Positions 1 to 64,000 of a stretch of 64,000 nucleotides of DNA are shown in pieces; positions within the stretch are counted from its first letter, which is position 1, and every line of letters starts with the position of its first letter. A program made the translations under genes and the position numbers. The notes under the pieces are model-generated. The model did not search any database and was not told the DNA's origin. It saw only the letters and a program-made list of their open reading frames with translations. This DNA comes from Andreprevotia sp. IGB-42 (GTDB lineage Bacteria > Pseudomonadota > Gammaproteobacteria > Burkholderiales > Chitinibacteraceae), in NCBI RefSeq assembly GCF_009848685.1, contig NZ_WXTX01000003.1:124001-188000 (forward strand). Reading direction: 5' to 3'.

Positions 1-124
1 CGACCAGATGCCATTGCTGCCAGTCTGTCTGCAATGCAGGATCATTGCCGATTGCGCGCAGCACCGCATCGCAGTCTTCACCGGCAAGTTCACCATCAAG
101 TAGCGCGGATAATTGTTCTTTCAT
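1..124 (-). CDS. rseA: RseA/MucA-type anti-sigma-E factor, N-terminal fragment
   Basis: Only the first 41 codons are in the window; the gene runs off the left edge. The reading begins MKEQLSALLDGEL and continues to a DWQQWHLV motif, the typical opening of the cytoplasmic sigma-binding domain of RseA/MucA proteins (short acidic helix, then a W..WHL helix). The family is a single-pass inner-membrane protein whose N-terminal domain holds sigma-E inactive until envelope stress triggers proteolysis. The ATG lies 53 bases after the rpoE stop, in the same direction, which is the standard rpoE-rseA order. The identification rests on these motifs plus context; the membrane and periplasmic parts are not visible. 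Confidence 0.85.
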   Translation of the reverse strand, partial: MKEQLSALLDGELAGEDCDAVLRAIGNDPALQTDWQQWHLV

Positions 125-177
125 TTTTCAGCCTCTAAACACGTCGTGATCAAATCCCGTTCAGGCGCCCTGCAGGG

Positions 178-789
178 CTACCAGCGGCGATCCTTGCCAA
201 CGGTCTCCAACAGCGGTTTCAACTTGCCGGCTATCGCCTCGCGCGCCCGGAAAATTCTCGAGCGCACGGTGCCGATCGGGCAATTCATTGCATCGGCAAT
301 GTCCTCGTAAGACAGGCCGTCCATCTCTCGCAGTGTAATGGCCGTGCGCAGCTCTTCAGGCAATGCGTCGACAGCTTCATTGACAGTTCTGACAATCTGC
401 CGGTTGGAGAGTTCAGATTCCGGTGTGTTGTGATCCGGTATTTGTGCCGCAGCGTCCAGTGTCTCACCGTCTTCGTCTTCGTAGTCGGTCGACAATTGCG
501 GGCGGCGCCCCAGCGAGGCGAGGTAATTCTTGGCCGTGTTGATCGCGATGCGATACAGCCAGGTATAAAAGGCCGATTCGCCGCGAAAAGACGGCAGCGC
601 GCGGTAAGCCTTGATGAAGGCCTCCTGCGTTACATCCTCAATCTCATGCGGATCGCGGATCAGGCGTGTCAAAAGGCGGGCAATCCGCCGCTGGTACTTG
701 GCTACCAGCAGCTCGAACGCACGCTTGTCGCCGGCTTGCGCCCGTGCGACCAGCTCTGCGTCGATATCCCGTTCTGTGGGTTTTTCCAA
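178..789 (-). CDS. rpoE: RNA polymerase sigma-E factor (ECF, RpoE/AlgU)
   Basis: A 203-residue ECF sigma factor. Region 2 lies at about residues 20-95 ([20 protein letters not shown], then [17 protein letters not shown]). Region 4 lies at about 140-190 and ends in the helix-turn-helix [14 protein letters not shown]. Length and motifs match RpoE/AlgU, which directs transcription of envelope-stress genes. The start is TTG: GGAG sits 7 bases upstream, and an in-frame stop 11 codons further up leaves no ATG. A GGCCCG/CGGGCC hairpin lies in the leader at 817-833. rseA follows directly, as expected for an autoregulated rpoE-rse operon. It is divergent from nadB, the neighbour seen in many proteobacteria. 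Confidence 0.96.
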
Positions 790-978
790 TGCGTGCTCCG
801 TACAGTCGGCGCTCAGGGCCCGTCATGCGGGCCTCATGCTATCTGCGTACAGATCGTGGCAACACCACGATTTTGCAAGCACCGACAAGGCGCCGATTCT
901 GACTTAGCGCTTTGCGCACGGCAAGCGCAGCCGCTCTGTTATATTTACCGGCCTACCGTGCAAGATGGAACAAGGGCA

Positions 979-2574
979 ATGCAGCAATTCGATGTACTGA
1001 TCGTGGGCAGCGGTCTGGGTGGCATGACCATGGCACTGCACCTGGCAGACACGCTCAAGGTCGGGCTGGTTACCAAGCGCGAATTGCGCGATGGCGGCAG
1101 TGGCTGGGCACAAGGCGGCATCGCCGGGGTGCTCGATAACCACGACAGCGTCGAGCTGCATATCAAGGATACCTTCGTTGCCGGTGCCGGCCTGTGCGAT
1201 GCCGATGCCACCCGCTTCATCATCGAGCACTCGCGCGAAGCCATCGACTGGCTGATTGCCATGGGCGTGCCGTTCACCAAGGATGAATCGGGCGACATCA
1301 ACTACCACGGCTACCACCTGACGCGCGAAGGCGGCCACAGCCATCGCCGCATCATTCACGCAGCCGATGCCACCGGGGCTGCGGTCATCGAAACGCTGGC
1401 CACCAAGGTCGCGGCGCACCCCGATATCACCGTACTGGAAAACCACATTGCGCTCGACTTGATTACCGCCAGGAAGCTGGGCAGCGCGGATCAGCGCGTA
1501 TGGGGCGCCTACGTTTACGATATCGAAGCGGACAAGGTGGAAACCGTGCTGGCCAGCCATACGGTGCTGGCCACCGGCGGTGCGGGCAAGGTGTATCTGT
1601 ATACCAGCAATCCGGATGTGGCCACCGGCGACGGCATCGCCATCGGCTGGCGCGCCGGCTGCCGCGTGGCCAACATGGAATTCATCCAGTTCCATCCCAC
1701 CTGCCTGTACCACCCGGATGCCAAATCCTTCCTGATTACCGAGGCGGTACGCGGCGAAGGCGGCATCCTGCGCCTGCCGGACGGCACGCGCTTCATGCCC
1801 CATCATGACGAGCGCGCCGAACTGGCCCCGCGTGACGTGGTGGCACGCGCCATCGACTTCGAAATGAAAAAAGGCGGTTACGACTGCGTGTACCTGGATA
1901 TCAGCTACAAGCCGGCCCGCTTCGTGAAGGAACACTTCCCCACCATCTATCAGCGCTGCCTGGAGCTGGGCATCGACATCACCAAGGAGCCGATACCCGT
2001 GGTGCCGGCCGCGCATTACACCTGCGGTGGCCTGGTGGTGGACCTGAAGGGCCAGACCGACATTGCCGGCTTGTATGGCGTGGGTGAAGTGGCGTGCACC
2101 GGCCTGCACGGTGCCAATCGCCTTGCCTCCAACTCGCTGCTCGAATGCATGGTGCTGGGCAAGGCTGCCGCCAACGACATCCTGCAACGCGGCAACGCAA
2201 AGCCACCGAAAGCGCCGGAATGGGACGAAAGCCGCGTGACCGATCCGGACGAAGAGGTGGTGATCTCGCACAACTGGGATGAGCTGCGCCGCTTCATGTG
2301 GGATTACGTGGGCATCGTGCGTACCAACAAGCGGCTGGAGCGTGCTTTGCACCGCATCCAGCTGCTGCAGAGTGAAATCCACGAGTACTACAGCAACTTC
2401 CGCGTGGGCAATGACCTGATCGAGCTGCGCAACCTCGTTACCACCGCCGAGCTGATCGTGCGCTGCGCGATGGAGCGCAAGGAAAGCCGCGGCCTGCACT
2501 ACAGCCGTGATTACCCCGGCATGCTCGCTACTGCGGTGCCGACAGTACTGGCGCCCCCCAGAGCCGCAGACTGA
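979..2574 (+). CDS. nadB: L-aspartate oxidase
   Basis: A 531-residue flavoprotein that oxidises L-aspartate to iminoaspartate, the first step of bacterial NAD synthesis; NadA uses the product. The N-terminal FAD-binding fold is clear ([12 protein letters not shown], residues 5-16). It is followed by the [11 protein letters not shown] flavin loop, the [11 protein letters not shown] active-site segment and a C-terminal helical domain ending near LHYSRDYP. I place the start at the ATG before QQFDVLIVG: a purine-rich GGAACAAGGG lies just upstream, and the longer open frame upstream lacks family similarity. A TATATT element at 940-945 is a possible -10. No nadA or nadC is adjacent. Confidence 0.97.
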
Positions 2575-2583
2575 CCACAGCGC

Positions 2584-3744
2584 ATGATCACCACGCTGGC
2601 CATTGCCAATTACCGCTCCTTGCGCGCGCTGATCCTGCCGCTGGCGCAACTCAATGTCATTACCGGCGCCAATGGCAGCGGCAAATCCAGCGTATACCGT
2701 GCGCTGAGGCTACTGGCGGAAACCGCGCAGGACGGTGTGATTCCGGCGCTGGCACGCGAAGGTGGCCTGCAATCGACACTGTGGGCGGGGCCGGAAAATT
2801 TCTCGAACGCGATGCGGCGCGGTGATGCGCCCATCGAAGGCACGGTGCGCAGCGAATCGGTCAACCTCAAGCTGGGCTTTGCCAGCGACGAGTTCGGCTA
2901 CGCCATCGATCTGGGCATGCCCGTTCCGCACCGCACGCTGTTCGGGCACGACCCGGTGATCAAGCGCGAATGCATCTGGGCCGGGCCGTATTACCGGTCC
3001 GCCAGTGCGCTGGTGGACCGTAGCAATGCAGCCGTGCGGATGCGTGACGGCCGCAGCTGGCTGGCGCTGCACCACAAGCTGCCCAGCTTCGACAGCATGA
3101 TGACGCACTGTGCAGACCCGCTGCGTGCACCTGAGGTATTGCGGCTGCGCGAGGCAATGCGTTCATGGCGCTTCTACGATCATTTCCGCAGCGATGCAGG
3201 CGCCCCGGCGCGTCAGGCACAGATCGGCACCCATAGCCCGGTACTGGCCGACGATGGCGCCAACCTGGCCGCCGCACTGCAGACGATAAGGGAAATCGGC
3301 GACAACGCGGCGATGGATGCCGCGCTGGAAGACGCCTTTCCCAGTGCGCGCATCGAAATCCGCAATCTGGATGGCCGTTTCGAAGTGTTGATGCACCAGC
3401 ACGGTCTGCTGCGGCCGTTGCGTGCCGCTGAATTGTCGGATGGCACCTTGCGCTATCTGTTGCTGATCGCCGCGCTGCGCTCGCCACGCCCGCCCGCTTT
3501 GCTGGTACTGAACGAACCTGAAACCAGCCTGCATCTCGATCTGCTGCCAGCACTGGGGCGGCTGATCGCGTTGGCGGCCGGGCAGACGCAGGTAGTGGTG
3601 GTATCCCACGCGCCACGGCTGATTGCCACGCTGGAGCGCAGCGCCGATTGCCAGTCATTGATGCTGGAAAAGGAACTGGGCGAAACCCGGCTGCAAGGGC
3701 AGCAAACGCTGGACCAGCCGCCCTGGCACTGGCCATCACGCTGA
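2584..3744 (+). CDS. RecF/ABC-like AAA ATPase (AAA_21 type), function unknown
   Basis: A 386-residue ATPase. Walker A is GANGSGKSS (about residues 29-37) within an N-terminal ITTLAIANYRSL start typical of RecF/OLD-type ATPases. A signature-like ELSDGTLRYL lies near residue 283, Walker B (ALLVLNEPETSLH) near 305 and the switch histidine (VVVVSHAPRL) near 340. There is no TOPRIM nuclease domain, so it is not a full OLD nuclease, and it lacks the zinc hook and coiled coil of SbcC. It begins 9 bases after the nadB stop and is probably cotranscribed with it. The family is widespread in proteobacteria without an assigned role. Single-gene ATPases of this class occur in both housekeeping and defence settings, and nothing nearby decides between them. 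Confidence 0.8.
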   Translation: MITTLAIANYRSLRALILPLAQLNVITGANGSGKSSVYRALRLLAETAQDGVIPALAREGGLQSTLWAGPENFSNAMRRGDAPIEGTVRSESVNLKLGFASDEFGYAIDLGMPVPHRTLFGHDPVIKRECIWAGPYYRSASALVDRSNAAVRMRDGRSWLALHHKLPSFDSMMTHCADPLRAPEVLRLREAMRSWRFYDHFRSDAGAPARQAQIGTHSPVLADDGANLAAALQTIREIGDNAAMDAALEDAFPSARIEIRNLDGRFEVLMHQHGLLRPLRAAELSDGTLRYLLLIAALRSPRPPALLVLNEPETSLHLDLLPALGRLIALAAGQTQVVVVSHAPRLIATLERSADCQSLMLEKELGETRLQGQQTLDQPPWHWPSR

Positions 3745-3838
3745 AGCCGGCCACGGTGCGATTTTTCACGCTTGCGCACACGCCGCCCGCCCATGCATGC
3801 TGTGCCCATACATGGATGCCTGCCAAAGGAAATCCGGC

Positions 3839-4066
3839 ATGAAAACTGCAGCAACGATTGCCATCTTGCTCACGCTGCTGCCTGCGCTACCCGGCACCGC
3901 ATGGGCCGCGCCTGCCGGCTGGTATACCTGGAAAAGCAAACTGGATGGCAAGCTGATCTGCGTGCAGAGCAACCCCGGCAGCGGCTGGGAGCAGCATAAA
4001 GGCCCGTTTGCCGACAATACCTGCACCCCGCCCGACCAGTTGCCCACCACAACGCCCCGCCCCTGA
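3839..4066 (+). CDS. Small exported protein, function unknown
   Basis: A 75-residue protein. The start at 3839 is chosen because AAAGGAAA lies 8 bases upstream and the resulting N-terminus is a textbook signal peptide: KTAATIAILLTLLPALPG, then cleavage after AWA-A near residue 22. The mature part is about 50 residues. It has a GWYTWKSKLDGKLICVQ segment, two cysteines (CVQ and NTCTPP) that could form a disulfide, and a Pro/Thr-rich end. I recognise no family. It is probably periplasmic. It lies 94 bases after the ATPase gene and converges on the helicase gene. Confidence 0.65.
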   Translation: MKTAATIAILLTLLPALPGTAWAAPAGWYTWKSKLDGKLICVQSNPGSGWEQHKGPFADNTCTPPDQLPTTTPRP

Positions 4067-4087
4067 CCACCGGAAAGGTCGCCAGCA

Positions 4088-7000
4088 TCAATCGCTGGAT
4101 TTGGCTACAGGCGTCCTTTCCAGCCAGCGGCCTGCACGCGGCAGATACAGCGCGGCGCTGACCGGCTTACCGGTCAGCGCGGCCAGCAAATTGCAGTACA
4201 GCGCCAGTTGCTCGCCATGTGCTGACCACATGCGCTCGGCAAACACATCCTCATCCTCACCATCGCGCGCATTGGCCGTCTTGTAGTCCACCACCAGCCA
4301 GCCATCGGCGGTTTCCAGCGCCAGATCGATCACCGCAACCTTGCCTGCTGCATCGATCAGCCGCCACTCGCGCCGTGCAGCCTGCGTCAGCAGCCAGCGC
4401 CCGCGCGCATCTGCCAGCGTGGCCTGCAAGGTGGTCAATACCGTTTGCGCCGCACTGGCGGCATCGCCGGACGACAGGCCAGCACGCAACAGCTGGCGGA
4501 TCATCAGTGGTAACGACTGTTGCAGCCGGGCTGCCGGCCATTGCGCCAAGCCATCATTGCCGATGCGTTCCAGCCAGGCATGCACCACCGTGCCAACCGC
4601 GGCTTCCACCAACTGCGCGGCCAGAGAAAAACGGCCATAGGTGCGCTCCGGCTCCATGATGGGCTGGATGGCTGGCAGCAGATCAGCCGGCAATGCGGCA
4701 AACACGGGGCCGGCCACTGTCTGCGCTTCATCATTGTCCACCGCCGCAACCAATGCAGGCGGCGTCAGCGCCGGCAGCACCGGCAGCAGGCGTGCCAGCA
4801 GGCTGGATGACTGTGGTTGCCTGATCTCGCCGGTCTTGCTGCTGACCGCTAGCTCCCCCACCAGATGCAAATGCCGTTTGGCACGCGTGGCAGCCACGTA
4901 CAGCAGGCGATCCAGCTCATAGGCAGCGCGGCGCTTGTTGCGCTCGCCCAGGTAACGCGACAGCGGGTCCGCATCGCGCTCGGCCAGCGGCTTGATCGGC
5001 CCCAGCAACAAGCGGCCTTGCGAGACCTCCAGCCGCAGCAGCGGCGGATGATCCGGCGGCGCCTTGCGGTGCAGGCCGGGCAGGATCACGGTATCGAACT
5101 GCAGGCCTTTGGATTTGTGCATGGTCATGATCTCGACCCGGTCTGCCGCCGGATCGGGCGCGGCAAACAGGCTGGCCAGCGCATCATCCAGCGCAGCCGG
5201 GTCCAGCGCACCGTAGGGGGCCAGCGTTTCCAGCAACTGGAAAAACCGCTCGGCGTCGACCGCATCGCGTGGGGCCGAATAGATCTGCGGCCCCTGCAAC
5301 CGGCGCCAGATTTGCGCCACATGTGCTGCCAGCGGCAGACTGCCGTTGGCGTGGCTACCATCAAGCAGAATGGGTACGATCGCGGCCACCCGCGCCGCCG
5401 CGTCTTCGTCCAGCGCGGCCAGCCGTGGCGCATGCGCCAACAGTACAGGAATCGCCGTGACATGATCATGGCCGAACAGCGCGGCCAGCGTATGCAGGCT
5501 GAGTCCGCACCATGGCGCGCGCAGCACGCATAGCCACGCCAGCCGGTCACCCGCGTGGCAAAGTGCCCGCGTCAGCTGCACCAGGTCGGCCACCACCGGC
5601 CGTTGCGCCAGCGGCACCAGGTCTACCGCCTTGTGCGCAATCCCCGCCTGCGCCAGCTTGCGGGCAATGCGGTGTGCGTGATTCTTGGCACGCACCAGGA
5701 TGGCGACATTGCCGCTCTCGTCGTGCGCCAATGCCTGTTGCACCAAGGCCAGTACCACATCGGCCTCGGCCTGCGCTGGCAGCTCGCTGTCGCGGCGCCA
5801 TACCGGGTGGAAACATACCGCATAATCGGGCAAAGCGGGGTTGAACGCCGCGGAGCGCGCGTAGGCGATTGCACTGTTTTCCGCGTCGTCCTGTGCGGGG
5901 AACAGCCGGGCAAACGCCAGATTCACCCAGTCCACGATGCCTGCCTGCGAGCGGAAGTTATCCGTCAGCGCCAGAAACTGCGGTGCGATCTCGCCCACGC
6001 CGTGATCACGCGCGGCCAGGAACAAACCCACATCCGCCTTGCGGAAACGATAGATCGACTGCATCGGGTCGCCCACCAGGAACAGCGTGCGCCCGTCCCC
6101 GGCTTGCCAGCCGGCGGTCAGCTTGCCCAGCAGATCGATCTGCGGCTGGCTGGTATCCTGGAATTCATCGATCAGCAGGTGATGGATGCGCGCATCCAGC
6201 CGCAGCAGCAGATCACTCGGCTCATCCGCCTGCCCCAGCGCTGCCACCGCGCGGCTAGCAATCTCGGTGAAATCCACTTCACCCTGCTCGGCAAAGCGCA
6301 CCAGCAATTGCGCAGCAGCGAGCTTGAGCGTGGTCAGCAACGCCGCCAGCGTATGCCACTGCGCATCGGTAAAGCGTGGCACCGGCAAGACGTCGACCGC
6401 ATCGAGCCGCTGCGCCCATGCGGCTTGCGCCTCCATGCCGTGCCGGTCCAGCCAGTCGGCCATCGGTGCCTTGTGCGCGCAGCCCACCGGAAACCCCAGG
6501 TTCTTGCTCAGGCCACGCGGGCTGCGCGGCTTGCCCCCGGTCAGTAGCAGCGTGCGCAATGCCTGCCACTGTGGCAAGGCCTCTGGCCCGGTAGCCAGCA
6601 GCTCCCCTTGCCAGTCCATCAGCGCGGTGAGCACGCCCGGCTTTTCCGCTTCCAGCGCTTCTGCCGCCGCACGCGCAACGGGTGCCAGTTCGTGATACCA
6701 GCCCATGGGCATGGCATCGACCAGGCTGCGCATTTCTTCCACCACCAGCTGGCGCAAATTGTATTCAAGCAATGCCCGGTCTTGCGCCAGTTCGGTCGCA
6801 TCGAATGCATTGGCGAGCCCGCCCAGCAATGGCAGCCATTGATCGCGACTGGCCAGCATCGCCGCCAGCAGTTCCTCGGTGGCTTTCAGGTCCACATCCA
6901 GATGGCTGAGCAGCAAGCGGATCGGTGCGCCCAGTAGTTCATCACCCGCCATCGCCAGCGTGGCGCGCGCCGCCGCCTGATAATGCGGGCGCGCATCGTC

Positions 7001-7429
7001 CACGGTGGCGGGCATACCACCCAGCTGGCTCAGGTAAGGCATGCGCCGTACCAGCCCGGCACAGAACGAATCGATAGTCTGTATGGTCAGGCGGCCGGGG
7101 TGATCAAGCAGGTGCCAGCCCTGCTCGGCATCGTGTGCCAATACCGCACCTGCCAGCTGCCAGCTGCGTAGTGCATGCTCGGTCTCCGGCGCCGGACCAC
7201 GCGCGCGCGCCAGTTTCTGCATTACCCGTGCATGCATTTCCGCCGCAGCCTTGCGGGTGAAGGTAATGGCAACCACTTCTTCGGGCCGGCTTACCGTGGG
7301 CAATAGCGCCAGAATGCGGTCAGTCAGCAGCTCGGTCTTGCCCGAGCCCGCTGGCGCCTGTACCAAAAAGGAGCGCGCCGGGTCCAGAGCAGCCAGCCGT
7401 GCCTGCCAGTCTTGCGGTTGGCGGCTCAT
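4088..7429 (-). CDS. AddA-like UvrD-family helicase/nuclease
   Basis: An 1113-residue UvrD/RecB-family helicase fused to a RecB-type nuclease. Helicase motifs: Walker A APAGSGKTELL (near residue 24), motif II HLLIDEFQDTSQ (near 417), motif III FLVGDPMQSIYRFR, motif V TMHKSKGLQFDTVILPG and motif VI LLYVAATRAKR. The C-terminal nuclease has G..VHAWLERI and the PD-(D/E)XK core WLVVDYKTAN, followed by QLALYCNLL. This is the layout of AddA (double-strand-break end processing), and it overlaps its AddB-like partner by 4 bases (ATGA). Similar two-gene units in betaproteobacteria are often annotated only as UvrD helicase plus PD-(D/E)XK protein. I infer recombination and repair of DNA ends. Confidence 0.88.
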   Translation of the reverse strand: MSRQPQDWQARLAALDPARSFLVQAPAGSGKTELLTDRILALLPTVSRPEEVVAITFTRKAAAEMHARVMQKLARARGPAPETEHALRSWQLAGAVLAHDAEQGWHLLDHPGRLTIQTIDSFCAGLVRRMPYLSQLGGMPATVDDARPHYQAAARATLAMAGDELLGAPIRLLLSHLDVDLKATEELLAAMLASRDQWLPLLGGLANAFDATELAQDRALLEYNLRQLVVEEMRSLVDAMPMGWYHELAPVARAAAEALEAEKPGVLTALMDWQGELLATGPEALPQWQALRTLLLTGGKPRSPRGLSKNLGFPVGCAHKAPMADWLDRHGMEAQAAWAQRLDAVDVLPVPRFTDAQWHTLAALLTTLKLAAAQLLVRFAEQGEVDFTEIASRAVAALGQADEPSDLLLRLDARIHHLLIDEFQDTSQPQIDLLGKLTAGWQAGDGRTLFLVGDPMQSIYRFRKADVGLFLAARDHGVGEIAPQFLALTDNFRSQAGIVDWVNLAFARLFPAQDDAENSAIAYARSAAFNPALPDYAVCFHPVWRRDSELPAQAEADVVLALVQQALAHDESGNVAILVRAKNHAHRIARKLAQAGIAHKAVDLVPLAQRPVVADLVQLTRALCHAGDRLAWLCVLRAPWCGLSLHTLAALFGHDHVTAIPVLLAHAPRLAALDEDAAARVAAIVPILLDGSHANGSLPLAAHVAQIWRRLQGPQIYSAPRDAVDAERFFQLLETLAPYGALDPAALDDALASLFAAPDPAADRVEIMTMHKSKGLQFDTVILPGLHRKAPPDHPPLLRLEVSQGRLLLGPIKPLAERDADPLSRYLGERNKRRAAYELDRLLYVAATRAKRHLHLVGELAVSSKTGEIRQPQSSSLLARLLPVLPALTPPALVAAVDNDEAQTVAGPVFAALPADLLPAIQPIMEPERTYGRFSLAAQLVEAAVGTVVHAWLERIGNDGLAQWPAARLQQSLPLMIRQLLRAGLSSGDAASAAQTVLTTLQATLADARGRWLLTQAARREWRLIDAAGKVAVIDLALETADGWLVVDYKTANARDGEDEDVFAERMWSAHGEQLALYCNLLAALTGKPVSAALYLPRAGRWLERTPVAKSSD

Positions 7430-10071
7430 GCTGCGTCCTCGTCGTCTTCCAGATCGAGCCGCAAAAACGGCAGCACGTCGCAGTAATCCATGTCCTGCGG
7501 GCGGGCTGCTACATTGGCGGCATGGCCGGCGACGAACTCATCGGCCAGCGCATTGATGCGTTGCTGCCAGGTGGCCAGCAGCGCATCCCAGGCCATGCCG
7601 CCCAGCGCATCCTTGCCAGGATCGAGCGCCGCCGGGTCGGCCACGCCAGCAAGCCCCAGGTCTTCCGCCGCCAGCCCCTTGGCCGCCACTTCGCGTGCGT
7701 GCAAGCCAGCCAGCAGCAGGCCACGTACATCGGCGGCAATGGCAGACGCATACAGCGGCAACTGCAACTCGGATGGCCGTAGCTTGCCCCAACCGGAGAT
7801 ATCCAGGTTTTTGCCGGTTTTGTAATCGACAATCACCGCGCCGCCATCGGGCAACCGGTCCAGCCGGTCCAGCCGCAAGCGCAGGTTCAGCGGGCCATGG
7901 CGCCACGTATGCGGCGCTTCGGTGGCAGCCACTTCAAACGGCGTGCGCGCCAGTTCCAGCTGCAGCCAGTCGCCGATTACCGTCACCGCACGTGCGCATT
8001 CGAGATCACGGATGGCTGGCGGCAAATCCTCCAGGCTGCGTGGCGCGGCCTCGGCCACCGCAGTGGCAATCATCTCGGGCAACACGCCTTGCGCGATTGC
8101 TGCATCCAGCCCGGCCGAGCTTTGCAATGCGCGCCAGAGGATTTCCATCGCCTTGTGAATGAACACGCCACGCAGGCTTAGCGGCACCTGTTCCGCATAC
8201 TCCGGCAACTGTTGTGCGCCCAGCCGGTAACGCACGAACGCCCACAGCGGGTTCTTGCCTTGCGCTTCCAGCACGCCCACGCCACCGGAAACCACGTCGC
8301 GCTCGGTCAGCGCCGGCCCGGCATCGTCCTGCCGGGCAAGCAATGCCAGCGGCTCGGCCACCATCACGGGAAGCGCCCGCCAACGGGTAAACGGTATATG
8401 GGCAATCAATGGCGACGGCCGCAGCTCGCGTTCACCGTCGAGTTCGGCATGGCTGACAATCACTTCGGGCGCACATGCCTGCAGTGCGACAAACAGCGAT
8501 TGCGCGTAGATGAGTTCACGCTCCGGCGTGGCGCGCGGTGCGCCAGCGGTGCGCAATGCCGGCAAGGGCAACAGCGGATTGGGTTTGGGAATGCCAGGCA
8601 ACACGTCATCGGTGAGCCCCAGCATCCATACGCCGTCCCAGCGCTCGCCTTCGGCTTCCAGCAGACCCAGCACATCCAGCCGTGCGCTGGCACTGCGTTG
8701 CGGCTGGAACGGGGTTTCCCGTGCCAGCCGGGTAAACAATTGCACCGCGCCACGCGCATTGAGCTCGCCCGCGGCAGGCGCCAGCGCGGCAAAGCGCGTG
8801 AATACCGCTTTCAATTCTTCCTGCACCTGGAAAGCCACGCTATCGAGCCCGCGCTCGCCGGGAAAACCCAGCGCAGTCAACGCGGCCACCAGCCTTCCTG
8901 CCCAAGCATCCGCCCTGGCCTGCCTGCGCCCGTCGTCCAGCGCGGCTTTAGCCAGCGGCCACGCAACAGACAATTGCGGGCAGGTAAACAATTGGCGCAA
9001 CCATTCGTGCTGCGCTACTTCCAGCGTACCGCGCCAGCGCCATTGCGCATCGATGCGCGCCCGCTCGCCCGCTTCGGCCACTTCACCGGCGCAATGGCCG
9101 GCCAGCAACGCGGCCCCCAATTCGGCGGGCTGCCAGTTGCCCGGCCTTGTGAGCACCGCCAGCCAGGCCAGTGCGGCGCGCACCAGCGGCCATTCGGACA
9201 GCGGCCTGCCGATGGCGATGTTGATCAGATCTGCATCGCCTATCGCATCGAGCAATACGCGGCGTGCAAACGGCGCATCGTTTTCCAGTCTTGGCGCCAG
9301 GATGGCAAAGCGCCCGGTTGGTTCGGCCTGTAGCGCGCGCGCCGCCCACTGCGCCGCTGCTGTCCATTCGGCAGTGCGGTCTGCGGCCTGGTAACGCCCG
9401 GTTTGCGTTTGCTGTGTTGCGGCGTCTTCCAGCCGGTAAAGCTGCGCGCCCTGTGCCGCCATCGCAGCCAGCAGGCGAATGAGGCGCGGCGACAATTCGC
9501 GGAACCCGGCCAGCACTAGGTGCGCCGGCGCGCGCAACTGGCCGTTTTCCAGCAGGCGCAAGGTGCGCGCAATCCCGGCTTCGCCATCTTCCGCATCGGT
9601 GCGTGCCAACAACTTGCGGTAGCGCGCCTGCCAGCGTGCAAGCTGGCGCGATTCATCGGTTTCTTCTGCCGCGTGCAGGCGCAATACCCATTCGCTGATC
9701 AATGCATCGGCGTCAGCGGCCAGCAGCGCCAGCTGGCGCTCGTCAAACAGGGGGCGGTCTTTTTCCTCGGTGCGGATTGCCAGTGTCCATAACAACTGGG
9801 CAGAGAACGCATCCAGCGTGTGCGCGGGCAAGATTTCGCCCGGCAGGAACGCGGCCGCTTCGGCCTGCGCGGCGTACCACGCGGAAATCGGCAGGATCGC
9901 TGGCAGTTCTGCCACGGCCAGCCCGGCCTCTTCCAGCCGCCGCGCAAACTCGGCATGCAATCGCCTTGCCAGGCGATTGTTGACGGTCAGCACTACCGTC
10001 TGCGTTGCCGGCAGGCGTTGCAGTTGGTCAGGCATCAAGGCCAATAGCGGAACGGTTGGGGTCATCGGCAT
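7426..10071 (-). CDS. AddB-like PD-(D/E)XK nuclease subunit
   Basis: An 881-residue protein, first gene of the two-gene unit with the AddA-like helicase. The N-terminus resembles an inactivated UvrD fold (TVVLTVNNRLARRLHAEF replaces a P-loop). The C-terminus carries a RecB-family nuclease: RGVFIHKAMEILW, then VIVDYKTGK and LQLPLYA. AddB proteins of Bacillus type hold a 4Fe-4S cluster with a C-terminal cysteine set; here only isolated cysteines are present, so no such cluster is apparent. Its stop overlaps the AddA-like start (ATGA), giving translational coupling and probably a 1:1 complex. The start at 10071 has only a weak ribosome site, and another ATG lies 2 codons in. Confidence 0.85.
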   Translation of the reverse strand: MPMTPTVPLLALMPDQLQRLPATQTVVLTVNNRLARRLHAEFARRLEEAGLAVAELPAILPISAWYAAQAEAAAFLPGEILPAHTLDAFSAQLLWTLAIRTEEKDRPLFDERQLALLAADADALISEWVLRLHAAEETDESRQLARWQARYRKLLARTDAEDGEAGIARTLRLLENGQLRAPAHLVLAGFRELSPRLIRLLAAMAAQGAQLYRLEDAATQQTQTGRYQAADRTAEWTAAAQWAARALQAEPTGRFAILAPRLENDAPFARRVLLDAIGDADLINIAIGRPLSEWPLVRAALAWLAVLTRPGNWQPAELGAALLAGHCAGEVAEAGERARIDAQWRWRGTLEVAQHEWLRQLFTCPQLSVAWPLAKAALDDGRRQARADAWAGRLVAALTALGFPGERGLDSVAFQVQEELKAVFTRFAALAPAAGELNARGAVQLFTRLARETPFQPQRSASARLDVLGLLEAEGERWDGVWMLGLTDDVLPGIPKPNPLLPLPALRTAGAPRATPERELIYAQSLFVALQACAPEVIVSHAELDGERELRPSPLIAHIPFTRWRALPVMVAEPLALLARQDDAGPALTERDVVSGGVGVLEAQGKNPLWAFVRYRLGAQQLPEYAEQVPLSLRGVFIHKAMEILWRALQSSAGLDAAIAQGVLPEMIATAVAEAAPRSLEDLPPAIRDLECARAVTVIGDWLQLELARTPFEVAATEAPHTWRHGPLNLRLRLDRLDRLPDGGAVIVDYKTGKNLDISGWGKLRPSELQLPLYASAIAADVRGLLLAGLHAREVAAKGLAAEDLGLAGVADPAALDPGKDALGGMAWDALLATWQQRINALADEFVAGHAANVAARPQDMDYCDVLPFLRLDLEDDEDAA

Positions 10072-10284
10072 CGGTGAAGGCGGTAGCAGGCTGATGATAC
10101 CAGTTCAGCCAGCGCCACCCGCAGCACTGTGCACCACGCTGCGTGTTGCACAAAAACATACACAATGGTATTGCACCGTAAGAAAATGCCATGAACATGC
10201 CTGTTTTACGGGCAAAACAGCGCTATTGATGCTGCCGCCGGTCGGTTTCAAGCAAAAAGCGCAGAAATTTTGTAAGCTTTATTT

Positions 10285-10313
10285 GCAAATACGAATTGTT
10301 ATCATTTATTATC
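10285..10313 (+). promoter_or_regulatory. Fur-box-like region overlapping the hemP promoter
   Basis: An AT-rich island immediately upstream of hemP contains two overlapping matches to the 19-bp Fur consensus: 10285-10303 (12 of 19 by eye) and 10295-10313 (10 of 19). A possible promoter overlaps it, with TTGCAA at 10283-10288, an 18-base spacer and TATTAT at 10307-10312. Placement in front of a heme-uptake operon fits iron repression by Fur. No footprint or score was computed. Confidence 0.6.
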
Positions 10314-10320
10314 TTCACCC

Positions 10321-10488
10321 ATGAATACGCCCCGCGCCACTCCGCCTTCACCCGCTGCCCAGCCGCTGCCAGCAGTGATCGATAGCCGCAGCCTGCTGGC
10401 CAATCAGCAGGTGGTGGTGATCGAGCACAAAGGCGTGCGCTACACATTGCGCGAAACCAAGCAAGGCAAACTGATCCTCACCAAATGA
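10321..10488 (+). CDS. hemP: Hemin uptake protein HemP/HmuP
   Basis: A 55-residue protein. The second half has the HemP family pattern: SRSLLANQQVVVIEHKGV followed by YTLRETKQGKLILTK, giving the conserved R-L and Y-x-L-R-x-T-x-x-G-K-L-I-L-T-K ends. The N-terminus is a Pro/Ala-rich linker. HemP/HmuP homologues in Burkholderia and Bradyrhizobium act as small regulators needed for expression of the heme receptor, and here the gene heads the hmu operon. There is no recognisable Shine-Dalgarno before the ATG, and the ATG lies only about 9 bases after a possible -10 element, so the message could be leaderless. hmuR begins 123 bases downstream. Confidence 0.9.
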   Translation: MNTPRATPPSPAAQPLPAVIDSRSLLANQQVVVIEHKGVRYTLRETKQGKLILTK

Positions 10489-10611
10489 TGCTGGCGCAGC
10501 AATGTGCCCGCTTCTTCAAACACACGCATCGCCAGCCAGTTCCGGACTTCATGCCGGGTAGCCAGCCGCGTTGGGCACCAGCCCACACTGCTCCCGCTCA
10601 AGGACCCTGGC

Positions 10612-12786
10612 ATGACTCGTACCACGCACCCGATCGCCCTTACCCTGATGGCTTGCGCTTTGCACAGCGCTTTTGCCGCTGATGCCCCCAAGGCCGACGA
10701 TACCCTCGCCCCGGTTGTCGTTACCGCCACCCGTACCGAAAAATCACTGGAAGACCTGCCGCCGGCGGTCACCACCACCAGCCGCAGCACGCTGGATAAC
10801 CAGCAAGTCAACAACTGGCGCGATCTGGGTGATCTGGAACCGGGCGTGAATATCGTGCGTGATCCGCGCTACGGCTTCTCCAGCGTGAACATCCGCGGCC
10901 TGGAAGGTAACCGCGTGCTGATGCTGGTGGACGGCATCCGTTTGCCGGATGCATTCAACTTTGGCCCGCTGCTCAACAGCGGCCGCAACAGCGTCGACTT
11001 CGCCACGCTATCCGGTATCGATATCGTGCGCGGCCCGGGCTCCAGCCTGTATGGCTCGGATGCACTGGGTGGCGTGGTCGGCATGAATACGCTGGAACCC
11101 GCCGATCTGCTGCGCGGCAAGGGCAAATCCATTGCCGGCCAGGTAAAGGGCGATTACGACAGCAGCGACAGCAGCTACGGTGGCAGCGCCGCCGTGGCCG
11201 GTGAAGCCGGTGCCGGCACGCTATGGCTGGTGCAGGCCAACGGCCGCAAGGGTCACGAGCAGGACAATATGGGTGAGCGCGATGTCAACGGCCCGCGCCG
11301 CACCACGCCCAACCCGCAGGATTACACGCAGACCAGCGCACTGGCCAAGCTGCAGCACAATTTCGAAAGCGGCCACTCGCTGGGCGTCACGCTCGAGGCG
11401 TTCAAGAGCGAAACCGATACCTCGCTGCTGAACGAGCTGGGCGATGCCACGCTGTCCACCCCGCTCTCCAGCAAGGCCCAGGATGAGCTGAACCGCAAGC
11501 GCGCATCGCTGCAATACGGCTATACCGCGCTGCAGGACAGCCTGATCGACCGCGCCAAGGTGATGCTCTACAAGCAAGATAGCGATGCCCGCCAGCAGAC
11601 CGACCGCATCCGCACACCGGCAGCCAGCAAGGTATGGAACCGTGTATCCGAGTTCAGCCAGGATACCAAGGGCATCAACGGCCAGCTGGAAAGCATCGTT
11701 GCCGGTGATATCGGCCAGCACTGGGTGTATGGCGCCGAATGGTTCACTACCGACAGCAGCGAACTGCGCTCCGGCTACCAGTGCGCAACCGGCTGCGCGG
11801 TGCCCAATACCAGCGGCTTCCCGACACGCGATTTCCCCAACACCACCACCAAGCAATGGGGCGTGTTTGCGCAGAATGAAATCTCGTTCGCCAACGGCAA
11901 GTACACGCTGACCCCCGGCCTGCGCTACGACAGCTACAAACTGGACCCGGAAACCGACAAGTACTACACCGGCCTGAAACCGGTCAACCAGGACGAAAGC
12001 GCCTGGTCGCCCAAGCTGGCCGCCAGCTGGAACGTCAGCGAAGGCTTCACGCTGTTCGGCCAGTATGCATACGGTTTCCGTGCGCCGGCTTATTCGGAAC
12101 TCAACTCGGGCTTCACCAACCTGGCGTTTGGCTATGCAACCATCGCCAACCCCAGCCTCAAGCCTGAAAAGAGCCGCGGCTTTGAATTCGGTACCCGCCT
12201 GGGCGGCAAGACACTGGGCGGCAGCATCACCGCCTATGACAACCGCTACAAGGATTTCATCGAGCAAGACGCCTACAACTGCCCGGGCAACGTCAACTGC
12301 GTGCCCGGTACATCGACCACCTACCAGTACGTGAACAAGGCCAACGTGCGGATCTACGGCGCAGATGCCGCAGCATTCTGGTCGTTCATGCCGGGCTGGA
12401 AGGCCACCGCCGGCATTGCATACGCAGTGGGCCGTGATGAAGATACCGACAAATACCTGGACAGCGTATCGCCGCTGAAGGGTGTATTCGCACTTGGCTA
12501 CGGCAATGAAACCTGGGGGGCGCAAGGCCGTCTTACCGCCGTCAGCGCCAAGGACAAGGTCAGCACGCCGACTTACTTCCAGGCACCGGGCTATGGCCTG
12601 GTTGACCTGACCGCATGGTGGGTTGCCGCCAAGGATCTGCGCATCACCGGTGGCGTGTACAACCTAGGCGGCCGCAAATACTGGGTTGACAGCGACGTGC
12701 GCGGCCTGGCATCGACCAGCACCGTGATGGACCGCTACACCCAGCCGGGCCGCAACTTCCGTGCTTCGGTGAACTGGCAGTTCTAA
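10612..12786 (+). CDS. hmuR: TonB-dependent heme/hemoglobin receptor
   Basis: A 724-residue outer-membrane receptor. The start is placed at the ATG after AAGGACCCTGGC, giving a signal peptide (IALTLMACALHSAFA, cleavage near residue 22). A TonB-box-like VVVTAT follows, then the plug (NIRGLEGNRVLMLVDGIRLP, IDIVRGPGSSLYGSDALGG) and a 22-strand barrel ending in ASVNWQF with a terminal Phe. The heme-receptor signature FRAP (489-492) and NPSLKPE (513-519) boxes are present. The residues between them contain two tyrosines (494 and 508) but no histidine, unlike many HemR/HmuR proteins; tyrosine coordination as in PhuR is possible. A strong terminator follows the gene. The family is hemoglobin/transferrin/lactoferrin receptors; the heme role follows from the operon. 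Confidence 0.93.
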   Translation: MTRTTHPIALTLMACALHSAFAADAPKADDTLAPVVVTATRTEKSLEDLPPAVTTTSRSTLDNQQVNNWRDLGDLEPGVNIVRDPRYGFSSVNIRGLEGNRVLMLVDGIRLPDAFNFGPLLNSGRNSVDFATLSGIDIVRGPGSSLYGSDALGGVVGMNTLEPADLLRGKGKSIAGQVKGDYDSSDSSYGGSAAVAGEAGAGTLWLVQANGRKGHEQDNMGERDVNGPRRTTPNPQDYTQTSALAKLQHNFESGHSLGVTLEAFKSETDTSLLNELGDATLSTPLSSKAQDELNRKRASLQYGYTALQDSLIDRAKVMLYKQDSDARQQTDRIRTPAASKVWNRVSEFSQDTKGINGQLESIVAGDIGQHWVYGAEWFTTDSSELRSGYQCATGCAVPNTSGFPTRDFPNTTTKQWGVFAQNEISFANGKYTLTPGLRYDSYKLDPETDKYYTGLKPVNQDESAWSPKLAASWNVSEGFTLFGQYAYGFRAPAYSELNSGFTNLAFGYATIANPSLKPEKSRGFEFGTRLGGKTLGGSITAYDNRYKDFIEQDAYNCPGNVNCVPGTSTTYQYVNKANVRIYGADAAAFWSFMPGWKATAGIAYAVGRDEDTDKYLDSVSPLKGVFALGYGNETWGAQGRLTAVSAKDKVSTPTYFQAPGYGLVDLTAWWVAAKDLRITGGVYNLGGRKYWVDSDVRGLASTSTVMDRYTQPGRNFRASVNWQF

Positions 12787-12842
12787 AGGAAAAACGCGGC
12801 GCACCGCACCGCAAACCTGTCGAAACCGATCGACTGCAAGCT

Positions 12843-12873
12843 AGCTTGCCCGCATTGCGGGCAAGCTGTTTTT
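12843..12873 (+). terminator. Rho-independent terminator between hmuR and hmuS
   Basis: An 11-bp perfect stem AGCTTGCCCGC / GCGGGCAAGCT with loop ATT is followed by GTTTTT. It ends 21 bases before the hmuS start codon. It probably limits read-through from the receptor gene into hmuSTUV. Confidence 0.75.
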
Positions 12874-12894
12874 AAAAGACTAGAAAGGCAAATC

Positions 12895-13941
12895 ATGAAC
12901 ACACCCATCTTCGTCGACTTCGCAGCCGATCTGCAGCAGCGTCACGCTGCACTGATTGCCGATGAATCCAAGCTGCGCATCCGCGAGCGCGCAGCCCGTC
13001 TGGGCAGCACAGAGGCCGCGCTCGTTGCCGCCGAATGCGGCGTTGTCTCGTTCGAGCTCTCCGGCACCGCACAGGAAATCTTCCGCGAGATCGGTACGCT
13101 GGGCAACGTGATGGCGCTGTCGCGCAATGACTGGTGTGTGCACGAGCGCCACGGCAAGTATGAAGACATCCAGGCCGAAGGCCCGGTTGGCCTGGTGCTG
13201 GGTGCCGACATCGACCTGCGCCTGTTCTTCGGCAGCTGGCGTTACTTCTACGCGGTGTCCGAAGGTGGCCGCGACAGCATCCAGTTCTTCGACAAGGAAA
13301 GCGTGGCCGTCCACAAGGTATTCAAGACCGAGGGCAGCGATGTCGCGGCATGGGATGCCTTCGTGGCCAGGTTCAAGGCTGCTGAAAAGCGCGTGCCTGA
13401 AGTCGAAGCCATCGTGATCCCGGCAGAAAGCAACCAGGCAGAAGACCCGGCTGCACTGCGTGCGCACTGGCTGGGGCTGGAAGACACGCACGCGTTCTTC
13501 CCGATGCTGCGCAAGTTCAAGGTCTCGCGTCTGGGCGCCCTGGCTGCTGTCGGTGCAGACCTCGCGCAAACCGTGCCGAACGACACCGTGGAAACCATGC
13601 TGCAGCGTGCTGCAGAGCAGGAGCTCTCCATCATGTGCTTCGTGGGCAACCGCGGCATCGTGCAGATCCATTCCGGCCCGGTGAAAAAGCTGGTGCGTAC
13701 CGGCCCCTGGTACAACGTGCTCGATGCCAAATTCAATCTGCATCTGAACACCGAAGCGATTGCCTCGAGCTGGATCGTCAACAAGCCAACTGTGGATGGC
13801 TGGGTTACCTCGCTGGAAATCTACGCCGCGAGTGGCGAGCTGATCGTGCAGTTCTTTGGCGAGCGCAAGCCGGGCAAGCCGGAATTGGCCGCGTGGCGCG
13901 AGCTGCTGGTCAGCCTGTGCAACGCACCGCTGGCAGCATGA
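12895..13941 (+). CDS. hmuS: Hemin-degrading factor HmuS (HemS/ChuS family)
   Basis: A 348-residue cytoplasmic heme-handling protein made of two HemS/ChuX-like repeats (about residues 20-170 and 190-345). Two stretches align with each other and with the family: NVMALSRNDWCVHERHG in the first repeat and ELSIMCFVGNRGIVQIHSG in the second. The histidine in VQIHSG is at the position of the family's heme ligand. Relatives transfer heme to other proteins or degrade it to release iron. The ATG is preceded by GAAAGGCAA. Its stop overlaps the hmuT start (ATGA), so the importer genes are translationally coupled to it. Confidence 0.94.
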   Translation: MNTPIFVDFAADLQQRHAALIADESKLRIRERAARLGSTEAALVAAECGVVSFELSGTAQEIFREIGTLGNVMALSRNDWCVHERHGKYEDIQAEGPVGLVLGADIDLRLFFGSWRYFYAVSEGGRDSIQFFDKESVAVHKVFKTEGSDVAAWDAFVARFKAAEKRVPEVEAIVIPAESNQAEDPAALRAHWLGLEDTHAFFPMLRKFKVSRLGALAAVGADLAQTVPNDTVETMLQRAAEQELSIMCFVGNRGIVQIHSGPVKKLVRTGPWYNVLDAKFNLHLNTEAIASSWIVNKPTVDGWVTSLEIYAASGELIVQFFGERKPGKPELAAWRELLVSLCNAPLAA

Positions 13942-14789
13942 TCATGGCGATCAGGACATGGACTGGCTGGCTGGCCGCCGGCCTGATGCTGCTGGCCGGC
14001 CTTGCGCAGGCAGCAGTGCCGCAACGCGTGGTCAGCCTGGGCGGTGCGTTGACCGAGATCGTCTACGCGCTGAACGCCGGCGACAAGCTGGTGGGTGTCG
14101 ATTCATCCAGCATCTACCCGCCCGCCGTGCATCAGCTGCCCAAGGTCGGTTACTACCGCGCTTTCTCGGTAGAAGGCGTTGCCAGCCTGCAACCGGATCT
14201 GATCCTTGCATCCGACCAGGCTGGCCCGCCGCAAGCGGTGGACCAGTTGCGCCGGCTGGGCAAGCGCGTGGTGGTATTACCGTCCGCTCCGACGCTGGAT
14301 GCACTCGAGCAGCGCATCCACGGCGTGGCTGCGGCCATGGGCCTGCGTGACGATGGCCGGGCGCTCGTCAAGCAGATCCGCGAGCAGACGGCGCAATACA
14401 CACAGGTGAAGCTGACGCAGCGCGTGCTGCTGGTGAGCAGCCACACCGGCAAGCTCGAAGGTGCAGGCGCAGAAACCGCTGCCGATGCCATCGTCAAGCT
14501 GGCCGGTGCGCGCAACGTGCTGGGCAACGTGAAGGGTTACAAGCCGATTTCGGCCGAAGCTGCTGCTGCGCTCAAGCCGGACTGGATCATCACCACGTCG
14601 ATGTCGGTGACGGCGCAGGGCGGGCTGGAAGCCTTCCTCGCACAGCCGGGCATCGCCGTCACGCCGGCCGCCAAGGCCCGCCGCGTGCTCGTGATGGATG
14701 ACCTGCTGTTGCTGGGTTTCGGCCCGCGCCTGCCGGAAGCGCTGCGCCAGATCCAGGCCAGCATGCTACCCAGGCGCGCTGGCAAGTAA
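13938..14789 (+). CDS. hmuT: Periplasmic heme-binding protein HmuT
   Basis: A 283-residue substrate-binding protein of the TroA/FhuD-like class. The N-terminus is a signal peptide (WLAAGLMLLAGLAQA, cleavage near residue 25). It is followed by RVVSLGGALTEIVYAL, DKLVGVDSSSIYP, and VGYYRAFSVEG around residues 70-80, the region that holds the heme-ligating tyrosine in ShuT/PhuT-type proteins. The C-terminal lobe has AEAAAALKPDWIITTS and LLLLGFGPRLPEALRQI. It receives heme from HmuR and delivers it to HmuUV. The first ATG overlaps the hmuS stop; a second ATG two codons later is an equally possible start. A perfect hairpin without a T tract follows the gene. Confidence 0.93.
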   Translation: MIMAIRTWTGWLAAGLMLLAGLAQAAVPQRVVSLGGALTEIVYALNAGDKLVGVDSSSIYPPAVHQLPKVGYYRAFSVEGVASLQPDLILASDQAGPPQAVDQLRRLGKRVVVLPSAPTLDALEQRIHGVAAAMGLRDDGRALVKQIREQTAQYTQVKLTQRVLLVSSHTGKLEGAGAETAADAIVKLAGARNVLGNVKGYKPISAEAAAALKPDWIITTSMSVTAQGGLEAFLAQPGIAVTPAAKARRVLVMDDLLLLGFGPRLPEALRQIQASMLPRRAGK

Positions 14790-14805
14790 GCGATCCTTGC
14801 CCGTT

Positions 14806-14838
14806 GGCAAGCGGCAGGCACCACGCCTGCCGCTTGCC
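14806..14838 (+). repeat. Perfect 14-bp inverted repeat between hmuT and hmuU
   Basis: The arms GGCAAGCGGCAGGC and GCCTGCCGCTTGCC flank a 5-base ACCAC loop. There is no T run after it, so it is not a classic terminator. In the transcript it would form a very stable stem 20 bases before hmuU. It could protect upstream mRNA or lower hmuU expression relative to hmuT. Confidence 0.8.
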
Positions 14839-14858
14839 ATTTACCGCAACAGCCTCCT

Positions 14859-15926
14859 GTGAAGAAATCGATTAACATGCCTGCAGTGACCTCCTCCCCG
14901 CACGCCGCCGCTGATGTTTCAGCCACGCCACCCCCGCCACGCATCACGCCGCTGCGCGTACTGCTGGTGCTGTGCATTGCACTGGTGATCCTGGTATTTG
15001 CCTCTGCCTCCAGCGGTGCCGTATCCATTCCGCTGGTACGCATCCCTGCGCTGCTGTTCTCGGGCGCCACCACCGACGATGAAGCCATGTGGCGCAACGT
15101 GTTGCTGGAAGTACGGCTGCCGCGCGTGCTGTTTGCCGTGGTGGTCGGTGCCGGGCTGGCCATCTCCGGCGCCGCCATGCAGGCGCTGTTCCGCAACCCG
15201 CTGGCCGAGCCTGGCCTGATCGGCATTTCGCTGGGCGGTGCACTGGGCGCAGTCGGCGCCATCGTGCTGGGTGCACCCGGGCTGATGGTGATCGCGCCGG
15301 CGGCCTTCGTCGGCAGCCTGCTGGCGACCGCACTCGCCTACAAGCTGGGCAGCCGCCAGAGCGGCGTTGCCAACCTGCTGCTGGCCGGTATTGCCATCAA
15401 TGCCATCTGCGGCAGCCTGATCGGCCTGTTTACCTATCAGGCCAACGATACCCAGTTGCGCAACCTCACCTTCTGGAACCTGGGCAGCCTGGCCGGTGCC
15501 AGCTGGACGCTGCTGGCGTGGCTGACGCCGTGGGTGCTGATCCTGTGCACGCTGCTGCTGCGCGACTGGCGGGCCATGAATGCGCTGCTGCTGGGCGAGC
15601 GCGAAGCGCAGCATCTGGGCTTTGCACTCAAACTGCTGCGCCGCCGGCTGATCATCATTGTCGCCATGCTGGTCGGCCCGCTGGTGGCCGTCACCGGTAC
15701 CATCGGCTTCGTCGGCCTGGTGGTACCGCACCTGATCCGCCTGCCGCTGGGCGCGGATCACCGCTGGCTGCTACCCAATACCCTGATCGCCGGTGCCATC
15801 GGCCTCACACTGGCCGACTGGCTGGCGCGCATGGTGGTCATTCCGGCCGAGCTGCCCATCGGCATCGTGACCAGCCTGATCGGTGGCCCGTTCTTCCTGT
15901 GGCTGCTGACACGGAGGACTGCCTGA
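14859..15926 (+). CDS. hmuU: Heme ABC transporter permease HmuU
   Basis: A 355-residue FecCD/BtuC-family permease with about nine to ten membrane segments. The first is at about residues 28-48 ([20 protein letters not shown]). Family motifs are [24 protein letters not shown] (written here from VRLPR on), [14 protein letters not shown], the [10 protein letters not shown] loop, [13 protein letters not shown] and [16 protein letters not shown]. The start is uncertain: GTG at 14859 has no clear ribosome site, and ATG at 14877, with GAAGAAA upstream, would shorten the protein by six residues. The stop overlaps the hmuV ATG by one base. It forms the inner-membrane channel of the heme importer with HmuV. 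Confidence 0.93.
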
Positions 15927-16711
15927 TGCTTGCCGTCCATCAACTCAGTTGCGTGCGCGGCAAGCGCACGGTATTGCACGGCATCACGCTGACCCTGCAA
16001 GCGGGCGAAGTGCTGGGGGTGCTGGGCGCCAATGGCGCCGGCAAATCATCGTTGCTGGCCACACTGGCCGGTGAACTCAAGGCGGGTTCCGGCGAGGTGC
16101 GGTTCGAGGAGCGCGCACTGGCCAGCTGGGCACCCGATGCACTGGCACGCCGCCGAGCGGTGCTGCCGCAATCGCCATCACTGGCGTTCGATCTGAACGT
16201 GCGCGTGGTGGTGGGCATGGGCGCATACCCCTTCCCCGAACTCACCCCGGGCGAGCTGGATGCATTGGTGTTACGTGCGCTCGCACTGGCCGATGCCACG
16301 GGGCTGGCTGATCGCCGCTACATCACGCTGTCGGGCGGCGAGCAACAGCGCGTGCAGTTCGCCCGCGTGCTGGTACAGATACTGGCAGCACGGCAAGCCG
16401 GCGAATACCGCGTACTGCTGCTGGATGAACCCACTGCCAGCCTGGACCCCAAGCACCAGCTGTTGCTGCTGCAAACGGTTTCCAGCCTGGTACGAGAGGA
16501 AGGCATTGCCGCACTGGTCGTCCTGCACGATGTGAACCTGGCTGCGCGCTGGTGTGACCGGTTATTGCTGCTATCGCACGGTCAGACCGTGGCATTGGGT
16601 ACGCCCGACGAGGTACTGACTGCGGCCCATCTGGAAGACGTATACGGCTTGCCGGCCCGCGTGCTGGCGCATCCTGAAAATGCCGAACACCGGCTGGTGA
16701 TGTTCGGCTAG
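15926..16711 (+). CDS. hmuV: Heme ABC transporter ATP-binding protein HmuV
   Basis: A 261-residue ABC ATPase. Walker A is [12 protein letters not shown] (near residue 32), the signature [15 protein letters not shown] (near 138), Walker [14 protein letters not shown] (near 166) and the H-loop [13 protein letters not shown]. The C-terminal [13 protein letters not shown] motif is usual for heme, B12 and siderophore importers. The ATG overlaps the last base of the hmuU stop, so the two are translationally coupled. It is the last gene of the heme operon. The next 207 bases (to 16918) hold only short GC palindromes, at 16767-16781 and 16833-16844, with no gene I can support. Confidence 0.95.
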
Positions 16712-16918
16712 GGCAAGCCTGGCGTATACCTTGGGTTAGCATCTGTGATCAACCGGCATCAGGAACCCGGCCGAGCCGGGTCCTAACCTGCTCTGGCAAG
16801 TGAGGCAGCGGCTCTCCCTGGTTGATTCCCCCGCCCTCGCGAGGGAGCCTTGCTGTTGCTCTTCAGTAGTGCTATCTACTTTGGGGCCATCAAAGAAGCA
16901 GCCCTGCGCTGCTATCAC

Positions 16919-17416
16919 TCACACGGCGTTGAGCATGCGCTCGTAAAGGATGTCCCATTCGGATTCGCCACACTGTGTAAAACCGTGCCGCTGGTAAAAA
17001 CGGTTGGCGGCACTTCCCCGCAATGCGCCCAGCCTGATCGGCAGGTTCAACTGCCGTGAAATGGCGATCAGTCGCGCCATCACCATACTGCCCACCCCAC
17101 GACCGCTATGGTCTGGATGCAAATAAAGATGATCCAGCCCCAGCGCATCGCCAACCGGCTCATCTGTAACCGTTTGATCTGAAGCAGGCTCAGCGTAAAC
17201 CGGGCGCAGCGTATAGAACCCGACCCATTGCCCATCAATGTCGATACTGAAGCTGGCGGCAGTGTCGAATGACTCTGCAAAGCGCTGTCTGGCGCGCTCC
17301 GGATCAAAACGCCCCACCTGTTCCAGGCTGGCGCGCATCGCGGCAATGCGCAATGCCAGCAATGCTTCAAAGTCCTGCCCGTTTACCGTGCTGTATTGCA
17401 CGATGACCTCGTTCAT
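16919..17416 (-). CDS. GNAT family N-acetyltransferase
   Basis: A 165-residue acetyltransferase with the GNAT fold. The acetyl-CoA loop is LDHLYLHPDHSGRGVGSMV (motif A, about residues 100-120), preceded by a VGFYTLRP strand, and the C-terminal strand is ANRFYQRHGFTQCGE. The substrate is unknown. The ATG at 17416 overlaps the stop of the upstream YgfX-like gene by 4 bases (ATGA), so the two are cotranslated. An AGCAGC/GCTGCT hairpin followed by TCTTT at 16892-16913 on the minus strand may end the transcript. Confidence 0.85.
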   Translation of the reverse strand: MNEVIVQYSTVNGQDFEALLALRIAAMRASLEQVGRFDPERARQRFAESFDTAASFSIDIDGQWVGFYTLRPVYAEPASDQTVTDEPVGDALGLDHLYLHPDHSGRGVGSMVMARLIAISRQLNLPIRLGALRGSAANRFYQRHGFTQCGESEWDILYERMLNAV

Positions 17417-17844
17417 TGCTGTTCCATCTGCATCAGCGCAGCACGCTGTAGCGCCGGCCAGTGCCAGCGCAACCACACGCGCCATTGCCTCAGCGTATCG
17501 GCTGGTGCGCTGTCGGGCCACAGCACCAGTACACAACGCTGTTGTGGCAACTGCAACTGCAATACCGTCAGCCACGCGGTAACCCGGCTGGCCGGCAACA
17601 GGCCGGCATCCGCGCTGCGGCCATCGGCCCAGCCGACGCGCAATTGCCCATCGGCCAGCACATCCAGCCGTTGCGGGCCAGCCGCAGCCTTGCGTACCCG
17701 CCATGCAGAAATCGCCACCAGCACCAATGCCGCCATCATCCAGCCCCAAGGCAGCAGCAATGCCACCAGCAGCGCAGCACCATGCGCGAATGCCGCCCAG
17801 CGCAATGCAATGACCGAGCGTGAAATGAGCAAGGAGGGCGGCAT
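17413..17844 (-). CDS. YgfX-like small inner-membrane protein
   Basis: A 143-residue protein. Two closely spaced membrane helices (WAAFAHGAALLVALLLPW and MMAALVLVAISAW, about residues 15-50) are followed by a soluble domain with LRVGWADG and CVLVLWPDSAPADTLRQWRVWL. This is the YgfX (CptA) pattern: N-terminal hairpin, then a domain ending in an R-x-W-R/L-R-W segment. In gammaproteobacteria ygfX pairs with sdhE and has been described as toxin-like toward cell-division proteins. No sdhE is visible here, so the toxin role is not supported by context. It overlaps the GNAT gene by 4 bases. Confidence 0.65.
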   Translation of the reverse strand: MPPSLLISRSVIALRWAAFAHGAALLVALLLPWGWMMAALVLVAISAWRVRKAAAGPQRLDVLADGQLRVGWADGRSADAGLLPASRVTAWLTVLQLQLPQQRCVLVLWPDSAPADTLRQWRVWLRWHWPALQRAALMQMEQQ

Positions 17845-17885
17845 GGGATCAGGCTTGGGCGCTGGTGGTCAGGCAGATGGCGCGC

Positions 17886-18596
17886 TTATTCGGCGATCTG
17901 CACGCTGCCATTCACCGAGACGGTCACGCGGCTCTCGCCACCTACCAGTGTCGGTATAGCTGCAGCATCTTGGGATATTGATGAAGCTTTGTATGTGCGT
18001 AATGGCATCACTGGCTGTGCTGCAGTGCCAGCATTGACATTGATGTTCACCACCTTCCAGCTCTGGCCAGCCATGCCCTTGCGGATCAGCTCGGCACGCT
18101 GGCGGAATGCCTTCAGGCCTTCCTCGATCAGCTCATTCTCGACCTGGGTGCGTTGTTGCTCGGAAACGCCATAGCGGACTTCCGCCAGTTGCAGGCCGGG
18201 TTGCCCGTCCTGCGGCGACTGCAACTGCCCCAGCAGCTTCGATAGCGCGGCAAAATCGCGGCTGCTCAGGCGCAGTTCACCCCGGCCACGCCAACCCTGC
18301 TGCTTGTTGGTCTTGCTCTCATAAATCGGATAAGTGGAATAACCGGTGCCATTCGATTGCACCGCAGGCACCTGCTTCACCTGCTTGACGGCACCGGCAA
18401 GCGCCAGGTTGACCTTGTCGGCCAGCCTGGCCGGATCGTTCTCGCTCAGCTCGATGAACAGCGTGGCATATGCGGTATCGTTGCCCACCTCGCGGGTGGC
18501 ATTGGCTTCGAGGTTCACCACGTTGTAATTGAGTGGTTCTGCGTGAGCAACAGTTGCCATTGCGGCAACAAACAAAGGGGCAATCAGGCGTTGCAT
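17886..18596 (-). CDS. SIMPL-domain (DUF541) periplasmic protein
   Basis: A 236-residue protein. The start at 18596 has AGGAAAC upstream and gives a signal peptide (QRLIAPLFVAAMATVAHA, cleavage near residue 19). The mature part follows the SIMPL pattern: VNLEANATREVGND near the start, SNGTGYSTYPIYESK in the middle, QVENELIEEGLKAFRQRAE and a C-terminal ESRVTVSVNGSVQI strand. Family members (E. coli YggE is one) are periplasmic or outer-membrane associated and linked to oxidative stress, but the biochemical role is unknown. It lies 41 bases upstream of the YgfX-like gene in the same direction. Confidence 0.88.
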   Translation of the reverse strand: MQRLIAPLFVAAMATVAHAEPLNYNVVNLEANATREVGNDTAYATLFIELSENDPARLADKVNLALAGAVKQVKQVPAVQSNGTGYSTYPIYESKTNKQQGWRGRGELRLSSRDFAALSKLLGQLQSPQDGQPGLQLAEVRYGVSEQQRTQVENELIEEGLKAFRQRAELIRKGMAGQSWKVVNINVNAGTAAQPVMPLRTYKASSISQDAAAIPTLVGGESRVTVSVNGSVQIAE

Positions 18597-18678
18597 GAGG
18601 TTTCCTGTAGCGGGTGAATCCGAAGTGGACAGACGCGGGCAGCGGGCATGAAAAACGGCGCACCCGGCGCCGTCAGCA

Positions 18679-19038
18679 TCAATGGTATCCGTGGTCGGAC
18701 GGCGTGTTGTGAATATCCTCATCCACACTGTCCATCACGCCAAGGTGAATTTCCACATCGAACCATTCCCAGAACAGCTTGAGATTGCGCTTTTTGGGCC
18801 AAAGTTCCTCATCGCCCACCCAGGACGACAATTCCATCTCGAACAGCTTGTCGGCAATCTCGTCGATATAGGCGATGCCGTCTTCCGGCTCTGCGGCTTC
18901 GGGGATCAGGATCACCGTGCAATCACTGCGGATATCTTCCAGCGTCAGCGGAATATCGTTGCCTGGCAACGCCAGCAGCCAGTCCAGGAACAGCTGTTTG
19001 GGGCGGATCAGGGCAACGGAACGATCAACGATGAACAT
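18679..19038 (-). CDS. Conserved acidic hypothetical protein
   Basis: A 119-residue soluble protein with no recognised family. The start at 19038 is chosen because AAGGAG lies 12 bases upstream and the longer frame begins with an unlikely leader. It is acidic and rich in Trp and Phe: FLDWLLALPG near the N-terminus, SSWVGDEELWPKK and FWEWFDVEIH in the second half, and a PSDHGYH end. There is no signal peptide or membrane helix. The LILIPEA-like core and regular hydrophobic spacing suggest a small alpha/beta fold. It is preceded by an AT-rich divergent region shared with the PilZ-like gene. Confidence 0.7.
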   Translation of the reverse strand: MFIVDRSVALIRPKQLFLDWLLALPGNDIPLTLEDIRSDCTVILIPEAAEPEDGIAYIDEIADKLFEMELSSWVGDEELWPKKRNLKLFWEWFDVEIHLGVMDSVDEDIHNTPSDHGYH

Positions 19039-19225
19039 GACTGGAAGAGCTCCTTGCAAAATCAGGGGGAGTATTTTTAACACGAACTAAAAGTGGCCGC
19101 ACACGCCACAGCGCCCGGGTGAGAGGGTATCATGGCGCCTGTACTTTCGGCAGCCCGGCCATTGCCATCCTGCGCTGTGCAGTGTCCCGCTGCCACGAAT
19201 CACCTCACGCATTGATCCTGTCATC

Positions 19226-19561
19226 ATGAGCGAATCATCCTCCCAACAGCAGCGCAAGATCGTCGGCTGGCGCGCAGCCATCATGCTCGATCCGGCAACG
19301 CCCCCAATGCTCGGCCGCGTGGTCGAAGCATCGGGCAGCAGCCTGATCATTCTGGCCGACCAGGAAATAAGGGCCGGCACCGTCTGCCGCCTGTTTGTCG
19401 ACCTGCCCAGCGCTGGCGGCAACGAAAAACGCTACCTCGACTGCAAACTGAAAATCACCACTGCCACGCTGATGGGGCAGATCAGCCGTTTCAAGCTGAT
19501 CGGGCAAATTGTCGACCTGCCCGATTCCCAGCGCGAGCTGCTCAACCGCGCGCTCAGCTAA
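19226..19561 (+). CDS. PilZ-like small protein (degenerate)
   Basis: A 111-residue protein. The order of segments resembles a PilZ barrel: a basic R-K-I-V-G-W-R near residues 10-16, GRVVEASGSSLIIL where PilZ has the G..(D/N)xSxxG strand, VCRLFVDLP, and a final IGQIVDLPDSQRELLNRAL helix. The cyclic-di-GMP signature is not intact: RxxxR is stretched and the final Gly of (D/N)xSxxG is Ser. I therefore call it PilZ-like by pattern only. The window has at least two cyclic-di-GMP enzymes, which makes such a partner plausible. It is divergent from the acidic hypothetical gene. Confidence 0.5.
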   Translation: MSESSSQQQRKIVGWRAAIMLDPATPPMLGRVVEASGSSLIILADQEIRAGTVCRLFVDLPSAGGNEKRYLDCKLKITTATLMGQISRFKLIGQIVDLPDSQRELLNRALS

Positions 19562-19623
19562 GCGCCGTTCCGCAGCACCGGCTGCTCAAGCCAGTGCGCT
19601 GACCATAAATCCGGATTGATCCA

Positions 19624-19651
19624 GCAAAAATGACGGCACACCGTGCCGTCA
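19624..19651 (-). terminator. Terminator downstream of rnr
   Basis: Read on the minus strand, TGACGGCAC / GTGCCGTCA form a 9-bp stem with loop GGT, followed by TTTTTG. It sits just past the rnr stop and faces the PilZ-like gene, and it may stop transcription from both sides. Confidence 0.8.
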
Positions 19652-19657
19652 TCCTGT

Positions 19658-22600
19658 TCAGCCCTGCCCGCCCGGACTGCGTCGCCGGCGCCTGCCTGCG
19701 GTCGGTGCACCGCCATCCGCTACCCCGCCGTCCTGCGCTGCAGCAGCCCCGGCAGCCGGTTTTCTGGCGGCCCTGCTGCGTGCTGCCGGCTGTGCCGTCT
19801 GATCGGCCTGCACCGTTGCGGCCTTGCTGCGGCTGCGGCTGGGTTTATCCTGCGGCTTATCTTGCGGCTGTGCTGGCGACTGGTTTGCCTTTGCCTCTGC
19901 GGCGGCAGACGCAAGCACCTGTGCAGCAGCAACGGCTTCCGGCGTTTGCAGCAAGCGTGCGACCTGCCGTGCCGGTCGCGTGCCGGGACGTGGGGCAGCA
20001 GCGGATGCGGGCGTTGCAACCGGCGCATTGCTGCCGGGTGGTGTTGCCAGCGCGCTGACCTGCCTGACCACCGCACGCTTCTGCCTGGTGCCCTGCGGCG
20101 CGGCCTGGCTTTCTTCTTGCGGCTGGGGCTTGCTGCCCGTGCGTGACTTGCGCACCGGTTCGGCAACCGGCGTGGTCGCGGCGGTTGCCAACTTGCCTCC
20201 GGCGCCATTGCCCTCTGCCTGTTTGGCCTTGCGCTGCCGTCCAGCTGGCTGAGGTGCTGGCTGTGGTGCTGGTTGCGACGACTGCTGCTCAATGGCGGCG
20301 CTATTGCCAGTACTTGCGTTGCGAGGGGCCGGTTTTGCCACAGCGGTTGCGGTTTTCACCGGTTCGGCAGTGCGTTTGGTGCGCTGCTTCGGGGCCGGTT
20401 CGGCTACTGCTTGCGGCTGAGCAGCCTGTACAGCGCCCTTGCGGCTGCGGGAACGGCCCTTGGCAGCGTTTTCCTCAACCGGCTCAGCTTGCGCATTCTT
20501 GATCGCTGCCTGCTTGCCTGCACGCGTTTGCTGCGGCGTCGCTGCTGCCTGCGGCTCTACCAGCACGAAATCGATCTTGTTCGATTCCATGTCCACCCGC
20601 ACCACGCGCACCTGCACGCGATCGGTCAACCGGTACAGCTTGCCGCTGCGCTCGCCCTTGAGTTCATGACGGCGGTCGTCGAAGTGGAAGTAATCCTGGC
20701 CCAGCTCGGAGATATGCACCAGACCTTCCACGTAGAGCTTGTCCAGCTGTACGAACAGGCCGAAGTTGGTAACCGCCGAAATGGTACCTTCGAACTCCTC
20801 ACCCACCTTGTCGCGCATGAAGTAGCACTTGAGGAAGTTGAGCACATCGCGGCTGGCTTCGTCGGCCCGGCGCTCGGTCATCGAGCATTGCTGACCCAGT
20901 TGCTCCCATTTCTGTGCCGGCTGGTACTTCTTGCCGGCCAGCACCGCCTTGATGGCACGGTGCAGCAGCAGATCAGGGTAACGGCGGATTGGCGAGGTGA
21001 AGTGCGCGTACGCTTCATAGCTCAGGCCGAAGTGGCCAGCGTTTTCAGGCGTGTATACCGCCTGCGACAGGCTGCGCAGCAGCATGGTCTGCAGCAGTTC
21101 GGCATCCGGGCGCAGCTTGATCTGCTCCAGCAGCTGCGCGTAATCCTTGGCAGTCGGGTCCATGTCACCCGGCAGCGAGAGACCGCAACTGCGCAGGTAC
21201 TCGCGCAGCTTTTCCAGCTTGGATTCGTTCGGGCCCTCATGCACGCGGAACAGCACCGGGTGCTTCTTCTCGATCAGGTAGTTGGCCGCGCACACGTTGG
21301 CGGCCAGCATGCATTCCTCGATCAGCTTGTGGGCATCGTTGCGCACCACCGGCACGATTTCGCGGATCTTGCCCACTTCATCGAAGCGGATTTCCGTTTC
21401 GGTGGTTTCAAAATCGATGGCGCCGCGCTCATGCCGCGCGGTGAGGAAGGTCTGGAACAACGCATACAAGGTCTGCAGGTGCGGCAGCAGCTTCTTGTAT
21501 TGCTTGGCCGTCTCCCCTTCGGGACTGGAAATCATGTCCCACACCTTGGTGTAGGTCAGCCGTGCCTTGGAATGCATCACCGCCGGGTAGAACTTGTATT
21601 TCTTGATCTCGCCACTGGCAGACACCTGCATGTCGCACACCATGCACAGGCGCTCCACATCCGGCATCAGCGAACAGATGCCGTTGGATAGCCCTTCGGG
21701 CAGCATGGGGATCACGCGGCGAGGAAAATACACCGAGTTGCCGCGCTCGAAGCTGGTCTGGTCAAGCGCATCGTCCGGCTTTACATAGTGGCTGACGTCG
21801 GCAATCGCCACCACCAGCCGCCAGCCCTTGCCTTTCTTCTCTGCATAGACTGCATCGTCGAAATCCTTGGCGGTTTCTCCGTCGATGGTCACCAGCGGCA
21901 AATCGGTCAGATCCACGCGCTCCACGCCATCGACCGGATCCCAGTCCTGCTTGCGCACCTTCTTCGGGGTGGCACGGCCCTGCGCTTCGGCCTCGACCGA
22001 GAACTCGTGCGGCAGGCTGTGCTTGCGCAGTGCGATCTCGATTTCCATGCCGGGGTCGTCATAGTTGCCAAGGATTTCCACCACGCGGCCGATCGGCTTC
22101 ACGTGGCGCTCCGGCTGCTGGATCATCTCCACCATCACCACCTGGCCCGTCTTGGCATTGGCAGTTTCACCGGGGGGAATGAGAATTTCCTGGCTGATGC
22201 GTTTTTCTTCCGCCACCACGATGGAAACACCACGCTCCAGATGGAAGCGCCCCACCAGGCGAGTATTGGCGCGCTGCAGCACTTCAATGATCTTGCCTTC
22301 ACGGCGGCCACGGCGATCCAGGCCAATCTGCTGTGCCAACGCACGGTCGCCATGCAATACCTTGTCCATCTCGCGCGGGCCAAGGTACAGGTCGTCACTA
22401 CCATCATCTGGCACCAGGAAACCGAAGCCATCCTTGTGGCCCTGTACACGCCCGGCAATCGAATCGACTTTCTCCGGCAGGCACAATGCGCCCTTGCGGT
22501 TGATCATCAGCTCGCCTTCGCGCGCCATGGCAGCGAGGCGGCGATCAAAAAACGGCTGTTCGGCTTCGGTAATGGATAAATTTTTTGCCAGCTCCGCCGC

Positions 22601-22771
22601 ATCGAACGGCGCACCGGATTCGGTGAGCAGCTGCAGGATAAATTCCCGGCTGGGCAATGGGTTATCGTATCGCTGGCGTTCACGTTCCAGCCATGGGTCT
22701 TGCTCGCGCAGGCTGGTTTTTTTGCTGCCGCGTGTCGATGGTCGAATATTCTGCGTTTTCTTTGTTGACAT
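19658..22771 (-). CDS. rnr: Ribonuclease R with long basic C-terminal tail
   Basis: A 1037-residue 3'-5' exoribonuclease; typical RNase R is about 730-820. Domains in order: N-terminal winged helix (near FILQLLTESGAPFDAAELAK), cold-shock OB domains (GRVQGHKDGFGFLVPDDG), and the RNB catalytic core with TIDGETAKDFDDAVYAEK and YTHFTSPIRRYPDLL-type motifs (here YAHFTSPIRRYPDLLLHRA). An S1 domain follows (EEFEGTISAVTNFGLFVQL). From about residue 741 a 297-residue Ala/Pro/Gln/Lys/Arg-rich, apparently disordered tail follows, ending in RRRRR. The ATG at 22771 has AAGGACAG just upstream; reading further up would enter the tRNA-Leu gene. RNase R degrades structured RNA and takes part in rRNA and tmRNA processing. 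Confidence 0.95.
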   Translation of the reverse strand: MSTKKTQNIRPSTRGSKKTSLREQDPWLERERQRYDNPLPSREFILQLLTESGAPFDAAELAKNLSITEAEQPFFDRRLAAMAREGELMINRKGALCLPEKVDSIAGRVQGHKDGFGFLVPDDGSDDLYLGPREMDKVLHGDRALAQQIGLDRRGRREGKIIEVLQRANTRLVGRFHLERGVSIVVAEEKRISQEILIPPGETANAKTGQVVMVEMIQQPERHVKPIGRVVEILGNYDDPGMEIEIALRKHSLPHEFSVEAEAQGRATPKKVRKQDWDPVDGVERVDLTDLPLVTIDGETAKDFDDAVYAEKKGKGWRLVVAIADVSHYVKPDDALDQTSFERGNSVYFPRRVIPMLPEGLSNGICSLMPDVERLCMVCDMQVSASGEIKKYKFYPAVMHSKARLTYTKVWDMISSPEGETAKQYKKLLPHLQTLYALFQTFLTARHERGAIDFETTETEIRFDEVGKIREIVPVVRNDAHKLIEECMLAANVCAANYLIEKKHPVLFRVHEGPNESKLEKLREYLRSCGLSLPGDMDPTAKDYAQLLEQIKLRPDAELLQTMLLRSLSQAVYTPENAGHFGLSYEAYAHFTSPIRRYPDLLLHRAIKAVLAGKKYQPAQKWEQLGQQCSMTERRADEASRDVLNFLKCYFMRDKVGEEFEGTISAVTNFGLFVQLDKLYVEGLVHISELGQDYFHFDDRRHELKGERSGKLYRLTDRVQVRVVRVDMESNKIDFVLVEPQAAATPQQTRAGKQAAIKNAQAEPVEENAAKGRSRSRKGAVQAAQPQAVAEPAPKQRTKRTAEPVKTATAVAKPAPRNASTGNSAAIEQQSSQPAPQPAPQPAGRQRKAKQAEGNGAGGKLATAATTPVAEPVRKSRTGSKPQPQEESQAAPQGTRQKRAVVRQVSALATPPGSNAPVATPASAAAPRPGTRPARQVARLLQTPEAVAAAQVLASAAAEAKANQSPAQPQDKPQDKPSRSRSKAATVQADQTAQPAARSRAARKPAAGAAAAQDGGVADGGAPTAGRRRRRSPGGQG

Positions 22772-22838
22772 CTGTCCTTTGTTTCCCGATAATTGCGCCT
22801 CTTCTTGCAGCACAGCAGTAATTCTAGCAGCAAGCGTA

Positions 22839-22925
22839 GCCCAGGTGGCGGAATTGGTAGACGCACTAGGTTCAGGTCCTAGCGCTCGCAAGGGCGTGGA
22901 AGTTCGAGTCTTCTCTTGGGCACCA
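22839..22925 (+). tRNA. tRNA-Leu (anticodon CAG), copy 1
   Basis: An 87-base class II tRNA with encoded CCA. The acceptor stem GCCCAGG pairs with CTTGGGC, the discriminator is A, and the anticodon stem CTAGG/CCTAG encloses loop TTCAGGT, so the anticodon is CAG and it reads CTG codons. The long variable arm CGCTCGCAAGGGCG and the GGTTCGAG-like T arm (GTTCGAGTC) are typical of tRNA-Leu. It is divergent from rnr. Confidence 0.96.
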
Positions 22926-22969
22926 TACTACGCAAATTGGAATTACTGCCAGAACTGTATTGAAGAAAT

Positions 22970-23056
22970 GCCCAGGTGGCGGAATTGGTAGACGCACTAG
23001 GTTCAGGTCCTAGCGCTCGCAAGGGCGTGGAAGTTCGAGTCTTCTCTTGGGCACCA
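22970..23056 (+). tRNA. tRNA-Leu (anticodon CAG), copy 2
   Basis: Identical in all 87 bases to the copy at 22839-22925, separated from it by a 44-base spacer. It is probably processed from the same precursor, since the only clear terminator follows this second copy. CTG is the dominant Leu codon in these genes, which fits a duplicated decoder. Confidence 0.97.
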
Positions 23057-23065
23057 ATACCAGAC

Positions 23066-23101
23066 AAAAACCCCGATCGAAAGATCGGGGTTTTTGTTTT
23101 T
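23066..23101 (+). terminator. Rho-independent terminator of the tRNA-Leu pair
   Basis: The perfect 8-bp stem CCCCGATC / GATCGGGG with a GAAA tetraloop is followed by TTTTTGTTTTT; five A bases precede the stem. It is a strong intrinsic terminator 10 bases after the second tRNA. Confidence 0.93.
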
Positions 23102-23141
23102 CCGCCCTCCCCGCCCTCCCCGCCCTCCCCGCCCTCCCCGC
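23102..23141. repeat. C-rich 9-bp tandem repeat (about 4.5 copies)
   Basis: Four direct copies of CCGCCCTCC plus a partial fifth lie directly after the tRNA terminator. The minus strand reads as repeated GGGCGGGGAGGG, four or more G runs in close spacing, so G-quadruplex formation is possible. No open frame with family similarity crosses it. Confidence 0.85.
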
Positions 23142-23419
23142 CGCTCGTCCCGCCAGGAACAAACCCGCGCGCAGTGGCATATAGTGATCGATGACAGCAT
23201 GCAGTAAGTGCATAAGCATCTGATCGATAACGGCTATTGCATGCCTGCTTGCGCACCAGCGGGCAATTGCCCGGCCGGGCAGGCTGCCACGCCTGTGCGC
23301 CGCAGATCAAAATTCCGTGCAGTACATCAGTAAATTAGCAATATTTAATACAATGGCGTTTCCCATCGCCACCCTGCGCGCGGCACAGCCAGCCGCGATG
23401 TGCCAGACAGGAACCCTGC
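23142..23419. other. Non-coding stretch between tRNA-Leu pair and GGDEF-EAL gene
   Basis: No gene is supported here. The first part is GC-rich with a GCCCGGCCGGGC-type palindrome near 23268. The last 90 bases become AT-rich (TAAATTAGCAATATTTAATAC around 23331) and probably contain the promoter of the downstream GGDEF-EAL gene. I saw no further RNA gene. Confidence 0.5.
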
Positions 23420-26224
23420 ATGCCCGCACACCGCCACAACAGTTACCAGAGGCTGATCCTGCTGATCTGGCCTTTTGTTGTCGTGGTCATGCTGCTGGTG
23501 CTGGCCGGCATACTCAGCATCAACATCCTGTCTGCGGTACGCGCCTATGTAGCCGGTGAAAGCCTGTGGTCCAAGGGACAGAAAGATGCCATCTATGCGC
23601 TGACTCTCTATCTCGATACGCGTGACCCGGTTGCCTACCAGCAATACCGGCAGGCCATCGCCATTCCCAAGGGCGATCATGTGGCGCGGCTGGCCCTCGA
23701 TGCGCCGGAGCCTGACTTCACAACAGCAAAGCGCGGTTTCCTGGCCGGCGGCAACCTGCCCGCCGACGTGCCGGCGATGATCTGGCTGTTCCACTATTTC
23801 CGCGATGTGAGTTATATCGACCGCGCAATCACCATCTGGGGCAAGGCTGATGAATCGCTGGCGGAACTCGATGCAGTGGCAAGCCGGCTGCATGCCGGTA
23901 TCAGCGGCAATACGCTGGACGAAGCCGGCGCCCGGGCTGCACGCCGGCAACTGGAAGCCATCAATAGCCGGCTGACGCCAATAGAGAATGAATTCTCCGG
24001 CACGCTCGGCGAAGCCTCGCACGCAATCCGGGATTTATTGCTTTATGGCAACCTTGCCACCGCGCTATTCCTGATCGTGCTGGCGGTCTGGCGCACCCGC
24101 AAGCATCTGGCCGAGCGTGAAAAACTTGAAGACGCGTTGCAGAAAAGCGAAGAGCGCCTGCAATTGGCGGTCAGTGGCAGCCACTATGGCGTATGGGATT
24201 GGGATATTCCCAGCAATGGCGTTTATATCTCCACCCAATACAAGCAATTGTTCGGGTTTGCCGGCAACGATGAACCGGTCGAGCTACAGGCCATCATGGC
24301 AAAGCTGCACCCGGATGACCAGCAACCGGTCGGCGCTGCGCTCGATGCCCACCTGCAAAGCGGCGCTCACTACGAGCACGAATTCCGCATCCATACCATC
24401 GATGGCGAATACCGCTGGTATCACTCCTCAGGGCGCGCCACCCACGATGGCAATGGCCAGGCCATCCGCATGGCCGGCACCTTCGAGGACGTGACCGAAC
24501 GCAAACGCATGGAAGCGGCGCTGCAGGCGGAACAGGAGCGTGCGCTGGTCACGCTGGCCTCTATCGGCGATGCGGTGCTCACCACCGATACGCAGCGGCG
24601 GGTCAGCTACATGAACCCGGCGGCAGAAGCGTTGCTGGGCGTACGCCACACCCCCGGCCTGTTGCTGGAGCACGTTTGCCGGCTGGCCGACGAAGCCCAG
24701 CAGCAGAACGTGCTCGACCCCGTTGGCCAGGTATTGGCAGGGACTGCCGCCGATACCGATGGCCGCAACCTGTGGCTGATCCGGCTGGATGGATCGGAAA
24801 CAGCGGTGCGCCTGGTGGCAGCCCCAATGCACGACGAAGCGGGCAGCATAGCCGGGGTGGCCCTCGCCTTCCACGACATGACGCGCGAGCGCCAGTTCGT
24901 TGCCAACCTGTCGTGGCAGGCCAGCCACGACGAACTCACCGGCCTCGTCAACCGCCGCGAGTTCGAGCAGCGGCTGGCGCGGCTGATTGCCGAGCGCCCG
25001 CATCGCCCGGCACATCACACCGTGCTGTATCTGGATCTGGATCAGTTCAAGCTCGTCAACGATACCTGCGGCCATGCCGCCGGTGATGAACTGCTGCGCC
25101 AGGTATGCGCAACGCTGCAAGGCCATTTGCGGGGCGACGACACGCTGGCGCGACTGGGCGGCGACGAATTCGGCATCATCCTGCAAGGCTGCCCGCCCGA
25201 GCCTGCAGAGCGCATTGCGGAAACGCTGCGCGAATCGATCGAGGTGCTGCACTTTGCCTGGGGCAACCAGCCATTCTCGGTCAGCGTCAGCATTGGCCTC
25301 GTCGCGCTGGATGACAGTTTCTCCACACTGGAGGACAGCATGCGCGCCGCAGATGTGGCCTGTTACCTCGCCAAGGAAAAAGGCCGCAACCGCGTGCAGC
25401 GCTACGAACCGGACGATGCCGAGCTGACGGTACGCTATGGCGAGATGGAATGGGTGCAGCGCATCCACCGCGCGCTGGATGAAAACCGCTTCTGCCTGTA
25501 TGCACAGGAAATTGCCCCGCTGCACGGCCACGAGGTACGCCATGTGGAAGTGCTGCTGCGGCTGATCGGCGAAGACGGCAGCATCGTGCCGCCGATTGCC
25601 TTCATTCCCGCTGCAGAGCGCTACAACCTGATGCCCACCATAGACCGTTGGGTGGTCAGGACCGCACTGGCCACCATGCGGGCGCTGAAGACCGACCTGG
25701 TATGCTCGATCAACCTGTCCGGCACATCGATCGGCGACGAAGCATTCCTCGAATACGTGTGCTGCCAGTTGCTGGAAAGCGGCGTGCCGGCCACCTCGGT
25801 CTGCTTTGAAATCACCGAGACCAGCGCCATCGCCAACCTCACCCGCGCCACCGTGTTCATCCATGCGCTGAAGGCACTGGGCTGCCGTTTCTCGCTCGAC
25901 GACTTCGGCTCCGGCATGTCGTCATTCGCGTATCTGAAGCACCTGCCGGTCGATTATCTGAAAATCGATGGTGCCTTCGTAAAGGGCATGCTCAACGATG
26001 CATCCGACCGCGCGATGGTCGAGGCCATCAACCACATCGGCCACGTGATGGGCAAACGCACCATTGCCGAATTCGTCGAGAACGCGGGCATCCTGCAGCT
26101 GACGCGCGAGATCGGTGTGGATTACGCCCAAGGCTATGCAGTAGCGCATCCCCAACCGTTCGGCGCAACGGATACCGCTGATCAAACCGCCAACCGTTAC
26201 AACGGCCAAGGTGCCATATTGTAA
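23420..26224 (+). CDS. Membrane PAS-GGDEF-EAL cyclic-di-GMP protein
   Basis: A 934-residue dual-domain protein. Membrane helices at about 12-33 and 208-224 flank a periplasmic sensor of about 170 residues. Two PAS domains follow (about 245-365 and 375-495). The GGDEF domain has an intact [11 protein letters not shown] (near residue 580), with the inhibitory RxxD (RGDD) five residues before it. The EAL domain has EVLLRL in place of EALLR, but keeps [17 protein letters not shown] and IAEFVEN. Both synthesis and hydrolysis of cyclic-di-GMP are possible by motif. It is followed 66 bases later by a receiver-TPR protein and may share a transcript with it. Confidence 0.93.
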
Positions 26225-26290
26225 GTAATGCTGCAGAGCGGGCAAATAAAGCCGATATTGCTAGTAATAAGCAAGTGGATATGGAAGCCG

Positions 26291-27907
26291 ATGCCGGAAT
26301 TCAATGAAGCCAGGGTCCTGGTCGCTGACGATGCTTCGGTAGTACGCCAGTCGGTACGCATGACGCTGTCGCAAACCGGCATCTCGCGCGTGGATACCGC
26401 AGCCAGCGTTGGCGAAGCACGCCGGCGGCTGAAAAACGGCGTATACGACGTGGTGCTGTGTGACTATTACTTCGGTGAAGGCACCACCGGCCAGGAATTA
26501 CTGGAAGAAATGCGCCTGACCGCAGAACTGCCGCTATCGACCATCTGGTTCATGATCACCGCCGAAGCGAGTTATGAAAAAGTGGTCGCGGTGGCGGAAA
26601 TCGGCCCGGACGATTACCTGATCAAGCCCTTCACCAGTGCCAAGCTCACCGACCGGCTCAAGGTGGCGTGGGAAAAGAAAAAGTTCTTCCGCCCGGTGTA
26701 CGACAAAATCGAGCAGAACGACCCGCATGCCGCCATCGAAGTGCTGCGCGACATCCTTGAGGTAGCCGACCAATACCGCAACGATTGCCTGCGCCTGCTC
26801 TCCAACCTGCTGCTGGAAACCGGCCGGCTGGATGAAGCGCGCGTGCTGCTGGAAGAAATACTCGGTAGCCGCATCGTGCCGTGGGCGAGGCTCAACCTGG
26901 CGCGCGTACTCAACAAGCAGGGCAACAAGTCGCAAGCCGAAGCCACCCTGCAGAGCGCCATCAGTGATCACGGCCAGTACGTGGATGCATACGAGGAACT
27001 CGCCAATATGTATATGGCGGAGGGCCGGCTGGACGAAGCGATGGCGGTGTTCGAGAAATGCCTGTCGATGACACCGAACAATGTCACCCGGCTGCAGAAG
27101 GCCGGCAACCTGGCCAATATGCTGGGCGATTCGGCCAAGGCGCGGCAGATGCTGGAAAAAGCAGTGACCTGTGGCGGCAATTCATCGGTGCTGGCGCCGG
27201 AAACGGTGCTGCAGCTGGCGCTGGCCGCCCGCCGCGACAACGCCCATGGCGATGCCGAGAAGTATCTGAAAATGGTCACCGCCATCTGCCAGCGTGAAGA
27301 TACGCTGAAGAACCGCGTGGTGGGGACACTGGCCAGCACACTGTTTGCCGGCAAGGCCGATGCGCTGGGCGAACTGGCCGAGCAGGTTTCCCGGCCGGAT
27401 TTCACGCTGGAGCTGGCAGTAAACTGGATCATGACCGCAGATCAGGTCTGCCCGCCCACGCTTCCGGGCGAGCAAGCCGATGAAAACGTGGCACCGTACC
27501 GGTGGCTGGCCGCGCTGGCGCGCCGTTTTGTCACCACCAAATACATTTCCGGCATGCTGGAGAGCGCTGCCAGCCAGCGGCCGGAATGGCAGGCGTATAT
27601 CCAGCATATCGGCCAGGAAGTCAGCGAGCTGAATCGTGAAGGCGTGCAAATCCTGATGAAAAACCAGTTTGCCGAAGCCATGGCCAAGCTGCTGCCCGCG
27701 GCGCAGACCACGTTCAACCACCGGCTGATGCTGTCCGCCACGCACGCCAGCATCAAGGCGCTGCAGGCTGGCCAAGTGCCGGATGGCGAGCGCAAGGCGC
27801 TGATCCGCAAAATAGACCTGTTTCTGGAGCGGCTGCAGGGCAACACCGACGAAGGCGTGCTCTACGGCATGCGCAACGAGCTGGATGCACTTGCGGCTGA
27901 GGGGTGA
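26291..27907 (+). CDS. Response regulator receiver fused to TPR repeats
   Basis: A 538-residue protein. Residues 1-130 are a CheY-like receiver: acidic pair VADDAS, phospho-acceptor Asp in VVLCDYYFGEG, Thr in WFMITAEA and Lys in YLIKPF. The rest is helical with TPR-type repeats (for example YVDAYEELANMYMAEGRLDE and AMAVFEKCLSMTPNNVTRLQ), suited to protein-protein contacts; there is no DNA-binding or enzymatic domain. The start at 26291 has GGAAG upstream; an earlier in-frame ATG at 26228 is less likely. Receiver-TPR proteins are known in betaproteobacteria, with undefined output. A link to the GGDEF-EAL gene before it is an inference from spacing. Confidence 0.88.
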   Translation: MPEFNEARVLVADDASVVRQSVRMTLSQTGISRVDTAASVGEARRRLKNGVYDVVLCDYYFGEGTTGQELLEEMRLTAELPLSTIWFMITAEASYEKVVAVAEIGPDDYLIKPFTSAKLTDRLKVAWEKKKFFRPVYDKIEQNDPHAAIEVLRDILEVADQYRNDCLRLLSNLLLETGRLDEARVLLEEILGSRIVPWARLNLARVLNKQGNKSQAEATLQSAISDHGQYVDAYEELANMYMAEGRLDEAMAVFEKCLSMTPNNVTRLQKAGNLANMLGDSAKARQMLEKAVTCGGNSSVLAPETVLQLALAARRDNAHGDAEKYLKMVTAICQREDTLKNRVVGTLASTLFAGKADALGELAEQVSRPDFTLELAVNWIMTADQVCPPTLPGEQADENVAPYRWLAALARRFVTTKYISGMLESAASQRPEWQAYIQHIGQEVSELNREGVQILMKNQFAEAMAKLLPAAQTTFNHRLMLSATHASIKALQAGQVPDGERKALIRKIDLFLERLQGNTDEGVLYGMRNELDALAAEG

Positions 27908-27970
27908 TGCAATGAGGCCGCCGGCGACTGCAGCGCACCCCAAGCGCGAAACTTCGCCGCGTCGAACCGG

Positions 27971-28522
27971 CTAGCGGTTCAAGCCCGGCTGCCAGAGTAC
28001 ATCGCCCCTGCCTGCGTGGCGATTGGCGGTGCGCGACAGCACGAACAGCAGATCGGATAGCCGGTTCAGGTACTTGATGCCGGTAGCCGCCAGCACTTCT
28101 TCCTTGTCCAGCGCCACCAGCGTGCGCTCGGCACGCCGGCATACGCAGCGCGCCACGTGCAACTGCGCGGCGGCGCGTGAACCGCCGGGCAGGATGAATT
28201 CGGCCAGCGACGGCAATGCAGCGTTGAATGTTTCCACTGCGGTTTCCAGCCGGCCCAGTTGCGCATCACTGATGGCCTCGCGGCCAGGGATGCACAGCTC
28301 GCCGCCCAGATCGAACAGGTCGTGTTGCACGCGCTCCAGGCAATCGACCACCCCGGCCGGCAGCGCTTCGGTCAGCACCACGCCCAGTTGCGAATTGAGC
28401 TCGTCCACCTCGCCCAGTGCCGCGATGCGCAGGCTGTGCTTGGGCACGCGCGTGCCGTCGCCAAGGCTGGTTTCGCCGCCATCACCGCCGCGGGTGGTAA
28501 TCATGGTAAGCCGGTCGCTCAT
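27971..28522 (-). CDS. PduO-type cob(I)yrinic acid a,c-diamide adenosyltransferase
   Basis: A 183-residue ATP:corrinoid adenosyltransferase of the PduO/MMAB class, which forms adenosylcobalamin from reduced corrinoid and ATP. The ATP loop TTRGGDGGETSLGDGTRV is at residues 8-25, the helix GEVDELNSQLG follows, and the family's CRRAERTLV and NRLSDLLFVLSR motifs are intact. It is trimeric and cytoplasmic in characterised relatives. It is the last of three minus-strand genes (YbaK-type, TPR, this one), with no other cobalamin gene nearby and no riboswitch visible in the 47-base gap upstream. Confidence 0.93.
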   Translation of the reverse strand: MSDRLTMITTRGGDGGETSLGDGTRVPKHSLRIAALGEVDELNSQLGVVLTEALPAGVVDCLERVQHDLFDLGGELCIPGREAISDAQLGRLETAVETFNAALPSLAEFILPGGSRAAAQLHVARCVCRRAERTLVALDKEEVLAATGIKYLNRLSDLLFVLSRTANRHAGRGDVLWQPGLNR

Positions 28523-28569
28523 GCTGTTGCCTTGTGGAGTGTGGGCTGCCTGACAAAAAACAGTGCTGG

Positions 28570-28992
28570 CTATGCCTGCTTGACCTGCAGCAATGCCAGG
28601 TACACCTCTTCTTCATCTTCGAACACATCCGGGCCGCCCAGCTCATACGCGGCCTTCAAGGATTCGACGGCGCCTTCGTGCTCGCCCAGCTCGTATGCGC
28701 ATTGCCCCAGGCGCAGGTGGATGAAGGGGTTTTCCTCACCGCCGGCACAGTCGATGGCGTCCAGCAGCGCCTCGGCAGCAGCAGCAAAATCGCGCATCTG
28801 GAACAGCGTATCGCCGATGGCGATTAGTACCAGCGTACTGGCTTCCCACGGCTCGCGCACCGAGGGCAGCAATGCTTCGGCCTCGCGGTATTTCCTCAGT
28901 GCGCCTTCGTCATCGCCGCGTTCGAACAGCCGGTCACCAGCGTCGAGCAAGGCGGAAATCTGGTCGTGCAGGATGGCGGGTAAGGTGCTCAT
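28570..28992 (-). CDS. TPR-repeat protein, function unknown
   Basis: A 140-residue all-helical protein with three TPR-like units (RLFERGDDEGALRKYREAEALLP, DTLFQMRDFAAAAEALLDAI and AYELGEHEGAVESLKAAYELG, the first and last quoted in part). The C-terminus is acidic (FEDEEEVYLALL). There is no signal peptide. The start at 28992, four bases after the ybaK-type stop, is preferred because AGGA lies about 9 bases upstream; an in-frame ATG six codons earlier overlaps the upstream gene. It is likely cotranscribed with its neighbours. Confidence 0.8.
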   Translation of the reverse strand: MSTLPAILHDQISALLDAGDRLFERGDDEGALRKYREAEALLPSVREPWEASTLVLIAIGDTLFQMRDFAAAAEALLDAIDCAGGEENPFIHLRLGQCAYELGEHEGAVESLKAAYELGGPDVFEDEEEVYLALLQVKQA

Positions 28993-28996
28993 CGGT

Positions 28997-29494
28997 TCAA
29001 TCCTGTTCATCGTGCGCGTTGGCCACGTCCACCAGTGTCGGCTTCAGGATGGCAATGATATCGGCTGGCGACAAGCCCACCAGAAAGCCGCGTTTGCCGC
29101 CATTCAGGTAGATCCGGTCCAGCGCAGCAATGCTGCGCTCCATATAGGTGGGCAGGGCTTTCCTGGTGCCCAGCGGGGAGGTGCCGCCCACCACATAGCC
29201 GGAATGCTTGTTGGCAATCTCCGGCACGCAAGGGTGGATGGTCTTTTTCTTCAACAGGCGCGCCAGGTTCTTGGTAGATACCTCGCAGTCGCCATGCATC
29301 AGCACGATCAGCGGCTGCTTGCTGTCGTCTTCCATCACCAGCGTCTTGATCACCGCATGCTCATCCACACCCAGCGCGCGCGCGGAGACAGCGGTACCGC
29401 CCTTCTCCTCGTATTCGTACAGATGCTCGGTATACGCAACCTTGTGCTGGCGCAATACGCGGATTGCGGCGGTAACGGGGGCTTTTTCGCTCAT
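28997..29494 (-). CDS. ybaK: YbaK/EbsC-family Cys-tRNA(Pro)/aminoacyl-tRNA deacylase
   Basis: A 165-residue trans-editing protein related to the ProRS INS domain. Family motifs: VLRQHKVAYTEHLYEYEEKG, ALGVDEHAVIKTLVM, the Lys-rich STKNLARLLKKKTIHPC, and SGYVVGGTSPLGTRKALPTY (quoted as one 20-residue run). YbaK proteins hydrolyse Cys-tRNA(Pro) mischarged by prolyl-tRNA synthetase. The gene is the first of a three-gene minus-strand unit and is divergent from selO. Confidence 0.92.
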   Translation of the reverse strand: MSEKAPVTAAIRVLRQHKVAYTEHLYEYEEKGGTAVSARALGVDEHAVIKTLVMEDDSKQPLIVLMHGDCEVSTKNLARLLKKKTIHPCVPEIANKHSGYVVGGTSPLGTRKALPTYMERSIAALDRIYLNGGKRGFLVGLSPADIIAILKPTLVDVANAHDEQD

Positions 29495-29503
29495 GATCCG
29501 ATT

Positions 29504-29533
29504 TTGAGGCGGGGAGGTCTGCGAGCGTACAAT
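29504..29533 (+). promoter_or_regulatory. Probable sigma-70 promoter of selO
   Basis: TTGAGG at 29504-29509 and TACAAT at 29528-29533 are separated by 18 bases. Together they resemble a -35/-10 pair about 30-40 bases before the selO start. This was judged by eye only. Confidence 0.5.
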
Positions 29534-29561
29534 ACCCGACTGGACAACTCAACAATGGCCG

Positions 29562-31028
29562 ATGCTGCGCATGCACACCTTTGCCGACCTGATCGCCAAC
29601 ACCCGCTTCGCCGCACTGCCTGACCGATTTTATAGCCTCGTTGCTCCCACGCCGCTGCCGGCACCGCATCTGGTGGCATGGAACAGCGCACTGGCTACCG
29701 AACTGGACCTGCCCGCACAGCCCGGCGATGACCTGCCCGCCTATCTGGTCGGCAACGCGTTGCCCAAGCATGCCGGGCCACTTGCCAGCGTGTATTGCGG
29801 CCACCAGTTTGGTGTCTACGTATCACAGCTGGGTGACGGCCGCGCCATCCTGATCGGCGAAGCCCGCGACAGCAGCGGCACGTTGCAGGAAATCCAGCTC
29901 AAGGGCGCCGGCCCCACGCCGTACTCGCGCCGTGGCGATGGCCGCGCGGTATTGCGCAGCAGCATCCGCGAATACCTGTGCTCCGAAGCCATGCATGGGC
30001 TGGGCATCCCCACCACGCGGGCGCTGGCCATTGCCGGCTCGCCCGAACGGGTATGGCGCGAAACGGCAGAAACCGCCGCCGTGGTCACCCGTGTTGCCCC
30101 CACCTTCGTGCGCTTCGGGCATTTCGAATACTTCTTCTACCAGAACGAGCACGATGCATTGCGCGCGCTGGCCGACTGGACCATCACGCATTGCTACCCG
30201 GCATGCCAATCAGCAGCGCAGCCCTACCTGGCGTTACTGGATGCAGTGATCGAGCGCACCGCGCTGATGATTGCGCACTGGCAGGCAGTGGGGTTTTGCC
30301 ACGGCGTGATGAATACCGACAACATGTCCATCCTCGGCCTCACGCTCGATTACGGCCCGTTCGGCTTCCTCGATGGCTTCGATGCCGGCCATGTCTGCAA
30401 CCATTCGGATGAAAGCGGTCGCTACGCATACAACCAGCAGCCGCAGATCGCGCTGTGGAATCTGCAATGCCTGGCGCAAGCCATGCTGCCCTTGCTGGAA
30501 CGCGACGATGCCATCGCCGCGTTGCACCGCTTCCAGCCATTGTTCGAGGAAGCATTCAGCGACCTGCTGCAACGCAAGCTCGGTTTCGATGCATGGCAGG
30601 AAACGGATTGGGCGCTGGTTACCGGTCTGCTCGAATTGATGCAGGCTGCCGGTACCGACTGGACGATATTCTGGCGCACACTGAGCCACACGCCATCCAC
30701 GTCGCAGGCACCAGCGGCGTTGCGCGATCTGTTTCTTGACCGCGATGCGTTTGATGGCTGGTTTGCCGCGTACCGCGAACGTCTGCTACTCAATCACGGT
30801 GACGATGCCATACGCTTGCCAGCGATGCAGCAGGCCAACCCCGCCTATGTGCTGCGCAACCACCTGGCTGAAGTCGCTATCCGCCAGGCAGAAGCCGGCG
30901 ACTTCAGCGAAATCGCCCGCCTGCAGGCCTGCCTGGCACAGCCATTCGAAGAACGGGCCGAATACGCCGGCTACGCCGCAGCGCCGCCAGACTGGGCCGA
31001 CACGCTGAGCGTATCGTGCTCATCATGA
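29562..31028 (+). CDS. selO: Protein adenylyltransferase SelO (YdiU family)
   Basis: A 488-residue pseudokinase-fold enzyme that, in characterised relatives, transfers AMP to Ser/Thr/Tyr of proteins and helps with redox stress. Family motifs are clear: YCGHQFGVYVSQLGDGRAIL, KGAGPTPYSRRGDGRAVLRS, GVMNTDNMSILGLTLDYGPF and GFLDGFD. The protein ends in SVSCSS, as in E. coli YdiU. The Cys near the end is encoded by TGC, so this is not the selenocysteine form. A second ATG three codons in (29571) is an equally possible start. Confidence 0.95.
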   Translation: MLRMHTFADLIANTRFAALPDRFYSLVAPTPLPAPHLVAWNSALATELDLPAQPGDDLPAYLVGNALPKHAGPLASVYCGHQFGVYVSQLGDGRAILIGEARDSSGTLQEIQLKGAGPTPYSRRGDGRAVLRSSIREYLCSEAMHGLGIPTTRALAIAGSPERVWRETAETAAVVTRVAPTFVRFGHFEYFFYQNEHDALRALADWTITHCYPACQSAAQPYLALLDAVIERTALMIAHWQAVGFCHGVMNTDNMSILGLTLDYGPFGFLDGFDAGHVCNHSDESGRYAYNQQPQIALWNLQCLAQAMLPLLERDDAIAALHRFQPLFEEAFSDLLQRKLGFDAWQETDWALVTGLLELMQAAGTDWTIFWRTLSHTPSTSQAPAALRDLFLDRDAFDGWFAAYRERLLLNHGDDAIRLPAMQQANPAYVLRNHLAEVAIRQAEAGDFSEIARLQACLAQPFEERAEYAGYAAAPPDWADTLSVSCSS

Positions 31029-31139
31029 CCGCATGGTGCATGCCGCACCATTGGCGGGCAGCGGTTTCTTCGTGTGCAGACACGGCTGCACGGATTCTGG
31101 GATAATCCGCGCTGTCACATATCCTTCACAGAGTTTCTC

Positions 31140-32612
31140 ATGCTCGATCTTTTCAGCGGGCTGGATTTCAGCATCGGTCTGAGTCTGGCTTTGGCGCTGT
31201 TTTTCGTGCTGGCCTTCGAATTCATCAACGGTTTCCACGATACGGCCAACGCTGTTGCCACCGTGATCTACACCAAGGCCATGCCCCCGAACCTGGCGGT
31301 GATGTTGTCCGGCCTGTTCAATTTCTTTGGCGTGTTGCTGGGCGGGCTGGGCGTTGCCTATGCCATCGTCCACCTGCTGCCGGTAGACCTGCTGATCAAC
31401 GTCAACAGCGGCCAAGGCCTGGCCATGGTGTTTTCCTTGCTTGCCGCCGCCATCCTGTGGAACCTGGGCACCTGGTACTTCGGCCTGCCAGCATCGAGCT
31501 CGCATACGCTGATCGGTTCCATCCTCGGCGTGGGCCTGATGAACGCCGTGATGCGCGACGCACCACTGGCGACGTCGATCAACTGGCAGAAAGCCATCGA
31601 TATCGGCCTGTCGCTACTGGTATCGCCACTGGTTGGTTTTGCACTGGCCGGCCTGCTGCTGTGGCTGCTCAAGCGCTACCTGCCGCTGGCCAAGATGCAC
31701 AAAACGCCGGAAACCCGCCGCGGGCTCGACGGCAAGAAGCACCCGCCGTTCTGGAATCGGCTGGTCCTGGTGCTCTCCGCAATGGGCGTGAGCTTTGTAC
31801 ATGGCTCCAATGATGGCCAGAAGGGCGTTGGCCTGATCATGCTGGTATTGATCGGCATCGTGCCGGGCAAATTCGTGCTTGATCAGGACAGCACCACCTA
31901 CCAGATCGAACGCACGCGGGACGCCACCGTGCACCTGCAACAGTTTTACGAGCGCCACGCAGGCGAGCTCACCGATTACCTCGCCCTGGGCAAGAACAAC
32001 GCGAGTGAACTCCCGGCCAAGTTCCGCTGTGAAGCTACACTGACCATGCCCACCATCGCCGCATTGCTCAAATCGCTGGAAGGCATCAAGAGCTACCGCG
32101 AACTCACGCCGGAGGCCCGTACCCAGGTGCGCCGCTATCTGCTGTGCCTGGACGATACCGCCAAGAAGGTTGCCAAGTTGCCCGCCGTGCCTGCACAGGA
32201 TCGCGATGACCTCGACAAGTTGCGCAAGGACCTGACTGCCACCACCGAATACGCGCCGTTCTGGGTGATTCTGGCAGTGGCCGCTGCGCTGGGCCTGGGC
32301 ACCATGGTGGGCTGGAAGCGCGTGGTGCTGACTGTGGGCGAAAAGATCGGCAAGCAGGGCATGACCTATGCACAAGGCATGTGCGCGCAGATCACCGCGG
32401 CGTGCTCGATCGGCATTGCCAACCTGTTCGGACTGCCGGTTTCCACCACACATGTGTTGTCGTCCGGCGTGGCTGGCACCATGGTGGCCAATGGCACCGG
32501 CGTGCAGATTTCCACCGTGCAGAAAATCCTGCTGGCCTGGGTGCTGACATTGCCCGCAGCCATGGGCTTGGCAGCCGGGCTGTTCTGGCTATCGGTAAAG
32601 CTGTTCGTCTGA
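31140..32612 (+). CDS. pit: Inorganic phosphate transporter, PiT family
   Basis: A 490-residue membrane transporter. The duplicated PiT signature is present in the first half (FINGFHDTANAVATVIYTKA, near residue 31) and again around residue 220 (SFVHGSNDGQKGVGLIML). There are about ten membrane segments, with a hydrophilic cytosolic stretch at about 240-370 and a C-terminal GLPVSTTHVLSSGVAGTM repeat of the earlier GLPASSSHTLIGSILG. Length and insert match the long Pit proteins that take up phosphate, often as metal-phosphate complexes. GATAAT at 31101-31106 may be its -10 element. A clear terminator follows. Confidence 0.95.
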   Translation: MLDLFSGLDFSIGLSLALALFFVLAFEFINGFHDTANAVATVIYTKAMPPNLAVMLSGLFNFFGVLLGGLGVAYAIVHLLPVDLLINVNSGQGLAMVFSLLAAAILWNLGTWYFGLPASSSHTLIGSILGVGLMNAVMRDAPLATSINWQKAIDIGLSLLVSPLVGFALAGLLLWLLKRYLPLAKMHKTPETRRGLDGKKHPPFWNRLVLVLSAMGVSFVHGSNDGQKGVGLIMLVLIGIVPGKFVLDQDSTTYQIERTRDATVHLQQFYERHAGELTDYLALGKNNASELPAKFRCEATLTMPTIAALLKSLEGIKSYRELTPEARTQVRRYLLCLDDTAKKVAKLPAVPAQDRDDLDKLRKDLTATTEYAPFWVILAVAAALGLGTMVGWKRVVLTVGEKIGKQGMTYAQGMCAQITAACSIGIANLFGLPVSTTHVLSSGVAGTMVANGTGVQISTVQKILLAWVLTLPAAMGLAAGLFWLSVKLFV

Positions 32613-32631
32613 GCCGCGATGCAAACGGAGA

Positions 32632-32656
32632 GGCCACGTCGGGACGTGGCCTTTTT
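32632..32656 (+). terminator. Terminator after pit
   Basis: The 9-bp stem GGCCACGTC / GACGTGGCC with a GG loop is followed by TTTTT, 20 bases after the pit stop. Confidence 0.88.
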
Positions 32657-32683
32657 CATGTCTGCATACCGTATCGACCGGCA

Positions 32684-33625
32684 TTACAAACCGGATAGTT
32701 CCTTGATATGCACCGCCACGCTGCGCCCGAGCGCAGACAGATCGTAGCCGCCCTCCAGCGTCGATACGATGCGACCTTGCGCATGCTGCTTCGCCACCTG
32801 CTTGATCTGCCGGGTGATCCACGCGTAGTCGGCTTCGACCAGACCCATCGACGACATTTCGTCCTCGAGATGGGCATCGAAGCCGGCGGAAATGAAGATG
32901 AACTGCGGCGCGAATGCATCCAGCGCCGGCAGCCATTTCTCCACCACCATGTCGCGGAACTGCAGGCCGGTGGTGGCGCGCGGCAGCGGCACGTTCAGCA
33001 TGTTGGGGCCACGTGGCGTATCGCCACAGTACGGAAAGAACGGGTGCTGGAAAAAGCCCACCATCTGCACGCGCGGGTCATCGCAGAAGATATCCTCGCT
33101 GCCGTTGCCGTGGTGCACATCGAAATCGACGATGGCAACGCGTTCGATGCCATGCACATCCATTGCGTGTGCAGCCGCCACCGCCAGGTTGTTGAACAGG
33201 CAGAAGCCCATCGCGCGACTACGCTCTGCATGATGGCCGGGTGGGCGTACCGAGCAGAATGCGTTATTCGCCCTGCCCTGCATGATCAGGTCCACCGCGT
33301 GAACGCCCGCACCCGCAGCATGATACGCAGCCAGCAGGCTGAAACGGTTGATTGCGGTATCCGGGTCCAGGTGCACGTAACCATGGCCGGGCACCATGCT
33401 GGTCAGGCGATCGATATAGGCTTCGTCATGCACGCGCATCAGCTGCTCGTGCGTGGCGGCAGGCGCATCCACATGCAGCAGGTAATCCCACAGCTGCGCG
33501 GCAATCAGCCTGTCCTGGATTGCGGCCAGCCGGCCCGGGCATTCCGGATGGCCCTGGCCCATTTCATGCATCGCACAGGCGGAGTGCGTCAGGTATGCGG
33601 TAATGCCTTCGTCTGCAGGATACAA
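32684..33625 (-). CDS. Histone deacetylase family / acetylpolyamine amidohydrolase-like protein
   Basis: A 313-residue class II HDAC-like deacetylase. Catalytic and zinc motifs: HPECPGRL near residue 26, VRPPGHHAERS (tandem His), IVDFDVHHGNGSEDIF (zinc Asp/His), and ISAGFDAHLEDE (second zinc Asp). A LEGGYDLSALG motif follows. The family removes acetyl groups from small molecules or lysines; the substrate cannot be told from sequence. The start is taken as TTG at 33625, with GAAGGGA upstream, because the conserved N-terminal strand (ITAYLTHSACAMHEMG) precedes the first ATG. It converges on pit. Confidence 0.9.
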   Translation of the reverse strand: MYPADEGITAYLTHSACAMHEMGQGHPECPGRLAAIQDRLIAAQLWDYLLHVDAPAATHEQLMRVHDEAYIDRLTSMVPGHGYVHLDPDTAINRFSLLAAYHAAGAGVHAVDLIMQGRANNAFCSVRPPGHHAERSRAMGFCLFNNLAVAAAHAMDVHGIERVAIVDFDVHHGNGSEDIFCDDPRVQMVGFFQHPFFPYCGDTPRGPNMLNVPLPRATTGLQFRDMVVEKWLPALDAFAPQFIFISAGFDAHLEDEMSSMGLVEADYAWITRQIKQVAKQHAQGRIVSTLEGGYDLSALGRSVAVHIKELSGL

Positions 33626-33848
33626 CGTTGCGTCCCTTCACTGGGGGCGGTGCGCCCCATGCCGATTGTTTCCAGACTGGTGCCGTGGCGCGGATTGATG
33701 ACCCGGTATAGTGCATTTTCTGGAACGGCGAGTTTACGCCGCGCACCGCTTGCGAACCAGCACCGCATGGCGACTTTGCATTGTGTGACAACGCCTACCA
33801 TGATGAAGACAGCCCCTCTGCCTCGCTGCACGTGACGAGTACCTGATC

Positions 33849-34691
33849 ATGACGCGTAGATTGTTTGCAACATTACTGATGCACGCCAGCCTGTGCGGCC
33901 TGGTGTTTACACAGGCACAGGCGGCAGACCAGGCGGGCACCCTGCGCATCGATGCGGTGCAGTTCGGTGAAGAAGCCACCATCCGCACTCCGGCCGATGG
34001 CGGCGATGCCAGCAACGGACTCGGCATCCGGCTGGCGCCAGCACGCTGGCAAAGCGACAACCCGTTCGCCCTCTCCAGCGCAACGCCACTGGGCCAGATC
34101 TACCGCAGCGGCACCGGGTTCCGGCTGAGCTACCAGGATGGCAACAACTGGCTGTATTCGGTATCTCCCACGCTGTACCACCAGGACACCCGCCAGCGTG
34201 GTGACGAACAATGGGATTTCGGCACCCGTGTCGATGCCAGCCGGCAAATCCAGGCAGGCCTGATCCTGGGTGTGGGTGCGGGCATTTATCGTCAGCTCGA
34301 CCAGACGCGCGTATTGCCGTATGTGCTGGTGGACTGGCAGATCAGCGAGCAATGGCGGCTGGTCAACCCGGATCAGACCAGTCCCACCGGGCCGGCGGGC
34401 GTGGAGCTGAGCTACAGCCCGTTCGATCGCTGGCAATTTGCGGCCGGCGGCGCCTGGAAAAGCGATCGCTTCCGCTTCAATGGCACCGCCAGTGGTATTG
34501 GCGAAAGCTCAGGGGTACCGCTCTACCTGCGCGTGGGTTATGCCACGCATCCGGGCTGGAAGGTCGATCTGTACGCAACCGGGCTGTTTGGCGGCAAATT
34601 GAACATGGAAGACGAAAACGGTAACGCGCTATCGCCGGATCGCTTTAATATCGACCCCACCATCGGTGTGAACTTCACCGGTCACTTTTAA
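33849..34691 (+). CDS. Predicted outer-membrane beta-barrel protein
   Basis: A 280-residue protein with a signal peptide (RRLFATLLMHASLCGLVF, cleavage after QAQA near residue 25) and a mature part rich in alternating hydrophobic and polar strands with aromatic girdles. Examples are GQIYRSGTGFRLSYQDGNNW, QAGLILGVGAGIYRQL and WKVDLYATGLFGGKL. It ends in NFTGHF with the C-terminal Phe typical of BAM substrates. About 10-12 strands are likely, and the family resembles DUF6268-type barrels. No ligand can be assigned. It precedes moxR by 29 bases and may share its transcript. Confidence 0.72.
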   Translation: MTRRLFATLLMHASLCGLVFTQAQAADQAGTLRIDAVQFGEEATIRTPADGGDASNGLGIRLAPARWQSDNPFALSSATPLGQIYRSGTGFRLSYQDGNNWLYSVSPTLYHQDTRQRGDEQWDFGTRVDASRQIQAGLILGVGAGIYRQLDQTRVLPYVLVDWQISEQWRLVNPDQTSPTGPAGVELSYSPFDRWQFAAGGAWKSDRFRFNGTASGIGESSGVPLYLRVGYATHPGWKVDLYATGLFGGKLNMEDENGNALSPDRFNIDPTIGVNFTGHF

Positions 34692-34720
34692 AGACTGTCC
34701 AGTACACAAGAAAAACACGC

Positions 34721-35632
34721 ATGGCTCACCCACTCACCAGCACGCTCCAGCAACTCAACCAGATCATCCTCGGCAAGGATACCCAGCTCAGACTGGCGCT
34801 CGCATGTTTGCTGGCACGGGGCCACCTGTTGCTGGAAGACGTGCCCGGTGTGGGCAAGACCACACTGGCGCATGCGCTGGCGGTCAGCCTGGGGCTGAAG
34901 TTCCAGCGTACCCAGTTCACCAGCGATCTGCTGCCGGCGGACCTGCTGGGTGTATCGATCTATGAGCGTGATACCGGCCTGTTCCGCTTCCACCAGGGCC
35001 CCGTGTTCACCCAGGTGCTGCTGGGCGATGAAATCAACCGCGCGCCACCCAAAACCCAATCCGCATTGCTCGAAGCGATGGAAGAACGCCAGGTCACTAT
35101 CGATGGCGCCACTTACCCGCTGCCAGAGCCTTTCTTCGTGATCGCCACGCAGAACCCGCAGCATCAGATCGGCACCTTTCCGCTGCCGGAATCGCAACTG
35201 GACCGCTTCCTGATGCGCATCGAGCTGGGCTACCCGGATGCCAATGCCGAGCGTGCAATGCTGGTGGGCAGCGACCGGCGCGACCTGATCGCCCAGTTGG
35301 GCGCCAGTATCGAGGCAGACGCGCTGCTGGCGGCACAGAATGCAGTGGCAGCGCTGCATATCAGCCCGGCACTGCTGGACTATGTACAGGCGCTGGCACT
35401 GGCCACGCGCAACCATGCCGATTTTGCCTATGGTCTGTCGCCGCGTGCGCTGTTGGGGCTCGTCAACGCTGCACGTGCGTGGGCGTGGCTGGATAACCGC
35501 GATTACGTGATTCCGGAAGACATTCAAGCGGTATTCCCCAGCGTGGCTGGCCACCGCCTGCCGACACGCGCCAGCGGCAGGCCGGATCCGCGTTCGGCAG
35601 CGGAACTGCTCAGCAACGTTGCCATTCCCTGA
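34721..35632 (+). CDS. MoxR-type AAA+ ATPase
   Basis: A 303-residue AAA+ ATPase. Walker A is EDVPGVGKTTLAHALA (near residue 40), Walker B LLGDEINRAPPKTQSALLEA (near 105), sensor 1 FVIATQNP and sensor 2 GLSPRALLGLVNAARAWA. MoxR proteins act as chaperone-like ATPases that assemble or activate metal- or VWA-containing proteins. It is followed 12 bases later by a DUF58 gene and then a transglutaminase, the common three-gene unit in which no VWA protein is visible here. It is cytoplasmic. Confidence 0.93.
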   Translation: MAHPLTSTLQQLNQIILGKDTQLRLALACLLARGHLLLEDVPGVGKTTLAHALAVSLGLKFQRTQFTSDLLPADLLGVSIYERDTGLFRFHQGPVFTQVLLGDEINRAPPKTQSALLEAMEERQVTIDGATYPLPEPFFVIATQNPQHQIGTFPLPESQLDRFLMRIELGYPDANAERAMLVGSDRRDLIAQLGASIEADALLAAQNAVAALHISPALLDYVQALALATRNHADFAYGLSPRALLGLVNAARAWAWLDNRDYVIPEDIQAVFPSVAGHRLPTRASGRPDPRSAAELLSNVAIP

Positions 35633-35644
35633 CTGCAGGTGCAG

Positions 35645-36604
35645 ATGAAAACCCCGGCCTGGCTGGAGCGGCGCTGGCAAACCTGGCTGGCGCGCCGTCA
35701 CCCCGCCAGCAGCGATACCGTTGCGCTGCGGCACAACCGCATCTATGTACTGCCCACCAGCTTCGGCTTTGCGTTTGCCGCAATGACGCTGCTGGTGCTG
35801 GTTGGCGCCATCAACTACCAGATCAGCCTGGCGTACGGCTTTGCCTTCCTGATGATCGGGCTGGGCCATGCCAGCCTGCTGCATGGTTTCCGCAACCTGC
35901 TGGGCCTGCAGCTGACTGCCGGCATGCCCGAAGCGGTCTTTGCCGGCGAAACCGCGCATTTTCCGGTACGGCTGGACAGCAAGAAATTGCGGCACGCCAT
36001 CATGCTGGGCGCCGGCAAGAACGAGGCGGTCGCCGTAGTCAGGATAGATCCACCCGGTGGCTTCGATGCCTGGATACCGGTTGCTACCAGCCAGCGCGGC
36101 TGGCTGCTGCTGCCCAGTATCCAGCTGGAAACACGTTACCCATCCCAGCTATGCCGGGTGTGGAGTTATGCCCATCTGGCAGCGTGCTGCCTTGTTTACC
36201 CTACCCCGGAGGCTGAAGCGCCTTCTTACCAGTTGACCGGCCTCGCGGAACTGGGAGGCAGCGCGTGGCGGCGTGGCGACGATGATTTTTCCGGCCTGCG
36301 CCGTTACCAGGCCGGCGACCCGATCCGCCGCATTGCCTGGAAACAGGCGGCGCGCGACGACCGGCTGAATATCAAGCAGTACGACAGCCCGCAAAGCGCA
36401 GCCTACAGCTTCGACTGGTATGAGCTGGAAGGGCTGAACGACGAAGCCAGGCTGTCCCGCCTGGCGGCATGGGTGCTGGCTGCAGAGCAGAATGAAGACC
36501 GTTATGGCCTCAACCTGCCGGGCAAACGCCTGCCGCTCGATAGCGGACCGATACACCAGATTGCCTGCCTGACCGCGCTGGCGCTTTACGGAAGCGACGC
36601 ATGA
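35645..36604 (+). CDS. DUF58 membrane-associated protein
   Basis: A 319-residue protein. Two membrane helices near residues 35-75 (SFGFAFAAMTLLVLVGAINY and FAFLMIGLGHASLLHGF) are followed by a beta domain and the DUF58 signature SAWRRGDDDFSGLRRYQAGD plus RRIAWKQAARDDRLNIKQ (about residues 200-240). The family is always linked to MoxR and is thought to be VWA-like or to act with it. The ATG at 35645 has AGGTG upstream; a GTG two codons earlier is the alternative. It overlaps the next gene by 4 bases (ATGA). Confidence 0.88.
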   Translation: MKTPAWLERRWQTWLARRHPASSDTVALRHNRIYVLPTSFGFAFAAMTLLVLVGAINYQISLAYGFAFLMIGLGHASLLHGFRNLLGLQLTAGMPEAVFAGETAHFPVRLDSKKLRHAIMLGAGKNEAVAVVRIDPPGGFDAWIPVATSQRGWLLLPSIQLETRYPSQLCRVWSYAHLAACCLVYPTPEAEAPSYQLTGLAELGGSAWRRGDDDFSGLRRYQAGDPIRRIAWKQAARDDRLNIKQYDSPQSAAYSFDWYELEGLNDEARLSRLAAWVLAAEQNEDRYGLNLPGKRLPLDSGPIHQIACLTALALYGSDA

Positions 36605-38544
36605 AAACGGCGCTGCGCGACGATCTGCCGAGGCTGCCGCTGTATGGGCTGGTGTTTGCGCTGCTGCTGGCCTTGCTGCCGCATTTGTTGCAACTGGCGC
36701 CATGGCATGCCGCCATCGTGCTGCTACCACTGGTATGGCGAAGCTGGCTGGCCTGGCAGGGCAAGGCGCTACCCGCCCGCTGGCTGCGACTGCTATATGC
36801 CGCGGTGCTGGTGGGCATCGTGCTGTTGCAGTTCAATACGCTGCTGGGTCGCGATGGCGGCGTCACGCTGCTGGTCAGCCTGCTAGCGGTCAAGCTGCTG
36901 GAAACCCGCCAGCGCCGTGATGCCCGCGTCTTGACCTTGCTGGCGTTTTTTGCCACCAGTGCAGCCTTCCTGGTATCACAGGCGTTCTGGATGCTGGCCT
37001 ATGCGGCGATTTGCGCCATTGCCATCATCGCACAGCTGCGCAGCTGGCAGCGGCTGGACGGCAAGCTGGATGTACAGGAATACAAGCGCGCCAGCTGGAT
37101 GATGCTGGAAGCATTGCCGGTAATGCTGCTGCTGTTTTTCCTGTTCCCTCGTCTATCCGGTCCGTTGTGGCAAATGCCCGGCAACGACAGCGGCGCCAAG
37201 ATCGGCCTGGCCGATGACATGTCGCCCGGCAGCTTTACCGATCTGGCACTGGACGACAGCGTGGCCTTCCGCGCAGATTTCGAAGGCGCGCAACCGCCAC
37301 GCAACGCCCTTTACTGGCGCGGCCCTGTATTCGAATACTTTGACGGACGCAGCTGGCAGCAACTGCTCAATACCCAGCGCAGCACGCCCTCATACGAAGC
37401 GCTCAGCCCGGCATTCAGTTACAGCATCACGCTCGAGCCACACAATCGCAACTGGCTGCTGGCGCTGGATCTGCCGGCCCCTGGCGCATTGCCGCAGGGC
37501 ACCCGGTTAACGTCCAGATTGCAACTGGTGAGCAACCAGCCCGTCAGCCAGCGCAAGCGCGTGCAGATGCAAAGCGTGACGAGCTGGCGCATGACCGATA
37601 CAAACGTCGATCTGGCCGCAGACCTGCAGTTACCAGCCGGTGGCAACCCGCGCGCGCGCGCGCTTGCACAAGGCTGGGCCGGGCTACCACCCCCGGCACG
37701 TGTGGAGGCAGCGCTAAACTATCTGCGTAGCAACGGATTCAGCTACACGCTGGATGCCCCGTTGCTGCCCGGGCAGAACACCATCGATGATCTGCTGTTC
37801 AATACCCGCGAAGGCTTTTGTGAGCACTACTCCGGCGCCTTCGTTTTCCTGATGCGTGCCGCCGGCGTACCCGCGCGCGTCGTAGCCGGTTACCTGGGCG
37901 GGGAAAAAAACGCCGATTACCTGATCGTGCGGCAAACCGATGCCCACGCCTGGGCGGAAGTCTGGCTGGATGGTCAAGGCTGGCAACGGGTGGACCCGAC
38001 AGCGGTGGTGGCGCCGGGCAGGATCACACGCGGGATTGCCGGCAGCGTGCGCGGTGCGCAGAACCTGCCTTATCTGTTGCGCGACAACGCAGCGTGGCTC
38101 AATGGCATACGCCTGCGCTGGGATGCGGTGGTATATGGCTGGAACCGCTGGGTCATCGGCTATGACGCGCAGCGGCAGCTGCAGCTCTTCGGCCGGCTGG
38201 GCATCGATGATCTGGCCTCACCGCGCCTGCTGGCCTGGCTGGGCGGTATTGCCGTACTGTTCCTGGCAATCTATGCAGGACTGCACACGTTGCAAGGCCG
38301 CCACAAGCGCCCCGATGCCGCGCAGCGCCTGTGGCTGCGCTTCCTGCGCCGGCTGGCACGCCATCAATTGATACCGGCGCGGGGCGAAGGTCCTGCAGAC
38401 TTCGCCGCCCGCGCAGCGCGCGCCATGCCTGCGCAGGCGGCAGCCATCCACGCGATCAGCACCGCCTATCTCGCCGCGCGTTACCGGAGCGATGCAGCTG
38501 CCCAGGCCGAGCTAACCCGCCTCGTGCCGCCATTCCGGCCCTGA
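36601..38544 (+). CDS. Transglutaminase-domain membrane protein (DUF3488-TGase-DUF4129 type)
   Basis: A 647-residue protein. Six N-terminal membrane helices (about residues 10-195, DUF3488/TgpA-like) are followed by a periplasmic transglutaminase-like domain with the Cys-His-Asp order: GFCEHYSGAFVFLMRAAGVP (Cys), TDAHAWAEVWLDGQGW (His), VDPTA (Asp). A C-terminal membrane helix near residue 555 and a short cytoplasmic tail follow. P. aeruginosa TgpA, with the same layout, is a growth-relevant transglutaminase. It overlaps the DUF58 gene by 4 bases and is the third gene of the MoxR unit. Confidence 0.92.
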   Translation: MKTALRDDLPRLPLYGLVFALLLALLPHLLQLAPWHAAIVLLPLVWRSWLAWQGKALPARWLRLLYAAVLVGIVLLQFNTLLGRDGGVTLLVSLLAVKLLETRQRRDARVLTLLAFFATSAAFLVSQAFWMLAYAAICAIAIIAQLRSWQRLDGKLDVQEYKRASWMMLEALPVMLLLFFLFPRLSGPLWQMPGNDSGAKIGLADDMSPGSFTDLALDDSVAFRADFEGAQPPRNALYWRGPVFEYFDGRSWQQLLNTQRSTPSYEALSPAFSYSITLEPHNRNWLLALDLPAPGALPQGTRLTSRLQLVSNQPVSQRKRVQMQSVTSWRMTDTNVDLAADLQLPAGGNPRARALAQGWAGLPPPARVEAALNYLRSNGFSYTLDAPLLPGQNTIDDLLFNTREGFCEHYSGAFVFLMRAAGVPARVVAGYLGGEKNADYLIVRQTDAHAWAEVWLDGQGWQRVDPTAVVAPGRITRGIAGSVRGAQNLPYLLRDNAAWLNGIRLRWDAVVYGWNRWVIGYDAQRQLQLFGRLGIDDLASPRLLAWLGGIAVLFLAIYAGLHTLQGRHKRPDAAQRLWLRFLRRLARHQLIPARGEGPADFAARAARAMPAQAAAIHAISTAYLAARYRSDAAAQAELTRLVPPFRP

Positions 38545-38601
38545 TGCAGCAACAGCTGCTATCCTCGGGCCTGCCTTCTTCATCCAGACTGCTTGCGAAA
38601 C

Positions 38602-39708
38602 ATGCCCCGTTTTCTGCCAGAACCCGAATTCAAGCACGACCAGATCGCCCGCATCGGCGTGCTGCTGGTCAACCTCGGCACCCCCGATGCGCCCACTGCC
38701 GCCGCGGTCAAACCGTACCTGGCGCAGTTCCTCTCCGACCCGCGCGTGGTGGAAATCCCTGCGTTCGTGTGGCAACCCATCCTGCGCGGCATCATCCTCA
38801 ATACCCGGCCCAGGAAATCCGCGCGGAAGTACGCCAGCATCTGGACGAGCGAGGGATCGCCATTGCAGACCTGGACAGCAAAACAGGCATCCCTGATCAA
38901 AGGTTATCTGGGTGAACGGCTGCAGGCACCGATCGTGATTAATTACGCGATGCGTTACGGTCAGCCAGCCATTGCCACACGCATGGATGAACTCAGGGCA
39001 GCCGGCTGCGACCGCATCCTGGTGGTGCCGCTCTATCCGCAGTATGCGGCCAGCTCCACCGCCAGCGTAGGCGATGCCGTTTTTGCACAAATGCAACGCT
39101 ATCGCAACCAGCCCGCGATGCGTACAGTGCATCACTTCCACGATGATGCCAGCTACATTACCGCGCTGGCGCAAAGCGTGCGCGACCACTGGCGCATCAA
39201 CGGCCGTGGTGATCATCTGCTGATGAGTTTTCATGGTTTGCCCAAGCGGTCGCTGGATCTGGGCGATCCGTACCATTGCCAGTGCCACAAGACCGCGCGA
39301 CTGGTTGCCGAAGCGCTGGGCCTTGCCGCCGGGCAGTACACGCTGTCGTTCCAGTCACGTTTCGGCAAAGCCGAGTGGCTCAAGCCCTACACCACTGCTA
39401 CCTTGAAGAAACTGGCAAAAGACGGCGTGCGCAAGCTGGATGTGATGTGCCCCGGCTTCGTTGCCGATTGCCTGGAAACGCTTGAAGAAATCGCTATTGA
39501 AGGAAAACAGGACTTCCTGTCAGCCGGCGGCGAAGCTTTCCGTTATATTCCCTGTCTGAACGATCAGCCCTTGTGGATCAACGCGTTGGCCACAATGATA
39601 GAACGCGAGCTGTCAGCTTGGCTCATGCCGGATTGGCAGCTGGAAACAGCGCAATCAGCCGCCCGGCAAAGCTTGCAACGCGCCCGTACAGCGGGGTATC
39701 AAAATTAA
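38602..39708 (+). CDS. hemH: Ferrochelatase
   Basis: A 368-residue ferrochelatase, the last enzyme of protoheme synthesis, inserting Fe2+ into protoporphyrin IX. Motifs: IGVLLVNLGTPDAPT, FLSDPRVVEIP, NYAMRYGQPAIATRMDEL, LPLYPQYAASSTASVGD-type VVPLYPQYAASSTASV, LLMSFHGLPKRSLDLGDPYH (catalytic His in SFHG) and LDVMCPGFVADCLETLEEI. Length is normal. The ATG at 38602 begins MPRFLPEPE; a TTG three codons upstream is less likely. It lies outside the hmu operon. It follows the transglutaminase by 57 bases and precedes a two-component system. Confidence 0.97.
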   Translation: MPRFLPEPEFKHDQIARIGVLLVNLGTPDAPTAAAVKPYLAQFLSDPRVVEIPAFVWQPILRGIILNTRPRKSARKYASIWTSEGSPLQTWTAKQASLIKGYLGERLQAPIVINYAMRYGQPAIATRMDELRAAGCDRILVVPLYPQYAASSTASVGDAVFAQMQRYRNQPAMRTVHHFHDDASYITALAQSVRDHWRINGRGDHLLMSFHGLPKRSLDLGDPYHCQCHKTARLVAEALGLAAGQYTLSFQSRFGKAEWLKPYTTATLKKLAKDGVRKLDVMCPGFVADCLETLEEIAIEGKQDFLSAGGEAFRYIPCLNDQPLWINALATMIERELSAWLMPDWQLETAQSAARQSLQRARTAGYQN

Positions 39709-39777
39709 CTTGGGTATTCCAGAAATTACAGTTAAACTCAGCAGTAAGATTCAACTTACAACCGGAGGTTTAGCCCC

Positions 39778-40476
39778 ATGAGCACCCGGCTTTTTCTCGC
39801 CGAAGACGATCTTATTCTGGCGGATGCGCTGAAAACCAGTCTTTCGCAGGCGGATTTCCAGGTCGATTGCGTCAACGACGGCGCACTGTCCTTACAAATC
39901 CTGCTGCACAATGACTATGACGTAGTCGTGCTCGATATCGGCTTGCCGAATATGGATGGCCTGACCGTGCTGCGTAATGTGCGTCAGCACAAGCCGTCCT
40001 TGCCTATCCTGATCCTGACTGCACTGGATGGTCTGGACGAGCGTGTTGCCGGCCTTGATGCCGGTGCCGACGATTACCTCGCCAAGCCGTTCGAATTTGC
40101 GGAACTGGAAGCACGCCTGCGTGCCTTGCTGCGTCGCAGCCAGATCCTGCCGCAATCGGTACAGCAACTGGGCAACCTGCGCCTTGACCGTGCCGGCCAG
40201 CGTGCGTGGTGTAACGACACCCCGCTCGACCTGTCCGCCCGTGAACTCACTGTGCTCGAAATTCTGATGTCGAATATCGACCGTGTGGTGACCAAGGAGC
40301 AAATCGTTTCCGAACTGGGTTCGGACAACGCCGAGGTTGGCCTGAACGCGATCGAAGTTTACGTGCATCGCCTGCGCAAAAAACTGGAGCCGTGTGGCGT
40401 GGTCATCCGCACCATACGCGGTCTTGGCTATCTCCTAGAGAAGCAGCAGCCTTTTGCTCAGGATGCCGCAGGGTAA
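39778..40476 (+). CDS. OmpR-family response regulator (QseB/PmrA-like)
   Basis: A 232-residue regulator. The receiver domain (1-115) has acidic pair ED at 9-10, phospho-acceptor Asp53 in VVVLDIGLPNMDG, Thr in ILTALD and Lys in YLAKPFEF. The OmpR-type winged helix (130-225) has LDLSARELTVLEILM and VEVYVHRLRKKLE-like IEVYVHRLRKKLEP, then IRTIRGLGYLLEK. A strong GGAGG precedes the ATG. It overlaps the histidine-kinase gene by 14 bases, so they form a matched pair. The signal is unknown; QseBC, PmrAB or TctDE-type systems are the nearest in style. Confidence 0.94.
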   Translation: MSTRLFLAEDDLILADALKTSLSQADFQVDCVNDGALSLQILLHNDYDVVVLDIGLPNMDGLTVLRNVRQHKPSLPILILTALDGLDERVAGLDAGADDYLAKPFEFAELEARLRALLRRSQILPQSVQQLGNLRLDRAGQRAWCNDTPLDLSARELTVLEILMSNIDRVVTKEQIVSELGSDNAEVGLNAIEVYVHRLRKKLEPCGVVIRTIRGLGYLLEKQQPFAQDAAG

Positions 40477-41860
40477 GTTCTCACTGAAACGGCAGCTGCT
40501 TCTGTGGCTGCTGTTTCCGCAACTGGTGCTGTGGCTGGCAGGCGCCGTCCTCAGCTACCAGGTTGCCATTCATTACGCCAACGCAGTCATCGACAACAGC
40601 CTGTTGCAGACTGCCCGCGCCATTGCCCGCCAGGTTGAACCCCAGGATGCCGGCAGCGTGGATGACCTCTACAAAGTCGTTCAGCTCCTGATCGACGAAA
40701 ACCCCGACGACAAACTGTTCTATTCGGTCTGGACCGACAGCGGCAAAGTGCTTGCCGGCAATCGCACCCTGCCCCGCCCGCCGTTGAGCACCGCGCCGCC
40801 GGGCACGCCCTATTTCTACAATATCGACCAGCCCAACGGACCGTTGCGCCTGGTATCGATCAATTACCAGCTGGGTGCAGGCGGCAAGTTCCTGCATGTT
40901 CAGGTCGGCAAGGGTCTATCCGGCCGCAACCAGCTTTCGCGGGAAATCCTGTTTGCCACCGCCTTGCCGCTGGGCTTGTTGATCGTGGCGATGAGCTTGC
41001 TGGTGTGGTGGGGTATCGGTCGCGGCCTGTTGCCGCTGACCCGGCTGCAAAGCCTGGTGGGCAAGCGCTCGGCGCAGGATCTGGCACCGCTGGAGCTGCT
41101 GGATGCGCCCGAGGAAGTCCATGCCATCACCAACGCGCTGAACCAGTTGCTGGCCACCACCAACGAAAGCATCAGCCGCCAGCGCCGCTTCATCGCCGAT
41201 GCCGCGCACCAGCTGCGCACGCCGCTGGCGGGGCTGAAGTCGCAAACCGAGCTGGCATTGCGTGAAACCTCGCCGGAAACACTGCGTGACCGGCTGAACA
41301 TGGTGCATGCCAGTGCCACGCGCAGCATCCACCTCGTCAACCAGTTGCTCACGCTGGCACGCTCGGAACCGGGCAGCCAGAACGGCATGCCCACGGTGAA
41401 GGTGGATCTGGCCAAGCTGATACGCGACTTGACTGCCGAATGCGTGCCGCGCTCGCTGGCTGCCGGCATGGATCTGGGCTGTGATACGGTGCTGGCCACC
41501 GCACCCATCGATGGCAACCCGGCATTGCTGCGCGAGCTGTTCATCAACCTGATCGAAAACGCCATCAAGTACATTCCGCGCGGCGGCAGCATCACCGTGC
41601 GGCTGGAAGAATCCGCCACCCACTACTTGGTGGATGTGGAAGACGACGGCAACGGCATACCGGATGAACAGAAGCCGCGTGTGTTCGAGCGCTTTTTTCG
41701 CGTCAATCAGAACGAAGGCAATGGCTGTGGCCTCGGCATGGCCATCGTGAAGGAAATTGCCGAGCGCCATGGCGGCAGCGTGGAATTGCGCGATGCAGCG
41801 CCGCATGGCCTGATCGTGCACGTGACACTACCCAAGGGTGCGGACGCAGCAGGCCGCTAA
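40463..41860 (+). CDS. Sensor histidine kinase paired with the OmpR-type regulator
   Basis: A 465-residue kinase. TM1 is at about residues 12-33 (LLLWLLFPQLVLWLAGAVLS). A 2CSK_N-type periplasmic domain of about 130 residues follows, with TM2 at about 162-183. The dimerisation helix has the phospho-acceptor His249 in RRFIADAAHQLRTPLAGLKS, and HATPase_c has N-box LFINLIENAIKYIP, G1 VEDDGNGIPDEQKPRVFERF and G2 GNGCGLGMAIVKE. A HAMP domain is short or absent. The start ATG lies inside the regulator gene. This is a TctE/QseC-type kinase. Confidence 0.93.
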   Translation: MPQGKFSLKRQLLLWLLFPQLVLWLAGAVLSYQVAIHYANAVIDNSLLQTARAIARQVEPQDAGSVDDLYKVVQLLIDENPDDKLFYSVWTDSGKVLAGNRTLPRPPLSTAPPGTPYFYNIDQPNGPLRLVSINYQLGAGGKFLHVQVGKGLSGRNQLSREILFATALPLGLLIVAMSLLVWWGIGRGLLPLTRLQSLVGKRSAQDLAPLELLDAPEEVHAITNALNQLLATTNESISRQRRFIADAAHQLRTPLAGLKSQTELALRETSPETLRDRLNMVHASATRSIHLVNQLLTLARSEPGSQNGMPTVKVDLAKLIRDLTAECVPRSLAAGMDLGCDTVLATAPIDGNPALLRELFINLIENAIKYIPRGGSITVRLEESATHYLVDVEDDGNGIPDEQKPRVFERFFRVNQNEGNGCGLGMAIVKEIAERHGGSVELRDAAPHGLIVHVTLPKGADAAGR

Positions 41861-41926
41861 GCCCGGGTTCGGCATCGGCATACAAGACCACCATCCAAGC
41901 CCGAAGTACACCGCACAGCGTAGTGA

Positions 41927-42541
41927 TCAGGTCAGATCACGCGGGCTGCCGTCGATATCCAGCGCGGCAATCAGCATCAGCAACATGCCGGCCGTCGCCC
42001 CCCATACCAGCTTGCCATCGTATTCCACGAAATGGCTCACCCCGCGGATGCCACGCCGCTCCACCACGCGCCGCTCGTAGCGGGCCGGATCGAGCAACAC
42101 GCTGGCGGGCAGCTCGAATACCGCGGCCACCTCGCCCGGATCCACGCTCAATGCGAGGTGTTCCGCGGCCACGCATGCCACTACCGGGGTCACCAGATAA
42201 CCGCTGATGGTGGCATAGCTGCCCAGCCGCCCCACCACGCTGACCTGCGCCGGGTCGAGGCCGATTTCTTCCTGCGCTTCACGCAGCGCAGCGGCCACCA
42301 CGTCCGCATCGGTCTCTTCCACCCGCCCACCGGGAAAACTGATCTGCCCGGCATGCGTGGACAAATGCTGCGCGCGCTCGGTGAGCAGGATGGTAGCGCC
42401 TTGCGGGCGCAGCACCAGCGCGATCAGCACTGCAGCGGCGCGGTGCGCGCTGTAGTCCGGGTGATCTCCGTCATGGCGCGGCTGGTGCGCGGCCAGCCGC
42501 TGATGTAGCCAGCGGGCAAGCTCCGCGCTGGCGGGGATCAC
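41927..42541 (-). CDS. NUDIX hydrolase, CoA pyrophosphatase family
   Basis: A 204-residue NUDIX enzyme. The CoA-specific upstream motif (LTERAQHLSTHAGQISFPGG) runs directly into the Nudix box (GRVEETDADVVAAALREA, then QEEIGL). Relatives (NudL/YeaB, PCD1) cleave CoA or oxidised CoA to phosphopantetheine and 3',5'-ADP. The start is GTG at 42541, overlapping the stop of the upstream TRIC-type gene (GTGA), so the two are coupled. The long frame reading further upstream covers the other gene in a different frame and was discarded. Confidence 0.9.
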   Translation of the reverse strand: MIPASAELARWLHQRLAAHQPRHDGDHPDYSAHRAAAVLIALVLRPQGATILLTERAQHLSTHAGQISFPGGRVEETDADVVAAALREAQEEIGLDPAQVSVVGRLGSYATISGYLVTPVVACVAAEHLALSVDPGEVAAVFELPASVLLDPARYERRVVERRGIRGVSHFVEYDGKLVWGATAGMLLMLIAALDIDGSPRDLT

Positions 42542-43158
42542 CGTTCCACCCTGGGCAAACGGATTTCCCGCCAGTGCGCGATCAGGCGCAGGGCCAGTCC
42601 GAATGCGAACAGCGGCCAGTCCACCAGCGGGCCAGCGTAACCCCAGCCGTACAGCAGGAACAGGATGATGGCGACCAGGATAGCCACGGTACCGTAGAAA
42701 TCTTCGTGCAGGATGAAGGGCACGTCGTTGACCATCATGTCGCGCACCAGACCCCCGCCCACCGCAGTGACGAAGCCCAAAAAGGCCACGCCGAACAGGT
42801 TGAGGCGCGCATCGATGCCCACCTGCGCACCGGCAATGCTGAAAGCCACAAGGCCGATGGAATCGGCAACGATGAACAGCTTGAGCAACAGGCCCTTGTT
42901 GCGCTGGTGCAGCTTGATCAGCCATACCAGTGCCAGCGTGCCGAAGATGGTGTAGAGCGGCTCGGCATCGAGGAAGATGCGCGGCGTACGCCCCACCAGC
43001 ACATCGCGGATCATGCCGCCGCCAATCGCGGTCAGCAATGCCAGGATGATCACGCCCAGCAGATCAAACTGCTTGCGGGCGCCGATCAGGTAACCCGATA
43101 CGGTAAAGGCTGCGGTACCGATCAGGTACAGCCAGTCGAACTGGAACAAGGCGTGCAT
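42538..43158 (-). CDS. TRIC/UPF0126 family membrane protein (YicG-like)
   Basis: A 206-residue membrane protein with a duplicated three-helix unit (about seven helices in all). Each half has the family motif: ALLTAIGGGMIRDVLVGRTP (near residue 40) and FVTAVGGGLVRDMMVNDVPF (near 127). Archaeal and bacterial TRIC proteins are trimeric potassium-permeable channels; YicG is a close bacterial relative and has been tied to glycine uptake in some species. It overlaps the NUDIX gene by 4 bases. Confidence 0.92.
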   Translation of the reverse strand: MHALFQFDWLYLIGTAAFTVSGYLIGARKQFDLLGVIILALLTAIGGGMIRDVLVGRTPRIFLDAEPLYTIFGTLALVWLIKLHQRNKGLLLKLFIVADSIGLVAFSIAGAQVGIDARLNLFGVAFLGFVTAVGGGLVRDMMVNDVPFILHEDFYGTVAILVAIILFLLYGWGYAGPLVDWPLFAFGLALRLIAHWREIRLPRVER

Positions 43159-43205
43159 GGCATCCGGCGCGGGGCTGAAACCGCCAGTTTAGCCGCACGC
43201 CGGCG

Positions 43206-43553
43206 TCATGGCTTCAGGGCAATGCCCAATTGCGTGGCCAGCGCGTGCATACGCTGCCAGTGCGGGGCAAAACCGGCCAGCCGGCCTGCACGCGCTTCCT
43301 GCTCCAGCAGATTGCACGAAGCGGACAGTTGCAGCGCCCCCAGCTGGGCGGCAGCGCCCTTGAGCTTGTGGGCAGCCTCGATGGCCAGTTGCGCCTCGCC
43401 ATTGTGCAGCGCGGCGTCCAGCGCGATCAGGCATTCTTCCTGGGTGGCAAAGTACGCATGAAGCAGTTCGCCGCGCAAATCCATCCCCAGCGTTTGCTCC
43501 AGCGCGACAAAGGTGGCTTCGATACTGGCGATTTCGTCCTGATGATTCAGCAC
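43206..43553 (-). CDS. Stand-alone histidine phosphotransfer (Hpt) protein
   Basis: A 115-residue four-helix protein with the Hpt motif AIEAAHKLKGAAAQLGA, phospho-accepting His62 followed by K-x-K-G-x-A. There is no other domain, so it would relay phosphate between a hybrid kinase and a regulator encoded elsewhere. The start is GTG at 43553, with AGG about 9 bases upstream. It is divergent from metG across a 147-base region. Confidence 0.9.
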   Translation of the reverse strand: MLNHQDEIASIEATFVALEQTLGMDLRGELLHAYFATQEECLIALDAALHNGEAQLAIEAAHKLKGAAAQLGALQLSASCNLLEQEARAGRLAGFAPHWQRMHALATQLGIALKP

Positions 43554-43659
43554 CGTTCAACCTGTTGTTATATGATTTTTTGCTAATTTACCGTGGAATA
43601 CCGAATGAATAAAGCGCGCCGGCATCATGTGTGCACATCGGGCGGTATCGTGGCTGCGG

Positions 43660-43665
43660 TATAAT
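43660..43665 (+). promoter_or_regulatory. Likely -10 element of metG
   Basis: A perfect TATAAT lies 35 bases before the metG ATG. No strong -35 is seen 17 bases upstream. This was judged by eye. Confidence 0.45.
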
Positions 43666-43700
43666 CGCCGCTTCCCTGCCAAGCCAGAATACAGTCCAGC

Positions 43701-45719
43701 ATGAGCCGCAAAATCCTCGTTACCTCCGCCCTGCCCTATGCCAACGGTTCCATCCATCTGGGACACCTGGTCGAATACGTGCAAACCGATATCTGGGTGC
43801 GTTTCCAGAAGATGCGCGGCCATACCTGCCACTACGTGTGTGCGGACGATACGCATGGCACACCGATCATGCTGCGGGCAGAAAAGGAAGGCATCACGCC
43901 CGAGGCGTTGATCGAGCGCGTGCATGGTGAACACTTGCGCGATTTCACCGGCTTCCATGTCGACTTCGACAACTACTACACCACCAATTCCGAGGAAAAC
44001 CGCCAGTTTTCCTACCGGATCTACGATGCATTGAAGAAGGACGGCAAGATCGTCAGCCGGACCATTTCTCAGTTGTACGACCCGGTGAAGAACATGTTCC
44101 TGCCGGACCGCTTCGTGAAGGGCGAGTGCCCGAAGTGCGCGGCCAAGGATCAGTACGGCGACAACTGTGAAGTGTGTGGCACCACCTACCAGCCCACCGA
44201 CCTGAAGAACCCGTATTCGGTGGTATCGGGCGCCACACCGGAGCTGCGCGATTCCGAGCACTTCTTCTTCAAGCTGGGCGAGTGCGAAGACTTCCTCAGG
44301 GAATGGACCAGAACACCGGGCAAGCTGCAGGAAGGCGCGGCCAACAAGATGCAGGAATGGTTCGAGGCCGGCCTGAATGACTGGGATATCTCGCGCGATG
44401 CACCGTATTTCGGCTTTGAAATCCCCGATGCACCGGGCAAGTATTTCTACGTGTGGCTGGATGCCCCGGTAGGCTACATGGCCAGCCACAAGAACCTGTG
44501 CGACCGGCTGGGCCTCGATTTCGACAGCTACTGGCGCAAGGGCAGCGATGCCGAGCTGTACCATTTCATCGGCAAGGACATCCTGTACTTCCACGCGCTG
44601 TTCTGGCCGGCCATGCTCGAATATGCCGGCTACCGCACGCCGACCGCTATCAATGCCCACGGTTTCCTTACTGTGGACGGCGCCAAGATGTCCAAATCGC
44701 GCGGCACCTTCATCACCGCCGAATCGTACCTGCGCCACCTGAACCCGGAATGGCTGCGCTACTACTACGCGGCCAAGCTCAACGCCTCCATCGAAGATAC
44801 CGATCTCAACCTGGAGGACTTCGTTGCACGCGTCAACAGCGACCTGATCGGCAAGTACATCAATATCGCCAGCCGCGCCGCCGGCTTCATCAGCAAGCGT
44901 TTTGACGGCCAGCTCGCCGCCACGCTCGATTCGCCGCTGCTGGGCAAGCTGCAGGCTGCCGGCAACGATATTGCCGCCAGCTTCGAAGCGCGCGAATACA
45001 GCCGCGCGCTGCGCGATATCATGGCGCTGACCGATGAAGTGAACCAGTATGTCGACCAGAACAAACCGTGGGAGCTGGCCAAGCAGGAAGGCCGCGATGC
45101 CGAACTGCAACAGGTGTGCTCGATCCTGATCAATGCATTCCGCCTGCTGACCATTTACCTGAAGCCGGTGCTGCCCAAGCTTGCCGGTGATGTGGAGGCA
45201 TTTCTCAAGGTAGCGCCGCTTTCCTGGGCGGATGCACAGACGCTGCTGCTGGCACACACCATCAACGTGTACCAGCATTTGATGACCCGAATCGACCCGA
45301 AAAGCGTGGAAGCCATGGTAGAAGAAAACAAACAGAGCCTGGAACCTGCTGCAGCGGCAGTTGCCAAACCGGATTATGAAATCCCGGACATTGCCGAAAC
45401 GATCAGCATCGACGATTTCATGAAAGTGGACCTGCGCATTGCGCGCATCGCCAATGCCCAGCACGTTGAAGGCGCAGAGAAACTGCTGCAGCTCACGCTG
45501 GACCTGGGCTGTGAAACGCGCAATGTGTTTGCCGGCATCAAATCGGCGTACAAGCCGGAAGACCTGATCGGCAAGCACACGGTGATGGTGGCCAACTTGG
45601 CGCCGCGCAAAATGAAGTTCGGGTTGAGCGAAGGCATGGTACTGGCGGCCGGCGGCGATGGCGGCCTGTACATCCTGGAACCGCATGAAGGCGCCAAGCC
45701 GGGCATGCGTGTGAAGTGA
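43701..45719 (+). CDS. metG: Methionyl-tRNA synthetase
   Basis: A 672-residue class I synthetase that charges tRNA-Met. HIGH motif: [19 protein letters not shown]. The zinc knuckle has two C-x-x-C pairs in [18 protein letters not shown]. The KMSKS loop is [11 protein letters not shown] (near residue 333). A C-terminal tRNA-binding OB domain (about 570-672, [15 protein letters not shown] to the end) makes the dimeric long form. Length matches the E. coli type. A terminator follows 6 bases after the stop. Confidence 0.98.
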
Positions 45720-45724
45720 TCCAG

Positions 45725-45753
45725 ACCGGCGCCGTGAGCGCCGGTTTGTTTTT
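45725..45753 (+). terminator. Terminator after metG
   Basis: The 8-bp stem ACCGGCGC / GCGCCGGT with loop CGTGA is followed by TTGTTTTT. Confidence 0.9.
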
Positions 45754-45789
45754 GGCCGATATCGGTGCAATACACTAGAGGAGTACAGC

Positions 45790-45933
45790 ATGAACTTTCA
45801 CATCAATGCCATCGTATCGCTGATTGCCGGCATCCTTATCCTGGCGCGGCCACAGCTACTCAATTATATCATTGCGCTTTACCTGATCATCATCGGCCTC
45901 GTGGGCCTGTTTGGCGGTGCGCATGGCCTCTGA
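45790..45933 (+). CDS. DUF3096 small membrane protein
   Basis: A 47-residue protein that is almost entirely two hydrophobic helices: IVSLIAGILILARPQLLNYI and IALYLIIIGLVGLFGGA. The central R-P and the paired helices are the DUF3096 pattern. GAGGAG lies about 7 bases before the ATG. It overlaps the acylphosphatase start by 11 bases, suggesting coupling. Its function is unknown; it is probably a small inner-membrane protein. Confidence 0.82.
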   Translation: MNFHINAIVSLIAGILILARPQLLNYIIALYLIIIGLVGLFGGAHGL

Positions 45934-46207
45934 GGCGGCCAGCCGGCTGCGCGTGCATGGTTTGGTGCAGGGGGTGGGCTACCGCTACGCCACGGTGCTG
46001 GCTGCGCGCAAGCTGGGCATTACCGGATGGGTGCGCAACCGTACCGACGGTACAGTGGAAATCCATGCCGAGGGTGAGCCAGCCGCGCTGGCTGCGTTGC
46101 TCGACTGGGCCGGGAAAGGCCCGGCACATGCCCGCGTGGAACGGGTGGATGCAGCGGAGGCCGCCTTCGAGCATCACGACAGCTTTGAAGAGATTGCCAC
46201 GCTCTGA
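45923..46207 (+). CDS. acyP: Acylphosphatase
   Basis: A 94-residue enzyme that hydrolyses acylphosphates. The catalytic pair is visible: Arg in VHGLVQGVGYRYATVLAARK and Asn in GITGWVRNRTDGTVEIHAEG. The start at the ATG within the upstream DUF3096 gene gives the usual length; a TTG four codons earlier is possible. Confidence 0.95.
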   Translation: MASEAASRLRVHGLVQGVGYRYATVLAARKLGITGWVRNRTDGTVEIHAEGEPAALAALLDWAGKGPAHARVERVDAAEAAFEHHDSFEEIATL

Positions 46208-46260
46208 ATGGCCCCCTTCAACTAGCCCGTATGCAATGAATCGACAAAAGGACCGCAACA

Positions 46261-46752
46261 ATGATCGTGATACTGATGGGTGTATCAGGCAGTGGCAAAA
46301 CCACCGTCGGGGAACTGCTTGCCGCGCAGATGGGCTGCGGGTTTTCCGATGCCGATGCATTCCACAGTGCCGCCAACAAGGCCAAAATGCACGCGGGCAC
46401 GCCACTGACCGATGACGACCGCTGGCCGTGGCTGGCGGCAATCCGCGCGGCCATCGAGGCGCATCAGGCACGGGGCGAAGACCATGTGTTCACCTGCTCG
46501 GCGCTCAAGGCGGTGTATCGGGACATCCTCGGCAAAGGCGATGCCGACGTACATTTCGTTTATCTGAAAGGCAGTGCGGCCCTGCTGGCGCAACGGCTGG
46601 CTGGCCGCAGCGGGCATTTTTTCGATCCGCACCTGCTCGATAGCCAGCTGGCCACGCTGGAAGAACCGGCCGATGCGATCACCGTGGATATCGCGCCACC
46701 ACCAGCCGACATCGTCACCAGCATCCAGGCGGCATTGCCGCACGCTGAGTAA
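46261..46752 (+). CDS. gntK: Gluconokinase
   Basis: A 163-residue kinase that phosphorylates gluconate to 6-phosphogluconate. The P-loop is LMGVSGSGKTTVGELLA (residues 5-21). The segment DADAFHSAANKAKMHAGTPL, followed by DDDRWPWL, is the gluconokinase family's substrate region, and SALKAVYRDILG and LDSQLATLEEP follow. AAAGGA lies about 10 bases before the ATG. No gluconate transporter or regulator is adjacent. Confidence 0.94.
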   Translation: MIVILMGVSGSGKTTVGELLAAQMGCGFSDADAFHSAANKAKMHAGTPLTDDDRWPWLAAIRAAIEAHQARGEDHVFTCSALKAVYRDILGKGDADVHFVYLKGSAALLAQRLAGRSGHFFDPHLLDSQLATLEEPADAITVDIAPPPADIVTSIQAALPHAE

Positions 46753-46788
46753 TCCGCACGTGGCAGGCATAGCCTCTACCAACTGCCA

Positions 46789-47268
46789 TCAGCCGGCAAA
46801 GTGCGCCAGCATGGATTGCAGGTACTCGCCCACGCTGGCCTCACCCTCGGCAGGCGCCCAATGGGCTTTTTCTCCGCTGCCCAGCGCCTGATACGGCCCG
46901 GCCTTGCTCTCGAAGAACACGCAGCCATCCGAGAGCGCCACCACGCTGTGGAATACACCGGCAGGAATATTCACACCAACCACATCGCCACCGGGTTCGA
47001 TCACGCAGGAGTGCCCGATCCGGCCTGCCGCATCGAAATACAGCACCCCGATCCGCCCGGCCAGCGCAATGATGGATTCGGCCTTGCTCGCATCCAGATG
47101 GCAATGCGGCTGTACATAGGTGCCGGGTGCCAGCGCATTGATCAGGCGGTGACAGGGATCGGCATTATCGGTATGGAAATTGCGGTTCTTGCGCAGCCGC
47201 GGCGCCTGCAGCGCCTCTGCGCCCAGTCTGGCGAGCATGGCCTGGTCGATGAAAAGGGGATCGGTCAT
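46789..47268 (-). CDS. WbuC-family cupin-fold protein
   Basis: A 159-residue single-domain cupin. Metal-type motifs: YVQPHCHLDASKAESIIALA (His-x-His then Glu) and VNIPAGVFHSVVAL (second His). The N-terminal RKNRNFHTDNADPCHRLINA is typical of WbuC proteins, which often lie in O-antigen or fucosamine loci; no such locus is here. The start at 47268 has only GGAC as a weak ribosome site. The T tract of the candidate small RNA lies 15 bases upstream, so expression may depend on read-through from that promoter. Confidence 0.85.
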   Translation of the reverse strand: MTDPLFIDQAMLARLGAEALQAPRLRKNRNFHTDNADPCHRLINALAPGTYVQPHCHLDASKAESIIALAGRIGVLYFDAAGRIGHSCVIEPGGDVVGVNIPAGVFHSVVALSDGCVFFESKAGPYQALGSGEKAHWAPAEGEASVGEYLQSMLAHFAG

Positions 47269-47282
47269 GGTCGTGTCCGGCG

Positions 47283-47371
47283 AAAAAAAACCCGGAACGC
47301 GCGTCCCGGGTTACCAACAACATCTACAAAGGAGAAACCATCAGGACGCTAAGCGCGCGTCGAGACAGAAT
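47283..47371 (-). ncRNA. Candidate small RNA with anti-Shine-Dalgarno motif
   Basis: No protein gene occupies 47269-47515 on this strand, yet it holds a complete transcription unit. Downstream of a good promoter, the inferred transcript (about 89 nt) has a 5' hairpin GACGC-N7-GCGTC (47361-47345). An unpaired TTTCTCCTTTG segment follows; its CTCCTTT (47334-47328) is complementary to ribosome sites. A terminator stem AACCCGGGAC/GTTCCGGGTT with loop GCGC (47312-47289) and a T tract ending at 47283 complete it. Hairpin, anti-SD, terminator is the layout of regulatory sRNAs such as the Neisseria sibling sRNAs. Homology to those is a hypothesis, not shown. The alternative is a terminated leader of the wbuC-type gene. 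Confidence 0.6.
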
Positions 47372-47375
47372 AGGT

Positions 47376-47405
47376 ACTTTACCCAATCCGCACCAAAATA
47401 GTCAA
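47376..47405 (-). promoter_or_regulatory. Promoter of the candidate small RNA
   Basis: On the minus strand TTGACT (47405-47400) and TAAAGT (47381-47376) are separated by 18 bases, a close sigma-70 match in a locally AT-rich patch. The predicted start is an A near 47371. Confidence 0.6.
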
Positions 47406-47515
47406 ATAAATTCAATGCCTTGCACTATCAGAAAGCGCTCGATGGTACCAGTGTCACATCAGCGACCTGAGCGCGGTGGCAGGGTATAATCACGCTTTGC
47501 CTTCCGGTTTGCTCC

Positions 47516-48607
47516 ATGTACCTGCCAGACCCCCGCCTATATCCGCGTGTGAACGCACAGAACCCGGTGATCCGCGCGTTGATGTCCTATCTGACCGAGT
47601 CGGATGGCCACCAGGCTGCGCAGAAGCGTTTGCAGCTTGCCAGCCTGCTGGGTGATCTGATCGGCAGCAATGACAATGCCGGGCTGAACGCGGCACTGAC
47701 GCAGGCGCCTTCGCAGGATGCCTACAAGGTACTGTGGGAGTTGCTGCGTGAAACCGTGGAAAACCCCGCCGGGGGCTGTACCCGCTGGGCGATCCCGTTT
47801 GCCATTCCGGTAGTATTGGTGGCTGGCAGTAAGGGCAACGTCACGCTGCCGGGCGAAATCGATGCCGCAGTGGCATTGGATGCGCTGAAAGCGGGCGGCG
47901 TGATCGCAGCCGATGCGGATGTATGGCTGTCTGATCAATTGCTGGGCCCCGATCAGCTGGCCGCCGTCAGCGCCACGCAACTCACCCGCTGGCGTGATGA
48001 GCTGGACAGCGCTGCCGCCGGCCTGCCACGCCAGTTCGAGCTGGCACCGCTTGCGTTCAAGGACGAAGCGGTGTTCCAGCGCTACCTGGTGGGTGTGGCC
48101 ATCCAGCAGCGCGGTGCGGAAGCTGCCATCAAGCTCAATACACAGCCCGCGCAATGGACGTTGACGCTGGCGCAAAAGCTGGGGGATGCGCTCAAGACCA
48201 ATGGCGTGACCTTGTTCCCGATCCCGCGCACGCCACTGGCGTGGCTGGCCGCCACCGAGGCAGGCCGGGTCACGCAGCTGGAAACCCGTTTGCAGGTGGC
48301 CACCAGCAATGCGCTGCGCAGCATACGCAGCAACGGCCAGAGCCCGGTTGCCACCATTGCCAGCCACGAAGGCGGCGAAATCCGCATCACGTATTCGATC
48401 CGCGAAGACAAGGAGCGCTGGGAGGGCTTCGTATGGCCGCTGGCGCCGCTGGATTCGGCCGAGCGCATCCGCCATTTTGCCGAAGAGCTGTTCCAGGAGT
48501 GCCGGCTGGACGATATCCGTGTCATCGACGCGGTACAGCCAGACCAGGATCTCGACGGCCTGCCCTTCTTCGTGACCGCACACATCAAACCGGTTACCCA
48601 GCAATAA
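47516..48607 (+). CDS. Conserved hypothetical protein, function unknown
   Basis: A 363-residue soluble protein with no signal peptide or membrane helix and no motif I recognise. The first half is mostly helical (NPVIRALMSYLTESDGHQAA, LLGDLIGSNDNAGLNAAL). The middle has TRWAIPFAIPVVLVAGSKGN, and the end looks like alpha/beta (GGEIRITYSIREDKERWEGF, RIRHFAEELFQECRLDDIRV). A perfect TATAAT at 47485-47490 lies 26 bases before the ATG and is the likely -10. I cannot assign a role. The neighbour downstream is a 2Fe-2S ferredoxin 146 bases away. Confidence 0.8.
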   Translation: MYLPDPRLYPRVNAQNPVIRALMSYLTESDGHQAAQKRLQLASLLGDLIGSNDNAGLNAALTQAPSQDAYKVLWELLRETVENPAGGCTRWAIPFAIPVVLVAGSKGNVTLPGEIDAAVALDALKAGGVIAADADVWLSDQLLGPDQLAAVSATQLTRWRDELDSAAAGLPRQFELAPLAFKDEAVFQRYLVGVAIQQRGAEAAIKLNTQPAQWTLTLAQKLGDALKTNGVTLFPIPRTPLAWLAATEAGRVTQLETRLQVATSNALRSIRSNGQSPVATIASHEGGEIRITYSIREDKERWEGFVWPLAPLDSAERIRHFAEELFQECRLDDIRVIDAVQPDQDLDGLPFFVTAHIKPVTQQ

Positions 48608-48753
48608 AAAGGCGCTACCGTTGCGTGGGCAGATGTTGCAATCGGCGCACGGCGTGCAATCACGCCCCTGCGCCAATATCGGACTGGCACCGGGTGCGCC
48701 TGGTGCAACAGTCCGCTGGAATGGGTAAACCCGAGCTGAACAGGATTACGGCG

Positions 48754-49065
48754 ATGAGTTATTACAAACACCATGTGTTTTTCTGCCTGAACGAACGCGG
48801 CGAAGGCGAGCGCCAGAGTTGCAACCGCTGCGGCGCCAGCACCATGCAGGCGTATGCCAAGGACAAGGTCAAGGCGCTGAAGCTGGCTGGCCCCGGCGGG
48901 GTACGCATCAACAAGGCCGGCTGCCTGGACCGTTGCGAAGAAGGCCCGGTGCTGGTGATCTACCCGGAAGAAACCTGGTACACCTACCTGGACGAGAGCG
49001 ACATCGACGAGATCGTTACCGAGCACCTGCAGCATGGTCGTGTGGTTGAACGCCTGAAAATCTGA
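48754..49065 (+). CDS. Thioredoxin-like 2Fe-2S ferredoxin
   Basis: A 103-residue ferredoxin of the thioredoxin-fold class. Probable cluster ligands are Cys11, Cys23, Cys57 and Cys61 (HHVFFCLN, QSCNRCG, AGCLDRCEEGP), in the C-x(n)-C...C-x3-C pattern shared with NuoE and Azotobacter-type ferredoxins. The GP-V-L-V-IYPEETWY strand and acidic IDEIVTEHL helix follow. AGGA lies 8 bases before this ATG; an in-frame ATG at 48721 has no ribosome site. It lies 7 bases before the DUF4349 gene and is likely part of a four-gene run. Confidence 0.9.
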   Translation: MSYYKHHVFFCLNERGEGERQSCNRCGASTMQAYAKDKVKALKLAGPGGVRINKAGCLDRCEEGPVLVIYPEETWYTYLDESDIDEIVTEHLQHGRVVERLKI

Positions 49066-49072
49066 GCCCGCC

Positions 49073-49924
49073 ATGATCAAACGATACGCCTGCCTGCTGT
49101 TTGCATCACTTGCGCTGGCTGCCTGCAGCAAGGGCGAACCCCCGGCCGCTGCGCTGGCTGAAACCGCCGGCGGGCGCGCAGCACCACAGGCCGAAGCGGC
49201 AACAGCCGGGGATCAGGCGGCACCACGCCGCTACATCGCCGTGCGCCAGCACCTGACGGTGGAAACGGGCACCGACGAGCTGGCCGCCGTGTGGCAGGCT
49301 GTGCAGGCGCGCTGCCAGGAGCCGGTTTGCGAGCTGCTGGGCGCCACGCTCAACCAGGCCAGCGATTTCGGTGTGCCCAGCGCAGTGGTTTCGGTGCGCA
49401 TCCGCCCCCATGCAGCGCCGGCTTTCATCGCCAGCCTGGGCAAGCAGGGCAAGATCGTCGAACAATCGATTGCGCGTGAAGACAAGACCGACGAAGTGAT
49501 CGATGTCGAGGCGCGGCAGAAGAACCTGGCACAGCTGCGGGACAACCTGCGCAAGATGCTCGATACGCAGAACGCCAAGCTGGCCGATCTGCTGGCGGTA
49601 CAGAAGGAACTGGCCGAAGCCCAGGCGCAGCTCGACGCCATGGCCGGCCGGCGCCTGATGCTTGCCAACCAGACCGACAAGGTAGCCATCGACATCAACC
49701 TGCAGGCGCGCCGTTCGGTAGCCGAGCGCAGCGTGTTTGCGCCACTGGTGGAGGCGTGGCACAACATCGGCCACCGCTTCATGGACAACGTGGCCAATGT
49801 GCTGATTTTTGTTGCCAGCATCCTGCCATGGATATTGCTGCTGTGGCTGCCACTGCTGTGGCTGCGCAAGCGCTGGAAAACCTGGCGTGCCAGCCGGCAC
49901 GCCCGCAAGGAAACACAGGCATGA
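49073..49924 (+). CDS. DUF4349 lipoprotein
   Basis: A 283-residue lipoprotein: the signal peptide ends in the lipobox LAAC (Cys near residue 18). An Ala/Pro-rich linker is followed by RYIAVRQHLTVETGTDELAA, the DUF4349 core (IVEQSIAREDKTDEVIDVEA), a coiled coil (KNLAQLRDNLRKMLDTQNAK and on) and a C-terminal membrane helix (VLIFVASILPWILLLWLPLL) with a basic tail. It would be anchored at both ends in the inner membrane or span the periplasm. Its stop overlaps the hydrolase start (ATGA). The role is unknown. Confidence 0.85.
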   Translation: MIKRYACLLFASLALAACSKGEPPAAALAETAGGRAAPQAEAATAGDQAAPRRYIAVRQHLTVETGTDELAAVWQAVQARCQEPVCELLGATLNQASDFGVPSAVVSVRIRPHAAPAFIASLGKQGKIVEQSIAREDKTDEVIDVEARQKNLAQLRDNLRKMLDTQNAKLADLLAVQKELAEAQAQLDAMAGRRLMLANQTDKVAIDINLQARRSVAERSVFAPLVEAWHNIGHRFMDNVANVLIFVASILPWILLLWLPLLWLRKRWKTWRASRHARKETQA

Positions 49925-50583
49925 CCCTGATCCGCAAGGCGGCAACTTTCGAGCCGCTATCGATTCCCGGCCCGGCTGGCCAGCTCGAATGCCTGAAACT
50001 GGCCTCTGCGCTGGATCATGTACAGGGCATTGCGCTGATCGCGCACCCCAACCCGCTGGAAGGCGGCAGCTTCACCAACAAGATCGTGCATACACTGGCC
50101 AAGACGCTTTCGCGGCAGGGTTATACCTGCTATTGCCCCAACCTGCGTGGTGTGGGTAACTCGGAGGGCACGCACAGCCGTGGCGAGCACGAGCCGGATG
50201 ACATGGCCGCCGTACTGGCCCACGCGCAGGCAGAAAACCCCGGCGCGGGCAAAGCCGTGCTGGCCGGGTTCTCGTTCGGTACGCTGGTGCAGGCGCGCTT
50301 GCGCCAGCGGCTGGATGACACGGAAGTGGCCGGGCTGATCCTGGTAGGCCCCGCAGTCAGCCGTTACGATTTTCCGGGCGTACCTGCGGATACCATCGTC
50401 ATCCACGGTGAGGAAGATGAGGTGATCAGCCTGCAGGCGGTGCTGGACTGGGCGCGCCCGCAGCAGCTGCCGCTGATCGTCGTTCCCGGCGTCGGGCATT
50501 TCTTCCACGGCCGCCTGACGCAGTTGGCAGACATCGTGGACCTGCAATGGCGTCTACGTAGCCAGGTAAACGCGACCGCATGA
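49921..50583 (+). CDS. Alpha/beta hydrolase (YpfH/COG2945-like)
   Basis: A 220-residue serine hydrolase. The nucleophile elbow is LAGFSFGTLV (G-x-S-x-G), the oxyanion-side HPNPLEGGSFTNKIV and RGVGNSEGTH loops are typical of COG2945, and the acid and base are in HGEEDEVI (Asp) and VPGVGHFFHG (His). The substrate is unknown. It is cytoplasmic. It overlaps the DUF4349 gene upstream and the CbiM-like gene downstream by 4 bases each, so the three are translationally coupled. Confidence 0.9.
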   Translation: MTLIRKAATFEPLSIPGPAGQLECLKLASALDHVQGIALIAHPNPLEGGSFTNKIVHTLAKTLSRQGYTCYCPNLRGVGNSEGTHSRGEHEPDDMAAVLAHAQAENPGAGKAVLAGFSFGTLVQARLRQRLDDTEVAGLILVGPAVSRYDFPGVPADTIVIHGEEDEVISLQAVLDWARPQQLPLIVVPGVGHFFHGRLTQLADIVDLQWRLRSQVNATA

Positions 50584-51233
50584 ACCTGCAGGCAGCCCCC
50601 TTCCCGCCATCGCTGCTGATTGCGGCATGGGTGCTGGCCGCCATGCTGTTGCTGCACGCCGCCATGCAGTTGCGCTGGCTGCACCTGCAGCAGCATGAGC
50701 TGACCGGCTGGTTCGGTGCCACCGTTGCGGTGCTGGCGCTGTGGCAGCTGAAGGCTGGTATCCAGCCGGGTCTTTCTTACCACCTGCTGGGCGCCACCGC
50801 ACTGACGCTGATTGCCGGCCGCCAGCGCGCGTTGCTCAGCATGGCGGTCATCCTGGCCACCGAGGCCGCTTATGCGCATGGCGAATGGATGGCGCTGGGG
50901 CTGTGCTGGCTGGTATGCGTGATGCCGGTGTTCACCACCGCCGCGCTGCTGCAGCTGGCGCGCAAACGCCTGCCGGCCAATTATTTCGTCTACATCTTTT
51001 TCAATGCCTTTGCCGCCGGTGCCATCGGCATGTGGCTGGTGGGCCTGCTCAACTGCACGCTGCTGTGGCTGGCCGGCGTGTATGGATTCGGCTTCCTGCT
51101 GGAAGAGCAACTGCCGTTCTATTTCCTGATGGGCTGGCCGGAAGCGTTCACCACCGGCATCAACCTGACGCTGCTGGTCGTGTATTGCCCGCAATGGGTG
51201 GGCACTTTCGACGATACGTTCTATCTGCGCTAG
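50580..51233 (+). CDS. CbiM-like ECF transporter S component, orphan
   Basis: A 217-residue membrane protein with about seven helices in the CbiM/ECF permease pattern (MPVFTTAALLQLARKRLPAN, YFVYIFFNAFAAGAIGMWL). CbiM proteins import cobalt or nickel and use an N-terminal M-H-I metal site, which is missing here: the protein begins MNLQAAPFPPSLL. No CbiN, CbiQ or CbiO gene is adjacent. It may be a diverged orphan with another substrate. It is the third of three coupled genes. Confidence 0.72.
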   Translation: MNLQAAPFPPSLLIAAWVLAAMLLLHAAMQLRWLHLQQHELTGWFGATVAVLALWQLKAGIQPGLSYHLLGATALTLIAGRQRALLSMAVILATEAAYAHGEWMALGLCWLVCVMPVFTTAALLQLARKRLPANYFVYIFFNAFAAGAIGMWLVGLLNCTLLWLAGVYGFGFLLEEQLPFYFLMGWPEAFTTGINLTLLVVYCPQWVGTFDDTFYLR

Positions 51234-51283
51234 CGTACTGCCGCGCAGACGGCTAGATTGAAAGCAAACCAGCCCGCCGCGAT

Positions 51284-52831
51284 ATGCTCAGCACCCGAAC
51301 CCGCCTCAATCTGCTCATCATCCTGACCGTCACCATCGTGCTGGCGTTGTCTGGCGCGTATTCCTACCTGCAAAGCCGCGATCAGTACCGCACCTCGTTG
51401 CAGGAAAACGAGCTGGCGCTGCAGAAGCGGCTGTCCACCATCCTGCCCGGCATCCTGTGGAATTTCGACCAGGCGCTGCTGCAGCGCGTGCTGGATGCCC
51501 AGATGGAATGGGCAGACCTGCAAACGCTGGCGGTAAGCGCCAATGACGGGCTGTTTGCCGGGCGCGAGCGCGTCGATGGCAAGGTGGTGCGCGTTACCGC
51601 GCTGCCCGGCACGGAAAACGGCTACAAAACGCTGTCCATCATTTACGAAGAACGCCCGGACAAACCTATCGGCACCGTACACTACCGCGTGTCCAGCGAA
51701 CGCATGGACATGCGGCTGCGCCAGCTGATCGTGGAAAAAATCGCCGAAATCCTGCTGCTGGACCTGGTACTGACGCTCACGCTGGTGGTGTGCTTCAACA
51801 TCATCATCCTGAACCCGCTGCGCACGCTGGCCGGCGCGCTGGATCACGCGGCCGGGCAAACGCACTTTTCGCTTGATGAGCTCAAGCTGGGCGGCAACCT
51901 GCGCAACGAGTTTGCCAGCCTGGCGGACAGCGTACGGCGCATTGCCGCGCGCTTGCTGGCGGAGCTGGAAGAGCGCCGCAATGCCAATGCGGCGCTGAAA
52001 GACGCGATGTTCCGCGCCGACGAGGCCTACCACGAGCTGAAAATGGCACAGAACGAGCTGGTGCAGATCGAGAAAATGGCCTCATTGGGCGGGCTGGTAG
52101 CCGGGGTGGCGCACGAGGTGAATACCCCCGTGGGCGTGATCCTGACCAGCGCATCGGTGCTGGCCGAGGAAAGCCGCGATTTACGCGCGCAGCTCGATGC
52201 AGGCGCGATGAAGAAATCGGACCTGCTGCGCTATTGCGATACGGCGGTTCAGTCAGCCGAGCTGATCCTGGGCAATGCCGAGCGCGCCAGCGAACTGATA
52301 CGCAGCTTCAAGCGTGTGGCGGTCGACCAGACCTCTGAAGCGCGCCGTACCTTCGAGCTGGGCGAATATCTGAATGAGGTCATCGCCAGCCTGCACCCCA
52401 CGCTGAAGCGCAGCCAGCTCAATGTAGAAGTGGCAATTACCGGCAGCATACAGATGGACAGCTACCCAGGTGCGTTATCGCAGGTCATCACCAATTTCGT
52501 CACCAATACCATCTGCCATGCGTATGAAGAAGGCGAGGCCGGCAGGCTGCAGATTTCCACCGAACAGGAAGGCAGCGCAGCGATCATCCGCTTTACCGAC
52601 TTTGGCAAAGGCATCGCCTATGAGCACCAGGGCAGGATATTCGATCCGTTTTTCACCACCGCGCGCGGCAGCGGCGGCAGCGGGCTGGGGTTGAACGTGG
52701 TTTACAATCTGGTCACGCAAACGCTGGCTGGCACCGTGGCGGTCAAGAGCATGCCGGGGGAAGGCTCCACATTCATCATCAGCATTCCGCTTGCAGCCCC
52801 CAGACGTGCAACAGCCGCTGAATTGGCCTGA
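51284..52831 (+). CDS. Orphan sensor histidine kinase
   Basis: A 515-residue kinase with TM1 at about 8-28, a periplasmic domain of about 125 residues and TM2 at about 156-176. A HAMP-like segment and coiled coil follow. The phospho-acceptor is His277 (LVAGVAHEVNTPVGVI, the HEVNTP variant). The ATPase has N-box FVTNTICHAYE, G1 DFGKGIAYEHQGRIFDPFFT and G2 GSGGSGLGLNVV. No response regulator is adjacent. The HEVNTP type is common in kinases with many sensory inputs; the signal is unknown. Confidence 0.9.
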   Translation: MLSTRTRLNLLIILTVTIVLALSGAYSYLQSRDQYRTSLQENELALQKRLSTILPGILWNFDQALLQRVLDAQMEWADLQTLAVSANDGLFAGRERVDGKVVRVTALPGTENGYKTLSIIYEERPDKPIGTVHYRVSSERMDMRLRQLIVEKIAEILLLDLVLTLTLVVCFNIIILNPLRTLAGALDHAAGQTHFSLDELKLGGNLRNEFASLADSVRRIAARLLAELEERRNANAALKDAMFRADEAYHELKMAQNELVQIEKMASLGGLVAGVAHEVNTPVGVILTSASVLAEESRDLRAQLDAGAMKKSDLLRYCDTAVQSAELILGNAERASELIRSFKRVAVDQTSEARRTFELGEYLNEVIASLHPTLKRSQLNVEVAITGSIQMDSYPGALSQVITNFVTNTICHAYEEGEAGRLQISTEQEGSAAIIRFTDFGKGIAYEHQGRIFDPFFTTARGSGGSGLGLNVVYNLVTQTLAGTVAVKSMPGEGSTFIISIPLAAPRRATAAELA

Positions 52832-52900
52832 AAAAGGCCGCTTCCCGGCGTTTGTCCGTCCGGGCCTGCTATGCTTGCGCTTTTGCCAGACACGTACGCC

Positions 52901-53959
52901 ATGACTCCCTCGATATTGCTCTATTGCCGCCCCGGTTTTGAAGATGATTGCTGCCAAGAGCTGACCACCCACCTGCGCGACGACGGTGAATGGCACAAGG
53001 GTATCGGCTACGTACTGTTCACCCCGCACGATTATGCTGAAGCGCAGCGCCTGCTGCGCGAGCTGGACGTCAACCAGCTGATTTTTGCCCGCCAGCTGGT
53101 ATTTGCACTGGCCCGCGTTGAACTGGGTGAGCGCGACCGCCTGACCCCGCTGCTCGCAGCCATTGATGCGCTGCCAGCCAACCAGCAAGGGCCATGGAGC
53201 GAAATCTGGCTGGAACACCCGGACAGCGATGCAGGCAAGCAGCTATCGGGCTTCTGCAAGCGCTTTGGCGATATCGTCGGCAAGGCGCTGGCGGCACGCG
53301 TGGCAGCCAAGGCCGGACGCTGGCGCCTGCATCTTTTCTATACCAGCCTGACGGAAGTCTTCATCTGCGTGGCCGATCCCTACCGCAGCAGCCCGTGGCC
53401 GCTGGGCATAGCCCGCGTACGCATGCCCAGCGTAGCGCCCAGCCGTTCCACGTTGAAGCTGGCCGAAGCGTTCATGGTACTGATTCCGGATATCGACCAG
53501 CGCCTGAAAGCCGGCATGGTCGGCGTTGACCTGGGCGCTGCACCGGGTGGTTGGACGTACCAGCTCGTCAGCCGCGGACTCAAGGTGTTTGCCATCGATA
53601 ACGGGCCGATGAAAGGCGACATGGCCATCCACCCGCACGTGAAACACCTGCGCGAAGACGGCTTCAAATACCGGCCACAGCACCCGGTGGACTGGCTGGT
53701 ATGCGATATGGTCGAGCAGCCGATGCGCATTGCCGAACTGATGGCGCGCTGGTTTGCCAGCGGCATGACACGGCATGCGGTATTCAACCTGAAACTGCCG
53801 ATGAAGAAACGCTGGCAGGAAATCGAGCGCTGTTTCGACCTGATCGATTCCACGCTGGAAGATGCCGGCATCAAGTACACGCTGGTGGCCAAGCAGCTCT
53901 ACCACGACCGCGAAGAAATCACCTGTTACCTGGCCCGGCCAAGCGGGCGCCAGCGTTGA
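52901..53959 (+). CDS. rlmM: 23S rRNA (cytidine-2498-2'-O)-methyltransferase RlmM
   Basis: A 352-residue methyltransferase. The N-terminal THUMP-like region (ILLYCRPGFEDDCCQELTTH) precedes an Rrm-J-type Rossmann domain. The SAM site is MVGVDLGAAPGGWTYQLVSR (near residue 207), followed by Asp and Lys residues typical of 2'-O methyltransferases (DWLVCDMVEQ, FNLKLPMKKRW). It modifies C2498 of 23S rRNA in E. coli. The start ATG at 52901 gives MTPSILLYC; an upstream in-frame ATG adds ten unlikely residues. Confidence 0.95.
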   Translation: MTPSILLYCRPGFEDDCCQELTTHLRDDGEWHKGIGYVLFTPHDYAEAQRLLRELDVNQLIFARQLVFALARVELGERDRLTPLLAAIDALPANQQGPWSEIWLEHPDSDAGKQLSGFCKRFGDIVGKALAARVAAKAGRWRLHLFYTSLTEVFICVADPYRSSPWPLGIARVRMPSVAPSRSTLKLAEAFMVLIPDIDQRLKAGMVGVDLGAAPGGWTYQLVSRGLKVFAIDNGPMKGDMAIHPHVKHLREDGFKYRPQHPVDWLVCDMVEQPMRIAELMARWFASGMTRHAVFNLKLPMKKRWQEIERCFDLIDSTLEDAGIKYTLVAKQLYHDREEITCYLARPSGRQR

Positions 53960-54014
53960 CAGGCAAATGCCGCACCGCATAGGCTGACGGCTCAACAGAT
54001 ACAGGGGAATGTGC

Positions 54015-54440
54015 ATGCTCAAGGAATTCAAAGAATTTGCCATGCGCGGCAATGTGGTCGACCTGGCGGTCGGGGTGGTGATCGGCGCGGCGTTCGGCAA
54101 GATCGTTGATTCGCTGGTCAAGGACGTAATCATGCCGCCGCTGGGTTTCATCATCGGCAAGGTTGATTTCGTGAACCTGTTCTTCGTTTTGTCGGAAGGC
54201 AAGACGCCCGGCCCTTACACTACGCTGGAAGCCGCAAAAAACGCGGGCGCGGTCACGGTCAACTACGGTCTCTTCGTCAATACCTGCATCAGTTTCGTGA
54301 TCGTGGCTTTTGCGATCTTCCTGGTGGTGCAGGCCATGCACAAGCTGCGCCACGCCGAGCCAGCCAAACCGGCAGAACCTGCGCCTACGCCTGAGGACAT
54401 CGTGCTGCTGCGCGAGATCCGCGATTCGCTGAAGAAGTAG
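54015..54440 (+). CDS. mscL: Large-conductance mechanosensitive channel
   Basis: A 141-residue channel that releases solutes on hypo-osmotic shock. The N-terminal amphipathic start [20 protein letters not shown] and TM1 ([20 protein letters not shown]) are highly conserved. A periplasmic loop, TM2 ([19 protein letters not shown]) and a Pro/Ala linker with a charged C-terminal helix ([11 protein letters not shown]) follow. GGGA lies 7 bases before the chosen ATG; another ATG two codons upstream is less well spaced. Confidence 0.97.
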
Positions 54441-54466
54441 ACCGCGTATCGGCAGGCAGGCACCAG

Positions 54467-54488
54467 CGCCGGCTTTTTAGCCGGCGTT
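54467..54488 (+). terminator. Possible terminator after mscL
   Basis: CGCCGGC / GCCGGCG form a 7-bp stem with loop TTTTTA, followed by TTG. The T run is in the loop and only a weak T tract follows, so efficiency is uncertain. Confidence 0.5.
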
Positions 54489-54538
54489 GTCGTTTATGCA
54501 GGGCTATAAATCCGCTATCAACGCTGACGGATGCCACG

Positions 54539-55180
54539 ATGAAACGACGCGACCTGCTGACACTTGCCGCACTGGGCCCGCTGGGCTGGATGATGCACAC
54601 GCTGGCGGCCGATACGCCGGCGAAAACCGGCATACGTACCATCAAGGGTACAGTGATGCTCAACGGCAAACCCGCCCAGCCGGGCATGCCGGTGGTGCTG
54701 GGTGACGTGATCGAAACCGGCCCGGACAGCCAGGTGATCTATGTAGTCGACAGCGATGCATTCCTGCAGCGCGCCAACAGCCGCGTGGAGCTGGGCGGCA
54801 ACCCGCTCAAGCGGATATTGCGGCTGACCACCGGCGCCCTGCTGGGCGTGTTCGGCAAGGGCGATACCACGCTGCACACCAGCACCGCCACCATAGGCAT
54901 ACGTGGCACCGCCTGTTACATGGAATGCGAGCCAGCACGCAGCTATGTGTGCCTGTGCTATGGTGAAGCCGAGCTGACCCCGGACGCCGCGCCGGAAATG
55001 GCCATGCGCTATCACACCCAGCACCATGAAAAACCGTACTGGATACTGAAAGACGGGGCGGTGATGGTACCCACCACGGCCATCAACCACAGCGATGCCG
55101 AACTGGAATTGCTGGAAAGCCTGGTTGGCCGCGTACCGGCGTTTGTGCGCGACAACAGCAAGTTCGGCCGCCGATACTGA
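54539..55180 (+). CDS. FecR-domain protein with Tat-like signal
   Basis: A 213-residue protein. The N-terminus MKRRDLLTLAALGPLGW has a twin-Arg and hydrophobic stretch, suggesting export or membrane anchoring. Residues 30-150 are a FecR fold (TIKGTVMLNGKPAQPGMPVV, VIETGPDSQVIYVV, ATIGIRGTACYMEC). Four cysteines cluster at 126, 130, 138 and 140 (CYMEC...CLC), which could bind metal or form disulfides. No sigma factor or TonB receptor is adjacent, so it is probably not a classic FecR anti-sigma signalling protein. Confidence 0.75.
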   Translation: MKRRDLLTLAALGPLGWMMHTLAADTPAKTGIRTIKGTVMLNGKPAQPGMPVVLGDVIETGPDSQVIYVVDSDAFLQRANSRVELGGNPLKRILRLTTGALLGVFGKGDTTLHTSTATIGIRGTACYMECEPARSYVCLCYGEAELTPDAAPEMAMRYHTQHHEKPYWILKDGAVMVPTTAINHSDAELELLESLVGRVPAFVRDNSKFGRRY

Positions 55181-55198
55181 AGTACCCGGTAATGTAAA

Positions 55199-55220
55199 AA
55201 CGCCGGCATCAGCCGGCGTT
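55199..55220. terminator. Shared terminator between the FecR-domain gene and hisC
   Basis: AACGCCGGC / GCCGGCGTT form a 9-bp stem with a 4-base loop. On the minus strand it is followed by TTTAC, so it best serves hisC; it may also act on the convergent FecR-domain gene. Confidence 0.75.
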
Positions 55221-55240
55221 CTGTCGTGAGGTACGCAACC

Positions 55241-56341
55241 TCAATCGGCGAGTGCAGCTTCCAGCACTTCGATGAAGCGCGCATTCTCCTGCGGCAGGCC
55301 GATGGAGACACGCAGCGAATCGGGCATGTTGTAACCAGCCAGCGGGCGCAGGATCACGCCATTCTGCAGCATGTACTGGTTGAGTGCTTTCGCATCGCCC
55401 ACGTGGAAGGTCACGAAGTTGCCCCAGCTCTGGATAAACGGAATACCCAGCCGCTGCAGTGCGCCGGTGATCTGCGCCATGCCTTCGGTGTTGATGCGTA
55501 CCGATTCACGCAGGAACTCGATATCGTCCAGCGCGGCCTCGGCAGCGGCCAGTGCCAGGTTGTTCACGTTGAACGGACGGCGCACGCGGTTGATGATGCC
55601 GGCCACTTCTTCGCTCATCAGCGCAAAGCCGACGCGCAATCCCGCCAGGCCGTATGCCTTCGAGAACGTGCGGCACACCAGCAGATTGGGAAACTGGCGC
55701 AGCCAGGAAATCGAATCGGAACGCTTTTCCTGCGGCAGGAATTCGGTGTAGGCCTCGTCCAGCACCACCAGCACGTCCTTCGGGCACTTTTCCAGGAACT
55801 CGATCAGGTCGCCGGGGCGAGCCAGTGTGCCGGTCGGGTTGTTGGGGTTGGCAATCCACACCACGCGGGTATCGGGACGGATGGCAGCCAGCATGGCTTC
55901 CAGGTCGTGGCCGTAATCGATCGCGCGTACTTCGATGCCGGTGGCACCGGTAGCCTGTACTGCCAGGGGGTACACGGCAAACGTGTATTGCGCATACACC
56001 GAGGAAACGCCCGGCGCCAGGAACGCGTGCGCAATGAATTCGAGGATGTCATTGGAGCCGGCCCCCAGGATGACCTGGCTTTCCTTCACACCGAACTTCT
56101 GGCCGATCTTGTGCTTGAGCGAGAACGCCGCATCGTCCGGATAGCGCGCCAGATCACCCAGTTGCGCGGCAACGGCAGCTCGCGCCTTGGGGCCGATACC
56201 CAGCGGATTTTCGTTGGAGGCAAGTTTCACGATGGTGGCCGGATCCAGATTGAGTTCACGTGCCACTTCGTCGATGGGACGACCAGGTTGGTACGGAGAA
56301 ATGGCGCGAACGTATTCGGGGGCGAGATCACAAAGCGACAT
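55241..56341 (-). CDS. hisC: Histidinol-phosphate aminotransferase
   Basis: A 366-residue PLP enzyme that makes histidinol phosphate in histidine synthesis; many HisC proteins also transaminate aromatic amino-acid precursors. Motifs: KLASNENPLGIGPKA, GAGSNDILEFIAHAFLAPG, WIANPNNPTGT, LDEAYTEFLP, PLP-binding Lys228 in CRTFSKAYGLAGLRVGF, and LRVSIGLPQENARF. It stands alone. In many betaproteobacteria this gene directly follows pheA; here a LOG-GNAT pair and a diguanylate-cyclase gene intervene. Confidence 0.95.
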   Translation of the reverse strand: MSLCDLAPEYVRAISPYQPGRPIDEVARELNLDPATIVKLASNENPLGIGPKARAAVAAQLGDLARYPDDAAFSLKHKIGQKFGVKESQVILGAGSNDILEFIAHAFLAPGVSSVYAQYTFAVYPLAVQATGATGIEVRAIDYGHDLEAMLAAIRPDTRVVWIANPNNPTGTLARPGDLIEFLEKCPKDVLVVLDEAYTEFLPQEKRSDSISWLRQFPNLLVCRTFSKAYGLAGLRVGFALMSEEVAGIINRVRRPFNVNNLALAAAEAALDDIEFLRESVRINTEGMAQITGALQRLGIPFIQSWGNFVTFHVGDAKALNQYMLQNGVILRPLAGYNMPDSLRVSIGLPQENARFIEVLEAALAD

Positions 56342-56469
56342 GGGGCAGTTCCTGACTGACTGGCACGGGAAACCTGAAGATTACCACGTCGGCAACGCGC
56401 ATACGTCCGTCACCCCAAGCTTTGCTTTGTCAGTATTGCTCACTATGTTGGATTGAAGCCCACTGGAAA

Positions 56470-57702
56470 ATGCCGATTGTGTATCCAGTTCCCCTCAGTG
56501 AGTTCCTGCATCCGCGCTCCATCCTGACCCTGGCCGCCGCCGTCTTCTTCACCAGCGGGTTCATGATGGCACTGATGGGATGCCGACGGCGCGTCTACCC
56601 CGGCTACTGGCACTGGGTAGCAGGCCAGTTTGCATTCGCGCTCAGCGCGCTGGCCATTGCGTTGCGCGGCGTCATCGATCCATTCTGGTCGATGCATTTC
56701 GCCAATGCGCTACTGCTGCTGCAACCCATCCTGATCGCAGCCGGGCTGCGACGCTTCCTGTCCCAAGCGGTAGGTCAGCGCGAGCAGATGGACTACCTGC
56801 TATGGGGCTTTGCCTACACGGCATGGCTGATCAGCGTGCTGGGGCATGCCCCGCATGGCGTGAGCATCTTCATCTTTTCCATGGGCTTCGTGCTGCTGAG
56901 CGCGCGACTGATCCAGCTTGGCTACCGCAGCCTCTATCCCGCCGTGCAAGGCACGCTGAACCTGCTGTTGGGCAGTTATGCGCTGTGTGCACTGGTACAA
57001 CTGGCACGCGGCGTGATCAGCCTCACCGCCGAGGAGGCCGCCATTCTGGGCGATGGCGCCATGTTCGGCCTGGCATTCATTACCTTCGTATTGCTGGCCA
57101 TCATTACCATCAGCATGCTGTTGCTGATGAATTACGAGCGCGCCGAAAGCGAACTGCGCGCCATCGAATCGCAACTGATGGAGCTCGCCAACACCGACGG
57201 GCTCACCGGCATACCCAATCGCCGGCATTTCCTGTTTCTGGCCGAGCGCCTGCAGGCCATCGCCGCACGCGGCCCCCGCCCTGCGCTGCTGATCATCGAT
57301 GTCGATCACTTCAAGCAGATCAACGATGCGCGCGGGCACATGGCGGGGGATGTGGTACTGCGCGCCATCACGCATGCCATTGCGGACGTGCTGCGTGGCG
57401 GCGATACGCTGGGCCGCCTGGGGGGAGACGAATTTGCCGTGCTGCTGCCGGAGAGCGACAGCCATGCAGCCGGCGAGGTGGCCAGCCGTATCGTGAAATG
57501 CGTGCGCCAGTTGGTGATTCCGGAATTCGGCCCGGCACCCACACTGAGCATCGGCATGGCGGTGTTCACGCAAGGTGATTCGGTCAGCGAAGTGATGCGC
57601 CGGGCTGATCAGGCGCTATATGCAGCCAAGCGGGCCGGCCGCAATTGCGCAATGACGCAGGATGGCGAACATTGCGTGGATGATCTGGAAAAAACCGCCT
57701 GA
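56470..57702 (+). CDS. Membrane-bound diguanylate cyclase
   Basis: A 410-residue protein. About six N-terminal membrane helices (residues 12-220) resemble a MASE-type sensor. A coiled segment follows (NYERAESELRAIESQLMELA), then a GGDEF domain: TDGLTGIPNRRHF, LIIDVDHFKQINDARGHMAG, and GGDEF near residue 318, with the inhibitory RxxD (RGGD) five residues before it. It therefore probably makes cyclic-di-GMP under product control. There is no EAL domain. The ATG before PIVYPV is chosen over an earlier in-frame ATG that adds an unlikely leader. Confidence 0.92.
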   Translation: MPIVYPVPLSEFLHPRSILTLAAAVFFTSGFMMALMGCRRRVYPGYWHWVAGQFAFALSALAIALRGVIDPFWSMHFANALLLLQPILIAAGLRRFLSQAVGQREQMDYLLWGFAYTAWLISVLGHAPHGVSIFIFSMGFVLLSARLIQLGYRSLYPAVQGTLNLLLGSYALCALVQLARGVISLTAEEAAILGDGAMFGLAFITFVLLAIITISMLLLMNYERAESELRAIESQLMELANTDGLTGIPNRRHFLFLAERLQAIAARGPRPALLIIDVDHFKQINDARGHMAGDVVLRAITHAIADVLRGGDTLGRLGGDEFAVLLPESDSHAAGEVASRIVKCVRQLVIPEFGPAPTLSIGMAVFTQGDSVSEVMRRADQALYAAKRAGRNCAMTQDGEHCVDDLEKTA

Positions 57703-57749
57703 TCCGCGCAAACTGAGCCAGCACCGCTTTGCCTGATCAGACTGATGGT

Positions 57750-58364
57750 CTAGCCGCGCACCATGCGCAGGCTGGCGGGCGGATCCTGCGCCAGCAGCGC
57801 GGTAACGCGCGTTTCCACCACTGTCCTGAAGCCATGCCGGGTATAGAACTTCACTGCGCCCGGATTGCCATTATCCACATCGGTATGGATCTGGCCGAAG
57901 CCCGCAGCCTCGGCCAACAGCACGATATCGTGCAGGATGCGGCTACCCAAGCCATGGCCGCGTAGCGCACCGTTGACCGCCAGCGAGCGCAGATACCATG
58001 CCTGCTCGGGCACATGCGGAAACAGGAAAGCCAGCTCAGCGGTGCGCCGCTGCAACACCGACGCATCCAGCGGCAGCAGATCCAGCTGCCGTTCCAGCGC
58101 TGCGGCCATGCCTGCGCCGGCGCTGGCCGGGTAATGCGCAGCCAGTGCAGCCAGCTCGCCATGATGCAGCCATACCTGGTGATGTGCATGGCTATAGCTG
58201 CCCTCACCGGCCTGCCACAACCGGGCCAGGTTGGACACGATCAGCTCCGGCGTCAGCGCAAACCAGTAATCGTAAAATGCGGGGTCGGATTGGTAGATCA
58301 ACGCGGCAGCCTGCCGCGCGTCCTGCGGCTGGCCAGTACGGTCATTGAAGTCTGGAGCCAACAT
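57750..58364 (-). CDS. GNAT family N-acetyltransferase
   Basis: A 204-residue acetyltransferase. The acetyl-CoA motif is LRSLAVNGALRGHGLGSRIL (near residue 128), with a DVDNGNPGAVKFYTRHGFRT C-terminal strand. The N-terminal DARQAAALIYQSDPAFYDYW is typical of GNATs annotated near MarR or LOG genes. The start at 58364 has AGGAGG 5-7 bases upstream, better than an ATG seven codons earlier. It follows the LOG gene by 82 bases in the same direction. Confidence 0.85.
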   Translation of the reverse strand: MLAPDFNDRTGQPQDARQAAALIYQSDPAFYDYWFALTPELIVSNLARLWQAGEGSYSHAHHQVWLHHGELAALAAHYPASAGAGMAAALERQLDLLPLDASVLQRRTAELAFLFPHVPEQAWYLRSLAVNGALRGHGLGSRILHDIVLLAEAAGFGQIHTDVDNGNPGAVKFYTRHGFRTVVETRVTALLAQDPPASLRMVRG

Positions 58365-58446
58365 TGCCACCTCCTGCAGCGACATGCCAGGCGTTCGTCT
58401 CAATGTGGTCAGAGCGCTGCGGAAGGCCACGGTTCCACCCTGGCGA

Positions 58447-59034
58447 TCAGGTCTTGACCAGCCAGTCTGCCTTTGCCCAGCCTGTGGGCAGCACTGGCGT
58501 ATTCATCAGCAGTTCCAGCAAGCGTGCCGGCTCATCTGCAAATTGCAATTTGGCACATTCGGCATCGTGTACAAACCCTTCCTGCACGGTTTTTTGCAGG
58601 AAATCCTGCAAGCCGCTGTAGTAGCCAGCTACGTCAAGCACACCCACCGGCTTGCCATGCAGGCCGATCTGCCCCCAGGTGAGAATTTCAAACAGCTCGT
58701 CGAAGGTGCCGAAGCCACCGGGCAAGGCAATGAACGCATCGGCCAGATCGGCCATCATTGCCTTGCGCGTATGCATGGAATCGACCACGTGCAGCTCGGT
58801 GCAACCTACCAGCGCAAGCTCGCGCCCTACCATGAATTCGGGAATCACCCCGATCACCCTGCCACCGGCCTGAAGGCAACTTTGCGCCACTTCACCCATC
58901 AGGCCCACATGCCCGCCGCCGTAGACCAGCGTCAGGCCCTGTTCTGCCAGCAGCCTGCCGGTGGCACGTGCAGCGTCACCATAAGCCGGGTTGGCGCCGT
59001 GGCGCGAGCCGCAGAATACCGCGACCGACTTCAT
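58447..59034 (-). CDS. LOG-family phosphoribohydrolase (YvdD type)
   Basis: A 195-residue enzyme of the lysine-decarboxylase-like (LOG) family. The core motif is FIALPGGFGTFDELFEILTW (P-G-G-x-G-T-x-x-E), with an N-terminal VAVFCGSRHGANPAY nucleotide fold and LVYGGGHVGLMGEVAQ. Relatives cleave nucleoside 5'-monophosphates, and in plants and some bacteria they release free cytokinins. It overlaps the pheA stop by 4 bases (ATGA) and is therefore coupled to it. The role in this operon is unknown. Confidence 0.92.
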   Translation of the reverse strand: MKSVAVFCGSRHGANPAYGDAARATGRLLAEQGLTLVYGGGHVGLMGEVAQSCLQAGGRVIGVIPEFMVGRELALVGCTELHVVDSMHTRKAMMADLADAFIALPGGFGTFDELFEILTWGQIGLHGKPVGVLDVAGYYSGLQDFLQKTVQEGFVHDAECAKLQFADEPARLLELLMNTPVLPTGWAKADWLVKT

Positions 59035-60104
59035 AGCACCGCCGCCGGATAAGCACCAAGCACCTTGACGAAGGCCGCGGTCTGGCGCAATTCGGCCAGC
59101 GCACCGATCAGCTTGTCGTCGCTGGCATGGCCTTCGATATCGACAAAGAACAGGTATTCCCACAGCCCGGCGCGACTGGGGCGCGACTCGAACTTGGTCA
59201 TCGATACGCCATGGCGCGCCAGTGGTTCGATCAGCGAATGCAATGCCCCCGGGCGATTGGGGGCGGAAATCACCAGCGAGGTTTTATCCCGGCCCGATGC
59301 CGTGGTCTGCTGGTGACCCAACACCAGGAAACGCGTGGTGTTGTTGGGTTCGTCCTCGATGTTTTCCGCCAGCTTGTTCAGTCCGAATTTCTCTGCGGCA
59401 GCATCACCGGCAATCGCGGCGGAAGTGGCGTCCAGGCTGGCCAGCCGTGCGGCTTCCGCATTGCTGGCAACGGAAATGCGCTCGACATCAGCGGGCAGGT
59501 TCTTGTTCAGCCATTCGTGACATTGCGCCAGGCTCTGTGCATGTGAATACACGCGCTTGATGGCGCCGCGCTCCGGCCCAAGGTGCAACAGGTGGTGATG
59601 GATACGCAGTACCACCTCGCCGCAGATGGACAGCGGCGAATTGACCATCAGGTCCAGCGTGCGGCCTACCGCGCCTTCGGTGGAATTCTCCACCGGCGCC
59701 ACCACGTAGTCCGCCGTACGGGCTTCCACTGCCCGGAATGCTTCATCGATCGACGCACAAGCGTGCGTAGTGGCTGCATGGCCGAAATGCTTGATGGCCG
59801 CAGCTTGGCTGAACGTACCTTCCGGCCCGAGGAAGGCAATGGTCAACGGGCGCTCCAGCGCCAGGCAGGCCGACATGATCTCGCGGAACAGCCTTGCAAC
59901 GGCTTCCCCGGACAACGGCCCCCGGTTCAGCGACTTGATGCGGCTGAGTACCTGCGCTTCGCGCTCTGGCCGGTATACCACGCCACTGCCCTTGATCTCG
60001 CCGATGGTGCGCGCATGCTGCGCGCGCTGGTTCAGCAGCGCCAGCACCTGGGCGTCGATGCCGTCGATAGCGTCACGATGTGTTTTCAGCAGTTCTTCAC
60101 TCAT
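59031..60104 (-). CDS. pheA: Bifunctional chorismate mutase/prephenate dehydratase (P-protein)
   Basis: A 357-residue fusion enzyme for phenylalanine synthesis. The chorismate mutase domain (1-85) has LLKTHRDAIDGIDAQVLALL and ARTIGEIK. The prephenate dehydratase domain (95-270) starts IAFLGPEGTFSQAA and has VENSTEGAVGRTLDLM and TTRFLVLGHQ. A C-terminal ACT domain (about 278-357) has SLVISAPNRPGALHSLIEPL and KFESRPSRAGLWEYLFFVDI, the Phe-binding feedback site. It follows serC by 3 bases and overlaps the LOG gene by 4, so the three are one unit. Confidence 0.97.
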   Translation of the reverse strand: MSEELLKTHRDAIDGIDAQVLALLNQRAQHARTIGEIKGSGVVYRPEREAQVLSRIKSLNRGPLSGEAVARLFREIMSACLALERPLTIAFLGPEGTFSQAAAIKHFGHAATTHACASIDEAFRAVEARTADYVVAPVENSTEGAVGRTLDLMVNSPLSICGEVVLRIHHHLLHLGPERGAIKRVYSHAQSLAQCHEWLNKNLPADVERISVASNAEAARLASLDATSAAIAGDAAAEKFGLNKLAENIEDEPNNTTRFLVLGHQQTTASGRDKTSLVISAPNRPGALHSLIEPLARHGVSMTKFESRPSRAGLWEYLFFVDIEGHASDDKLIGALAELRQTAAFVKVLGAYPAAVL

Positions 60105-60107
60105 GTT

Positions 60108-61193
60108 TCAGCCCTTGCTGCCGGCGAATTCACGCATGTAGTCGGTGAGCGCACGCACCCCTTCCACCGTCATGGCGTTATAGATCGATGCCCGCATGCC
60201 CCCCACCGCACGGTGGCCTTTCAGCTGCAGCAGATCGCGCGCCTTGGCGCCTTCCAGGAAAGCATCATCGAGTTTTTCGTCTTTCAGCGTGAACGCCACG
60301 TTCATGCGCGAGCGGTACGGCTTGTCCACCGGGCTGCTGTAGAAGCCGTTCGATGCATCGATGGTTTCATACAGCAGCGAGGCTTTTTCGATATTGCGCT
60401 GCTCGATACCCTTCACGCCACCCTGCGACAGCAGCCACTTGAAGACCAGGCCGGCCACGTAGATGCCGAACGTCGGCGGCGTGTTGTACAGCGATTCGCC
60501 ATCGGCATGCACCTTGTAATCGAGCATGGTGGGCGTTTCCGGCCGGGCACGGCCCAGCAGGTCTTCGCGCACGATGGCCAGCGTCAGGCCCGAAGGACCG
60601 ATATTCTTTTGCGCGCCGGCGTAGATCAGGCCGAACTTGCTGATGTCCACCGGCTTGCTGAGGATGTTGGACGACATGTCGCAGATCAGCGGTACATCGC
60701 CACTATCCGGAATGAACGGGAATTCGACGCCGCCGATGGTTTCGTTCGAACAGTAATGCAGGTAGGCAGCACCAGCGGTACGCTTCCAGCCGGCTTCATC
60801 GGGCACATAGGTGAAATGGCGGTCTTCGCTGCTGGCAGCGATATTCACATTGGCAAAGCGCCGCGCTTCCTTGATGGCGATCTTGGACCAGTGGCCGGTA
60901 TTCACGTAATCCACGGTGTCGTCCTGGCGGGCCAGATTGAGTGGCAGCATGCCGAACTGGAAATGCGCGCCGCCCTGCATGAACAGCACCTTGTAGTCGG
61001 CGGGAATCGCCAGTAACTGGCGCAGGTCGGCTTCGGCCTCATGGATGATCTGGGTGAACTCGCGGCCGCGGTGGCTCATTTCCATCACGCACATGCCGCT
61101 ACCGTGCCAGTCCGTCAGCTCCTGCTGCACCTGCAGCAACACATCCCGGGGCAATACCGCCGGGCCGGCGCTGAAGTTGAACACCTGGGTCAT
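60108..61193 (-). CDS. serC: Phosphoserine aminotransferase
   Basis: A 361-residue PLP enzyme that makes phosphoserine and, in the PLP pathway, phosphohydroxythreonine. Motifs: FNFSAGPAVLPRDVL, LFMQGGAHFQFGMLP, PLP-binding Lys196 in LIYAGAQKNIGPSGLTLAIV, YNTPPTFGIYVAGLVF and HRAVGGMRASIYNAM. Length is normal. It lies between the two thioesterase genes and pheA, the conserved gyrA-serC-pheA order of betaproteobacteria. Confidence 0.97.
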   Translation of the reverse strand: MTQVFNFSAGPAVLPRDVLLQVQQELTDWHGSGMCVMEMSHRGREFTQIIHEAEADLRQLLAIPADYKVLFMQGGAHFQFGMLPLNLARQDDTVDYVNTGHWSKIAIKEARRFANVNIAASSEDRHFTYVPDEAGWKRTAGAAYLHYCSNETIGGVEFPFIPDSGDVPLICDMSSNILSKPVDISKFGLIYAGAQKNIGPSGLTLAIVREDLLGRARPETPTMLDYKVHADGESLYNTPPTFGIYVAGLVFKWLLSQGGVKGIEQRNIEKASLLYETIDASNGFYSSPVDKPYRSRMNVAFTLKDEKLDDAFLEGAKARDLLQLKGHRAVGGMRASIYNAMTVEGVRALTDYMREFAGSKG

Positions 61194-61225
61194 TGTTTTC
61201 TTCCTTCTAACAAGTTCAAGCCACG

Positions 61226-61648
61226 TCAGGCCAAGAGGAAATGCGCACGCGCGGCGGCAATGGGTTTGCTGCGGTCATCCTGCCAGGCATTGAGCAGCAC
61301 ATTGGCAATGCGCTTGCCCTGGCGGACGATCTCGCAACTGGCGTAGACATCCTGAGGGCGGCCGCTACGCAGATAATCGATGGAGAAATCCACCACCTTG
61401 GGCAGCACCGATGCCTCGTGCGCCCACATCAGGTGGCAGATTGCGGCATTTTCCAGAAAGCCGCCAATCACACCGCCATGCAGTGCGGGCAATAACACAT
61501 TGCCGATATTGGATGCACGGTAAGGCAGCACGAACAGCGGCTCGCCGTCCTGCTCACGCACCTCTGCACCGATCAGCGTGGCATACGGGATGCGGGCCAG
61601 CATCGCCTGCAGGTCGGCAATGCTGTGAATGTCGATGCAGTTCATCAT
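61226..61648 (-). CDS. Hotdog-fold (PaaI-type) thioesterase
   Basis: A 140-residue thioesterase-like protein with a single hotdog domain. The catalytic-face segment is LPALHGGVIGGFLENAAICH (H-G-G...E), followed by DFSIDYLRSGRPQDVYASCE. Relatives hydrolyse acyl-CoA thioesters; the substrate here is unknown. It overlaps the preceding hotdog gene by 4 bases. AGGGAGG lies just before its two adjacent ATG codons, and either could be the start. Confidence 0.88.
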   Translation of the reverse strand: MMNCIDIHSIADLQAMLARIPYATLIGAEVREQDGEPLFVLPYRASNIGNVLLPALHGGVIGGFLENAAICHLMWAHEASVLPKVVDFSIDYLRSGRPQDVYASCEIVRQGKRIANVLLNAWQDDRSKPIAAARAHFLLA

Positions 61649-62115
61649 GCCTCCCTGTTCAGCGGCGTACGCGCAAACGTGCCCACCGCGTAGGCCACCG
61701 GCTTGTCGATATCACCCTGGTACGCGGTGGCGCGGGTAAAAGCGATGTGTTCGGACATGCGGTAGCACTCGGCGGTGCAGAACACCTGTTCATCCGGCTT
61801 GGCCGGGCGCAGGTAATCGATGCGCAGGTCCAGCGTGGCGACGGCTTCCGGCTCGGCCAGCAACGTGTAGATGGCGCTACCGCTGGCGGTATCGATCAGC
61901 GTGGTGATCACGCCGCCATGCAGCACGCGCGTTTGCGGGTTGCCGATGATGGCATCCGCGAACGGCAGCGACAGCGTGACGCTACCGGCGTGCGATGCCA
62001 CATGCTTGATGCCCAGCAGCTGGCAATGCGGCAGGTGTTCGAACCAGTGCATGATTTGCGCGAAAAAAGCCGGTGCAAGCACCGGCTCCGGATTACGCTT
62101 CGACGTTTCCGTCAT
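61645..62115 (-). CDS. Hotdog-fold (PaaI-type) thioesterase
   Basis: A 156-residue hotdog protein, a paralogue of its downstream neighbour. The face segment is TRVLHGGVITTLIDTASGSA (H-G-G...D), followed by DLRIDYLRPAKPDEQVFCTA. The ATG at 62115 lies inside the end of gyrA (23-base overlap), a likely sign of coupling; ATG at 62052 would be a shorter alternative. Two such genes side by side suggest a heteromer or two substrates. Confidence 0.85.
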   Translation of the reverse strand: MTETSKRNPEPVLAPAFFAQIMHWFEHLPHCQLLGIKHVASHAGSVTLSLPFADAIIGNPQTRVLHGGVITTLIDTASGSAIYTLLAEPEAVATLDLRIDYLRPAKPDEQVFCTAECYRMSEHIAFTRATAYQGDIDKPVAYAVGTFARTPLNREA

Positions 62116-64000
62116 CGGCGCCACTTTCGGAATCGTCATCCAGATCGCCTTCGTCCGAATCGGTTTCACACACCTTTTCCAGCACCGACAATTTCTCGCC
62201 GGCATCCAGGTTGATCAGGCGCACGCCTTGTGCGGCACGGCCAGTCTCGCGGATTTCTGCCACCTTGGTGCGGATCAGCACGCCGCCGGTGGTGATCAGC
62301 ATCAGGTCGTCGGTTTCGTCGACCAGCGTTGCTGCCACCAGCTTGCCGTTACGCTCGCCGGTATCGATGGCGATCACGCCTTGCGTGCCACGGCTGGTCA
62401 GGCGGTAATCACCCACCGGGGTACGCTTGCCGTAACCGTTCTCGGTAGCGGTCAGCACCTGCTGATCGGCAGATCCGGCCACCAGCAGCGAAATCAGCCG
62501 GTGTCCCTCGCCCAGCTTCATACCGCGCACACCCTTGGAATTGCGCCCCATGGGCCGGACCTTGCTCTGGCTGAAGCGCACCGATTTGCCTGCATCCGAG
62601 AACAGCATGATCTGGTCGCCGTCAGCTTCCTGATCACCGTCTTCGGCTTGTTCTTCGTCAGCCACCTGCTCCTCGTCGGCAACATCATCTTCCAGCACCG
62701 CACCGCCAGCGCCACGAGTCAGCGCCACGCCGATCAGATAGTTGCCTTCGTCCAGATCGATGGCGATGATGCCCTTGCGCATCGGCCGCGAGAATGCGGC
62801 CAGCGGCGTTTTCTTGACCGTACCGTCGGCGGTGGCCATGAATACGTACTGGCCTTCGCTGAATTCCTTCACCGGCAGCACGGCGTTGATTTTCTCGCCT
62901 TCCTGCAATGGCAGCAGGTTGACGATAGGCCGGCCACGGCTGGTACGGCTGCCCTGCGGCAGCTCGTACACCTTCAGCCAGTACACGCGGCCGGCAGAAG
63001 AGAAGCACAGGATGTAATCGTGGGTATTGGCCACGAACAGCTGATCGATGAAATCGTCGTCCTTGGTGGCTGCACCCTGCTTGCCGCGGCCACCACGCTT
63101 CTGCGCGCGATATTCGTCGGTCGGCGTGGTTTTCATGTAGCCGCCATGCGTGAGCGTCACCACCATGTCTTGCGGCGTGATCAGGTCTTCGATGCCGATG
63201 TCTTCGCCATGCAGCACGATCTCGGAACGGCGCGCATCACCGAAGTTGGTTTTGACTTCGATCATTTCATTGCGGATGATTTCCGTCACGCGTTCCGGCC
63301 GCGCCAGGATGTCCATCAGGTCGAGGATGCGTTCCATCACTTCGCGGTATTCGCTGACGATCTTGTCCTGCTCGAGGCCGGTCAGGCGCTGCAGGCGCAA
63401 CTCCAGGATGGCCTGCGCCTGCACGTCGGACAGCCGATAGCCGCGCTCCGTCATGCCGAATGCGGCAGACAGCCCTTCCGGCCGCGACGCATGGATATCG
63501 GTGCGGGCCAGCAGATCGGTCACGATCTGCGATTGCCATTCACGCTCCATCAGCGCCGATTTGGCTTCCGGCGGTGTTGCGGCGGCCTTGATCAGTGCGA
63601 TGATTTCATCGACGTTGGACAGCGCTACCGCCAGGCCTTCAAGGATATGGCCGCGCTCGCGCGATTTGCGCAGTTCGAACGCGGTACGGCGGGTAACCAC
63701 TTCGCGACGGTGCTTGAGGAAGCACTCGAGCACCTGCTTGAGGTTGAGCAGGCGCGGCTGACCGTCGACCAGCGCCACCATGTTGATGCCGAAGCTGTCC
63801 TGCAGTTGTGTGTGCTTGTACAGGTTGTTCAGCACGATATCAGGCATCTCGGCGCGCTTGAGCTCGATGGCGACGCGCATGCCGGATTTATCCGATTCAT
63901 CGCGGATTTCAGAAATCCCTTCGATGGTCTTGGCGCGCACCAGCTCGCCGATCTTTTCCAGCAGACGCGCCTTGTTTACCTGGTAAGGCAGCTCATCGAT
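62093..64000 (-). CDS. gyrA: DNA gyrase subunit A, C-terminal portion (5' end missing)
   Basis: Codons run open to the right edge, so the start lies outside; 635 residues are visible. They cover the end of the breakage-reunion domain (IDELPYQVNKARLLEKIGEL, GISEIRDESDKSGMRV), the coiled coil and the beta-pinwheel C-terminal domain with the GyrA box AQKRGGRGKQG. A run of about 25 mostly acidic residues (VADEEQVADEEQAEDGDQ and on, bases 62613-62696) is inserted in the pinwheel. GyrA introduces negative supercoils with GyrB. It heads the thioesterase-serC-pheA series. Confidence 0.97.
   Translation of the reverse strand: MDELPYQVNKARLLEKIGELVRAKTIEGISEIRDESDKSGMRVAIELKRAEMPDIVLNNLYKHTQLQDSFGINMVALVDGQPRLLNLKQVLECFLKHRREVVTRRTAFELRKSRERGHILEGLAVALSNVDEIIALIKAAATPPEAKSALMEREWQSQIVTDLLARTDIHASRPEGLSAAFGMTERGYRLSDVQAQAILELRLQRLTGLEQDKIVSEYREVMERILDLMDILARPERVTEIIRNEMIEVKTNFGDARRSEIVLHGEDIGIEDLITPQDMVVTLTHGGYMKTTPTDEYRAQKRGGRGKQGAATKDDDFIDQLFVANTHDYILCFSSAGRVYWLKVYELPQGSRTSRGRPIVNLLPLQEGEKINAVLPVKEFSEGQYVFMATADGTVKKTPLAAFSRPMRKGIIAIDLDEGNYLIGVALTRGAGGAVLEDDVADEEQVADEEQAEDGDQEADGDQIMLFSDAGKSVRFSQSKVRPMGRNSKGVRGMKLGEGHRLISLLVAGSADQQVLTATENGYGKRTPVGDYRLTSRGTQGVIAIDTGERNGKLVAATLVDETDDLMLITTGGVLIRTKVAEIRETGRAAQGVRLINLDAGEKLSVLEKVCETDSDEGDLDDDSESGADDGNVEA

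Follow-up and report, generated by a model that had tools for sequence, protein, structure and literature searches.

The minus strand between a DUF2863 gene and a cupin-like gene raises a simple question in the window (the whole 64,000-nt stretch of DNA analysed here): do the promoter, hairpins and CTCCTTT motif found there belong to a genuine regulatory RNA, and if so, to which lineage? A first-pass annotation had proposed a trans-acting type of small RNA (sRNA) with its own promoter and an exposed anti-Shine-Dalgarno (anti-SD) sequence. This reading is still the best supported. The features of the locus are the following:

47516..48607, plus strand: DUF2863 gene (PF11062, domain match), divergent neighbour of the sRNA
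47400..47405, minus strand: -35 element TTGACT (promoter scan; TTGAC kept at the same place in 21 loci)
47376..47381, minus strand: -10 element TAAAGT, spacer of 18 nt (similar TAAA/TAGA hexamers among relatives)
47283..47371, minus strand: predicted sRNA transcript, 5′ end estimated to +/- 3 nt (covariance model R1, conservation)
47338..47368, minus strand: SL1, the 5′ hairpin, CUGUC/GAUGG outer and GACGC/GCGUC inner helix (fold, compensatory changes)
47313..47337, minus strand: linker UUUCUCCUUUGUAGAUGUUGUUGGU, predicted unpaired (probability about 0.83, conservation)
47337-47327, minus strand: anti-SD UUUCUCCUUUG within the linker (conservation, unpaired linker)
47336-47320, minus strand: invariant core of 17 nt within the linker (identical in all 21 loci)
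47289..47312, minus strand: terminator stem-loop, 10 bp (terminator scan, covariation)
47283..47290, minus strand: terminator T tract, whose first two T's also close the stem (invariant among relatives)
46789..47268, minus strand: cupin-like gene (DUF6016), a neighbour outside the sRNA, start codon 14 nt past the T tract

Conservation of the element in Chitinibacteraceae

The near-consensus promoter described in the first-pass annotation is present on the minus strand (TTGACT, 18-nt spacer, TAAAGT) and is the sole promoter-like site in the scanned 0.9-kb stretch, where 0.4 were expected. Similarly, the terminator scan returned one GC-rich stem of 10 bp followed by 8 T's (47312-47289, minus strand; 0.9 expected), that is, the stem and T tract annotated before. 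The terminator alone is within chance expectation and, taken alone, promoter and terminator scans lie just slightly above the shuffled expectation; the case for the element thus rests on conservation. Just upstream of the -35 element (47406-47425, minus strand), a CTTGAATT-like stretch is conserved in several genera and is possibly an UP element or a regulator site.

In a BLASTN search of 61 genomes, the element was matched in 20 other genomes of the family (E 1e-12 to 1e-29). With the covariance model R1, a kind of search suggested with the initial annotation, 21 of 43 Chitinibacteraceae genomes, representing 8 of 11 genera, were each found to hold a single copy. At the window locus R1 scored 87 bits (E 9e-17), its sole match within the window. 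The genome itself holds one convincing copy: the only other R1 match (E 9), a tRNA with a terminator behind it, was rejected. The sequence TTCTCCTTTGTAGATGT is identical in 21 out of 21 Chitinibacteraceae loci and conservation is sharply bounded, with identities per 10-nt bin of 0.97-1.0 in the linker and 0.36-0.5 in the flanks. An exact-pattern scan of genomes matched Silvimonas, Andreprevotia, Amantichitinum, Jeongeupia, Chitiniphilus, Chitinolyticbacter, Chitinilyticum and Formivibrio, as well as one unclassified proteobacterial MAG and one archaeal bin. The latter match ('Archaeon BMS3Abin17', L075) was considered due to chance, lying within an AT-rich ORF and lacking an sRNA terminator. 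We regard it as very probable that the element is a genuine small regulatory RNA, conserved among chitin-degrading bacteria.

Structure and covariation

In the predicted fold of the 89-nt RNA (-28.7 kcal/mol, z -2.0), an open linker of 25 nt separates the 5′ hairpin from the terminator hairpin. The linker, with GUUUCUCCUUUG and the CTCCTTT motif, is predicted to be unpaired with a mean probability of 0.83, in agreement with the unpaired motif first reported, and it is open in the folds of 20 of the 21 Chitinibacteraceae members. The 5′ GACGC/GCGTC hairpin reported at the same time is present, although it had been drawn too short: SL1 also includes the outer CUGUC/GAUGG helix, separated from GACGC/GCGUC by a 2x2 internal loop.

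In the alignment fitted to the model, 96.8% of cells were paired and 6 pairs were changed on both sides, while sliding the partners on this alignment as a control left at most 49% of cells paired. The unfitted joint alignment (31 sequences, 17 of them NmsR) gave 84.9% of paired cells for SL1. Seven SL1 pairs were changed on both sides in joint alignment with NmsR, and none of 500 shuffles reached the covariation score. Judged from these alignments, compensatory changes are present in both helices, SL1 and terminator.

Homology to the Neisseria sibling sRNAs

NmsRa/NmsRb, also described as NgncR_162/163 and RcoF1/2, are sibling sRNAs of Neisseria, and RF02877 is the Rfam family for NmsRb. Acting by anti-SD pairing and stabilised by Hfq, they repress TCA and methylcitrate genes. 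RF02877 aligned with the window RNA over positions 1-91 at 21.1 bits, below its gathering threshold of 52 bits. Searched against 300 genomes of the order, it gave above-threshold matches in 22 genomes. Below threshold it matched the same element, with 41.2 bits (E 9e-5) in Silvimonas and 35.6 bits in Chitinilyticum. The Silvimonas score, the best for any Chitinibacteraceae member, does not reach the threshold, and the branch escapes the Rfam model. The reverse search with R1 recovered the NmsR loci L036-L049 at 34-47 bits, down to E 7e-8. Homology is thus detectable over the full RNA length in both search directions. Over SL1 and linker, Silvimonas and Chitinolyticbacter share 46-48 identical positions of 50-52 aligned with the NmsR loci L041 and L049, with one 11-nt gap.

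These two-way covariance-model matches, the near-identity of SL1 and linker and the shared position next to DUF2863 support homology of the window RNA to the Neisseria siblings, which had first been named only as the closest concept. Both RNAs are intergenic, have their own promoter and share SL1, the linker start GAUAGUUUCUCC, the downstream UUUGUAGA and the terminator. They differ in that the window RNA carries a single anti-SD and has no SL2, whereas of the two anti-SDs of NmsR one sits in the loop of SL2. Also, a tandem pair is reported for Neisseria while the Chitinibacteraceae RNA occurs as a single copy per genome bearing it; genomes of family f27 likewise have just one above-threshold RF02877 copy each. 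No description of NmsR homologs in Chitinibacteraceae or Chromobacterium was found in the openly accessible literature searched. Separately, we observed a tandem pair of NmsR-like RNAs with two anti-SDs and a different SL1 at L093:1-701 (G265:C1), where CTTTGCAGA replaces CTTTGTAGA; here, siblings occur in a family other than the Neisseria-like one.

Absence of an 11-nt module

Side-by-side alignment with NmsR showed that the 11-nt TCTATTTCTCC is missing from 21 out of 21 Chitinibacteraceae members. NmsR reads ..TTGGGATGCAGCAATTGCTTCTTGATAGTTTCTCC-TCTATTTCTCC-TTTGTAGA.. where the Chitinibacteraceae RNA reads ..TTGGGATGCAGCAAGGTGCGTCTTGATAGTTTCTCC-TTTGTAGA.., and the 11-nt difference corresponds to a single repeat unit bounded by two copies of TTTCTCC, of the kind that replication slippage would remove. 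Without TCTATTTCTCC, the RNA lacks the 5′ arm of SL2 (TCTA, which pairs with TAGA in the fold) and one anti-SD. Since two-module forms are widespread in other families, loss of one module in Chitinibacteraceae is the simpler direction, and we infer a loss rather than a gain. The window RNA is very probably an NmsR ortholog in which only one of two modules blocking ribosome sites has been kept.

The single-anti-SD ortholog of Chitinibacteraceae thus apparently arose by an exact deletion of an 11-nt repeat. With two modules, one or none in a largely fixed gene neighbourhood, the loci form a natural series, its 'none' end being three genera without the RNA altogether, and this series would allow a test of what the second module and its loop add. 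The ortholog also puts the metabolic sRNA of Neisseria pathogens into an older environmental lineage.

Gene neighbourhood

The DUF2863 gene adjoins 20 of the 21 Chitinibacteraceae sRNA loci. It flanks, in the same orientation, a further 14 NmsR loci that score above threshold and belong to families f27, f32 and f51, and one f32 locus (L050) also has the downstream cupin gene in common with the window. By gene order, the genomic position is orthologous to the NmsR loci of these three families. The Neisseria-like family f44 lacks the DUF2863 neighbourhood; in N. meningitidis, NmsR is located between dsbB and lrp (PMC5362039), as opposed to the DUF2863-cupin locus of the window RNA. As for the genera devoid of the sRNA (L139, L142-L153), g6 and g11 have adjacent DUF2863 and cupin genes with no sRNA between them, and in g7 DUF2863 is kept and the sRNA absent.

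Alternative explanations

The position of the element allows it to be read as a leader or attenuator, the hairpins forming the 5′ UTR of the cupin (DUF6016) gene and the terminator controlling read-through. The gap from T tract to start codon is very short in the window (14 nt), the cupin gene is also directly downstream in Silvimonas, Jeongeupia and Amantichitinum, and the space past the terminator is too small for a second promoter, so that the cupin gene may depend on read-through. However, the sRNA occurs without a directly downstream cupin gene in Chitiniphilus, Chitinolyticbacter, Chitinilyticum and the NmsR loci L036-L049, which also counters the concern, raised with the original annotation, that only a read-through leader was present. 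Conversely, of the three genera devoid of the sRNA, two keep the DUF2863-cupin pair, and the invariant part is the linker rather than a switch helix. As the sRNA is found without cupin and cupin without the sRNA, a cupin leader as sole function was rejected; genera without the RNA retain its neighbours, and the RNA is therefore not merely a cupin leader. We consider the leader reading improbable, while the cupin gene may still be expressed via terminator read-through. Even less credit, next to none, is given to a conserved DNA or terminator element without functional RNA, or to a short peptide gene. An ATG-starting ORF of 52 codons does overlap the element (47165-47323), but compensatory changes affect both helices, the promoter is conserved and interspecies indels have lengths not divisible by three. 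A coding sequence was rejected on account of the non-triplet indels and covariation, and conservation is not limited to a coding frame, an outcome that would have spoken against the annotated sRNA.

A different assignment, to the RF02278/S17/BdhR1 'toxic sRNA' family instead of NmsR, appears very unlikely, somewhat more so than the cupin leader. RF02278 gave the top sub-threshold Rfam match in the window by E-value (21.9 bits, against a gathering threshold of 50 bits). The general plan, a CU-rich linker and a terminator, is common to both: RF02278, S17 of Bordetella, and BdhR1 and double-hairpin RNAs of Burkholderia combine a CU-rich single-stranded anti-SD module with a terminator, act on RBS regions as predicted or shown, and are wide in Betaproteobacteria. 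The structural similarity of double-hairpin (RF02278) RNAs to NmsRs was noted in a Burkholderia paper (PMC5688073). Unlike the window RNA, this group has the sequence UCUCCUCCAUCCUCCU...GGUGGA and a coq7 locus: S17 of B. pertussis lies beside a coq7-like gene (PMC11722255), whereas the window locus, between DUF2863 and cupin, does not adjoin coq7. Moreover, the window RNA carries the SL1, linker and DUF2863 neighbour of NmsR, and a canonical RF02278 locus is found elsewhere in the same genome, adjoining a coq7-like gene (L157, 50.2 bits, GA 50), which argues that the window RNA is not of the S17 type. This RF02278/S17-type sRNA (L157:1499-1562; G000:C51 ~15672-15735, outside the window) is flanked by a coq7/osmC-like side and rplM-rpsI-like genes, the coq7-like product being read from sequence without a domain search. 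A TCTCCTCCATCCTCC-like match was found in 40 of 43 Chitinibacteraceae genomes. Two anti-SD sRNAs are probably present in the cell, either deep paralogs or RNAs that differ in ancestry.

Proposed mode of action and candidate targets

We thus favour, with high though not full confidence, an NmsR/RcoF/NgncR_162-163 ortholog: a base-pairing RNA of about 88 nt with its own promoter and terminator, whose linker would block the SD regions of a set of mRNAs. Of this model, conservation, structure, homology, positional orthology and absence of the 11 nt are shown. The sRNA would be transcribed from its promoter and end at the intrinsic terminator. Its unpaired linker UUUCUCCUUUGUAGAUGU would pair with several mRNAs at their Shine-Dalgarno regions and immediately upstream of them, presumably hindering ribosome entry by SD occlusion, and the RNA would depend on Hfq. 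In Neisseria, the siblings bind Hfq and require it for stability (PMC9973317), and anti-SD-dependent translational repression by NmsR was established with reporter assays and anti-SD mutants (PMC5362039). The Chitinibacteraceae form would act through one anti-SD in the open linker, not through two with one in the SL2 loop. In N. meningitidis, most NmsR target reporters escape repression once either anti-SD is mutated (PMC5362039), and a one-module ortholog might thus work differently.

The invariant linker consists of the NmsR anti-SD followed by GUAGAUGU. In the own genome, a strong match was found at the entericidin start codon (AAAGGAGAATGACCATG; duplex of -28.8 kcal/mol, z -4.5), and other strong start-codon matches concern phasin and two exported-looking proteins; duplex z-scores are descriptive, as windows were picked for complementarity. 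In relatives, sites found by similarity alone fall mostly on ribosome-binding sites, with 11-17 nt complementary to the linker. They include HPr in Jeongeupia (17 nt at the RBS), a Silvimonas fasciclin-like gene that pairs with nearly all of the linker (-44 kcal/mol), a PhaB-like short-chain dehydrogenase, a SAF-domain protein, PTS IIB and entericidin (Chitiniphilus). The names PhaB and fasciclin were read from sequence: Pfam returned only a short-chain dehydrogenase fold for the former and nothing for the fasciclin-like fragment. HPr was not retained as a conserved target, its 17-nt complementarity being limited to one Jeongeupia among the loci scanned. The start-codon sites in PTS, PHB-related, entericidin and other genes are suggestive of targets, and carbon storage, uptake and envelope genes as likely targets are hypotheses. 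The 5′ regions of gltA and sdhC, the two known NmsR targets compared, showed no special complementarity, and an initial duplex calculation for L166-L183 did not discriminate.

We also counted sites of an SD-free 11-mer, ACATCTACAAA, with the reversed sequence as control: 40 against 10 in genomes carrying the sRNA, 47 against 35 in genomes lacking it. Judged by hand, 5 of 39 sites in the former and 2 of 47 in the latter lie at most 30 nt from a gene start (p 0.15). At 20 nt, a cut chosen post hoc, the counts are 4 of 39 and 0 of 47 (p 0.04), and an automatic gene-start flag, which proved too strict, gave 2 and 0. This enrichment is suggestive only as evidence for targets. The target prediction initially called for yielded RBS-located sites of 11-17 nt, but weak gene-start statistics (p 0.15 at 30 nt). 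More speculatively, and rather doubtfully at this stage, loss of the second anti-SD and SL2 could have enabled a rewired regulon, in which a minimised one-module NmsR pairs by its linker over 11-17 nt or more (SD and upstream CAUCUACAAA) with targets of PTS uptake, PHB storage and envelope stress.

Elsewhere in the window, two tandem tRNA-Leu(CAG) genes (22839-22925 and 22970-23056) were observed with equal Rfam scores.
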